Below, one piece after another: positions 1 through 61,370 of a stretch of 61,370 nucleotides of DNA (the stretch's first letter is position 1; each line of letters opens with the position of its first letter). The notes under the pieces are model-generated. The model was given only the letters and a program-made list of their open reading frames with translations. It ran no database searches and was not told the origin of the DNA. The stretch lies in NCBI GenBank assembly GCA_030272585.1, contig BSYQ01000021.1, positions 1 to 61,370 of the forward strand, in the 5' to 3' direction. The stretch is from Bryopsis sp. KO-2023 (taxonomy: Eukaryota > Chlorophyta > Ulvophyceae > Bryopsidales > Bryopsidaceae). A program made the position numbers and the translations under genes.

Positions 1-940
1 GTGTATTCACGTGTGCTGCGTGCAAACGATGCACCTCCAAAGTATTGGCTGCCAATTCCAGAATTGGCGCAAACGAAGACACAAAAGGTTCCAACGCTTT
101 CTTTACTGCGGCCCCTTGATCCGAATGCGCCGTAAATTGCGCAAACAGCACTAACCAATCAAACGCAAAAGCCAATACAGGCGCCCAAGAACTAAACTCA
201 GCGAAAAACCCAGATCGCACACCAAGTGCAGCACCAACACTGTTAGTCTTTTAGCGCTATACGAGGTAGTTTGGGATAGAGCCGAGGGTGGCTGACGCAT
301 ATGGGTTCACGAGTAAGACAGATTAGACCCAGAGTTTGGGGCATGCGTCAGCGTACTACACTTAGGGGTACTTAAGAGGCCCACTCGTTGTTTTGACATT
401 CATTCCATTCTAGTTGTAAGAACTCGGGATTCGTGGGATTGGTGTGTTCCCGCTTGTGTGTGTGTTTGTGTGTGTGTGTGTGTTAAGTGTTTGCCTGACG
501 CAATCACTTCCAACCCAAGTGCTCTAGTAGCGTTCACAACCGCGCTAGCTAGAGAGTTGTCTAAACCAACAAACCCCACAAGTATACTTGCGTTAGCCAG
601 CAAGTTATCACGAATCCAACCAACACAGCCGACCACTATTGCGCCACCCACAAGCTTCACTATCAAACACGAGCACCCGCTGCTGTGTCCAATACGTCGA
701 AATAATGTCCAAAAATTGCCGCCGCCGGTACCTCAACTGGATTTAGCGCTGCCCGTGACGGGTCACTGCCTGGAGCAAGACACAGCTCCTCCAATCCCTC
801 GGCGAAGATCGAAGAAATCTAGTAGACTTCTTAAGAATCCTGTCCAAACGAGACTGAGGGGAACTCTGCTCTCCCGACCCTCTCAATAAATCCAGCTGGG
901 CTTGTAACGCAGCAATCTTTTCCTCAACAGTCGGCATCAA
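1..940 (-). pseudogene. Possible decayed retroelement or gene fragment, minus strand
   Basis: Three minus-strand open stretches have protein-like composition. One starts at the ATG at 935-937 (MPTVEEKIAALQAQLDLLRG, a coiled-coil-like start). One lies at about 400-666. One runs off the left edge from about 250 to 1 and is rich in Ala, Phe and Leu. They are in different frames and separated by stops, which would fit a broken gag-like ORF. I recognise no domain. A (TG)n run at about 455-482 cuts through the middle. This could equally be chance. Confidence 0.25.
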
Positions 941-1830
941 AAATAAGACCAAAATACAGGGACAAGCCCCACGCTGACTGAGCCAGGAATGGTTCGAAAC
1001 GGTGCACTTCAGGTGCCCGTGAGGGTAAAGATAAAGCAGAAAAACCGAGTAAAGAAAGACCCACCTTAAGAACCCAAACTACTGAGATCAAAACTGTCAA
1101 AAGGTATCCCCATCAAGACACCTCAGCAACCAATCTTTTCAATCGTCCCACTCTAAACTCCGCAAAAGGAACCGCGCTTCCTGCGGAACCGTAAATGTAC
1201 TATTTTACATGCACATTAAATTTAAAAGACATGTGATGTACAGAATGTGTACATGTAAAATGGGGGGTATTTTCACTAGTATTTTCAGTAGAACAATCAA
1301 CAGATATTACTGTGATATCTGCAATTTATTTACACTATGCTCTTTCTACACCACTGAAACTAGAAGATTTTGAATTATTGCAACCGCCTGGGATAAAGAA
1401 CGAATCAACTGCCCGCTATCCGAAGAAACCCGCCAAAAGCCTCCGCCGAAAACATATAAAGTCGAAACCCAATTGATAACATTTCTCAGCCGCCTGAGTC
1501 TTTCGTTCCAAACAACGCAATAACCCACCGCCTGCTTCTCGAGTCGCCCAAGGCCAAGAGCGTTGTAGAAAAGAGATAACACATAACACATCAGGACACA
1601 TAACACATGTCGATAACACATCCCCTTCTATGTCTCCACGAAGGAAAAATCACATCAACCGGACGCTGAAACGCGAATCGACGTGCACGTCTAATCGAGG
1701 ACGCACACTTGCTGATCTAAAAAACTGGAACAAATTGTCTCAAATACTATTGTGATGGGCCAAAATACTACCCACACCGAACATATGATTGCATGATCCC
1801 CAAAAACATCCATGGGCAAATGACACAAAG
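941..1830. other. Intergenic stretch, nothing recognised
   Basis: AT-rich sequence with no convincing coding frame, RNA gene or repeat structure that I can name. Confidence 0.5.
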
Positions 1831-1837
1831 GACACAA

Positions 1838-2362
1838 ACAAACAAACAAACATCAAATTACATTGTGTAGGAGATGCCGCTCTCCTATTCCCCGTTCCTT
1901 TCCCAGCTGGAACGGGGCTGACGCCTCTCTTTTCATTGTTTTTCTATTCTTGGCTGGTAGTTACTCTTTCTCTTCGTTCGTTTGACAGGCTTCCTGGGAG
2001 TTGTATTCAGACATGATTTAACACTCTTACAACGATAGATAATGATCCAATCTATTCCCATAGAATCAACTGTCTAATCTGAATTGCCTTTCGTAAATAA
2101 CAAACAAACAAACAACATTTACATTGTGTAGGAGATGCCGCTCTCCTATTCCCCGTTCCTTTCCCAGCTGGAACGGGGCTGACGCCTCTCTTTTCATTGT
2201 TTTTCTATTCTTGGCTGGTAGTTACTCTTTCTCTTCGTTCGTTTGACAGGCTTCCTGGGAGTTGTATTCAGACACGATTTAACCCTCTTACAACGAATAT
2301 ATAATGATCCAATCTATTCCCATAGAATCAATTGTCTAATCTGAATTGCTTTTCGTAAATAA
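1838..2362. repeat. Tandem pair of SINE-like units with CAAAC end
   Basis: Two nearly identical units of about 262 bp lie head to tail (about 1838-2099 and 2100-2362). Each starts with (CAAA)n and then ATTACATTGTGTAGGAGATG. It continues through a GGAACGGGG/CCCCGTTCC stem and ends near TTTCGTAAATAA. Shorter copies of the same family occur through the window (about 13080-13250, 26076-26115, 31240-31310, 33435-33490, 39300-39360 reversed, 46002-46070, 47316-47450). On the opposite strand the unit would end in (TTTG)n, as a retroposon tail might. No pol III boxes were identified, so SINE is a working label. Confidence 0.6.
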
Positions 2363-2579
2363 AAAGCCACCCTATAGACGTTGGGTTGATTAAAAAACCC
2401 TTTGATATTTCGAAAAACAAAGAGATCCGAAAACGATCTTCTTAAAACATTATATAACGGGCAAATTAAAAAAAAAAATCCATAAACTTGCCCAACGAAG
2501 GCCGCCCACAGTTGATTTATCCCTGCCCTTAGTTAAAATCTAATTTCGGTAAACATGTAAATCGTGCTGAGGTGGAGAG

Positions 2580-3045
2580 CAGAGATAGGACTTTCCGGTT
2601 ACGGTACCGTAAACCGTACCGTAACCCCACTCCGGTCACTTACGGTTACGGTAGTTACGGTCCGGACCGGAGTGGTTTTCGTGCTCGGAACCGGACCACC
2701 GTACCACTCCGTACTGCTCCGGTACCGGACCGTACCGACCGTAACCACCGTACCAACCGTAAACCGTAAATAGTAACCCCCGCAGGGTCCCGAGAACCCA
2801 AAGGAACCCAAGGGGATTCGAACCCACAACCTTACAGACTACAGCCTAACGCTTTAGCACTGAACCACACTACTTCACGATGATTTAGGGGCTACCGTAG
2901 CTATACCGTACCTGTTCCGTACCGTAAAAACAACATATTACTCCGGTTACGGTACGGAGTTACGGCCGTAATACGGAACCGTAAACCGACCGTAACCGGA
3001 CCGGACCGTAGCCGGACCAAAAATTTGGCCCAAGTCCTATCTCTG
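2580..3045. mobile_element. hAT-like non-autonomous TIR element (466 bp)
   Basis: The 14-bp terminal inverted repeat CAGAGATAGGACTT is perfect at both ends. The element is flanked by the perfect 8-bp duplication GTGGAGAG (2572-2579 and 3046-3053). An 8-bp duplication with CAGNG termini is the hAT signature. The interior is not coding. It consists of degenerate GGTACCGTAACCG-type short repeats around a tRNA-like segment on the minus strand. Confidence 0.85.
2775..2880 (-). repeat. tRNA-like segment inside the hAT-like element
   Basis: Read on the minus strand, the segment has an A-box-like GTGGTTCAGTGCT and a good pol III B box GGTTCGAATCC with tRNA spacing. The arms do not fold into a clean cloverleaf and the 3' end runs on into an unrelated sequence. 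It is therefore read as a tRNA pseudogene or SINE head, not a working tRNA. Confidence 0.55.
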
Positions 3046-3073
3046 GTGGAGAGTAGGATTGGTCATAGACAGT

Positions 3074-4114
3074 CATGGGCTGAACAGGACAGGGTTCTGT
3101 ACGGGTTCTGTGCACCCTGTGCTGTCCTGTCCTGTTTTGCGAAATTCCACAGGCTAGAACAGGACAGACTGTCTGTTCTGTTGTAAGGATTCGGCAGAAT
3201 CAAAGGACATTCAGGCAGACCTGCAGGCTTGCAGACTGGCAGTGATTGGGCTGACAGGTTAGAGCTGCAGGTTGACTGCTATGATTCTGCAGAAGCAGGA
3301 ATAGTTCAGGTCCTTCAGACCTGCAGACTAAAGGATTGGTAGTCAGCAGATTGGCAGACTGACGAAGTGGCAGAGAAGTCGGGCTGACAGGGTTGCCTAC
3401 GGCAGACAGGTGCTGGCAGCGTTGCAGAACGTGGGCTGCAGAGCTGGCAGGCACAAGGTTCTAGAAGGTCTTAGATAGCAGACTCAGGACCGCAATACCA
3501 TCCAAGTGGTCTGAGGCTGCATGTCATGAAAGGGGACTGAAAGGAACTTGGTAGTTTGATGGTCTGCAACACTGATGCAGACTGATGTTATGGCTTAGGA
3601 TCAGTTTGGATCAGGGTTGGAAGAAACGGTATAAGTTGTTGGGGTTTGGACATTCTTGTAACCTTAGTTTGGAACCTGATCTCTCCCCTTGAACCTTGCT
3701 AGGTTCAAGTGTCTCTCTTGATGGTCGTTCAATAGAACGGCAGTTCAGACTGGCAGACCGGCAGGGTCGCAGTCTTCAGTGTATTGAAGCAGAAAAAGCG
3801 ATCTGCGGGGCAGATTCGTTACATCTGTGCACAGGTCGGACCTGTGCTGCACAGGTGCACAGACTGCACAGCACAACACAGAACTGCACAGACTCTGCAT
3901 AGAAACTGCACAGAACTGCACAGAAACTGCACAGAATCTGCACAGACTGTGCACAGACCTGCACAGACAATGCACAGACCTGCACAGAATCTGCACAAAC
4001 CCTGTTTGTGCTGTGCTGTACAGGTCTGTGCGCCTGTGCAGCACAGGTCTGACCCTGTGCACAGAACAGACAGTCTGTTCTGTCCTGTCCTGTGCACAGG
4101 GGTCTCAGCCCATG
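3074..4114. mobile_element. Probable TIR element with CTGCACAGA/CAGACTG repeats
   Basis: A short inverted repeat, CATGGGCTGA at the left and TCAGCCCATG at the right, is followed inward by complementary AGGACAG/CTGTCCT tracts. The inside is a long run of degenerate CTGCACAGA and GCAGACTGGCAG units. All open frames through it are repeat translation. I see no target-site duplication, so the exact ends are uncertain. Confidence 0.45.
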
Positions 4115-4836
4115 TCTGGTTTCGTGTCCTTGTAAAAAATACACACTGGCTTCCTGGCCTTTGACCGTCACACCGCTCACACACAGCACACTACGGACTG
4201 TTCAGATTCTTATCACGTCAGTCCTTTTCTACAAAAACACCAAAAACTCCACATCGACAGGCCTCTTTATTTGAGGACACGTGAGGACATTGTCCTCATT
4301 TAAGGTCTTCGACCTGTCCTCATTTCACAAAGTAAAATCCGGTCAGCCGCAGACAAACACGGCCGTTTTGCGGGAAGGCGACCCTGCCCACTCACCATAC
4401 TATGGATCTGATCGATCTTCCAAAACTAAGGTAATATTAGGTCACAGCAGTAATCCGACATCATAACTGCGTCCTAGAACCGATTTTAGCAATGATCGGT
4501 TTTTTTTTTTTTTTTTTTTTCATTTTTGGCTGATCGGTGATCGTGATCGTGATCGGCCGATCAAATGTTGATCGTGCTCTTGATCGTCCGATCACATGTT
4601 GATCGTGATCGTGATCGGTTCGCCGATCACCGATCTGATCGGTTGTTCCGATCACGATCCCGATCACGATCAAGCGCCGCGACCTGTCGGCACTTCATCG
4701 GCTGACCTTGATCGGTGTGATCGTGATCGGCCGATCGTGATCGGACCTGCATCCGATCATGATCGGTATTGATCATTTGATCGATGAATTGATCGGTCTC
4801 GCGAAAATGCCGACAAGTCACCACCCACAGGTGTTT

Positions 4837-4917
4837 CTGAGGTGGAAGGATTCGAACCGGGTACCTAAAGGATTAGAAGCATACTCACTAACGCTTGGAC
4901 CACTCGGAGCCACGGTG
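4837..4917 (-). repeat. tRNA-like head, left copy
   Basis: On the minus strand it begins ACCGTGGCTCCGAGTGGTCC (A-box-like, Leu/Ser style) and has the B box GGTTCGAATCC near its end. It is an inverted, diverged copy of the right-hand head. Mismatches in the stems make a functional tRNA unlikely. Confidence 0.6.
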
Positions 4918-4995
4918 TGTAGGTCATCCGTGTCATTATATACGTGATCTGTCAGTTCGACAAACTGAGGTATATAATGACACGGATGACCTAGT

Positions 4996-5078
4996 GACCG
5001 TGGCTCCGAGTGGTCCAAGCGTTAATGCGTCTGTCTCTAGTCTGTTAGGTCCCAGGTTCGAATCCCTGTACCTCAGAA
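4996..5078 (+). repeat. tRNA-like head, right copy
   Basis: It begins ACCGTGGCTCCGAGTGGTCC and contains the B box GGTTCGAATCC, followed by a run into CTCAGAAACACCTG that is shared with the left copy. It lies directly beside the central palindrome, so it and its partner form a snap-back pair. Confidence 0.6.
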
Positions 5079-5424
5079 ACACCTGCGGGTGGTGATTTCT
5101 CGGCATTTGTGATGGACCGATCAATTGACCGATCATGATCCGATCTAATCGGCATCTCCGATCCCGATCCCGATCCAGCGCCGCGACCTGTCGGCACTTG
5201 ATCGGCTGTCGTTGATCGGTTTGATCGTGATCGGCCGATCAAAGTTGGCCGATTAAATCGGTCAGCCGATCAGATTGGTGATCGGCCGATCTCCATCGAT
5301 GATCGGCCAAACCGATTTGATCGGCGATCGATCTGATCGGAAAAACCCGATCACGATTTAATCGGTCGGACCGATCAATCCACGACCGATTAGATCGTGA
5401 TCGGATCCATAGTATGCCACTCAC

Positions 5425-5944
5425 ACAATTGTTGTCCCCGAGCACCCACAAGGAAAGGAAAGGTGTTTCGCCCGGCCTCGCAACTGTCCCTTTTTTCTGT
5501 GGGCACTTCTCACGCCATATTGCGTCGAGAAAATGAGTCGAACGTCATGTGCCACCAGCCACCAAAACTGTTGTGAACTAACCGCTTTTACACGAAGAGT
5601 TGTCCAAAGTTCCACAAAGTTCCGTTATATGCTTTCCCCAGTTTCTGTCAAGCATGCGAAACGCCACATGATTTCGATCAAATGGATCAACAAAAACGAC
5701 CGTTATATGAAAGTGGAGGATAATGTTCTGTGTTGTGCATTTTGAGGCCTCTATATTTGAGGACAGCGTCTAGCACATATCGCGGCCTATATATTTTTTT
5801 TTTTGATGTGACATCGAAACTTCATAGTGGCAGTACTCTGGCGCATGTCGTACTCGTCCGTACAATCGGAGTGACATTGTCCCACCTCCCCTCACCCATC
5901 CCCGCAATTTCCTTGCGGCACTTCAGATTCAGCGAACCGCTAAT
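5425..5944. other. Upstream region of the giant receptor gene
   Basis: No coding frame is convincing. A 21-bp motif of the form AGGCCTCTATATTTGAGGAC near 5750 is a near-direct repeat of one near 4258, on the other side of the foldback element. No TATA box or other promoter element could be assigned with confidence. Confidence 0.35.
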
Positions 5945-8933
5945 ATGCACCGCCTTGGTGGTGTTCTCGCCACTCTGGCTTGTCTAGGATGGAGAATCGC
6001 CGCAGTCGGCCAAAGTTGTTGTGGGGAACTTTCCCCCCCAGGAAACGAGCTGATCGTCCCGTTTATTCCGTTCTGCGCAGACTACTCAACGAGGGCCCAG
6101 CCCACGATGCGGGGTTGTACTGCCTGGAGGGAACCTTGCGCTCAACAGTCGAGGGCGGCGCTGCTAGCAAAGAAGAATGTCGACCGATATGCTTTCTCTC
6201 ATTTTGATTTCCTTGACTTCTGGACGGATGATTCTCCCATCAAAGAAGGTTTTAGGGTTATGGGAGAAGTAGCATATGAAGATGGTAGAAGTCGTGGTGC
6301 AGGACAAGAAGGTGAAAACCAACATATATACTACACTCCTGGATTCAGTTTCTTAACAGTCTGGGTGAAATGTTGAATTGTGCGAGGCGAATTCACTGCC
6401 TGAATTTTGCGTCATGGGTCAGATTGCTTTGAGAATGGTATATTGTTCTGAAGCCTCACTTTAGCTAGAAGAGTAAGGGAAAGTGTGAGACCTGGCAATG
6501 TTGTGTTCATGACTTTTCAGTGTCTGAGCCACAGTGGATGAGGACAGATATAGATTCAGATGGAGTCTTAACGTTTGGCAAACTCACTGAACACAACCAT
6601 CTCCGGGTGTTCGATCCACACGAAAAACAGAAAGATTTAGGAGGTGGAACTGTCGAGACCAATTATTGGGATCTCCTGCTACCGACGTTTTTCGCAGATC
6701 CGCAGTGGACTGATTACTACGGCAATGATGCATGCGCTCCTAAGAATCCCATACCCCTCCAGGTTTATGGATCAATACTTTCCTTTGAACTAAGAAGACC
6801 AGAATTACCTCTTCAAAAGAGACCAGTTGTTGTTAAGTTGATATGCAACATCAAGTGAGTGGGTGCTTGATCACATTTTTCTGACATTATTTCTCCAAGA
6901 TTCTTAGACACAAGTCTTTTGGCAGAGCTGGAGGAAACATTGGACCATCAGTCATAGAGTTCCATTTCTAAGTCGTGCCAAGTGTGATTGTGTCCTGTTG
7001 TTGCAGTTGGACAACGAATGTCACAATGTATGGTCAACTTTCTGAGGACTTTGATGGGTTCAATTGGAAGCAATTTGGAGTATGGTTTCATGAGAGGGTA
7101 GGTACACCTGTTTCGCATATTAAAATATCTAGTTCATTTTGGCATGCAGCAAATCAAGAACTGTGAAATGCACCTTAGGGAGGATGGCGTACTTCGGAAC
7201 AAGATAAGTTGGGGCAAGGAGACTTTCAATATCTGTTGAACCGTCTTGTGGAAATCAGGATATCTGGGGACGTATACACCACCAGAATCCAGGTATGCAC
7301 TCTGTTTCAAAGTAAAACAGAGTGATATTTCTCTGCTACCTGCACAAACGACACTTCTTATTGCCAATATATTGGCACTTGGAGTTTAGGAGTAGACTGT
7401 GAGATTGCTTTTTGGGTTTTGTGGAAAAAAAATATGATCTCAAGCCATAGCTTTTCTCATTCGGCTTTTGGGTTTCCAGCAAATGCCATAAAGTTAATCG
7501 TAGTTTTGCTGTTGGAAGACTTGCAGCTGAAGAAAAAATGCTAGACATGATGTCCTGAACGCAATCAAAGCAAATTTTCAAGTGCGTGTATGGCAATCAA
7601 AACCTTTGTATTTGGTGTCGCTTGTCATCCACCGTCTAACTCTGTCCATCTCTGTGACACTCAACCGCAATTGGGGACTGCGCCATGGAGAACCTTTCAT
7701 TTGCCACCCACAAGAAGGGCAATGAAGTGAGAATGTAACCTGTGTGTGCTTTACAGGATGCCAGCATCACATTCAGCACAGACTACACTGACTTCGCAAA
7801 CATTTTTTTATGGGCCCCTCAGCCCAATGTGGAAGACGTCCAGAAACTAGAAGTACATCAGGATGTCTACAGAACGAAACCCAATGGTCCCGTCGTCGTC
7901 GATTTTGATGTATACCTCAATGCACCCGCCCCAGGCATTCACTACTACCCCAGGCACAGAGTAACCGGGGAACCTATCATGGTCCAGCCAGGTACAAATT
8001 ATATAGAATGATAGTGAGACGAAAAACTGGACCTTGGCCAGTTTACAAAAAGCAAATTATCAGAACTGGGAGCCAATCTTTTGGCAAGATCAATTGCCAG
8101 AAAAAAAACAACAACAAATTATGTATGCAAAGTGAAATCCTTTGCATACTCTCAATGCAACGTATTTAGATGTTGGACAGTTTCACACGTTACTCCCATT
8201 GGTGAAACTGGATGTTGCACACAGAAATTGGAATTTCCACAATTCCAAAAACACTTTGCTCGCTTTTCTTTAACCCATATACTTTGTCACCATCAAGCCA
8301 TGTTTGAGGAGTACTTGGATGATCCAAAGAAGAACATGGTGCATGAACCGCTGATTACTGCACCTTCTGGGTTGGTCATGGTGAATATTGGAAGGAGCTG
8401 GAAGGATATATTCGTTAACTCAGGCTTCCACAATCCAGCATGCCCCTCAGGTACAAATCATATTATTTTGAAGAAATCGTGCTCCACAGCTAATGCACTA
8501 TCAGAATAAAGGACATGTTCTTTTTGTTAAGTAATATTTCTGGAGCTGATCACCAATTCTGAACAGCTTGGGGCGCGGGGATGGAATATATGTGGTCTGG
8601 AATAGTGAAGACCTTGTCCATTCGAGTTGAGGATGATGGGACAAACGTCGTCACAGCAACGGTACTAGAAAATACTGAAAAAAAACATTCTTGTCTTTGA
8701 CACATTCTGCATTAAGCTATTCGTGGCGTAGCTCCTTGGGTAAAGATCCGAAAATGTTCTTGTCTTTTTCATCTGCTGAGAATATTTGTTGTCAGTCTTA
8801 CAACCTGTCCACCACTGCTACTGGTCTAGTTCAAGTGGTGAAGAGCAAAGGTCCTTCAATAATGTATGTTTGTCTCAAATTGTTCTATGAGAATGCTGAG
8901 AAAAAAAGTGAAAGTTCTGGTCCTAAACAATAT
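5945..8933 (+). CDS. Giant receptor, exons 1-8: signal peptide and N-terminal ectodomain
   Basis: Exons: 5945-6284, 6521-6854, 7007-7097, 7179-7292, 7757-7991, 8298-8450, 8567-8661, 8796-8933. Phases match at every join. The signal peptide is followed by a Cys-rich stretch. The rest is about 460 residues of unique sequence with sequons such as NWTTNVT and no family I recognise. The last donor (TAT|gtataa) is chosen only because the phase and the next exon fit. Lack of filamin motifs here suggests a separate ligand-binding or capping domain. Confidence 0.65.
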
Positions 8934-11900
8934 GTATAACCCAGCGGGTTTCAGCTTCACATCAGGGAAAAATCTCTCTGTATCCATTTCAGTCCATATG
9001 AACGCTTCCATATGATTGCTGCACGACCTTTTCTGTTGCTGGCTCCGCCTGACCACCTTGAGAGCACCAGGATGGGAAGCGAAACTGTTGGCTGGTTTCG
9101 ATATCAGCTGTTTCTGTTTTGGATTTACAGCTGGTGCGAGTGTCTGCCAACATTTTGGTTTCGTAGCAAACCAAGTCGATATGAGACCAATGCTGCTGTT
9201 GCTCTTTTGTTTCGACGTGATCAAAAATATGGAAGAAAACCTGTACCTTATTGTCGCACAAATTTATGCCACCCATCGATCTTGATCACGATCATCACAG
9301 AAATGAAGACCAGGTGGCTGCGGATCCCCTCCATACGTGCGTTATCCGTTTTTATGTTTTTATTTGGTTTTGCTGATTAGAAGGTAGGTAACCCCTGTTG
9401 GGGAGGGAGCAACGACTTTTCCTTTCAAATGATTTTAGTTTGCTACTTTGGACTGGAGTGACACTCCGCTTTGTCGTGGTATCGTATGTAAGGTTCTTTT
9501 TCTAGTTGGTCCGTTTGGTTGCACCTGGATTAAAAGGGGGGGGGGGGGGCGTTGTCTGATTTTTGCAGTTGGGTGGGTGGAAACGTGTATCACTGATGGC
9601 AGCCAGTGGACAGTTTCAGTTGCGTTCTGGCCTTTACGTGCTCATTAGTCCCATCGTCATGTGACAGGGGCAAACACCCTTGTCATGCTCAAAGGGTCCT
9701 AAAATGTGCTAGTGTTAACCGCATTCGAGCAGGCACTGTTTGTGAGCAAAAATCAATTTCCTAAGGTTGGGGAGGAATCCCTTTGCCATAGAGGTAGCGG
9801 GGTTTTAGATACATTGTCAAAGAAAAGTAACCTTTCAACTCATTGAGTTGAAGGGGTGAAAGCTTCTTCATAATCGATTCCAGCACCTCTAAAGTATTGT
9901 TTCGAGTGAGTCAAAGCATCTCTCCCTTTCTTCAAGCCTGGAAAACCTGCGGTACATTCCTCAAATATATTTGAAGGAATCTAACATGCCCTCAGTTGTG
10001 CTGGAGTTTTTTTTTTGGAAATCAGCCTGGGACGTCTTGTTGAGACAAATTGAGATGATGTTCCTTCGCATGATTTACTCAACTGAGATTCAGTAAAGCG
10101 GATGCGAGGTCTCTTTTTTGTAGAACCATCGCGTTGGTGGGTACGTGGGCTTCGTTGCAACAAGTTGATGAAGCCCCTAAGACTAAGCTTTGAACGTTCC
10201 TTCGTAGATTGATTGGTTGCGTGGTGTTCAGTGGGTGCTTTGTTGTATTACCTGTGTCTCCAAGCGACCCCAAAGGAGGTCATTTCAGTTGTGGCTGGAC
10301 CTTGTGCATCGCCAAGACGAAAGAAAAACGGTCCCTCTACTGCAACACCTTCTGGCGTGGGCATTTTATGATATTCGGGCTATAGCTCGTGCAAGAGCCA
10401 AAAGTCGAACCAAAAAAGAAAAACTTTTTCGTTTATAATTATGGTCCGATTTTCTGTGCGTGTGGTGTGATTGTTGGTCGTGAGCAGAGTGCCATCTCAC
10501 AAAAGTATCATGGACCGGAATAATTCCCTGTGGGAATAAAGAACCAAAGGATTTTGTGTAAAAGAATAATAATAATAATAATATTATGTTATGTTATGTA
10601 AAAGAAGAATTAAGTACAATTCTGTGTGATTTCAGATCCACAACAACGAGCTGTACAAAAAAGCGGGCACCTACCCACTACTCTTGCAAGTCCACCATAA
10701 TTACATTCTCCCGAATAGTGATTATTGGTTTTGTACAATGTACCCCGGGATTTCTTACGAGACTGCAGATGGTATACAGATGTTTGAACACATTGAAACG
10801 AAAAACTTCACGGTGAGTGAAATTATGAATCCAACAAACTTTTCAGAGAGTTAACTAAAAAAAACTGGTCTCTTCTCAACAACGTAACTGCATCTCTGTT
10901 AGCTTTCTTAAGCCAAACAATAAACAATAAACGATGATTACAAGTTCCCTGAGGAGCCAGACTCTCCTGCCACAATAGAAGACACGGCCTCTTCATGTCT
11001 AACCGTTGATTCATTGATTGAGCTACATCACCATCGCCATCAATAAAATGTGAAAAAAGAAAACCCATCACAAGTTTGACACAAACAAACATCGAATTGC
11101 GATAGAAGCAGTGTGTTTTGTTCTCACATAGATAATCGCGGGAGGATTCGTTACCGCCACGTCAGGGAGAATTGAACCAGAAGAACCGATGGCAGGCGAT
11201 TTGATCGTTCAGCATATTGAAGGAGTCGATTGGTGCGGAAATGAGAGAGTCAAATAAATCCCGTCACATTTATCATAAGCAAACAAACAAACAAACGAAC
11301 ATCAAATTGGCTGATTGGCTTGGTGTTAAGAATTTATGGGTGGGAAATTCCCACTGGGAATTGGTCCTTTTGCGTGTGTGGGGAGTGGTGTGCCTGCAGA
11401 AAAGAAACAAAAGAGAGTGATAGCCCTCGAATGTTGGATTGGGTTATCAAGGTGTTCGTATGGCCTTGTAGGTACGACAACCAGGTTACCGACGAAGAAA
11501 TCCTGAACGAAGACAACTTAACAGCTTTCGTCAAAGAAGAAGGTTTCTTTTGCAATTTTATCATGTTTTTGTTAAAAAACCAAACAAGCATCGAATTGTA
11601 TTGTAGATCTCCTAAATATTTTCTTCAACCTTGGAAAGTATTCCGTTTCCACTGGTGTTGTTCTTGTGCCAGAGGTTCTTGAACTTGGCTGACACAAAAC
11701 GATGGTATCGCAGGAGATTCAATCGATGATTCCCTAGTTGCCAATAGAAATTGTTGGAAGAAATCCTCGGCTGGAGAATTCTCTTGCGTACTTGCAAATC
11801 ACCCAACCAAGTCAGGAGTTTATATATACACAGTAAAGAAACCCTCAGACGCTGTGGCACTATGGCAGACAACAGTAGAACTTCTGCCAGGTAATAGAGA

Positions 11901-14900
11901 ATTTACCAGCTACCAATACAAAACACGGATACCTAGATAGACATATTACAATGCCCTGGAGATTTGATGGGCTTTGGGAGGGTTACATGATCAAGGCATA
12001 ATAAGGGTTGGAGACTAGGGAAAAGATCAATTAATCTATATACAGTATATTCACAGAAGCCCACACCTCTATTGCAACAAAAAATATTATCCAGCAAACA
12101 TAGTATACCAAGAATAATTCAAGAATGCCTTGCTGCCCCGTATCAAGCAAATAAACCCGAAGCCGACACAAAAAAACAGAACAATATCAAGATCAAGGGA
12201 CAATATCGTCACCGTGAAAAGACCAGGATCTTATAAGTTTATTTTTTTATTTTTGCCCAGATTTGGGGGATGTTAGGACCTAGTGTGACTGTATATAAAA
12301 TTGTTTCAAGGAACGTTTTTCGGAGACGGATTTTGAGAAAAAGAGAAAGATAATATGTTTGCTGGTAGATGCTGTTAAAATTGATTGGTTGGAAACTCAG
12401 TTCCTTTATTTTTGCGTGTAGGGATCCCAGCATCTGTCATTCTCAAAATGGGGGGGAAGATCGTTACCACAAACATCAATGTCGTTTCCGGAAGTGAAAT
12501 AACCCTTGAAGCCAGAGCGGTTGACTTCTTTCACAACATATGGTTGAGGTTTGTGGCTGTTTTTTTTTTCAGCGCAGGAAAATAGTACTATCTTGTAGCT
12601 AGCAAATCAAAAAGCGACAAAGAAATTTGTGCCATTGAGTTGTCCCGAGGAATCTCGAATCGACTGACGAGTCCAACAAACAAACAAACTAAGCCACAGA
12701 CAACACTTGCTTGAGAAAATTACTCTTCAAATCGAAGCACGAATCGATCTCAGCCCTGCTGTGACATCACAAGAACTGTGCATTTTCAGAGGCAACCCAG
12801 GTCTCCACATTTTTTGCGAGGATTGCCACAATCTCAAGGTCATTGAGGAAGGAGATGGAACAACGAGATGGTCCTTCGTGCTTCGCAGTGCAGGTGCAAG
12901 CCAATAGCCCCGAATTCCCTTTGCATTGCACTGTGTACCAGCCAAAACAGGATTACCAAATACGCGCATGAAACTCCAAGTCATACGTTTTTCGCGTATT
13001 TTTCAACAAACGTATTAAACGCACTAAATACGCGTATTATATCACGTGACAAACAAAATAAACCGTCGATAGAAATCAAACAAACATAATTTACATTGTA
13101 ATTAGAATTTACATTGTAATTAGATGTAGGGTTGGAGATTTTTGTTTTTTTCAAACAAACATCGAATTACATTGTGAAGGAGATTCTACAATGATCAAAT
13201 CTACTCCCATAAAATCGATTGTCTGATTCCAACCGATTTTTGGTTTACTTAGCCGTATTTTTCTGTATCAAATATACTTAAACGTGTTGTAGTCGATATA
13301 ATAGGCCACGTATTTTACTGAAATACGTTCCTGGCTTCAGGTGTTCACAACATTCGCGTGACCCTCCCCGACCGCATGACTACAGCAGAAAGCCTGCAAG
13401 CACATGCCATTGCCGGAGTTGCATCGCTGGAAACTACAGTCTTTCGGATCACCAAAAATATGTTGACTGCTGGCGAGGACGTCATTTTATCAATGCAGCC
13501 AATGGACAAATTCGAAAACTCAAACCCATCAGGTGTAAGTGGACCAGGGAGTATCGGGATTGATTTTTTCTTCATCGATATCCCAGGAGAGGTACAATAT
13601 AGAGGTAAAGCTGCTCTTGCATCAAATGTTTTTGCTGGTGAAAATGGATCCCCACGACTCCTCAAACTAGCCGATCGGCGGGTGTTTCATTTGAGTTAGA
13701 TTCAACAAATTGCTGTTTCAGTTAGATTACGCATGCAAACAAACAAACAAACATCAAATTACATTGATTACGCATGCACCCTTTGCAGCTTTCATTTTTC
13801 TGTTTGAGAGCGTGAGAAGAAAAATTACGTTCTGGAAGATCGTTTGCGATCCTTCAAAATATCAATGGTTGCAAAAAGCCTGTCAAATAAGCCTGCCTGC
13901 CTTTACACCACTCGTCGCTATTCTTGAACTCGACTTGTGCGTAGTTGCGGACTCTTCCAAGGAATACGACGACCTGTCCAGCACCTACCAGATAAGGTTT
14001 GCGTTGCAACTAGAAGGCATTTATTCAGTGCGCATTAGGCTGATGCAAACAGGGGAAGAGCGGTCGCTGATGAATTATTTGACGATCAGTCCAGCACACG
14101 TGGCAGCCGATAAGACCCATATCTCAGGTGTGAAATTTCGCCCTTGGTGGACGATATCTTTGAGGTCCACATCCATAGAGTAGTCATTTCCGAATCATTC
14201 TCAAGATGGAGTGATCTCTGAAATGCGATATATATATTGATATACACTACAGAGAGGGGATCGTTGGGTTTTGGATCGACCGGACAATGAGTTATCTTTG
14301 GGGGGAGGGGGAGGGTCTTTCGGGTTTTTTTTTTTGGGGGGGGGGGTTGTTTTCTTTTTGCAGAAGGGCGTATGGATCCTACTTAAATTTTGATGAGGTG
14401 ATTGTCTGGTATTGGGTTGCGATAGGAGCAGAGTGGCTCCTCAGGCAACATCTAATAATTGATTGATTGATTGATATATATATTGATTAATTGACTTTAA
14501 TCTCTGAAACTGACGCTGTGATCAGGTTCATCCACACTTGAAATCAGTGCTCCATCCAGATTTTACATTCATGGACATGACAAATATGGAAATAAAGTCA
14601 CGATCCCTGATGGCTTGATGCGGGTAGGTGATTAATGTGAAGTCAATCCGTGCCTTGGCTGGAAACCAAACCAAACCAAAAATTACATGCGCATAAGCCC
14701 GGGCCTCTATTTTGGTACATTGGTTCGCTCTTTATCGCGTATGGTTGCCACTCTTCAAAACCTTCCTACGTCGATAGTTGTGGAAAGGGCCTGGCAACAG
14801 CTTTCTCTTTCTTTGCACCGTTCGCTAGCTTCTGCTTTGCTTGAACGGTCGTCGATTTTTAGTGATTCGATTTCTTATGAGAGGGGGTGATTTTGTTTTT

Positions 14901-17900
14901 TCTTTTTGAATGACAATCAGTGTTTGTAGATACGGACCGGTGTAATAACGCCTCTATTTTGGATGGAAAATGTCTCTCAGATTCACAATCAAAATCTCTC
15001 AAAGCAATGGTATTCACTGTTATGGCTTTTTTGATAGGCTCTGGATCCTCCCAAGCTCGAACCAGCTTCCTTGTCTAGTTCCATTGATATTTCAGAAGGG
15101 ACCAACGGAGACGTGATTCTGGACGTAATTATGGACGACCCCGGAGTTTATGATTTGGTGGTGTCTATTTTTGGGGTCCCAATAATGAACAGCCCGAAAA
15201 GACTGACGGTTGCATTGGGCGAGCAAAAAGTGGACCCTTCAAAAACGCAAGTCTCTGGTGATGCCCTCGAGCGTAAGGACCCTCTCGTTTTGTACGCAAC
15301 CCTGGATGGTTCTATCTAACGTATTTCTCTTCCTCGACCTGCCTGTGTTATGTGTTTCGTTGTTTCTGTGGCTGTTGATACAAACTGTTCATAACATAAT
15401 GTAGTTTATGTACAGTTTATGTACATAAACTGTCTAGTGAACTTTGCTGGTACTTCCATTGATAATTTTTGATATACAATCAGAAACAACCAAGCAAACA
15501 TATGATATCTTACACTGTGGAAGAAATTTCGTTATCCTATTGCAATCTTCATAAAGAAAGATTCAAAACTGAATACAAACGCGAGATCATCCAATCATAG
15601 AATCGCCGAAGACCCCCAAAGGCCTCTCATATATGTATATACATGAGTGCCACCCCGAATTGATTGTCCTCCCGAAAAACTAGTGTCAAAAAAACGCCTA
15701 CAAAGAACTTTGAAAAGACAAATGAAAATGAGATGAGCTTCACCTTCACTCCATGAAAACCACAATTAGGACAAAAGCTACTTTCCTGAAGAATACGAGA
15801 GATTTTGTTCGTTTAAATCCAGAGACGCAACAGGCTTTTTTTTTGGTTGTGAGATTATTACAAAAAAAGCCACCACACTTGAAATTGATTTTTTAATTTC
15901 AATTAATTTGCACTAATTTGTGTTTACGCAATTTTGGGCAGTGGTGGTCGCCGGATTCAGGACATCAGTTTGGCTTCAGCTCAAAGGGGACAAGGGACAG
16001 AATGTCACAAATATCAGAACCCAAGTAGAGATACACTGCGAATCACGCAAAAAAGATGGCGTCCTTGTCCAGGACTTTTGCGTTCAAGGACCAAGCTATG
16101 AGCACGTCGGAGCAGGATTGTATAAAGTATCATTTATGGCCGGACTTTTCTGGTGCGAACATCGTGTCGTTTTGTGACGTCTGCTGGGTTGAATTTTCAT
16201 TTTCTTGCTTTCCACTCTGAATTCGAAGCATTCACTTCACAGTAACACACTAAATGTCTACTTATAATATCCCTCGAATTAATTAATCCAAAAGAGTATT
16301 TCCGAAAATATTCTCGTTGCAAATCTTCAGGGGAAGCGCGATATGGCCAGATTCCACAAAGGCCTACTTTCGGATGCCCTATGGAAGCTCTGAGCTTTAT
16401 GGGTAATCTGTACTCAATGCACACCCCCACGTTTGGCCTTGCCATAGCATTCTATCCGTAACAACACCCTGTTCTGAACGGCATAGTTATCCTGACACCA
16501 TTTTTCTCGTCGTTTTTCAGAGATCGCGAAGAGCGAAACAAGATTTTTATCTCCATCAATGGAGCAGCGATTCCTGGAAGCCCATTCTCGTACTGATAAC
16601 CCAAATGGTTCATTGTTTCAACTATTTCTGTCTTGCCTGTTGCACTCCCAAAGCTCCAGTATTGCAGAGAGCTTTGACACACAAAGAACTTGTATTCGTA
16701 TTTCATCAATCAATAATTTATTACCTGTTGGCTTAGGAGACCCTTGCGCTCCCATCGCAATAAAACTGGCCTAATAACATTGTTTTCAAAGAAAAATAGT
16801 CGTCAACCTGCTCACTGGTCTCGACACACACTCATTCTGCAGGCCAAGGTGCAGACCACACCCAGAGATAATACCTTCATACAGCTTTGGCGAGGTCCAA
16901 CCCTGGACAGATCATTTCCCTCATCAACCTGTTCAAGTTGGTCAGGAGTTTGTTGTGAACGACGGAGATTGGAACCCTAGTGTCGACCAAGGTGTCTTTT
17001 TGCGTTATGGCGAGCAGAAAGATCGCTACGCTCAACTCATTCGCAACTACAACATCACGACATTTTCAAAGGCAAGTGTCAACAATGTAATGATTGGCCA
17101 CTGGATTTGTTTTGGGGCGAGGTTTACACAATAAGGAGAACTCGAAAAACGTAGAAAAGTGTTGCACCATTATCCTTTTTTCCTTTTTCTGTTTGTGGAA
17201 GTGACAAGTCCTGCTTAGCGGGATACAATCAGTCAATCAATATTACATGCGTAGAAGCCCCTGGGCCTCTATTACGACGACAAAAATTGGACAGTTTTTT
17301 TGTATCTACTTGCCATAGAGGCGTTATTACACCGGTCCGTATCTACAAACACTGATTGTCATTCAAAAAGAAAAAACAAAATCACCCCCTCTCATAAGAA
17401 ATCGAATCACTAAAAATCGACGACCGTTCAAGCAAAGCAGAAGCTAGCGAACGGTGCAAAGAAAGAGAAAGCTGTTGCCAGGCCCTTTCCACAACTATCG
17501 ACGTAGGAAGGCCATAGAGGCCCGGGCTTCTGCGCACGTAATTTTTGGTTTGGTTTATTGCAATGACAAAAATTTTCCTAGATAAAGATCATACCAAACC
17601 AAAGAATGCCTACTACCCAGTCACCATCAAATGAACCCTAAACCGGAATAAATCAAAAAGAAACCGAGCCACTCGAAATGTCTCTAAATGACCAAAAAGG
17701 GCGTCTGAGGGAGCGAAGACAAAACCAATCACTGTATCGTAAATGAATATGACGAAAACGCGGACACACAAAAAGATGATGAAATTCATCCTCAAGGACC
17801 CCTAGGCTGCAAAAAACGCATAGTCGTTGATCTCGAGGATATCGATGATCTTTTCCTCCATATACACGTAAATCGTGAAATCCAACCCGAAACCTAGTAT

Positions 17901-20900
17901 AAAATAAGCGCAATTGGCTATCCGAAATCTGCAACCCCTTACTTCTCAAGAAACCTGGATTTAAGCCGTGACGATGGGGCTCTTGAGCATAATGAAAATG
18001 TTTTTCGACCAGGTTGACATGCATCTCCTCCTACCTGGTCCTGGCAAAGCCGGAATCCAATTCCAACCCCACGAAACAAGGCTCACTTGGCTTTACACGA
18101 ACCATGAAATTGTGGGAGCGCTGAGAGCGTTTCGTGCCGGGATCTATGAATTCAGCCTGAAATATACTGGGCGGGGTATACCTGAGACCGTGAGACTGTG
18201 GTACAGGAATGTTTCTCCGCAGTACAAACAGGAAATTTTGCTATTGTATGCCGACAAGCCCGACAGGTAAACAGTAGCAATTATCTTTCGCGCATTTTCA
18301 CATGGCACGGGTGGCTTTCATGTTTCTTGTGGAAATCGTCTGGCTTCCCTCCGAACCAAACCAAAAACAAATCGAATGCTCTTTTGTTTCCGTAATAAAA
18401 GCCATGCGTCAAGAAATCCCTGAAACCTACCGACTTCTTTGATTATTTGATTGGCTATCTTTAAAGCTCAATTTCGAAAATGAGGGAATCTTTGTGTGGC
18501 ATATTCTTGCTTGTCGTTCATTTGGCTATTTGGCTCAGGTATCGAACGCCCAACCTCCCAGATCTATAAATCAATCAGTCATTAAAACTCACGGCAAAGA
18601 GCTGGAATAGATGAAAAAAGAAAGAAAAACCTTAATGTGCAAGCCTGAAGAACGTAATGAAGCCACTAAAAACCTCCCAGATCCCTGATTTTTTCTCAAC
18701 ATACGACCAGGTCTGGGACAGCTTAGCTTTTCGTCCCAGCCTTCAGGAATATTTTTGAATTATACTTTTGCAGCAGTGCCCACAACTGTATTCAAACACT
18801 TGAAAAACATGTCGAAATATCTTAGTTACGAGCCCGAAGATAAACCGTACGATGCAAAAAGAATCCGGGTGTGGCCAGGAGCCATAAGCTTCGATCAATC
18901 AGAATTTATTGGTAGGTATCACAGGACGATCACGTTAAAAACATTCGTCACTACTGGGTCTATTGGGTCTCAACAGAATTTCAACTTTTCGTCTGACCAT
19001 AGCCACATGCAAAGCCAATGAATTTTTGTGTCCTTTTTGAACTTCCCACTGGATATCCACATTGATTGATTGATCCATCTCAGAAAACAAATAAAATCTT
19101 CTGTTGTCTTCAATATTAAGCCATTCTCTATCTCACATCTTGTACATCTTGAACTCGTATCTTAAACGTGATAAAATGGGGAAAAAAATCGACGATGACA
19201 TCAACCTGGCATGTCGGAACTCGTGAGTTACGAGTCGGGACAAAATAGCGCGTCTCTGAACATCCATCGCTCGCAAGGAATTTATTGCAGAGAAGAAGAA
19301 AAATTCAGCTGCGGGCGGTCATATTTTCAGGAAATATGTCTGACTTAGGGTACTCTTGTTGCCATATTTCGAACACAAAGAACAATACGAGCGTAAGACA
19401 CGATATAGAACGCCCTGTTTCAACTAAAGCAATGCCAGATTCCTCGTATCAAATCTATTAGTTGATTGAAAGGATATTAGTCAAAGATAATTTACAAGAA
19501 CCAATTCCAAAGACAAATCAAATCAAATCATGATTACACACGAAGACAAAGGCAGCAAAGAGATCCAAGTAGGTGACCAAATGGGTGACTAAATGTTCCA
19601 GTATGTGCTCTAATGTTAATTCGATTTCTCTTTTGCAGTTCACACCAAAGAGCTCCATGTTGGCTCAATTGTAGAGGCAACATTTTCTGCATATGATAAA
19701 TTTGGCAACAGGGCATATATACAGGATCCTTTGAAAAGACATCATGGAAGCGAATTACAATTCCCAGAAATGTTCCAGGTATTCGAAACGACAGAATAAA
19801 AGCACTCCGCTTCGAGCGTACCTTGTTTTTGCTTCGCTCTCATATTAGTTCTGGGACTTGATAGGTGATTATTTTATCGGTTTGGTTTGATGATGTCTGA
19901 AAGGTGCCTAGTCCTGAAAGGAAGCCAGCAGTAATTGTTACAATTTATATTTAGCTGAGCGTTCAAATTTTGACTTTTGGCTTCTTAAGAGTTTGCTTTG
20001 TTCTATTTAGTTCATTGTGGAAAACCAAATATGCGATTGCGCAAGCGGGAATGTCACAGTGATGCCTTCTTCTGAAACAATTGGACTAATAGAGCTGAGT
20101 GTCAGCACAACAAAGTCTGGAATGACTTCCATACGAGTCTTTTTCCAGGTGAGGTGACAACGGCAATCCCCGAAAATAGCGTTGGAATTTACATGTTCAC
20201 ATTTTCATCAAGACCATTGTTTATTTGATACGGCGCAGCCAGTATTTCTGGCGTAAGGATGGGTGCCAACCAACCAACCAACCAAAAGTACCACAAGTCA
20301 TGCCGGGCTAGAACCTGTACAAAGAAAAAACCCTGATAAGGATAGGTGCTTTAAAAGCCGGAGGGCTAATAAAAGCCTCTCCGAAATTTCCACGCACTTG
20401 GTGTCAAGGTCTACCAAATCGACCTGTCGAGTAAAAAATTCGAAACCAAATCCCATATCCGTCGCATACCAATTCTTTCGGATTAAGTTTCTCTTAGATA
20501 ATCGAAAGAGATGGTACACACGACAGTGTGCTTTTCTATGATTCAGTTTCAATTTTTTTTATTGAACAAAAATATTGCCTGATTAAACAGTATCAACGAA
20601 AATCCCTGTTCAACACCATAGGGAGCTGATGATGGTACACAAAGGGTAGAACTTCCCGCATCCCCTTATCAATTCGAGGTTGCCCCATTACAACCAAGTT
20701 CGGTTGCTTCAGAAGTGGAAACCATATCCCATGTTCTACACGCGGGGGATGTTGTGACCTTCGCAGTCACTTTAAGGTGATTCTGTTTCAGATGTTGTCC
20801 ATGAGACTGGAAAAAGACCTCCCCGCCAACAAATTTTGGACGAAGCAGGGTCTTTCTAGTGAATTTAGAACATCCAAAGCTTTCATCTTGTAGAGATTCT

Positions 20901-23900
20901 TTGAAAAGCTATGTTTCTAATCTCAGATCGCTTTATAGGGATGTCTATCAAAACCCATCTCCAGGTGACTGGGCACTCTTGAGAGTCGTCGTGGAGGAAG
21001 CAGATCACAAAGCCCAAGTCTCAATGCTGGTAAGCTCTCAATAATACCTTCCAATCCACGAAAGACTGGGCCACACGTACATCTAAGGCACATCCGGAAT
21101 GTGTCTCTATTAAAGACTCGAATGTGGTTTGTTTCTTGTCGGCATAGGCGCAACCAGGTGGGGCCTGGGGGGGCCTGGCCCCCCTAAAAAAGTTTCTGGC
21201 CCCCCCCCAGGAAAGCTAGGAAGAAAAGGAAAAAATTACTGTGTAGTAGATGTTCTACTGAACGGTACAAAAAGTAAAAGTGGCCCCCCAAAAAAACATT
21301 CCGGCTCCCCCTCCCCCGAAATCCTGGTTCCGCCTATGCTTGTCGGCACAAAGACTTTCCTCTCAAGCGGCCACCTGATGGCATGCGTGGACCATAGTCC
21401 ATAGTAGTTAGGAAATGGCTCTGTGGAAGTGGCCCCATAGAGAATGTATTTGACAGGTCGTAAAATGTCTTCTTCTCTTGGATTGCTTTATAGTCATTTG
21501 TCGAAACATAAAATTGAAGATCCTCGGGTTAAATATAATTTGTTTAAACAATTCGTTTTTGGTTCAATAAATTTTGGGAGTGCTATTTGGTATTTGTTTT
21601 TGACTAAAGGACAGAGGGATTCGCTCGAGCGGTCTCATTTGGCTTTTTTACGGTTTTGTTTAAATTTGCCTCGGCGTGCTCCCACGGAGGTGTTATATGC
21701 GGATATGGGGACTTACCCTTTAGAGTTTTTTTTTTTAGGCGTCTAATTTTTAGATTCTGGCATAACCTTTTTTCTCTTCCTGAGGAACATCCATCTAAGG
21801 CTATTTTTAATAGTCTTTTGGATGAACATAGGTGTGGTTCGTCTTGGGTGGTCAGGGTTGAGTCTTTGGTGAAAGAGCACTTAATTTCTTTTTCTGGAAA
21901 GAGCATTATTGATATTAGGCTGTGGTCTTCTAATTTTAAGAATCATTTTTCGAGGTTGACTTTTTCGTCGGAGAAGTCCCATGTTCGATATTTTTTTCGT
22001 CAAATCAAACGGAATATTCGATTCTTGGATTGCCTTTCTGTCCTTTCGACAAGTTCTCTGCGAAAAATTTATTGTGCCTTTCGGGCGGGGGTTCATGGTC
22101 TTCAGGTAGATTCGGGTCGGTTACAACATCCTCTTGTGGTGCGGGAATTACGATTCTGCAGGGTATGTGGTTTTGGGGTAGTGGAGGATGAGTTCCATTT
22201 TCTTTATGTGTGTCCGGCATATAATTTTTTGCGTATTCGCTGGTCCGAGTTTTTCCGTTGTCGCAATCTTTTCTTTCTCTTCAATAGGGTTGATCAGATT
22301 AAGGTTGCACGTATGTTGAAGGATTTTTTCCTCTTACGGAGGGTTGTCTTGTGTATTCGGGAGAACAATGCTGCGGGTTCTTCTTAAACATGATGCTGCT
22401 AGAGTTCCGACTCGGGCTTCCTTGGGTTCGGCGGGCTATGACCTTTATTCGCCCCAGGATTATGTTATTCCAGCTTGGAATAACGGTCTGGTTGATATGG
22501 GTGTGGCGGTTGAAATCCCTCAAGGTTATTATGGTCGGTTGGAAATTCGTTCGGGTCTCTGTGCCAGGTTCAAGTTATTTCTGGGTGCTGGGGTTATTGA
22601 CAGTGACTATAGGGGTTCTTTGATTGCGGTTCTTTTTAACTTCTCCTCTGAAGATTTTTACATTAAAGCGGGTGATAGGGTGGTTCAATTACTTTTGGAA
22701 AAAATTGTTACTCCTCAAGTAATTATTGCAGATTCTTTGTCCCTTACGGATCGTGGTTCGGGTAGTTTTGGGTCTACTGGCAGTTAGTGCCTGATGCTCT
22801 GTGTTTTTGTTTTTTGGTTCCAAACATTTGTCTGTTCACATTGGTGTACATTTTTCCGCAATAGAAGCTGGGTGGCTTCTTCGCGTGTAATTATGTTATG
22901 TTATGTTATGTTTGACAGGTTATGACAGAAATAATTCAGTTGAGACTTGCGCCCAAACTTGAAACACGCCACGGAAGTTGCATGTTATATATCTTGGCTC
23001 CACAACGATTTCCTAAGCACTCGGAGCTTCAAGCCATCTCCTCTTTTCTATTTTTTTTCCGCCACGTTGGGGCGTTACAGTGCTCCCTCGATTTAATGCC
23101 GCTCGATTTAGTGCCAACCCCGATTTAGTGCCGCTTTTTTTGGCTTGTCACGACTTTTGACGTCTCCTATGACGATTATCACATGCTACGACGATTTTGA
23201 CGATTCTGCTCATCAAGGGCAGTGTTCCTATAAAAACTATTACTAATTACGAAGCTATTTCTTTTTGGCGTTCGTTTCTGATGTGGCAAACAGATTTGTG
23301 TGGCCAATCTTTGTTTGGTTGCTTTTCTGTTGGTGTTGTGATGTGGCGAAGGAAGATACTGTAATACGCAAATCTTTTCGCGCTACCTTATTTTCGCGCG
23401 CGGACCAAAGCACGAAAATAAGGCAGGCGAAAATAAAGCATGCGCGAAAATAAAGCAGGCGGAAAAGAAAGGGCTGTTCAGATACGCAAGTATGTAGCTA
23501 CAGATTATACCAATCACGCGCGTGTGGACTCGACGCGCGTGATTGGCGAATTCAAAACACAGCCACAAAATGTGTGGAAACACATTCCACACTCTGATTT
23601 TGAGAGTGTTCTTTTTGACGCCACGAAAATCTTTCACATTGCTTTTTTTTCGCGCCTGCTTTATTTTCGCGCTACCTTGTTTTCGCGCGTGGACCGAAGC
23701 GCGAAAATAAGGCAGGCGAAAATAAAGACGAGCGATCCTAAAGCAATCTGAAAGATTTGCGTATTACAGTAGTTTGGATGGTTGTCGAGGTACAGGTTGG
23801 CAATCAAGCGCACGGAGCGTGTGGGTGGGGTGGCGGATTTTGGTCGCTGAACAGGGGATAAGTCGTTTGTGTGTTTTTTTCTCCATGTTTTGACGGTGGC

Positions 23901-26900
23901 AAGCTGGACTGTATATTTCAAGAGTGGTTGGCACATACTCACATCTTGCCTATGCCGTCTAACCATTGTGAAAAAAACCATTGTTTTTTTCACAGCAACC
24001 TCCTGCCCACTTACACCTCTCCCCTTTGCGTCTGCTTCCGCAAAGAGTGTGAATGACCGCCGCCATTTCTATCACAACGTCCCCGCCCCTACACCATGGA
24101 CAACTATCCCCTCCGTACTCCCTTCACCATATTAGAACACTAACAAGGTTAATAATCCTTTAAGGGATTATTTTTCGATTTTTTCACTTTCAGGGTGTTT
24201 GTCGTACGTTCCGTGATTAGTGCCAACCCCGATTTAGTGCCGCCTTTTTCGGCTTGTCACGGGGCGGCACTAAATCGAGGGAGCACTGTATGCTTAATCT
24301 CCTGGCTTTTTTTTACTTTTCATGCAATAGTATTCTATGAGGTCTTAAAATAAACAATTTCAGACACGTATGCCCAAAATATTCCATCTAGAAAATCTCC
24401 TTGGAGCATCTCCACCGGTAGCGGCAATTGCAGTTGCAGCTCGCGCACGTGCGATCGCTCGCGAGTATCGTGACACAGTCATTGCGAATTTACGTGATTT
24501 TTGGCTGCACGAACTGCATAGCGCCTCAAATGAGGGGGTCGGAGTGCTCTGATCACACACGACACGACGCAGAAAGTGACGCCAGAACTCACGTAATTTC
24601 GCAGCGATACTCAATGACTGTGCTGCCACATTGGCAGCAAATCGCCACAATAAAAAACCCTGCTGCAAAGTGCGGAGCTTTGTTCGTTTTATCATCGCTG
24701 CAACCGAAGGATCTTTGTTTTTTCACCCCAGATATAGAGCGCCTACGCTAATTTCTCTGTTGGTGGATGATCGTGGTGAGATGTTTGTGTGTGTGCTCGC
24801 ACTCTTGCAGAGCCGCTCGGCTGATGGGAATTACCTTTTTCAAGTTCGAAATATACTGGTGGCAGGCGACTACTCAGTAAGCGTCCAATACGATGGGGAT
24901 TTTTTGTCCAAGGTGAGTAATTAGATTTGCACAGTAAATGTGGTAGTCGGAACAGTTATTAGAATCTATCGTCCTTTTATTTGTTAATTTTCCTATCTTT
25001 CTCGTCTTGAAAAGTCTATTTTTGTGCCCTAGGGTCTTCAGCATTTTACTGTGCTGCACAATCCACATGTCAGCCCAATTTTCAGTGAAGTTTCTGGATA
25101 TGGAATTGGGGCAGAGTTTCGCCTGGATCCAGAAGAATCTTCGCCATTTTATACGAGGGCAGGGCTGAATGTGTCGGTAATGGTTGTGGCCCATGACCAA
25201 TACGACAATCCCCACACGCATTCAAAGCCAGGATTTGTCGTCAGCGAAGGTATCCTGGCCTCAGAAAATAAGAAAAGCCAGGAATTGCTGGCAGTGTTAC
25301 TTATTGAATGCTTAGAAAAGCATTCCAGGGATTCTGTGGTGATTTAGCACCCTTCCAACTGTTCTCAGAGGCAATGACAATTTCTGGACTAGCATAAAAA
25401 TAATTTTTTCTTGCCAGGAATCCTGGACCACCAGTTCCACCCTTGAAGCAGTTTTCTTATGATTTCTTTACACCATCTGCTAACCCTAGAATTTCGCAAA
25501 GCGTGCAACTACTTTGAGGCGGTCGAGATTGGAGATGGTGCGACGACATTCTTCTACGAGATACTGGCAGCTGGAACCTACTTTTTGCGGATTTTCACAT
25601 TGCAGGGAGAGCTTGTCTATCAATCAAGGGTCGATATCATTGATGCAGGAGTGGCTCACCACAAATCACTAATCTATGGAGTTCATTTAATGACAGCAGG
25701 TTGCGTAACGGAAACAAGTAGCCTTCCTTTGAGGTTTTGAAAAAAAACTAGTTCATTTGAAAAATACTTGTGCTTGATGTTGTTAGCCCGAATCATTCTC
25801 TGTTTTAACCAGGCTTCAAATATTCATCTTTGCAGGAAGAACTGGAAGCCTCTACATGAGAGTGTCTGATGCGTATGGCAATATAATTCAAAACATCAAT
25901 ATTGAAATGTTCAGTATTTACTTTTATCATGAGAAAGATATCAACAGGAACGAGAAGTTTCCAAGCCAGATTGGGGTTTTCGATACGGACGAAGAAGCAC
26001 ACAGGTTGGTTGAGCTGATTCCCAATTGTCGTCCGCGGAAACCCATTCTTAAAAAATTCCTACTATGTCTGCCACATTAAACAAACAAACAAAAAAATCC
26101 TCGAATTACATTGTGTCTGCATCACCACCACGTACACTGTAAACTCATTAGAAAAAGGTACTATTTTTCCTCAGTTCATTGTCCTTATCTAGGTACGATC
26201 TTTAATATTCTCGTCAGTTTTGAGTGCCTTGTTTGCTTGTCTACCTACGCACCTCTAAAAAGGTTTACTTAGTCTCTGTTTTTACTGTTCATTGATTTTT
26301 CACGTTTCTATTGGGCATGCAATATAAGTCCCCCTTGTTGTGGACTGTGGCCCTTTGATGCCATATAATGATTGTTTTGGTGATGATTTATTTTTTTTTC
26401 TAGAGATTAAGCGACGTTGGTTGCTTTTTCTGCACCTCTCAAACTTTGTTGACGAATTAAAATAAATGCTCTATGTTGAGCATATTTTCTTTTTGGCTGT
26501 TGGACACTGGAACATAAATAACTGGAACTTATGCATCGGACTAAGGAAACGGTTTCAAGTTTATCGGGCAAATCAATTTTGATCGACCTTTTTAGCTTAT
26601 GGAACGTTGTTTTTCTTCCTTTGTTCTATAGTGCCTTGTGCTTTGGCCCGGCATATAATGTGAGAATTTTGTCTGTTTTGATCGCGTGTCTTTGCTGTAG
26701 GGTTTCAATTACTCTTACGCGGAGTGGGACATACTATCTCGTTGCCCTGTGGGAAGGGGAATGGCACATTCCAAAATCTGAAACATCAGTATTTGTACAA
26801 CCCTCTGAAATTCATGGTCTTTCTTGTGAAGTGAAAGGTACTTGTGCACTAGAATCAATTTTCACCCCTAGTACAAATGAAAATTATTTGTTCCCCCTAA

Positions 26901-29900
26901 CTCCTTTTCTTGAGGTAATTTTTTAAATTTTGTACTTCCCCAAAGAGATTTGGGAGTGTTTGTTTTAGTGTTTTCTTTTCTTTTCCACACACCCCAGTAC
27001 ATGTGTTTTGCTGAACAAGACATTCCTGGGATGCCATTATAAACCAGGGCGAGTCCCTGCCAACTTAGCTCAATGAAATTGTGTATCACGAACAGCTTTG
27101 TGCCGAGACAACAGTCCACCACCCCCAGAAAACATAATTGCGTGGTCGTCACACATGGCCGTTGAAGTAATAGAAGAATAGAAGAGTGGCCCATCTGATC
27201 ATTGTTAATTAGTGCCAAACTTTCATTTAGATGTTGGAAAAGTGTCGCATCTCTCTGATTTATTCTCTGACTTCAGGGTCATCTTCCATGTGGCCTGGAG
27301 AGACCAAAGAATATACTATCACCGGATCCGATGTTTATGGAAACACCCGTGATTTCCCTGATCCATCCATTATTGATATTGAAATTGTTCCTTCTGATGG
27401 AAATTCCACTGTTAGCCCCTTTCAAGATTCTTCTTCTGGAGTATCATTTAACGTCAGGTATTGAGAAAAAAATATTCTTGGGATTTTGCAGGGTTTCCTA
27501 TGGTATCTTACAGCTTCGTCGTAGATGTGTTGGTTGTGTTCGTTTTGTGTCGATCCAGTTTTGTTCTTGTTCCCCAACGATTTAAAATGTAGTGCACTGA
27601 GGAAGTAACATGGTGCAAAAAAATTCCAATTCGACGTACAGGATTACAAGGGTGGGGGACTACAATCTTCACGTCAAGATTAAAGACGTCCATTCCAAAG
27701 GATCACCCGCACTTTTGAGGATTGATTCCAAAGACTTTTTCATATCAAACTCAATCATAGACGGAGAAGGCCTTTTCTACGCTAACCCAGGCACTTGGAA
27801 TCAAGTGAGACCTTGTCTGAAATCTTCCAAAAACACTTCAAACTTCAGTGCATCGGGAAGCAATCTTAGGAATCTGTTTTCATCGGGAAGTCACATACAT
27901 ACAAACTAGTGGGGAGACAAGGTCTCACCTGCTGTGGGACCGTTCGAAAAAATGAATATTATGTCGCATGCAATCTATAGCTTGTGAGTTTACGCAACAC
28001 CCTGGTGCTTTCTGTTCGATGTTTGTTTGCTTCCTTGTTTGTCCCACACCTGTTTTGCATGCAACAAGTGATTTTGATGCAACATTTTGTCTTCATATTG
28101 ATCTTGGGTACACCAAAACATCCAGTTGGGGAAAGGCGGGGGCAGATACTCTGACACCTGTGTGCAGACAGTGACAGCTTCAACTCTTTTTTTTCTTTTC
28201 TAAGGTCAGATTCATACCTCGAGACGAGTTTTTAAACGAGATCGAAGACAATGCGTTCGATGCCCATGTCAGTCTGCTTGTTACAAATGTTGAAGACTCT
28301 CACCAAGTGCAGGCCACTCGCTTCAACTCCACAATTAACACCAACGAACACTATGCGTACTACAGAGTGGAAAAGTCAGGAGAGTATGACTTGACTATTC
28401 ATGTTACAGAAGAGTCTACAAAGCAAGCCATGGTCATGCCGGGATCGCCATTCCGTGTAAAAGTTTCACCAGGCCAGGTAAACGAGAAGAGACTCCATTA
28501 TTGTGTAGTAGGCACGTTCTGTGTTATTGCTTTCCGGGTGTTGAACCCTGAAGATTCAGATTTTTAGGGGGTTAGAATCACTCAATCAAAAATTAGATGT
28601 TGCCTGGGGAGCCACTCTGCTCCTATAGCAACCTAATATATAAGGTTGCTATATATTAATTCCATCTCAAAAATAAGCCAAAAATAATGAATTAATCAAT
28701 AATTAGAACCTTCTTTGTTCAATCAATCGATCAATTATTTCAACCCACAGCAAAAGAGAGCCATCACCCTTCATTGCTGGAACAAGAACGAAAAAGATAT
28801 AAAACCCCCCCTTAGGGATGTAAACCTGCTCATCGTAATAAAGCCATATCTTGTGGGAGTAAAGCTAATTTGCCTGATGACACCCGACTAGAAAGATCCT
28901 TGGGATTACCCCAGCGAAAATATCTCGATGCAAAAAGCGAAATGAAGAATAAAAAGGACAGATCTTTATTCCGTGCAGGTGAGGGCAGAAAAATGCACAG
29001 CAAAAATAATGGGATTTGGAACTTTCAAAGCTGGAGATGATTGGCGAGCGGACATAACAGCAAGAGATGAGTTGGAGAATGTTAGACGTGACCCTGATGA
29101 CATTTTCACTGTGACTGTTAAGCACCTTGATACTGCGTCGGGAGTTCTGGAACAGGTGCCATCTATATTTCTGGCGTCAAATGGGACCCACAGAGCATCG
29201 GTTAGTGTCAAGATATCTGGCACGTACAAGGTGTGGATACGCATCAAAGGATCGCTGATTTCTGGATTTCCCGTCACATTTGACGTCATCCCAGGAGAAA
29301 TTTATGTGCCGCACTGTCTAGAAGATAACGGCGAAATAAATTCGGCAGTTGAGGCTGGGACAGACGTGCAGGTGGTAGTTGCACTGATGGATAAATTTCA
29401 CAACGCGGTTATCAATGGGCCAGGTGCGGATCAGAGATCAGGAAATATGACCGATTAATTCAATGCCGTTTGTTCCCAGCAGTGAATGTTTTTTCAATTT
29501 CACTGGCCCTTTTGTGGCCCTAAATTTGCCTTTCTCATGATGTTGTGGCCCTTTTGTGGCCCCAATTTGTAGGAAAAAAATAAAAATGTGGCCCCAAGTT
29601 CAATGATACGACTTGCAATGTTTGGAACACAACTGATTTATATCTGTTGGTTGTGAGTTCTGTGGCATGATCAATTGTTTTCTTGGATATGGCCCCTTTC
29701 CTAGTAGACTTTGGGTGGATGTGGCCCTTATGTGGCCCCAAAATTATCTTTTAAAAATTGTTTTGGCTCGTTTGTGACCCTAGTTTTGCAAGTCAACTTT
29801 TTTTTTTGGGCCCTGGGGCCACAAAAAAATACACTGGTGCCCAGACACATAATGCGAATTTATCATATGTCATTACGAATCCAGTATGCTTTGTGCAGAT

Positions 29901-32900
29901 GTGGACATTCCCTCCTTCCAACTTAAGGCAGAAGTGATTGGAAACTCAAGCCAAGTTATATCCTCGCACATTGTACCCTCATTCCATGTAATTGGCAGCA
30001 AGATTATGCTGACAAAGTGGTCGGTGGAGAAAACTGGGACCCTACAAATATCAGTAACAGCAGGCGACCTCCACATCTTTGGTAGTCGTTCATCACTTCG
30101 GCTGTCCCTTCTAATATCGATGCCGTACAAACATTATCTTGGCTGGAAGAATATCAAATTGTGGCTGGAACACCACTTGTTGCGGTCGTTCAACCAAGGG
30201 ACTCATTTGGAAACGCGGTGAGCAGTCGTATTTTCTTCCCTTGCTCATAGAAACAACTTGACAAACTTAAATGTGTTTGTCATTGTATGTGTATTGTATT
30301 TTTGTCATTGTCTCACTTGCATATCTTGTTCGCTACCAGTTTTTTTTTCGACTTCAATTTCCATGTTGGAATAATTTGGAACAGTTGAACTGGCAAGTTC
30401 GTGAACGCACAGATCGAGAGCTTGGAGTCTGCAATATTTACTCTTGAGGTGGAAGATCAAAATGGGATGAAAATTGGATCAATTGCTTCTCCCCAAAAAA
30501 CGGGAACTCTCATCATCAGTTATAGGGCAAGTGTCTTTTTGACCACAGTGGGGTTTTATTCGACAAGGCTATTCTTTGAGAGTATCCTTGTGGATACTCA
30601 CAACCTTACAGTCATTTCTGCAGACGCCAATTCAACTCTATCACAGGTAAAGGTCCAATATGGGCTAGATGTATCAAAATTTTTCTTGTATTAAATACAC
30701 TTGAACATATAAAACAGGCCCATATTTTACTGAAATACGTTTTCTGGTATCCTTGACATATGTCCTTTTCGAAATGTCCATAAATATCCAGCCCCGAACA
30801 ACAGGAAAAAATGCCAATACAAATCATTCAATAGGATGAGATAAATATATTTGTGAAGTGGAGAACAAGATATGCAACATGTTGATTGCTTGTTTTGAAA
30901 TATTACAGTGTAATTCAATGTTTGTTTGTTGCAAACGTGGATATGTTTGCTCCAATTATTGGTCTGGATACCTCCCCCAACTGTGCGACATACTTCACGA
31001 GTGCAGGTAAGCACGAGAGTCTCGCCTTACAGAGTAGAAGCTGGAGTTCCGTTTCTCCTCACCATCTTAGCAAGAGACGCATTCAATAATCCTGTGGACG
31101 AGTATAATCCATCGATGGAGAGTTTTTTTGTTGAGGTGCACCAAGCCTTGGGTGGGAATACCGACAATAAGCAGTCCCAAAAGGTACTCCTGTTTAATTC
31201 ACGACTGATGAACAATGAGCAACACTTACATTTGTTGAATCCAAACAAACAAACAAACAAACATCGAATTACATTGTGAAGGAGATGCCAATCTCCTGTT
31301 ATTTGTTGGAGCCATCGAGCTCCTACCGCTTCATGTGAAATAAGTGTGACTTGCAACCAGTCACTGAACGTTTATTACATTTGGATCATTAATATCTGTC
31401 GCCTCAATCTTCAAAATCTTCTGGTTTCGATTGTCTTGTTTGGAATGGGCTTTGGAAAGAACTGATTGAATCCGCTGCATAATTTTAAATATGAAGGTAA
31501 AAATGTGCGAATCGAACACAACGCCGTAACCACCCTAAAATTTTCATTTGATATTTAGGTGGCCAGATTCATTCCGCTAAAAAGTGGGATTGTTGCCGTA
31601 AATATTACGGAGGTAACTTCTGCTGGCCTCCACGACATGCATATCATTCTTCTCAATGGGGATAAAAAATCATCGATTACGGGATCACCCTTGCATGTGG
31701 AGGTTATTAATGCTGATATTGATGAGGATGTAAGTGAATTTAATTTTCATGGCACAGCAATCGCGGGAGAAGGCACAGAGGTGGGGCCAGAGTATGAAAG
31801 CCTCGCATTAACACTGTTTGTTTGTTCGTTTGTCATATCAGTTATCATCTCACAAATTCAAACAAACAACCCAACCCATACCCTTGATCGCAGGTGTGAG
31901 TGACATCGTGATACTTTTTTTCTAGATTTTTTTCTTCCCACGGGATCGATTTGGAAATCCGGCTGCTGTCCATGAGTTTGATGTATTTTTCGTACATCCT
32001 CGAAACACCAATACGTTGGTTGAAAGTAGTAGATCAACGAATTCCACCGAAGACTTCTACAAAGTTCACCTAAACATCACACATGAAGGAAATTACCCCA
32101 TTTCTGTTCAATTGCTCGACATTGGAGGATCAGTCACCTCTATAAGGTGCCATGACAAGCTCAAAGTTGTTCCAAACAAAGTCAACCCACCAAGCTTCGT
32201 GATCGTGGAAAGACCAAGACAAATTGAAGCAGGTAAGTATATCCTTTGATTGATGATGAAAACTTAAACTATCAAGAAACAGACTTGAAATTGTAGTGTG
32301 GAGAAGATGGCGTTATTCTTTGCAATGATATTAATACCATAAGCTCAACACAATGTGCAAACTTTCACAATCTTTCTCACAGAAAATGCTCAAGGTGGGT
32401 ATCCACACCTGGAACCCAAATATTGATGGAGACGACACAACCTTTTTTGTCGCACTCTTTTCAGGTGTGACAGGATCCTTGCAAGTTTCTGTATCTGACC
32501 AGTACCGCAATATCAGGCTATTGGAGAAATCCCAAACCATACTTCTACATATTGGGACGGACTCCAAGAACAATGTGAGAGTTCATGATTTGCCGAGCGT
32601 TGATGCAATTTTTAGGACAACTGAGTTGGATACAGATTTGCCACGGCCTTGCCAGCTCAACAATCAATCAATCACAGACAATGCGCTGGGATCAATAATT
32701 TTTTTGACTATTTTATTTCATGCCACGATCACAACACTGGTTTTTAGGGTTCCATCAATAAAATTTTACATAATATACAAGGCCAAAGTCTAATTTACTG
32801 GGTTCCGGAACCCAGATTGGTGGATCCACCAATTTTCGCGAAAGTAAACTCAAGATAACGTTTGGAATATTTTCAACACTTTTACATTCGCCTTACATAT

Positions 32901-35900
32901 TTCTGTGCTTTGTCCCTGGCGCGGGAGAAAAGGCGTGCCGAGCGGTTGCTTATTACACTAATCACAATTTTGAGAGCGATCGCCCTCCAGCTCAACAACG
33001 AATCATCTCCTTTTCAACTATCTGGACAAGGATTAGGTTGCTAGTTTTCATACTTCTTCAAGAAATTGGGATTGACGGGGTTTTAGCTCAAAAAGAAAAA
33101 AAAAATCCCAATCAGGATGACCCTTCCGTCGCCTGGTGACTCAATAGCTCACCTAAGATGCGGAGCACAGAAATAAAAAGATATTCCTAGATCCCCTCTC
33201 TTCATCCTATCAGTGGACCCAACTCTTTTTGGCTGCCTATCTTTTCTTGTTAAATCTGCCCTTTTGATGTGAACACTCAGCAAGTGCAACGTTTTTGCAG
33301 GTACATGCACTGTCACCTTTTCCTCCTTCAGCGTCTTTGTACCATACAAACTTCACGATAACCAAGGCTGGCGAGTATTCCTCATACCTACAGTTCCGAG
33401 ATTTTTCATCTGTGTCGGAGTTAAATGGACTGGAGGTGAACAAACAAACATCGAAGTACATTTTGAAGGAGATGCCACTTTCTTATAACAAGAGGGAACA
33501 AGAAGTGTATTAAAACTAGCTGTTATAATAACCAAACAAACATGAAATTAGACTGTGGAGGAGAACACTGTTGAAATAATCAGGTTACTCATATTAGAGC
33601 TTCATGTTTGTTTCCGAGGACTCTTCGAAAGATGAATCAGTCTCAGAATATTTTGATACTGCTTGGGAAGAGCATTGGTTTGGATTTTTTCAGATTAAAG
33701 ATTCCTTTTGGAATATGACAATTTTCCCGGGAGCAGCAGATCCAGGGACTTCTTTTGGTTTCCTTTTTGCTCCTTGGACGGAAGCTGGACAGAAAGTTAA
33801 AGGAATGCTCAATCTTCTAGATAGATATAGGAACCAGGTAAGAGACAACAGACAAAAATTGTTTTCTCTTTGCAAGAGACGCAACGCTGAAAGAGTATTC
33901 TAAATTTTCATCTTAAGAACCCAAGAGAATCAGAGCGATCCAAAAATCACAACGGCATCGAAATGGATCGATGGGAAACCAATCCATATGTCTAATTCTG
34001 AACCCACCCATATTTCAAAGAAACCGTTACAGCGGCCCCCGACGGCCGTAACAAACCCATGATCGTTGGTTTCCGTCGATATCTATGAAAACAAAGTAAG
34101 TCCCCGACATTTAGGGAGGTCGATTTGAGAAAGATTTATCACTGTCTGCAATAATGCCCCAATTTCCAATAATTTCGGATGTTCCTTTCCTGTCCTCAGC
34201 TAAAGAGAGGGGGCGATGACGTTACTATTTTCTTGCAACACTCGGATGTGAAAGAGCCAGTTCTGCCATACCACCCTCAAGACTTGCGAAACGGGAGCTT
34301 TTTGGCATTAATGCCCCTTACAAAATCGGGGAATTATTCAATCAAAGCCACGCTTTCAGGCAGGAGTTAGAAGGGTCCACCCTTGCTCTCCATTCGCCTT
34401 ACTCTAATTCGATGCTTGTAAGAAACAAGCATCGACCTCGGCCTGCAGATTGACCCAGTCTCACATACAATCCTAATTCTTTGATACAGGTATAATACTG
34501 AAGGACTTCCCGCAGCTCGCTGTGCTTAGATCATCGGATCTCGACCCCCAAAAGAGCTACCTGGACCAACCAAACCACAGAAACACAGTTCACATTATTG
34601 CCGGGAGGCCAATACAGCTGAAAATTGTTGCGAGAGATCGATTCGACAACAATGTTGATGATGGAGTCGATGGTAGGTCAAAAGACGCGTTTCGAAAAAT
34701 TGTTTCGTGCAGCGACCTAGGCTAGCTCTGAACCGAATCAGGTGCCAGAATTAGGGATGTGCACAAGAAACTACTTGGTTGATCAGGGAACACGTTTTAT
34801 CATTCGAGATTGCTTCTAGTGGATTTTTGTGTGGAAGAAAAGTTGAAGGTTCAATGGTTGTGACGAAATGGACTGAAGCTACGTCAAATGTGGTTTGTCT
34901 ACAACAAATAAAGCAAGATAGTTACAAGTGTAATCATCTTAACGAAGAAGATTGGTCCAGGAGATAGATACTCTGTCATATTTATTGACTCTTAAGTGAT
35001 TGTATCCTGCGTCCCTTTCCGAGCTAATACATACAATAAAAAATTGAACTGTGTGTTCAAAAATCGAGAAGGGGTGTTGCAGTGGCGACGGCCGTAACAA
35101 GAGGTCGTTTCTTCTTTTTTCTAATGTCGAGGACTCTCTATTGATTTGGATATCAAGGTGCTTTTAAGGGTAGCGAGCTTCTATAATGGTGCTTTTCGAT
35201 GTTTGATTCACAGGGAGCCGCTCGACACCGTCTATGTCAATGCGACTCAATTCATCCAGAGTGATTCCAACAGATCAAGCAAGCTCACTTCCTAGTTCGT
35301 GCAACCAAGACGAGTTTTCCATGGTTCCCAGCTTTCTCTTGGGATCTGAGAACCTTGTATATACAGGTATACGAGCCTGTTGTTGATAAGTATTGATTTT
35401 GAGTGTATCACATTTTGGGATGATCCTCATCCAGGCTAAGAGGTGAACTCGTCCACAGTATTTAGTAGAGCAAGTGGTGTGGCGAACTGTTGCTTGAGAG
35501 GTCCTCATGCTATTCTTATTTCCTGCTCTCCTTCTAACTTGTTGGTTTATTGTTGGTTCGTATGCAGCTATTGTTTATTGCTCCATGGATTAAGCAGCTA
35601 TTGCAAATGTTACATGGCTGGACAGGCTTCTACCCTTGTCCACTAATAGTTTAGAACGTTACGTGGTACTGCAAAAACAACAGGGATATGAGAAATTTCG
35701 ATTCGCAGTTTCTGTCAGACAGGTCGATTTGATACATCTTGCTAGCAATGGTTTGTTTGTGAAATTTTGTCTGTTGACGGGCTGTGAAAAGTCGTAGTGA
35801 AATCTGTGTTGAGCAAACTGTGGTGTAGACAATGGACGGGATCGTGAGTATGGTTGTAGAAAACTTTGTTGGCTGTATACAGAAAAAAACAAATTCTTCA

Positions 35901-38900
35901 GGGGTTTTGCGGACCCCTAAGGCTTGAACAGTGCTCTAAACGTTTTGGACGAATGACCCCCTAGGGAACTTGTTAAGCTGCGCTCCAGGTGAACACGACT
36001 TGATGTTCACCGTGAAGGGCGCCCCAGTCGGATCAAGTCCGTATCGAGTCTACGTTGAACCGGATGATCCAAGCCCAGAAAAGTCTTCCATAACATTCCA
36101 AAACGAAACACGAGAACGTGTTCCAATGATGGCTGGTGCATCCCTGCAGTTTGTCATAACGCTGAAAGTGCGTATCTTCAAACACACAGCCAAAACATGC
36201 TTGCGGAAGAGAAATGAACATGTTAGAGCAAGCGGCTATTGTGTTTCTCTTTGTTTGTCTTTTTATTGTTCATGTGTACACATACCCAAAAAGAGGTCAT
36301 GCTTATCTCCAAGTTTTGTGAGAACTCTCGGCCAGATCGTAAAGCGATGACTAATGTTGAATTGCAGGATCAACTCATGAACCTGGCCGATTTCACGAAT
36401 CAAGGAGAAAGACTGGCAGTTTCTTTCAAAATAATCTCAGCTAACGTGATTAACACGGACTTCAAGACAATAAAACCCTATTCCCATGATGTTGTTCATG
36501 TTGGGTGGGGTAGATATAATGTCGATGTGACGTGTCTGATCAAAGGTGAGAATTGTTGTCCCCAGGGAGTGGAATTTCTACTCAGGTTGTCTGTTCATAT
36601 TCTCTGGTTCACATTGTGTTCACATCTACTGAGGGCGAAAGAGAAACAATATTTTTTTTACATCATCGCCACAAGCAACCTGGTGGCGATGAATTTACCG
36701 CCTCACCCCCACTGGAAAAAGTTTTGCAGCTCCACGTATTGGTCTGAAATATCCAGTTTCTGAAGTATTTTTAACGGCAACAATCAATTAGACACTGTTC
36801 CCGCGAGTTCGCATCTGTTGTGTGGTCATCTTGGTATCATTTCAGTTTCCTCGTCTCTCTTGGCGAACGGTTGCGATGTTATTTTTTTCTGTCACACTAG
36901 CAAATTCATTTGTTATCACCGGAACGCTTGTTAATGCAGCGTGTATTTGAGTCATTCGATGGCTCTTCTACGATCTCTTCAGGGCTTTGGACAAAGGGTT
37001 CTTCAAGAATTGTGGGGATGCTTAAGTTCTTAATATTCCAAACGCAGATTCTATATCGATCGATGTGGGGAACATGGTGAAGTTTTGAGGGTCCTTTGAA
37101 TAGCATCAGGATGCTCCAACATCGTACGCAGTTTTGTGCAAAGTTATACGACCTGGAAATACATCAAGGGATTGATTGTGTTTGCTGAGTGGTTCAATTG
37201 AATAAGAGGTTTTTTTTTGGTTTGGTGTAGAGCAGTATCCAATGTTAGAGGATCATTATGAATATTCATATCAGTTCCTAATAAATTGTGAAAATCAAGA
37301 TAAAGTAGCTCGTTTCATTTTGGAATTGAGCGGGGCTCGCCGTTTTTTTATTTGAGAAATCAGGGGAATATGTGAAGTCTTGGAGGTGATTGTTTCGTTG
37401 TCGGTGCGGCTTCTCAGGCAATATGATTTTTGATTGGGGTGTGGATTTGAGTCAGCACCTGAAAAGACGCCTTTCACTGGCACAGGCACATACAAACTGG
37501 AAGCGAGGCTTCCAGAAAACAACCAGCATCTGTCAGGGAGTCCTGTAGAAATACATGTGTACCCAGGACAGGCTAATGCATCAATGAGCTCCATAGATTT
37601 CAACAATCAAATCTTTCCCTTGGTGTCAAAGGTGCGTGTGATGAAGGGAAAAGAGAGCAGCTGTACAAAACCAACACAACACATACACATGATATATACA
37701 TATATACAGTAGACGCCGCTTTATTAACCGCCGGATAATTAAATCCGTCGCTTTCTTAGCCCGAATCGCCAGGAACGGAATTTTCAGGGGGTGGGAACTA
37801 TCGTTTAATTAGCCCGGCCGTCAGCTAATTAACCACGCCACTCGCAAACTTCATACGCGAATGGTCGAACGAAGAACGCGCAGTGCAAAGGGAATTCGAA
37901 AACAGTCGAACAAAATGAACGGAATGCAAAGAGAATACAAAATCGTCTATTTTTTTGTCTGTTTCTGGACGTTATATGCGTTGCGATGGTAGTCGAAATG
38001 GAGCGCCAAGGATATCCCAATATGGAGGACTACGAGAAGACCCAAGACGGGATCATGGAGTTCCTTCGACGGCGTTTCAACTGCCAGGCCACTTTTTACG
38101 AGTTTTTTACAGTTTGATTCGAATGCGTGCGCGTCTGGGAGAGGGGAAATGTCGGACATCGGATTGTTAACCAATCGCTTTATTAGCCCGAGGGGGCGTG
38201 GCCCGAATGGGGTTAATAAAGCGGCGTCTACTGTATGTCTTTTCTGTTTCATTCATTGTTGAAGTACTGATTTAAGTCTCCACTGATTAGTGGTCTTGAG
38301 AAGCTTGGACTTGTATTAACCAACCTAAAGACTGCCAGAAAAAAAACAAAAAAAACTGCAGATATTGAACACTATTCCACTTTTCAATGTGCATGCTATT
38401 TCCTTACGGGCATGAATATTTTTTCAAGCACGTTTATCATAATAGTGACTTGTGGTGACGTTAAAATGTGGAGAGTTACACAAGGGATTTAAGCTCTGAG
38501 TAGGCTCGTTAATGATTCTTCTTGCAGGTCGGAGAATCATTGCAGGCACTCGTGGTTGAAAGAGATGAGCACGGCAATTTGTGCGAAGTGACAAATACCA
38601 CCAGTCTGGAAATTGAAGTCCAGCCCTCTGTTGGCAATACAACTCCTCCAGGAACTGACATTTTGTATACACCTACCGGAGCTCGAAAATTGCACATCGT
38701 ACCAGTTGTAGCTGGTTTGTACCATATGCGGGTGATGTTGTATGGGATCCCCATTCATAGTGACCATCATTTTATCGAATGGATGGTTCTTCCTGCCCAC
38801 ACTCCAAACGTCTCCTGGATATCACCGTCATCCTCACCAACACGTGGCTTTTCGAAGGTGATCTACCCCATTTCTTGTTCAATGAATGAATGATATGGTT

Positions 38901-41900
38901 ACGTATGATTACATGTTCCGTGAGGACTCCTCAGTGAGGAGCCACTCTGCTCCTATCGCAACCCAATACCAAACAATCACCTCATAAAAAAACAAATTGG
39001 ATCCAAACGCCCACCTGCAAGAAACACCAAAAGAGAAAACCCCTCCCCAATGAGTTCTGTCGATCCTAACCCCAAGATCCCCCGCCCTTAATGTCCAATT
39101 TATCTACGACCACTACATTTAGCACATCAAATTTCTCTAACACCAATTGGACAGCTCTTTCGCCTTGAATGATCTTGTAATCCGTATCTGACAAATTGAA
39201 CAAAATGGCCTCCAGTGGTCCGCTGTAATATCTACAGGGTATCAGTTTACTTCCAAAAAGCGGTTATAATCAGACAATCGATTTTTTGGGATTAGGTTTG
39301 ATCATTGTAACAGGAGAGTGGTATCTCCTTCACAATATAATCGACGTTTGTTTGAATAGGGACGGAAAGATCAACAAGTATAAGTTGAGTATTTGATTTG
39401 GACCTCTTTAGCTTTTGTATTTCCCAACACATACGATTCCTTGTTACAACAAAGGCCTGGGTTGTCAAGCATGCAATCCAGTCAATGCCACTTAAAGGGC
39501 ACACTCTATTAATATAATGTGGAATTTTCTAATAGAGAAGCATTGTATGTATCTAAAAAATTTAATCAATTTGGATTGATTATGATTGCTATCTGTCGTA
39601 ATAACAGTATTTTGATGCTTGTCAATTGGCAAATCAGCTTTGGGGGGGTATTTGATGTTTGATTGTTTGCTTGCTTCGGGGGAATTAATATCAATATTTG
39701 TATCGTTTCCAAATCAAAGCTCGGGAAATTGATGATCGCGCTATTTTTTTTTATTGAAGTGCTTTAAGCCTTGCTGGCTATGGGTTTTTCTTTGTATACC
39801 CCGATGCTGTAGGGTCTGCCTGGCATGTCTTGTAATATTGGTTGGTTGGATCGCAGATTTGGCTGGGAGGTAGCGATTTTTTCCCGTCGGCGACAGTTCA
39901 GTGTCGCTTCGGTGAGATTCTGATGCACGGAGACATCACATATGCCGAAAACACAGAATCTGATGCAGAAGAAATCGTAGTTGTGTGCACAACCCCCACT
40001 GTCGGTATTCCTATGCGTCAGCCAGTGTCAGTCATTTTCAACGACGTTGGAGTGGAGAGTTTCTCGAGTTTTGATGAAGTTGTGAGGTAGGTCATCACCA
40101 GAACCAAGTGGTGGGTGGGTGGGAACGCGAAAAAAGACGTCCTGTTCGTCCCAAACTAGCTCTAAATACTACCAACCCAAATATTCTCCTCCCAGATTCT
40201 GTCAGATCTCCACTAAGACACATAGCGTGCATTATGAAATAACGCTACAGTGCTTAATCAACTCAGGATATAACTAAAACCCTCCAAAAAAGACAATCAA
40301 TCAATCAATCAAAAGTTACAACCCACAACAAAAGAGAGGCATTACCCTCGGAAAGGTAATACTCTTTCAGGGCATGCTTCGTTGTGTTTTTTCGAGCAAA
40401 CATATTTCTTTGATTCAAGGTACGATCCTTCTAAGGTGCTTCTCCAAGAAGTCTCCCCTGGGTGGTGGCTTAACTCGGATGGCGCAGATTTTGTTAGCAT
40501 ATCAGGTCAGGGGCTGGAAACCACTGCCAACGATCTGCCCCAGTGTCTTTTCGAGCCGATTGTAGGTCAAATCAATATGGAGCAGAGAGTGGAGTCACTA
40601 ATGAGGCAATCTTCTCGCAATGCACTTGGAGCTTGTTCAGGGTGGCAAATTATCGAGGTATTTGAATAATATCCAAAATATTCTTCCATGTACCACACGC
40701 CATAGGCGTCCTTCGGGAGGTTAAACTTTCATGGTCTCTAGCTGTGCTCCAATAGTTTCCTTTTTCAGAGGTACAATAACCCAAGATTTCAAGCAAGGTA
40801 AACCAGAGAAGCAGAAAAGAATAAAATAACACTTGCCCCCCCCCCCTTCAAAATTTATACATCTCGAAAGAGCTCATGAAGATAAATTTCGAGCTACAAC
40901 AAAGCTGCTCTTCTGAGTTGCCTATTATTCCATGCAAAGTTCCATAATGTATGTTACAATTCTACTAGAATGGGGTATCCTGGAATTTTGATCGTCTCTT
41001 TTGCTCTCTTTACTTTTTTTTTGATGTTGATGATTGGTATGTAGAATATGACCAAGCCCAACTTTTCATGGGATGATGCTGTGGATTTATCCGAGGCTCA
41101 ATCACCCTCAGACCTTGCAGTCACAGATCAATCGATACAACCACTCGATTCTACCTCTTTTGACGCACCTGAGGTATCCCATGAGCTTTGGGAGGAAGAT
41201 TTATGGGTCGATACGCTCGATCTGGAGAAGCACGACACTCTATCACAGGACACATTGTGTTCCCTCGCTGTTCTAGAAAAGCTACCAGATCAAGGTAGAA
41301 AAAAAAGGAGACATTAAAAATAAGTGATGATACCAACTGTCAAGAAACTCAAAAGAGTATGTCCATCCGAAAAAGAACTCACAAGGTGATGATTTTCTTG
41401 TACAGAAAAGTGCAAAAGAAAGGGGATAAAAAAAGATCTCAAACACGGTTTCTTCAACAAACCCATGAAGTCAAGTTCAATCATAATGCTCAATTGTCAG
41501 ATCTGTCAGGAATCGAACAAATTCCTAATGAATCTCTTTTGTTGAGGGTTATTATTGATACAACTCTGAATTTCACTTTTCGACAAACTGTTTGACTACA
41601 AAGTCCCCTTTCCTTTGCCGGTTCATTTAAAATATCCACTCTATTGCATCACCATTCCCATCAAACTCTCAGTGATCCTTCACTTCTGATCAGCCTCCAT
41701 CGGTCAGAAAAAGATCCCGTTCCGTTCTAACAGGTTTTATATTGTACAATCGATGATCGATTGAACAAACAGCTAGAATTTGACGGATTGAGCAAAATAG
41801 GATATGCCAAAAACGTTTTGAAGCAATAGGACGCAAAAACTTTATCTCAACCTATCTAAACAATCGACAAGGGTGTGACTTCCATAAAAATTCATGAAAT

Positions 41901-44900
41901 CACACGAATCAACGCCCAATCCTACACAAACACATACTCCCCTGATTTATATACCTGATCAGGGTCCCCTCTAGTCCCCAAACCCCCCTCACCCTCGCCA
42001 CCCTTTTACTTCTCGGAGGTTTCCCAAGCCTCGTCGGTTCTACCCGCATATACCTACTTAACATCGTATCACTTTTGTTTCCAAGGTAGAAGTTTACAAA
42101 CCGTATCGGCACAGAAAGTTGGTGAACAGTCTTGGAGATGCAAGGTAAATGAAGGGCTGAATGGCCAATGGGTACAATTGTGGTTCTCAATCAATGGTCG
42201 AGATTTCGATGGACTGCCTGTGCTCAAGATGTTTACTACAGACTTTGACCCCAAACCTCAAGACGATGAGGTGTGGGTTTCTGAAGGAGGGTCAATCACC
42301 ATTCCGGTAGGTCTAGTTGTAGCCATCAAAATATCAACACATTTTTTCCCTCGACTCCAGAAGCAGACGTGTCTTGCGATGTCAGATACGCCCAATAAAC
42401 AGATGTTCCAGCAAACAGTAGCTAGTCTTTGCTTCCGTGCAAGCAACGGAATGAAAATCGTCGCGGACGTAACGGATAAACCCTCCTGTACTCAAAATAC
42501 AAGGGCTTGTACTCGGGTACGTCAAACTTTCGTGTCTCGACGCGCGACGGACAGAAAGAGCTGGAGTATTGGGCAAACATATTTCATACCATGTCAATGT
42601 TGTCGAGAGAAGCTAGCAAAGAATTATGGCGACACACTCCATACACTCCCAACATCTCAAATGAAAAACACATGCATCCCTGGCTTACGTCTGTATTTTT
42701 TCGTTGCTTTGCTTCGTCTGTCCGTCGCGCACGTGCTCGAGGATTCTCCCTCTCGTGTTTTTGTATTTCCTTCGAATAAAGAAGGAGATGCAATGGTAAT
42801 CTCTGTGTATCGCAATAATCGCAATGACCCCGGCATTGCCTTGGTCATCCCGTAAAAAGCCTCCACCCGTCGACTGATGTTTCAAGTTCAACTCCTAAAT
42901 GCTTTAGGTTTTTTTCAAGTGCACCGTAAAGTGCTTGATGGATCATTCGACGCACATTTAAACGTACGCCAGAATCTCGTCTGTAGAAACAGATCTGTTG
43001 CTGGATACACATCATAATAGTTTCCAGACACGCGGGTGTGTCCACTTTCGTTGTGCTCGTTGTAAAGAGCTTATGCTTACCAAGAATATTGCCGACATTT
43101 TGTTTCAAGTGCTACTTGGAGCGCTGTTAAGCTGAAATGATAGCTTGTTTCCCAGAGAAATAAGCAAGTCTCAAATTACGCAGGTCACAAGAAATGATCA
43201 CGTCGCAGCAGGCGATCCTACTCTCATCGGCATACACACCCCGCCAAAGTATGGCAGAGTGGAGGTTAGTGCTACATTGTGGACATCATCAAGCCGTTTG
43301 GCCAGTTTATTTCTGAACATAATACACTCGAAGATTTACAACAGGACCAATACTTGAAGAAAAGTATTTTTTTGAAACGACCCAAATCAAAGGCACATGT
43401 GCATGTGTACACCCCTTACGAACATTACATGTAATGTGAAATTCTAGACGTACCAATGAAAATACCTTATATTCTTTAGAGAGCATTCCCCTGGAACAAG
43501 TAGACGTGGTATGGCTTATGAATATCTCCTGTCGCGCGCGTACCTAACTCACACGAGGAGGCTGGTCTATTTTGTCGTAAGTCACCAGAACAATCATGGT
43601 AGCCAAATAGGATTTGTTGTTACGTCAGGTGGAGGAGGATGGATCCATTGCATATTTTTCTCAAACCTTGCCCCCAGCTAATTCCTTTTTACAAGACAAC
43701 ATCCAGTATGTCATGATGGATGCAAGGGAGAGGAGATCAATAGGAAAGATTATCATCCATGTCCAGCCTGCTCCTCCTAAAGTAATGCTCACCTCCCCCA
43801 TTTGAGTTGTGAGATTTAGAACCCAGCTCCAGGAGAAATGCTTGTGTTTGTAGACCTCCGAAAAATGAATAGAATGTTTGTGATTCCGAAGTAACATTAA
43901 GATTTTGTAGGAGTGGAAATTCCATCCTCACTGTGATCCGTGTTGCTCTATCAATCAACCGCAACGCCTTATAAATTTATCTGAAGCAAGGTTTCGACTG
44001 GACTGAAAGACCTCAAATAAAAACTGATGTCGTACCAAGAGTTGCCTGGGTCTTGATCATACTGGATCATGAACAGATTTGGATTAATTTATTCCTGATC
44101 ATCTGTGGATTCCTATTGTCATGTACAAAGGTAGAAGATCTGGAATCGCCTGGAATTGTGATGATTGAAGATGAAAGGCTATTGAGACTTAGGGATGGTC
44201 ATCCAAATCTTCGTATTGGCTATTCTAATGACTCGACAACCCTCAAGGTCATGTTTTCCTCTGAGGGTGGACATGTACTCTTCCAGTTGGAGACAGAAGA
44301 AACACACAATCGTGATATGACAAAAGATGAAAGCACGGAAGTCAGGGTGACTAACAATGGCCAAAGTAAGACAAAGTTAATTTTTCCAAAATTTCAGATG
44401 GATTCTTGTGATTGAAATTAATCCCAATGTCTTCCCCCCACCTCTCTCAGATGCATCATCACCGAACCAATCAATCTTAGGCCAGCTTTTTTTCCCAATA
44501 AACTTTTGGGGGGTTGCTGCCGTGCATCTCTGTTTCTGTTCTGTTCTGTTCTGTTTAGGCAGAACAGAGAACTGCTGTTGCACTGCTTGGATGGATGTTT
44601 GTTTGTTTGTTTCAATGTAAAGTTTGATCAACGCGATCATTTTGAGTCTTGATTTGATTTTCTTTGTGGCATACACATGTGGGTTTTTCCCTCCGATCGT
44701 AAACGGTTGGCTTGTTTGTCTTGACATGTGGCTACCATGCAAAATCTTACGGTTTGTTCAGGGAAAAGAACTTGTAAAATGGTAGCTTTTCCTTTGCGTT
44801 GTCTGCAACAATTTTTGAGCAATAGTAGAATATATGCATTCGTTATTGGCGACTTCTTTCTCCCTGGCTTTGTGAGCGAGCTCGTGGAAATTCGACGGCA

Positions 44901-47900
44901 AATTTCAAATTTTTTGGATTGTCTAGCTTTCTTCAAAAATAGCGAGTCAGCTTCTTCGGGTGTGATTGGTGATCGATTGTTTCAAAATCTGCGCGCCCTT
45001 AGTCTGTGCTGGGTTTTTGTGGAAGGTACTTTTTTTGGGGGGGGGGTTCCCAGGATATTCGAAGTGCTGCTATAACCGTGGTTTCCAGAGAAGAGAGTTT
45101 AAGATCGAATCATTTTTCATTGTGATGTGAGCTGATTTCTTTTTCGTGCAGCCCTGGCCATCACAGGCGTAGCTGAAGCTTTAACATCTGCCATTAGGAG
45201 AGTATCACTTTCACCAAGGAAAAATTTTAATGGACTTGAGACTGGAAAAATCTCAGTTTGCGATGACTTAGGACATTGTTCCCAGAGCACCTATGGCATA
45301 TTTGTTGTTGCGGTAAATGATCCACCGCAAGTGTATCTTTCTACTCCCCGCATTTTTGCGTCCTCATTTGATGGTTCCTCCGGGGATAACGAAGAATTTC
45401 AGCACTCTCGATACGTGTGTGTCGAGAATGATGGAATTGTTCCGGGTACGTTGCACGCACTACATCGGATTGTGGCCAAGTTGAGTAAATTGATAAACTC
45501 ATAAGAGAAGAGGAAATCAACCAAAAGGGAACACTTTCTGCTGAGTGTAGGTGCCTTAATGCACGTAAGACTCGAGGATGATGATGTCCACGATTGGAGG
45601 AGCGATCTGCGGGAACACAGTCTGCGAGTGATTCTTCTTGTTAAGAATGGGGATCTACATATACCGTTTGGCTCTTTGGAGCTCGATTATCAGAACCGCT
45701 CCACAACTGTTTTATCGCCAAGCAGTTTTTCGTATTTATCGAGTGACCAGTCAGACCGCAGCGTCAGCGAGGCAGAAGTTCGATTTTCGCCTCCGAATAC
45801 GTCAGGAGACGCATTGAACCGGCTAAATGACGTACTGTATGATGGAGACCTGTCCACTACAACCTTGACCATGGAAGGAACCCTGGAGGATTTGAACATT
45901 CTACTCAGTGATGTCGTGATTTGCAGTGGACGTCAGCAATTAACGTCGCAAGCAAGTCTTGAGGTTCGTGATTTTCCTGAATTCTTATGGTAGAGTAGAA
46001 AAAACAAACAAACAAACAAACAAACATCAATTACATTGTGTAGGAGAGACATTCTCCTATTACAATGATCAGTAAAAAATCAATCAAACAAACAAAAAAC
46101 GCCATGATTATATGCAAAGATGCCGCCCGGGCAAAACGGCCTCGTGTAATCTATTGCACAAAGTACAAGAAAATGTAGTTTGCAAGATCAAGAGAGCAGC
46201 GGACAAAAGTTTTTACAAAAAAACAATCAACCATGACATGCTCTTCCAGGCCAGGAGAAAACCTACAACATATTTGTACAAACATGTTAGACTGGCTGAA
46301 AATCAAGCAATGTTGCGGTAGAGGCTTGCTAATTGATATCTCAATGAGTGGTGCAAGCTAATCAATCAACTACATTGTGGGGCTCAAGACTGATAGATGA
46401 AATTTTTACCGAGTATTTTATGCTCTGGAAAAGGTTGGGACTGTTCATATTGCTCATCGCATGATTTTAGCCAAAGGCGACATTTCAGCATTACCTGGTT
46501 GGACTAAATCTGTGAAGAGATTTGCAGATCACTGTTACAGACAAGGGGAATTTCTATGAGAATATGAGTGACTTGGAGGAAGCCCTTCGAGACAAGATTA
46601 CGATCGTGGCGCCTCGACAAAGATGCAGTGTTTCTGAACAACGCACGTTCAGTACTTTTATGGATCCTAAACGATCCAACTGCATGAGTCAGGATGACGA
46701 AGAGGTATTTACACAACTCTACACGGAATGTGCACAAAAAGGATTCAATTGTAAAAAAAACTAATGGTCTGAAAACAACGTTTAGTGCTCTTGTACCAAA
46801 TAGCAATCAGTTAATTGAAGATCAAATTTCCTAAGGACCCCCTCTTGCTCCTGAAATGCATCGAACTGTATCAAGTTCGCATTGGTACAATGAAACGTCA
46901 GTTGTATCAAAACGGGTTGGACTTTTTTCCTTAGAACCCTCAAAAGGTGTAGATTCACCCCCAATGCATCCCATGAGCTCTAAAATTCTATATTTTCAGC
47001 TACCAACCATAATGTTTCACAAAAGGTAGTTCTGCAGAAAAGCTGAAGGAAGCTACAAGCCTCCTGACATGTTTTTTTCCACCTGAGACTTCTATACACT
47101 ATTTATCTTTGTGTTGGCAACAATTGTTAGAGAAAATTAGGAATATAAGGAATCTATTTATATTTGAGAAAATGAGGTGTGAAATCCTTTTTTCATTAAT
47201 GTGGAAATATAATGTGGAAGCGATTTTCACTACTACCAAATATTTGAACAAGCAAGCAAACAAGGGCTAGCAGTCGTAATCTGGTAACTGGGGCACTATC
47301 GCAATCCAACAGTGAAACAAACAAACAAACAAACATCAAATTACATTGTGTAGGAGATGCCGCTCTCTCTTTTTCTTCGATCGTTCGACAGGCTTCCTGG
47401 GAGTTGTATTCAGACACGATTTAACACTCTTACAACGATAGATAACAGTGAAACCATCCCCTCCCAGACCCCAATCAATAAATCAATCAATAATTGCAAC
47501 CCGAGACCCCAATGTGCCCACAATTACCCAAGAGACGCTGAATAGAAGAACATACATCATCAAAAACAACAAGCATCAGTACACACGAACAAGCAAGCAG
47601 ATACCTTACAGCAACTAAATTCCCACATCAATTATTGGATTTCGCAGGCAGCTGTCTTCGCAGACTTCGTCGATATGATTGCAAAAAAATCGGCAAGCAT
47701 CAACTCAGATCCCCTAGTGGCAAGCCGTGTTCGTGTCATGGACACACAGAGTTCGGCTGTCTTACTGAACCCTCAAAATCCAGCTTTCACCACAGCAGGT
47801 TCGCTTCATTCCCTGTAATTTCTTTCCTCTTTCGAGGATCTTGTGAATTCGTGCTTTGTCAAGTCAAACTTTAATGTCAGCATGCAACACTGATTAATTG

Positions 47901-48031
47901 ATTGATTAAATTCAAGCTTTTTCTTTGTTCTAGGAAGCAGTCCTACACTACTCCTGATTGGGTTGAGCATAGGAATAGGAACTCTCATCGTCGGCTCAAC
48001 TATCATTTTCAGTAAATTTAGGTTCTCGTGA
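5945..48031 (+). CDS. Giant filamin-repeat / cadherin-like single-pass membrane protein
   Basis: I read one gene of about 65 exons and about 4,100 codons. Consecutive exons agree in phase at GT-AG sites almost throughout. The ATG at 5945 opens a hydrophobic signal peptide (MHRLGGVLATLACLGW). The TGA at 48029-48031 follows a membrane helix with a 6-residue tail (SKFRFS). In between lie a unique N-terminal region, many filamin-type Ig repeats (recurring GSPFxVxVxPG ends and AGxPFxLxIxARDxFxN starts), IPT/TIG-like domains and cadherin-like/tandem-95 repeats. Such proteins act in cell adhesion or recognition at the surface. Plant GEX2, a gamete adhesion protein of about 1,000 residues with filamin-like repeats, is the nearest concept I know, but orthology is only inferred. 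Unresolved points are the joins 18266/18774, the 3' end of exon 28, and a one-base frameshift at 30106-30108. Confidence 0.75.
9440..10600 (+). mobile_element. Decayed LINE remnant in intron 8
   Basis: Frame-broken sequence resembles the last part of a non-LTR retrotransposon ORF (around 10020-10430). It ends in a 3' region and (TTATG)n at about 10583-10600, the same short-repeat tail seen on the LINE at 21440-22915. No intact domain survives, so this rests on the tail and on loose resemblance. Confidence 0.35.
10636..21029 (+). CDS. Giant receptor, exons 9-27: first filamin-type repeats
   Basis: Exons: 10636-10812, 11132-11232, 11472-11542, 11714-11890, 12422-12548, 12790-12893, 13341-13604 (or to 13532), 13789-14127, 14526-14623, 15038-15257, 15942-16173 (16152 would splice to a stop), 16521-16589, 16843-17071 (GC donor, AAG|gcaagt), 18013-18266, 18774-18911, 19639-19778, 20011-20148, 20622-20776, 20939-21029. 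Filamin signatures include AAIPGSPFS, SGVYIYTVKKPSD, SAYDKFGNRAY and LPASPYQFEVAPLQ. The 18266 to 18774 join is out of phase by one, so a small exon or an indel is missing from the model. Confidence 0.65.
14673..14960 (+). repeat. Interspersed repeat, LINE 3'-end-like, + copy
   Basis: It begins TTACATGCGCATAAGCCCGG and GGCCTCTATT and carries a short open frame ending SSIFSDSISYERG. Its core (about 14750-14960) is repeated in reverse at about 17320-17510, including CACCGGTCCGTATC read on the other strand. It sits in intron 17 of the giant gene. Confidence 0.65.
17244..17560 (-). repeat. Interspersed repeat, inverted copy with terminal inverted motif
   Basis: The left end TTACATGCGTAGAAGCCC and the right end GGGCTTCTGCGCACGTAA are inverted copies of each other. 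The inside matches the repeat at 14673-14960 in reverse. It abuts a minus-strand LINE fragment, so it may be the 3' region of that LINE or a separate insertion. Confidence 0.6.
17613..17955 (-). mobile_element. LINE ORF2 C-terminal fragment, minus strand
   Basis: The minus-strand frame carries the Cys/His motif typical of LINE C-termini (RLCVFCSLGVLEDEFHHLFV, then CPRF). It is closely similar to the copy at 21656-22387. A frame break near 17690 separates the last 30 residues (TFRVARFLFDLFRF). It lies in intron 21 just upstream of exon 22. Confidence 0.7.
21143..21338. mobile_element. hAT-like MITE (196 bp)
   Basis: The ends CATAGGCGCAACCAGG and CCTGGTTCCGCCTATG are inverted with one mismatch. 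They are flanked by the perfect 8-bp duplication CTTGTCGG (21135-21142 and 21339-21346). The interior has GGCCCCCC runs and no coding capacity. It lies in intron 27 upstream of the LINE insertion. Confidence 0.85.
21444..22387 (+). pseudogene. 5'-truncated LINE ORF2, reverse-transcriptase C-terminal part
   Basis: The first segment (about 21444-21740) matches the thumb/linker region of a LINE polymerase (motif RVKYNLFKQFVFGSINFGSA). The frame then breaks in a T run at about 21727-21738 and resumes as VFFFRRLIFRFW. It continues to the C-terminal knuckle RFCRVCGFGVVEDEFHFLYV and CPAY. The endonuclease and the catalytic palm are missing, so the copy is dead. Its last 20 bases overlap the dUTPase ORF in another frame. 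Confidence 0.75.
22368..22787 (+). CDS. dUTPase ORF carried by the LINE
   Basis: The 139-residue ORF runs from ATG 22368 to TAG 22787. It would hydrolyse dUTP to dUMP and pyrophosphate, keeping uracil out of DNA. All five motifs of trimeric dUTPases are visible: ASLGSAGYDLYS, GRLEIRSGLC, GAGVIDSDYRGSL with the catalytic Asp, KAGDRVVQLL, and a C-terminal RGSGSFGSTG. It is intronless and begins inside the last 20 bases of the LINE ORF in a different frame. It is followed by a short 3' region and a (TTATG)n tail, so it belongs to the element and not to the host gene. The ORF is undamaged although the RT part beside it is broken. Confidence 0.85.
   Translation: MLRVLLKHDAARVPTRASLGSAGYDLYSPQDYVIPAWNNGLVDMGVAVEIPQGYYGRLEIRSGLCARFKLFLGAGVIDSDYRGSLIAVLFNFSSEDFYIKAGDRVVQLLLEKIVTPQVIIADSLSLTDRGSGSFGSTGS
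22788..22915 (+). repeat. LINE 3' region with (TTATG)n tail
   Basis: Short noncoding 3' sequence ending in three to four TTATG units at about 22892-22912. Only a few bases separate the tail from the AG acceptor of exon 28 at 22917-22918. Confidence 0.65.
22919..29423 (+). CDS. Giant receptor, exons 28-37: middle filamin-type repeats
   Basis: Exons: 22919-about 23050 (donor unresolved), 24732-24912, 25033-25249, 25490-25699, 25836-26004, 26701-26837, 27277-27457, 27642-27804, 28205-28477, 28979-29423. The clearest filamin ending in the protein is MPGSPFRVKVSPGQ in exon 36, preceded by the typical KSGEYDLTIHVT strand. Exon 37 spans one repeat and the start of the next (AGTDVQVVVALMDKFHNA). The donor of exon 35 is the first base of a hairpin-forming inverted repeat. 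Confidence 0.7.
23078..24288. mobile_element. pogo/Tigger-like non-autonomous element
   Basis: The ends CAGTGCTCCCTCGATTTA and its inverse complement TAAATCGAGGGAGCACTG are perfect and sit between TA dinucleotides (23076-23077 and 24289-24290). The subterminal block with GTGCCAACCCCGATTTAGTG occurs at both ends. The TA target and this CAGT...CTCG terminus are typical of the Tc1/mariner-pogo group. A second element is nested inside. No transposase remains. Confidence 0.85.
23359..23769. mobile_element. mariner/Stowaway-like MITE nested in the pogo-like element
   Basis: The 19-bp perfect inverted ends CTGTAATACGCAAATCTTT are flanked by TA on both sides. The inside is rich in TTTTCGCGC and GCGAAAATAA units. 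It has a central palindrome (CCAATCACGCGCGT and ACGCGCGTGATTGG). There is no coding capacity. Confidence 0.85.
24291..24731. other. Intron sequence, no gene recognised
   Basis: Part of intron 28. The open frame on the minus strand (24360-24695) has no recognisable domain and no partner exons. The GC-rich AGCTCGCGCACGTGCGATCG stretch is probably another insertion, but I could not find its ends. Confidence 0.35.
27805..27928. repeat. Hairpin-forming inverted repeat at the exon 35 splice donor
   Basis: GTGAGACCTTGTCT at 27805-27818 is perfectly complementary to AGACAAGGTCTCAC at 27915-27928. The left arm starts exactly at the GT of the exon 35 donor. It could be a small TIR insertion or an intronic stem that masks the splice site. 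No target-site duplication is visible. Confidence 0.75.
28598..28650 (-). repeat. Short interspersed repeat with GGAGCCACTCTGCTCC hairpin
   Basis: The segment GGAGCCACTCTGCTCCTATAG is shared, in either orientation, with about 14400-14450 and 38925-38975. All three lie in introns of the giant gene and next to GATT/AATC microsatellites. The family is unnamed. Confidence 0.55.
28730..28800. repeat. Short repeat, CAACCCACAGCAAAAGAGAG family
   Basis: A similar sequence follows an ATCAATCAAT run at 40300-40360 and at about 55137-55200. The shared core is AACCCAC-A-AAA-GAGA-CATCACCCT. This is probably a dispersed retroposon fragment. Confidence 0.5.
29480..29836. mobile_element. hAT-like element with GTGGCCC repeats (357 bp)
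   Basis: The termini CAGTGAATGTTTTTT and AAAAAAATACACTG are inverted with mismatches. The flanks GTTCCCAG (29472-29479) and GTGCCCAG (29837-29844) agree at 7 of 8 bases, as expected of an ageing 8-bp duplication. The interior repeats TTTTGTGGCCC units and is noncoding. It lies in intron 37. Confidence 0.65.
29899..38857 (+). CDS. Giant receptor, exons 38-52: last filamin-type repeats
   Basis: Exons: 29899-30217 (one base short, see finding), 30398-30646, 31007-31183, 31559-31780, 31926-32232, 32465-32574, 33301-33435, 33694-33837, 34200-34359 (GC donor), 34490-34672, 35214-35366, 35989-36167, 36368-36545, 37486-37631, 38528-38857. Repeat signatures include AGVPFLLTILARDAFNNP, ITGSPLHVEVIN, PVGSSPYRVYVEP and LSGSPVEIHVYPGQ. 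Many N-glycosylation sequons (for example NITHEG, NSTEDF) fit an extracellular position. Confidence 0.7.
32798..32832. repeat. Two adjacent perfect palindromes
   Basis: CTGGGTTCCGGAACCCAG (32798-32815) and TTGGTGGATCCACCAA (32817-32832) are separated by one base. They lie in intron 43. Confidence 0.9.
37707..38233. mobile_element. pogo-like MITE (527 bp)
   Basis: CAGTAGACGCCGCTTTATTA at the left and its inverse complement at the right are perfect, each bordered by TA (37705-37706 and 38234-38235). It is noncoding and lies in intron 51. It is a different family from the element at 23078-24288 but has the same CAGT terminus and TA target. Confidence 0.85.
38925..38985 (+). repeat. Short interspersed repeat, GGAGCCACTCTGCTCC copy
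   Basis: Here the core GAGGAGCCACTCTGCTCC is followed by TATCGCAACCCAATACCA. The copy at 14400-14450 is the same sequence in reverse. Confidence 0.55.
39857..42306 (+). CDS. Giant receptor, exons 53-57: IPT/TIG-like segment
   Basis: Exons: 39857-40086, 40420-40657, 41045-41294, 41406-41495, 42086-42306. Exon 53 ends with the pattern of an IPT/TIG fold (VQCRFG, then VVVCTTPTVG, then VSVIFNDVGVESFSSFDEVV). Exon 54 opens the next one (SPGWWLNSDGADFVSISGQGL). Exon 57 ends another (VQLWFSINGRDFDGLPVLK). Exon 56 is used in the frame beginning EKCKRKG because only that frame keeps phase on both sides. A second, longer frame through it was rejected for this reason. Exon 55 is an acidic linker. Confidence 0.6.
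42086..46704 (+). CDS. Giant receptor, exons 57-63: cadherin-like (tandem-95) repeats
   Basis: Exons: 42086-42306 (shared with the IPT entry), 43184-43264, 43629-43781, 44131-44365, 45152-45445, 45551-45963, 46528-46704. Joined across introns, exons 57-59 give the classic pattern EGGSITIPVTRNDHVAAGD, then TPPKYGRVE, then EEDGSIAYFS, ending IGKIIIHVQPAPP. Exon 61 ends with the hallmark VVAVNDPPQVYL. Exon 62 has VRLEDDDVHDW and VKNGDL, as in the next repeat, and exon 63 ends it with ITVTDKGN. These repeats usually serve calcium-linked adhesion outside the cell. Confidence 0.65.
47648..48031 (+). CDS. Giant receptor, exons 64-65: stalk, membrane helix, stop
   Basis: Exon 64 (47648-47798) is a Ser/Ala-rich stalk. 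Exon 65 (47934-48031) encodes GSSP, then about 22 hydrophobic residues (starting TLLLIGLSIGIGTLIVG), then SKFRFS and a TGA stop. This is a type I membrane anchor with almost no cytoplasmic tail, so signalling would need a partner. Confidence 0.75.
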
Positions 48032-49551
48032 GATAGAAGATTCCATCCCAACGAACTCTCTGCGCGGCGCGTTGCTTTGGCAGATTAAGAAAATGTTTTT
48101 AGGTCTAGCTTCGATATTTTTCGAAGAGTTGAATTTTGTGTAGAAAAGGTGTAGTGGTCTCACTATGATGGTAGACTTTTCGAGGTGTGGGGAAAGGGTT
48201 ACGGGGAGGGAACGTACTGTGGGAATGGAACACTTGATTTCTATGTAGAAAAAATATTTTTGGGAAACTGTGAAATTGTGAACCAGACTCTGTAGGATTA
48301 TTGATCGAGGCAAGACGGTTAAAACAAAGTTTCGGGTAGCTTACAAATGGTTCCACAGAGCAGAGTGATATACAAAACTGCATCTTCCTGCTCGACATAA
48401 TGGGATGTACCAAGTAACAACAAAATCGTATTCAGATGCAACCACCAATCACTCCCCAACATAGATAAGATTTCGAAAGGACACACTGATGCCCCATTTA
48501 TTCCTTAATAAACTTGTACCACCCCTGCTGAGAAAATGCACAAAAGCATCCAAAGAGTTCAATCTACACAACACAGTTAAATTCGACAGATCGACTGTTC
48601 TTTTCTTGCAGCCGACTACAGCCAGTTCTTTTTATATATTTTTCCTATTTTTCTTCCCTCAAATCGATGCAGATGACAGGTTAAGTCAACCTTCCACTAA
48701 AAAGCTTATGCAGATCTTGCATTAACAAGACCAGTTTCCAGATACCATCTGCAACTTCCCAATTCACACAACACACTAAAGTACCAGGCCACACAATCCA
48801 AAAGTCAACCCCTATGAAGACTACGGGAGATGACACTCCAGAAAAATAACTCGGCCCAGAAGACTTCTTGTGTGCGTGGCTTTATTCGACTCGAAATAGA
48901 AACATTCATATTGAATTTATGCAGCACATGGCATGCAGTACCTCTCAAAACATAAACCACTCAAAAAGCCCCTGACAAACAATTCCTAACTCACAGAATG
49001 CAAAAGAGTTTCAAAGCCTTTTTTTTTCCCTGTCCCCTGCAGATTGAAATGCTTGAAGGCTATCCTTCCACTTCAGTTCAAACTTGTTGCAGGGGTTCTC
49101 AGAGTATTATTGAGCCCAAAATCTTTTGACCAGCTGCCAAAAATAATCTGGCACACCACATGTAGAACTAGAGAAACCATGTCCCTAAATATCTTGAAAA
49201 CCCAACATTCAAATCCCAAACCCACATACATAGATAGCAATGGCAAACATAGTTGGTACACTGCAAATAGTAGCAAAGTACCCATCTCTTGTACACTTAT
49301 TATCGAAACTCCTCGAACACTACATCCTTGTGAGTCAAGAGCAACAGCAGCTTCTGCCCTCCTCCCTAGACTGCAGCCAATGCCGGGAAACACACTAGCG
49401 AGTCGCACCTTTTTGGACATATGCTATTTGCAAAAACCAAGCAGTTAACCCAGCCAGCCGTTGGACTGGGCTCTTCTTCAATGGTCAAAACATCTTCGTG
49501 AACCTTTGACCTAGTTTCATCTCATTCATTTTCCCAAGCAAGCATGTCATT
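48032..49551. other. Gap between the giant gene and the PPR gene
   Basis: Converging 3' ends of the + strand giant gene and the - strand PPR gene. No further coding frame or repeat was recognised. Polyadenylation sites were not assigned. Confidence 0.5.
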
Positions 49552-50747
49552 TTAATCTTGTCGTTCCAGCAGGCGCCCAACGTCAACCTTGAGGCCATGG
49601 GTATTGTACTGTTCTGCAAGACTCCTCGCCAAGACTTCTTTCCCTCCCTTAATACAAGACCACACAATTGCATGGGCAGTATCTAAATTCACCTGCACAC
49701 AGAACAAGCATGAATATTATATTCCAGTCAAAATTCAAATCGTATGAAATGCACAGTGTTGAAGACACAAACCTTCAGCTGTGCAGCTTCAATTTCTCTG
49801 AGAATTGTAAGGGAGGTTTCCCATTTCCCACACTTTGCGAGAGCCCTCAACGCAGAATTATACGTTTCCAGGTCAATAACCATCCCAGCATCCCACATTG
49901 AATCCAGAAGCTGCAGGGCCATGTAAGCCTGATCTCCAGCTTCAAGGGCCCACATTAGGGCTCTACACATCCCACGATTTGCAGATTTCCCCATCATTTG
50001 CATGACAATAAACAAATCCAATGCTTTGTCCCAGCCTCCAACCATTGCATAGTGATTCAAAAGGCCATAATACACACTTGAAGTTCCAGCCAGGCTTTGT
50101 GAGTGCATGGTACTCAAAATTGTCTCCGCTTTGGACCAATTCGCAGACTTTTCGCATGCGGCAAGCGCAGACACAAAAGTGATGCGATCGGGCGAGATTT
50201 TGTCCCGTACCATTTCATCGTAAAGATCAACGGCGATCTCAAACATCCCCCCTCGTTCGCAGGCCCCAATGATCGCACTATAGGTGACCAGATTCGGCTT
50301 GCATTCGGGATCTTCTTTGGCCGCCTTCTTCATGGTCAGAAAAACCTCCAAGGACTTCCCATATTTTCCCGAATTGCTACAAGCGGAAATCAACGCAGAG
50401 TAACTGTAGGTGTTTGGGCGGACACCAGGAAATCTACGCATGGTTTCGAAAACCTCCATGGCCTTCTCCCAATCCCGCAATCGGCCGCACAAATTAATTA
50501 ATGCAGTAAAAGCCTGTTCCCGTGGTCGGAATGTGCAGCTCTCGATAACACGCCGCACATCACCTGTTCCACGGGGGGAATATTGCACTGCCATTTTCAA
50601 AGCATCCATGTCCGCAGCGTACTTCGGAACCCCATTCCAAGAATACGGGGTGTCCCAAACCTCATACAAATTCGCAGGCGGCAGAAGACTCAATGGTAGT
50701 GGTGGAACTTGAATTCCTCCGGCTGTCTTGACCTTCGATGGGCTCAT
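49552..50747 (-). CDS. P-class pentatricopeptide repeat (PPR) protein
   Basis: Two exons, 49773-50747 and 49552-49692 (minus strand), join in phase 0 at AAG|gtttgt and gtgcag|GTG. They give 371 residues starting MSPSKVKTAGG and ending ERQD. From about residue 75 there are about seven helical-pair repeats of about 35 residues, with typical cores such as NTYSYSALISACSNSGKYGK, NLVTYSAIIGACERGGMFEI and DRITFVSALAACEKSANWSK. PPR proteins of this class bind organellar RNA and help its processing, stability or translation. No E or DYW editing domain is present. The N-terminus is short and not a clear transit peptide, so plastid or mitochondrial targeting is only inferred from the family. A further 5' exon is possible. 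Confidence 0.9.
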
Positions 50748-52923
50748 TTTTGCAGACTTGATAAAAAGAAAGAGACAAAACTATCTGCACAAGGTTACAG
50801 CACTACTCAAGAAGAGCTTTTCCTCAAAGCGGGCTTTTTCAGTCCGGAATGTCAGATTGCGCCGCGTATAAAGGCACTGCGACCTCGCCTTGCAATTCCA
50901 GTCCCGCTGAGAAGTAGGTACTTGCCCCCTTGACAAAGGAAACCAGGCTGCAGAACAGTCTTTATGGCAGGCGACATTGCGTGCGTAGGCGGATTTCGAA
51001 AGATATCTCCGAAATCTGAAAAAACTCCCTTCATCGGCGTTTCAAACAAGGGTGTTGACATGACGTAGTCCTTGAGGTTTTCCTGTTGAAAGACGGAGAT
51101 AGACCAGTGACACCAGTTGTCAGCAACACCACGTCACGATTGGAGCGAATGCTCATTGAGACCATCAAAATTTGACAGCATTATACGACGCAGGTCGAGA
51201 CTGGGACTCGGCAACTTGACATCAGGCTGCTGCTGAGTCCGATGGGATGGGCCGTGATTTCGTTTGTTCTGGGAATGCAGCAGAGACACTAGGGGTTTTC
51301 TTTTGTTATCGAACAGCTGGTGGTTTCACAATCTCGTCTGTGGGTTGCATTCCACAACTTAGAGATACTCTTCTCGTTTCAATCATATTGATGATTGCAA
51401 AAACTTTCTTGGAAAGAGCTGCAAATGCAAACTGCTTCTTAACATGAATCGGTTAGCCATGTTTTAGCCATGATGGAACGAATACTGTCTCTTGTCTCTT
51501 GCAACAAACGAAATGAAGAAAGAAGGAAGTCTCTTTCACATGCAGTTGTTGTTGGTGTTGTCAAACAATCGTGATATTTCATTGTCAGAGAGTTACCTCT
51601 TTGACAACGTTGGTGCCGTCTACGTGTAGTTTTCAGAACTTTCAGCATATTGCATATACACAAAAGAAATTATACTTCATTTGTACAGCCACATAGGTTC
51701 TTCTCCAACGTGAATGACGGGTAGAGTGTGAGTTCTGCCACATGTGGCAGCAAAATCGGGGGATTCGATTCCGCGGCATATTGAAATGGTGATAGATATT
51801 AAATGAATCAGGATCAAATTTGTTTTTTAAAACACCTTTTTCTTGTACCCTCGTGTCCCAAAAGTGAAAACACGGCTTGCGTTTTGCAATGTCCGCTTGA
51901 TCTTAACTAGAATCCCTGTGTTGATCAAAGTCTGTATGGTGAGACTTTCTCGATTTGCAGTCAAGGGTGGAAACTCTACCAATTTCAGGGTTAATTCTTT
52001 TGTTGATCTTGTCTTTCTTTGTCAACTTCATTACCTTCTCATTACCCTGACATGTTAACAGAGATAAGAGCTGATGTGAAAATCTTGCAACCAAGGCAGC
52101 ATAAGTCAGCAAGACAAAAGAACAACAACAAAATTCGAAGCCATAAGAGTAATTATGCTAGTAAAAGAAAGGGGTGCATGTAAATTGATGGCCTGTATCG
52201 TTGAGAGTAAGTAGGTGTCCTCTTATCAGAAAGTTGTAGTGGTGGAATCTACACGCTCATATCCGAAATACCCTGTGGAGGCGAAAAGTCATAGCCAGTG
52301 TGGTAGGAGTGTTCCCGTCTGCTTGTTGGGCACAGAGCATTGAAAACGCTTAATCAATCTTGATTTCAAGGCTGGATGAGTTCCAGCGTTCCAACAGGAC
52401 CCTGTCTTGTCTTGCCAGGAGGGTTTGCTTCTCTTTGTGGAATTTCCGCTCTTCCGTTCCTTCCATTTTCGTGGGATGCCCCATGACGGTAGTTCCGAGA
52501 AGAATGCGAACAATAGTACGCAGTCTATCTCGCAGCACCCATAATTTGTGCCTTTTGCGTGTGTATTGTGCGTTTCGTGGATTTATATCTTCTACAGCAT
52601 GGTGTTTTTGGTGGTTACTGTCGTTTCAGCTTTGCTGCTGTGGTGGACTTGCTGGGAAGACTAGTTCAGACTTGACAATATCTACTACTGGTCCTGGTAT
52701 TGCGGTTGATAATATTGGGGGAGCCAGTGACAGGGACTTGGAGCGTTCAGTTCTTGCAAGGTCTGAAAAATCAATCTTGTTCTTTACTTCTGGACGCGTG
52801 AGGAAAAGAACATTCTGTTTATAGAGGTCCCACAACCAGATTTTTTGGCTAGTGGAATAGCTCGTACCACTTGTTGTTCCTGACAATGGTTGAACATCAT
52901 GCAGTCCCAAATATCATGGCCAG
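50748..52923. other. Divergent gap between PPR and kinase genes
   Basis: It holds the PPR 5' flank and, probably, the unplaced first exon or exons of the kinase gene. The stretch around 52628-52820 has an open + frame, but no family match or phase could be shown. Confidence 0.4.
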
Positions 52924-54750
52924 GGAGTCAGATCCAGATACAAGTTTGGAGTTGAAATTGCTCGAGGAGGTGAGAAGAAAAATGGAGCTTGTGATGTGGC
53001 AGCTGGTTACAGATTGCAATTAGAGCAGAAAGTTTTAACATCAGGGCTTCAGTGAGTAGGTTCTCTCCTGCGCAGGCTTTGCAGTAGTTCGTGAAGCTGT
53101 GGATCGTCGATCAAGTGCTACGTTTGCATGCAAAATAATGAATTTGCCTGCAGCAAATGAGCAAGTTGGACGTGAAGATATGAGCAGGTTACTTGCCTCC
53201 CATTTTTCTGAGAGTGCATCCAACTGTATGATGACTATTATGTTCGGAAAAGGAAAAAGTTTTTTGTGGAGTGATAGAGACATGTTACATTGAAGATAGT
53301 AGCTTTCCTGCAGGAAGGACATAATGCGTGAAATCCTGATTACTTCGGGACTGGACCATCCAAACGTAGTGCCACTCATTGAGTTTTATATTGAGCGAAA
53401 GAAGGTGATTGCTCGAAAATAGTTCCATTTTTTGTGGATATAATATTGCATGTGATTGGATTGGCGCAGCTTTGCTCACCGGAAACTGCAGTTGCTGTTT
53501 CTCTTATCTTTTCCTTTTGATGGTATTGGAATGTTGTCTCAAGTTTATGGAGACCTACACATGCTGACAGTGGACACGATAAGAGGATATGGATATTCAT
53601 TTTCTCGCAAGGGCTGGCTTTGTCTAAAATTGATTTTCATGGGAGACAACATTTTTCATCTGAGATGACTGACTGAGGTTCTGACAATGGTTCTTTAGTG
53701 TACAACACGAAGTGTCAAAGTTCAGTAACGTGTGCAGGTTTACATGGTTTTTGAGATGATGAAAGGTGGGCGACTTCTGGAAGTTGTTTTGAAGAGATTA
53801 TCCGAAAAGGATGCTCGACTTGTTTTTCAGCAGCTCGTATCTGGAATTTTATATTTGCATGACAGGTAACATTACCATTGGAACGTACTTCGAATATTAA
53901 TATACCATCCTTGTGAGCTGACGATGCCCTCTTAACGTTGTTGTTTCATTTACATTTTGTGTGGAAGTAGGTAGGTGAGATTCTTATCTGTTTTGCTTTA
54001 GAAATGTTGTGCATCGAGACCTGAAGCTGGAAAATATTCTCCTGAAAGAGAAAGGAAACCTTGGCACTGTTCGGATTGCTGATTTTGGTCTGGCGAAACA
54101 GACCACCCAACCCCTTCAAACAATGTGTGGAACATTGAACTATGTTGCACCTGATGTTATCAAAGAGACAAAGCACAAGAAATATGAGAAAAGCGTTGAT
54201 ATGTGGAGTGCTGGTAAGTGCACGTAGTACTAAAATGTCGAGCACAGTGCTGCTGTTGACTTGCCTTTTAAGCATGTAGAAAGAGGTTTTTTCCTACTTG
54301 AGCATGTTACAAGCTGACGGTTGCGCTCTTATTTACTGTACAAACAGTTGGATACTGCTGACTTCCATCTGTTTGAAACAGGAGTGTTGTTGTACATCCT
54401 TCTTTCCGGACAGCACCCATTTACTGGAACTGAGGATGAAGTATGGGACAAGATTCTGCATGCAAACTATGGTTTCAATAATCAAGTGTGGAGAAACATT
54501 TCAAGCGGGTAGGTGTGCAAGTGTTTTGGTCAGTGGCGTTGGGGTGCATTGAACGGTTTTTTTTGTTGAAATTGAGCATCAGTGTTATTGATGAGTTCTG
54601 TATGATAATTTCAAAGAAAATAGTCATTGGTGGATTTTTTGCTGCAGTGCAAAAGACCTCATCAGAAAGCTTCTCGAGATAAACTCTGACAGACGATTGA
54701 CGGCAGAGCAAGCACTGTTGGACAGCTGGATGTGTCCTAACAACGAATAA
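52924..54750 (+). CDS. CAMK-like Ser/Thr protein kinase (5' end incomplete)
   Basis: Exons: ?-52969, 53076-53187, 53314-53404, 53738-53865, 54002-54213, 54382-54508, 54648-54750, all in phase, giving about 272 residues to the TAA. All catalytic landmarks are present: the glycine loop YKFGVEIARGGFAVVREA, Lys in TFACKIM, Glu in KDIMREI, the HRDLKLEN catalytic loop, DFGLA, and VDMWSAGVLLYILLSGQHPF. The APE motif reads APD. The protein stops just after the last kinase subdomain (AEQALLDSWM), with no calmodulin-binding or EF-hand tail, so it is not a classical CDPK. No in-frame Met lies in the first exon after the upstream stop, so at least one 5' exon is missing from this model. The start given is a possible acceptor edge. 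Confidence 0.85.
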
Positions 54751-55916
54751 CATGATGATAGCAGGATGCATTCAGACGAAAAAAAGTATCAAGAGAATGA
54801 TAACTGACTTCCACAATGTGTCCTGGTATTATGCTTTCCTTTCATCATGATTACTGTCTCTTCTAAGTGTTCAATGTAAGCTGCAAGAGACTGGCTGCGT
54901 GCTTTGCGTGCTCTGGAGAGAAAAACATGGTCGACAGGGAGATGCACATGCTGTTTCTCAAATATCTAATTCCTTCACAAGTTCAAAGCTTGCTTAGCTA
55001 GAAGAATGTAACAGTACCTTTGATAAAACAACAGCATTCCTTGATTCATGACAACGGCCCGACACCGATTGATCATTTAGATGCTATCGATTTTGTTCTA
55101 GCTTCCTGCAAGGAACATAGTAGTTCAAGTTTCAATCAATAATCACAACCCACACTAAAGGAGATCCATCACCCTCCATGATGCTGTAATAGATACAAAC
55201 AAGAAAACCCCCTTAGAGGTGAAAACTTGAGGACCGTAATGAAGCGATGTCCCTTAAAATAAATGCCAATTTAAAAAGGAGAGCGTGGCAACAGCTACCT
55301 GTTCCCTGATATTGTTCGCACCCGCCCTCTGAAGTTGTTACACCACAGTTCGTGTGCAGCCCACCCAGCCCCATTCGACAACCACTCCAAGACGTTGATG
55401 CAAGCCAAAGTTTTTGGGGTGAGATTGAGCTCAGATAAGGCAATTATTGGTCGCTCCAAAGGACATTGTCACTTGGAACCAATTGATATCTTGTTCTGGC
55501 GAAGAATGATTTCCCAGATATTGGAATTTTCTTGATCAACAGAATAACATAACATAACATGATTACATAATTATGTTATGTTATGTCAACAGAAAAACAC
55601 AGACAGACAAACAAACAAAGATTATTGCAGAAAAAACACAGTAGAAATGGCCTCTGTGAAATCCAAGACGACTCATGACGGCTCCTCAGTTGAGAAAAGG
55701 CAAAGAACACTGAAGTTGTCTGTCATATGGTTCCTTCACTTCCTGGTAGGTGTTTTTGAGATGTGACCGTTGGGACGAGGAAGTGACTTTTTAGGACAGG
55801 GAAGGAGGAGGTTTCTGAAAAGTTCGATTTTCCTGCAGCTGTCGAGGGACGGAGTGGTCTCGCCACCATTCACATTACTGTCGAGGTTAGAGAAAACTCT
55901 AGAATAGAGGAACAGA
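54751..55916. other. Gap between kinase and RR-TZF genes
   Basis: It contains a copy of the AACCCAC...CATCACCCT repeat (about 55137-55200) and an inverted (AACAT)n/(ATGTT)n pair at 55543-55586 that could form a hairpin. The region 55646-55744 could be a 5' untranslated exon of the next gene, joined to an acceptor near 55838, but there is no direct support. Confidence 0.4.
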
Positions 55917-57047
55917 ATGTCGATCGAGTTCGAGCTGAAGCCCGACGAAGATGGTTGTCCCAGGGCAACACAGGACTTTATGGTCTACTGCTTCAAGGTA
56001 GAGGAGTCGCTGATTTCCACGGGAGAATTTCACCCATGTGCATTGATTCTTCAATCCCAGTTCCCTTCTCAGGTGGCGATGTGCTCGAAAAAATACCGTC
56101 ACGACTGGAAGCAATGTCCGTTTACCCATAATAACGAGTCGGCGAGACGAAGAGATCCAAGAACGCACAGTTATTCTGCGGCTATGTGTGAAGTCGCCAG
56201 AAAGGTAAGCCCAGCAGCGTAGGTTAGTGGCGATTAATTTTGGTGAAGTGTTAACAAGACTCCCCCCCCCGCCTCCTATGGTTCGTCAGGGAAAGAGATG
56301 TCCGGTTGGTGACAGCTGCCCTCGCTCTCACAACATGTTCGAGTCGTGGCTTCATCCCGCGCGGTAAGCACCTTTCGACGCAGCCAACAGGAATTGAAAT
56401 GGGATAATTGTTGACGGCTCCGCAGCGTTTTCCCATCTAGAACCCAAGAAATCGACGTTCCTTTGTTTCCTCGGCCAAATGCTGCAGGGAAAACGTTTTC
56501 TTTGTTTTCTTTGTTGCAATAGCAAAGATAGTTTTTTTGTCAATGTTATTGCATGTAATGCTTCAAAATTGCCGCTAAGATGTTTTGTCCATGCACACAA
56601 GAAACCATATATTGATGATGTGATCTTTAGTAAGGGATTCTAATTGTTGCCTGCAGGTTCAGAACCGAGATTTGTAGCAAGAGGGACACATGCAAGCGAC
56701 CATTTTGCTTTTTCGCTCACAGGGCATCAGACCTCCGTAAAATTGGTGGAGGGATAGATGATGCGCTATGTGTTTCAAGCAGTGAAGCTAGTGATATCAT
56801 TCAAGCTACGATAGCCTTCGACAGGACTCAGGTTGTGATAGACCAACAGAGTCAGCAACCGTTTTGGCCTGCTTTGACAAATGACTGTCTGGGTCTTGAA
56901 AATACAATGATACCAAGTGAAGAAAGTGGGGATGATATCTTTCCGAGCCAAGAAATTCTCAGGAGTCTTGCCAACAGCTGTTTGCAAGCACAGGTTGCTG
57001 CAGAACAAATTGAAACAAATGGTGGAAGTGCTCTGTGGAGGGGATGA
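55917..57047 (+). CDS. RR-TZF (arginine-rich tandem CCCH zinc finger) protein
   Basis: Exons: 55917-55997, 56073-56204, 56290-56363, 56657-57047, all in phase, giving 225 residues. An in-frame TAG just upstream supports this ATG. Residues about 22-60 form the plant-specific RR region (MVYCFKV, HDWKQCPFTH, ESARRRDPRTHSYS). The fingers follow as C66-x8-C75-x5-C81-x3-H85, 16 residues, then C102-x5-C108-x4-C113-x3-H117, which is exactly the plant RR-TZF spacing. The linker FESWLHPARFRTEIC is also conserved. Plant members bind mRNA, often AU-rich elements, and shuttle to P-bodies and stress granules in stress and hormone responses. The C-terminal 108 residues are Ser/Gln-rich and unconserved. There are no ankyrin repeats, unlike some plant relatives. 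Confidence 0.93.
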
Positions 57048-58184
57048 AGCTGCAACTAGAATGCAGAAGATTCACCAAGGAAGATGGACTAATGATGATG
57101 ATGATGAAGAAATTCCAGATATGTTAGGAAACACGTGAATAGAATAGGAATAGGCGGTATCTTGCAATGGCCAATACAACACCCTAAAGATAAAAAAGCT
57201 CTGTGTGAATGATTTCATTTTACAAGACAATTTTTTTTGGTGAAGCAACACTTTTTTTCTTATCCAAGTGATAAAGTTTTTTGTTTTGGGGGGGGGGGGA
57301 GGGGGGAAGATCTTGAAGTCTGATTGTCAAAAGGATAGAGCAGCTATCCTGCTAGAAATTTCACCAAGGGGGAGGAAGGCTTGGAACTGTTGCACCTGGG
57401 CATTTGCTGCTTTTTGGCAGCGCTGAATTATGAGTTTAGATATCTCCAGACGGTCATTAAAGTTTGTACATCAAGAATTCAGGGGAGGGTTTCTCAAGGG
57501 CATTCAAAAAAATAATTTGTCGCAGATTTCCAAGTTTTTTTTTCCCATTTTTCATGTTGAATTTAAGGAGGGACAGGGTGGTGGGGGATATATTTAGTGC
57601 CCCAGGTTTGAATTCTACTCAAGTGCTTGATGCATTTTGATAATGTTTTGATTGATGTGAATGAATGTGTGGTATCTGAAGAAAACCTGTTGGCTGTGGT
57701 TGTGGCTCATCATGTTGTGGATGTAAAAAGGCTTGTGGAAAAATTAATTGCGTTCTGCGCAAGTTTTGAACCCGATGAGCAAAGTTGGTACTTATGAGTT
57801 GTTTTTATGAGGTTTTGTCTGGATCATGTTCATCAATATCTTCGTCGATTCGTCCGGTTCGAAGGTTACCCTGATCGACTTAAGCGGTTGCAGCAACATT
57901 TGTGAGTCCTGTCACATCCATCTGATCAACTCGATCGTTGCGCGGAAGATAGCTGGGCTGTGTCGTTGCCGTATCCCAACACCGCAGATGTGGGAGAATC
58001 TGAGCTTCGGACAGTGAACTGGAATTTACGCCGTGTGTCTACACTGGAAACGAGTCTGCAGAGCAACCTGTTTAGGGGGGTAGGTGTGCCTCGATGAACC
58101 TTTGGGTTTGCGTAGCAACACGCGAATAGGTTGAGGGGAGTTTCCACCAAAGAGCGAACCGCAACCAACACAGGAGAGATTAGC
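57048..58184. other. Gap between RR-TZF and homeodomain-SIS genes
   Basis: It contains a G run near 57290, T runs, and open frames without recognisable domains. The leader of the downstream gene is expected here. Confidence 0.45.
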
Positions 58185-60565
58185 ATGGGAGATTCTTCTA
58201 TACCGGCCACCACACAAGGGCCGAATGAAGTGGGTGCTTTCCGGTCAGAAGAGGATTTTCTGAAGTCTGATTACGCCGACTACAGTGATCATATGCAAGC
58301 ACAGGTCAGATCTGTTACTTGTATACTGATTAAAAACTGCAAATGACCAAAAGGTATCACAGGGAAAAAGTGGGAGGGACTTGAGCAATAATTCTCAATG
58401 TTTTTAGGTTTACAGTGGACATGGAGGTAGCAAACCTTCACTAACATCTGCCGAGGGAATTCCTGGCATTCACCATGTGGGGTTGTTTCCTGTCCACATG
58501 GTTTCAGATCCCCCCAGGCAGCACCAAGGGATACCCAGTCCTATCACGGATGCTACAGAGTTTGTCCACCAGGATCATACCCTGTCACTAGCAAACCTTC
58601 AGGGAGCAGCGTTTCAGAAGAGCATGGAGTTGCATTCTTTCCCAAATTTCCCCAATCTTAGAGGAAAACAATCAGGGCGCATCTGTACATCTGGAAAAAG
58701 CTCGCTTGAGGACGATTTCTCCCAATCTCTCAAGAAAAAAAGGCCAACATGCCGATTGCAGACATCACTTCCATTGCCTGGTAGGTGTTTTTTTTGGTCA
58801 AAACCTGTTTTTCATAGGTGAACAGTATGCCCCGTAAATGACATTATCTGTTTTTGATGATAGGTGGGGAGATGTCGACATTTGAGCCAATGTATGATCA
58901 ATCACATGGTCTACAAGCTCAGTTAACTGATTGCCCACGATATTTGAGAACGAGTGAGAATCAATTGACAATCGAAAGGTCTGAAAGCTACAGGATGAGT
59001 TGTGATCCATTCAGAACTAGATGGAAGCCTAACTCTGTACAGCTATCAATCCTTGAAGAACATTTCAACTCTGGTAAGCTCTTTCCGGTGTCAGGAAAAA
59101 TTGATTCGTGTCAATTAATATATTGTGAACAGAATTTTTTTTCTCTCAGCTCACATATGGTATTACAGTAGTTTCTGACAATATACTGATTCTATTTTCT
59201 TCATCAGGATTATTGTCCCAGAATCTGTTTGAAAGGACTTCGTGTGTACAGGTTATACAAAAGCTACTCCTGAGCTGCATGCAGCTGTTCAAGGAGCAGG
59301 CCTTGCGACAGAATCCCAAGTTAGTGTGTGGCTGAAGAACAGGCTGTCACGGTGTCGTCGTGCCCCAATGAAGGTGATATGTGAGCCAAGTATGATGTCG
59401 ACATCTTTTGAAAATTTATGAAAATTATGTTTTGGTATGGTTACACGTAACGTTTTTGCTGTCACAGATGGACAAGGATGCACCAACGTCAGATGGAGAA
59501 GAAAAAGAAGATGATAAGGTACAGCATTTGGGATTTCTGTGCTGGAAGATAGGGTCATGTTCAGGCCTGAAAAATAGCTGGATCATTGGAAGAAACATTA
59601 CAGCTTGATAGGAATGACATTTGAATTAGAAGAATATGTCTTCCCAATGAACCCTCTTTGTATTGATCTCTTTACAAGGCTTGAGAGATATTGTTGTGCC
59701 TTACAGTGGCCATGGGAGGATTTTCAGGATGTGTCGAGCTGTGTGCTGAGTGAGCTCTCAATGATTGTGGAGGCAGTTCACAGAAGTGATATTATGCTGC
59801 TCGCTGAATCAATAGGCAATGCATGCCGTATTTGCTGCTATGGAGCAGGAAGAGAAGGGTTTGTCATGCAGGGATTAGCATCAAGTTTACATCATCTGGG
59901 TCATGAGTGCTACGTCATTGGAGACACAAACCTCCCTCGGTTTGGTCCTGGAGATCTATTTATTGCAAGTGCTGGACCAAGCTTCCACAATTTGGTATGG
60001 AGCTTCTGGTGTCATTGGCACACTCCACAGTTATTAAGCATCTTAGTGGAGGAATAGTTGTGATGATTACGACTCACAATACCCCAAAAAAGTTACCAAA
60101 TGAATAGCATTTGAGAAAAATAGGAGATGACTGTTGGGCTTATCTTTGTTCCCATCATTTGTGTGATCTGCCCAATAATCTGAGGTCTTCTGGTGTGTGT
60201 TTTATGGGGGGTTTACACAGGGAAATGCTATTGCCATGCAGGCTTTTCAGATGGGAGCAAAAGTTGTTGCCCTAACTCCACTGGCAACACCACAACTTCC
60301 CTTTGCTGATCATGTTGTAAGAATTCCAGCCCCCGCATTTCCTGCCAGTCTCAAGAATCCTAGTTCCAGTATTCAAGATGGGAATGATAGCAATGATATT
60401 AGGAAGGAATGTCTGCCATTAAAAAAGAAAGAAGGCATGCTTCACTTTGGCTCTGCGTTTGAGATGAGTCTGTGGGTGACGTTGGAGTGTGTGTCTATCA
60501 TGTTGCGAAAACTGTCTTTCGTGTCTGTTTCAGACATGCGAGCTAGGCATACGAATCTCGAATAA
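58185..60565 (+). CDS. Homeodomain fused to a SIS (6-phospho-3-hexuloisomerase-type) domain
   Basis: Seven exons join in phase: 58185-58304, 58408-58780, 58864-59073, 59252-59373, 59468-59518, 59578-59994, 60221-60565, giving 545 residues. Residues 1-210 are Ser/Pro-rich and unrecognised. Residues about 214-271 form a homeodomain (RTRWKPNSVQLSILEEHF, then SQVSVWLKNRLSRCRR) that keeps W48, N51 and R52. A short acidic linker (276-292) leads to a complete SIS domain: CYGAGREGFVMQGLASSLHH, GDLFIASAGPSFHN, AMQAFQMGAKVVALTPLA, FGSAFEMSLW, ending MRARHTNLE. That ending is typical of the HxlB sugar-phosphate isomerase family. SIS domains bind phosphosugars for isomerisation or for sensing by a regulator. 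The fusion suggests a phosphosugar-responsive DNA-binding protein, which is inference. The ATG at 58185 is the only usable Met in the first exon. Confidence 0.82.
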
Positions 60566-61370
60566 AGCCTGTGCCTCTGGGCTTGTTGAAAAGTAGAAAC
60601 AAATCCAAGTCCTGATTTGTTGTTGTTCTTAACACATTTTACATAAGCAACCTGTATCCTTTTTCAAACTTCGACTGTTTCTGTTAATAAACAAATGCTG
60701 TGGAGATGTCTCTGGTCTTGTGAGGTGATTAAACAGTGGGAAGTGATGAACAAACCTTGTGCAGCTGATGCGAAAAGTGTGTGTGTGTGTGGTTTGGAGA
60801 ATCAGTGTTGTGTTGTGAGGCTAACATGTAGTGTAGGAACAGAACCATCATGGGCGTGTGATGGATACTTTTCCTGATAACAACTCATAAGGTTCTCTTC
60901 TATTCCACATTTTTAAATTGATTACAAGTTAATTTTTAACCTCTCATCAATTTGTTGATTGACCCTGGTCCTCAGCATCCCCTATGCCAATCTTGAGAGT
61001 CGGCACTCTTATTCTGCAGCAAGAATGCAAGATTGATCACTTGGGATGGATCATTGAATTACCATAAAATTTCCTGCAAGGAATCCTGCACCATTGTTTG
61101 ATAGATATTGGGGCTGTGGTGAAAACCCACATATATACTGTTCTCAACTGACGATATGCTGTGATACTTGTACCTATTAAGATTTTTTTTTTGATTCCAA
61201 GAACTATTGAGATACTTCTCATTTCTGGGGTTATTGAAGGGAGGAGGTGACAAGTTGCTTTAGTAGCTTTTAGTTGTGTTTGTTCACACTTTGTGTGGAA
61301 TATATGGAGGGATTTGCATTTTGGAAGGTCTTGATGGGACGGGTTTTTTTCGGCAAGAGGAAAAGACTTA
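60566..61370. other. 3' flank, nothing recognised
   Basis: Noncoding-looking sequence after the homeodomain-SIS stop. AATAAA overlaps the stop codon region at 60562-60567. No further gene or repeat was identified up to the window edge. Confidence 0.45.

Follow-up and report, generated by a model that had tools for sequence, protein, structure and literature searches.

The gene model at 58185-60565

The window, i.e., the whole 61,370-nucleotide stretch of Bryopsis sp. KO-2023 DNA analysed here, contains at 58185-60565 on the forward strand a gene whose seven exons join into one reading frame of 1509 nt (502 codons plus the stop). From its N- to its C-terminus, the encoded protein consists of an N-terminal region, a homeodomain (residues 215-272), an acidic linker and a complete HxlB-like SIS domain (residues 300-502), and we refer to it as HD-SIS. 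An initial annotation had proposed a homeodomain and a SIS domain in one seven-exon frame, and our independently rebuilt gene model, in which splicing was assigned by homology, bears this out: it gives a 502-aa protein with GT-AG borders at all six introns (103, 83, 178, 94, 188 and 226 nt long, in order), and its domain order recurs in the fused relatives considered in the next section.

Exon 1 (58185..58304) opens the N-terminal region at the first ATG of the open frame and closes with a GT donor. Its start codon is only putative because the N-terminus is barely conserved among relatives. The N-terminal region continues through exon 2 (58408..58780), which contains a basic LKKKRP, at the motif level a possible nuclear localisation signal. 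Across HD-SIS proteins, this region is poorly conserved and probably disordered; for example, the AF2 model of relative P0003 has pLDDT values mostly under 50 there and predicts disorder.

The homeodomain (59013..59364) is interrupted by the intron at 59074-59251, which is of phase 1 and splits a Gly codon. The 3' end of exon 3 (58864..59073) encodes its first half (N-terminal arm and helix 1), and exon 4 (59252..59373) encodes the second (helices 2-3, with WLKNR). Exon 5 (59468..59518) is a mini-exon for the acidic linker (MDKDAPTSDGEEKEDDK), phase 0 on both sides. The SIS domain (59728..60562, interrupted by the intron at 59995-60220) is shared between exon 6 (59707..59994), which encodes the end of the linker and the first part of the domain (helical N-part, GAGRE and the SAGP loop), and exon 7 (60221..60565), which carries the remainder through MRARHTNLE to the stop. 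All seven exons lie on the forward strand.

The one junction to be corrected is that between exons 5 and 6, which the initial annotation had drawn as 59518-59578. The acceptor before 59578 (AAATAG) does leave the frame open, but we prefer 59707, where the intron ends in CCTTACAG and exon 6 opens with WPWEDF, because this start restores both the conserved PWEDF (present in P0002-P0004, with PWLDF in P0001) and the linker length of the relatives: the resulting 27-residue linker (273-299) can be aligned gap-free with that of P0002-P0004. The same two features rule out the remaining open acceptors for exon 6. The genome search recovered 59704-59994 as a single match.

One alternative is that the locus holds two adjacent genes, or an assembly artefact, instead of one protein. 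The splicing is assigned by homology only, and the two halves are separated by a 333-nt gap (59374-59706) that includes a stop in the SIS frame at 59575. Against this, AATAAA, ATTAAA and TGTAA are all absent from the stretch between the two domains (59374-59706); the motif scan places AATAAA at 60561 and 60686. A scan for bacterial-type promoters found none, which has no bearing on this eukaryotic gene.

Elsewhere in the window, which contains no tRNA and no Rfam matches, an open frame at 28946-29455 (+) matches the N-terminal Ig-like domain of GEX2 (PF23616, E 6.2e-8), a gamete adhesion protein, and a pentatricopeptide repeat protein is encoded at 49731-50780 (-), open over 350 codons.

Relatives and paralogs

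Two protein database searches, with 15 and 103 matches, gave 107 different proteins. In 27 of these the two domains occur together and in the order seen here, so the fusion is not an artefact. Among the other 80, one (P0107) has a homeodomain only and 79 have no homeodomain motif, i.e., 78 SIS-only proteins and P0065 from oil palm, which was not placed by motif. A third search, using the homeodomain only, returned three proteins from 11 candidates; all were already in the set, and the result says little about SIS-less relatives. Some models are incomplete: P0025 and P0026 begin inside the homeodomain, and the C-terminal end of the SIS domain is partly missing from P0020 and P0031. Databases label some HD-SIS proteins merely 'Homeobox domain-containing protein'.

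Residues 205-502 of the window protein share 55-56% identity with P0001-P0004 across 97% of the region (E 7e-95 to 3e-92). P0001-P0003 come from one source; their frames, 528-559 aa long, lie on contigs of only 2.5-3.5 kb. If their genes are as intron-rich as the window gene and its two paralogs described below, contigs of this size leave little room for the introns, so they are probably assembled cDNA.

The named carriers of the fusion are Ostreobium quekettii (P0005, P0017 and P0019), Myrmecia bisecta (P0015) and Trebouxia sp. C0006 (P0020). Ostreobium belongs to the Ulvophyceae and Myrmecia to the Trebouxiophyceae, and Trebouxia is a chlorophyte as well. All named fusion carriers are chlorophytes, whereas the streptophyte relatives found have the SIS domain alone: the homeodomain motif is absent from the named streptophyte matches (Mesostigma, Closterium and land plants). 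The initial annotation had assumed a streptophyte setting, and this part of it is not supported.

The genome (91.1 Mb in 28 contigs) holds two further HD-SIS genes, at C15:507401-509239 (L103) and C1:920309-922155 (L104), making three in total. Intron positions, read by eye from the DNA, show three introns common to all three genes and placed at the same codons: one of phase 1 in the homeodomain Gly codon and two of phase 0, the first immediately after the homeodomain and the second within the SIS domain. Separate adjacent genes for the two domains in relatives, the arrangement that the initial annotation had thought would speak against a fusion, were not seen; the gene neighbourhoods examined were those of these two paralogs.

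In a tree of the SIS domain (86 rows), a branch with support 93/69.9 (not starred) has the 30 HD-SIS rows, joined by P0027, on one side, which allows a single origin of the fusion without proving it. Within this tree, the C15 paralog groups with Ostreobium P0005 and the C1 paralog with P0017/P0010, which suggests three old paralog groups. P0023-P0025 branch apart, adjoining the midpoint root, and P0027, a SIS domain without a homeodomain, is nested within the HD-SIS clade. P0107 (415 aa, 4 member sequences) has a different tail in place of the SIS domain and is possibly a splice variant or an assembly error. For both P0027 and P0107, either one-domain products exist or some models are incomplete.

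Across 28 HD-SIS proteins, homeodomain distances are correlated with SIS distances (Spearman 0.82, reached by 0 of 2000 permutations), and the pair has therefore been inherited as a unit. This correlation, the 27 single-chain relatives, the matching intron positions of the two paralogs and the long frames of P0001-P0003 on what is probably cDNA all argue against two genes at the locus. The single domains of P0027 and P0107 point the other way, and we judge two genes or an artefact to be very improbable.

Identity of the two domains and state of the SIS pocket

The homeodomain is the sole Pfam match of the window protein. On the whole protein, PF00046 matches residues 215-271 with E 0.0081 and 16.4 bits, under the cut-off of 22.9; on an excised 64-residue piece, E falls to 7.8e-5. 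All 14 homeodomain pieces tested match PF00046, with Homeodomain ranked first and no RpiR-type HTH listed. The AF2 models of relatives show the three helices of the homeodomain superfamily (pLDDT blocks of 88-97 in P0003 and 97-98 in the core of P0107), and W261, N264 and R217, which are W48, N51 and R5 by our numbering, are invariant in 16 of 16 aligned proteins. By the same numbering, position 49 is Leu instead of Phe and position 53 is Leu, Ala or Ser instead of Arg, so DNA binding is not assured.

In fold and profile comparisons, the homeodomain predicted for relatives finds its matches among solved homeodomains, nominally led by WUSCHEL/STENOFOLIA, and WOX is what the HD-SIS homeodomain resembles most. 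We nevertheless rejected membership of the WOX class, whose homeodomains are longer by extra residues: the alignments to STENOFOLIA and WUSCHEL contain a four-residue gap (one residue more for WUSCHEL), and helix 3 of the window homeodomain is WLKNRLSRCRR, vs WFQNHKARER in WOX. The TALE class (KNOX/BELL) is defined by WFINxR in helix 3 and a three-residue loop extension. It was also rejected, since helix 3 reads WLKNR and the Pfam alignment shows a net insertion of one residue. The WFIN homeodomains of this genome are at loci other than the HD-SIS gene.

For the SIS domain, the best curated profile is the HxlB model TIGR03127 (residues 305-427, E 2.4e-25), and the HxlAB model NF041755 spans residues 301-502. 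The TIGR03127 score of 89.4 bits is below the equivalog cut-off of 160 at which a protein would be called HxlB/6-phospho-3-hexuloisomerase. The window protein gives no match to the Pfam SIS model PF01380 at E values up to 10, and a scan of the whole genome with that model misses this locus and finds only another on C13 (three stretches within 1.3 kb). For some relatives, e.g., P0015 and P0023-P0025, a precomputed PF01380 match exists. As the initial annotation had stated, the domain is complete down to the family's C-terminal MRARHxNLE, here MRARHTNLE.

Structure comparison agrees with the profiles. In the P0003 model, the SIS domain has pLDDT blocks mostly of 87-98 (57-71 at residues 471-500) and the Rossmann-like fold of the SIS superfamily, and its best Foldseek matches are YckF, AF1796, MJ1247 and an HPS-PHI fusion, followed by other SIS proteins including RpiR regulators. 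In solved HxlB-type chains, a loop with the sequence SGSGE(T) has a phosphate-binding role; in this branch, 56 of 56 stand-alone rows have SAGP at that place, and the label 'HxlB-type' therefore does not specify the ligand. The initial annotation's use of that term holds for profile and fold but not for the loop or the equivalog score.

The parallel that had been drawn with bacterial RpiR regulators stands as regards arrangement. The order HTH-then-SIS matches, and full-length RpiR regulators (NanR and RccR) follow the hexuloisomerases in the Foldseek results from rank 10 on. RccR aligns across residues 264-544 of the P0003 model and so takes in both domains, but the rmsd is 10.4 A; what the two proteins have in common is therefore the order of their parts and not the placement. 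These likenesses would also be expected of an RpiR regulator gained from bacteria by gene transfer, its HTH misread as a homeodomain. However, Pfam places Homeodomain and never an RpiR-type HTH at this position, both the profile and the model of the homeodomain point to WUS/STENOFOLIA and other homeodomains, the SIS domain lies closer to YckF/MJ1247 than to its counterparts in RpiR proteins, and the gene is split by introns. Such a transfer is hardly credible, and we rate it lowest of all the readings considered.

The pocket residues show how far the SIS domain has diverged from its stand-alone relatives. Among the 30 HD-SIS rows, the motif residues R341, E342, H355, S380 and G382 are retained in 25, 27, 24, 24 and 30 rows, respectively, and the C-terminal residues E469, H498, N500 and E502 in 24, 23, 30 and 27. 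R352 is retained in 12 of 30 HD-SIS rows vs 55 of 56 stand-alone rows, and is Ser in the window protein. The latter retains R341, E342, H355, S380-P383, T407, E469 and R497-E502; it departs from the stand-alone consensus at R352, T388 (Leu), V389 (Gly), Q426 (Pro) and T427 (Ala), among others, and has lost the GxFST loop of the stand-alone family. From these alignments, we infer a binding pocket that has been kept but released from the full constraint acting on the stand-alone proteins.

Four proteins (P0009 and P0012-P0014) have a SIS domain with degenerate glycine and pocket motifs (GVGAES, GVGKGA) that retains the RHTNLE tail. Because these proteins persist, the SIS domain may in some lineages be retained for assembly only, and for these four a pure assembly role is as good an explanation. 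Extended to the whole class, this would make the SIS domain an oligomerisation platform that does not respond to metabolites, in a multimeric homeodomain factor with a relic pocket. The loss of R352 in 18 of 30 HD-SIS rows, with other loop residues altered, is in keeping with such a relic, as is the window protein itself: its SIS domain has a long end branch in the tree (1.06), and its identity to P0003 is 48/58 in the homeodomain vs only 101/199 in the SIS domain. A dead pocket, however, needs none of E342, S380-A-G-P383, E469 and R497-E502, all of which are present in the window protein and each of which occurs in 23 to 30 of the 30 rows. We therefore regard a purely structural SIS domain as unlikely for the class, although it is the most serious rival to ligand binding.

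SAGP-type SIS domains occur alone in land plants, Mesostigma, Closterium and many bacteria. A bacterial genome scan gave 215 relatives, 80 of which were kept (L008-L087), and the neighbour clusters at these loci include an ABC permease at 58 of 80 and a solute-binding protein at 57 of 80. Annotated neighbours, taken as examples from three loci, are sugar-type ABC transport, an SDR, a glycerol-1-phosphate-dehydrogenase-like protein, a HAD phosphatase, a regulator with a sugar-binding domain, a zinc ADH and a xylose-isomerase-like barrel. These neighbourhoods suggest that bacterial SAGP-type SIS proteins act in sugar or sugar-alcohol (phosphate) catabolism, without naming the substrate. Separately, the model name 6-phospho-3-hexuloisomerase may misname the true substrate of these bacterial genes.

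Sugar-uptake and oxidoreductase neighbours are typical of enzymes, and HD-SIS might accordingly be a nuclear or moonlighting sugar-phosphate isomerase, its SIS domain still an enzyme that the homeodomain directs to chromatin. The HxlB profile and fold would fit, as would the E469 and H498 kept in the window protein. The absence from the latter of R352 and the GxFST loop does not, and HTH-SIS fusions in bacteria yield regulators; an isomerase is thus improbable.

Proposed function and comparison with known systems

We rank a regulator first, by analogy with RpiR, whose HTH-SIS order it parallels. HD-SIS is a homeodomain class of core chlorophytes that most likely acts as a metabolite-responsive one-component regulator, in which a sugar phosphate sets assembly or activity. 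The protein would enter the nucleus, its homeodomain would bind DNA, and its SIS domain would assemble it into dimers or tetramers, as in RpiR regulators. A sugar phosphate occupying the SIS pocket where the subunits meet could then stabilise one assembly or release another, and the altered assembly would change which promoters are bound or bridged. The first ligand candidates would be hexulose-, pentulose- or sugar-alcohol phosphates. HD-SIS would have been built independently of bacterial RpiR, from the 'SAGP'-branch SIS domain that is found alone in plants and bacteria.

How a ligand might act can be gauged from two RpiR regulators. According to the respective papers, KDPG binding to the SIS domain of HexR releases the protein from DNA (PMC5489143), and ManNAc-6P locks the NanR tetramer with DNA affinity unchanged (PMC12713135, a preprint), so SIS ligand binding need not alter DNA affinity. 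The linker of P0003 is modelled at low confidence (pLDDT 63-64) and is in this respect closer to the flexible arrangement of NanR than to the ordered one of RccR. For this reason, we think it more likely that the ligand sets oligomerisation, with sites being bridged or spaced, than that it directly releases the protein from DNA.

A bolder version of this proposal is attractive but tentative: HD-SIS may be an ancient class under direct sugar-phosphate control, the first such homeodomain switch, which would have arisen once before the Ulvophyceae/Trebouxiophyceae split, formed three old paralog groups near the siphonous Ostreobium, and passed photosynthetic carbon state on to expression. Homeodomain factors are usually understood through partners and dosage; if the proposal is true, green algae would read sugar state directly at genes, with a bacterial-style nutrient switch made from eukaryotic parts. 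Convergence would be involved as well, helix-turn-helix and SIS having been assembled twice from different halves. With members of two algal classes and three genes of this genome carrying it, HD-SIS has the look of a selected module, and a purified domain offers a way to search for its ligand.

Homeodomains joined to a ligand-type domain (HD-START) and bacterial HTH-SIS proteins are already known. The initial annotation knew of no homeobox class with such a SIS domain, and we likewise found no description of a homeodomain-SIS protein in the searchable literature, which covers few subscription journals. For example, the available text of a Caulerpa homeobox paper treats KNOX/BELL and mentions abundant 'HB-other', and the word 'isomerase' occurs 0 times in it (PMC6476727).

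Among stand-alone SIS proteins, those of Arabidopsis (P0066/P0071), Mesostigma (P0035) and Paraburkholderia (P0048) have GVGRE, SAGP and HTNLE in common with HD-SIS; they differ in having no homeodomain and in conserving R352 and the GxFST loop more strictly. The HxlB/PHI proteins (YckF, MJ1247 and AF1796) provide the best profile (TIGR03127) and the best solved folds for the SIS domain, but HD-SIS scores under their equivalog cut-off, has SAGP in place of SGSGE and a fused homeodomain, and any enzyme role for it is putative. In plants, HD-Zip III/IV proteins (homeodomain-START) also combine a homeodomain with a domain of small-molecule-binding type in the same chain, although theirs is a START domain accompanied by a leucine zipper, with no SIS. 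The RpiR family (HexR, RccR, NanR and MurR) has the same HTH-then-SIS order as HD-SIS, which differs from it in having a eukaryotic homeodomain in place of the RpiR HTH, an HxlB-like SIS domain, a split gene and a long N-terminal region.
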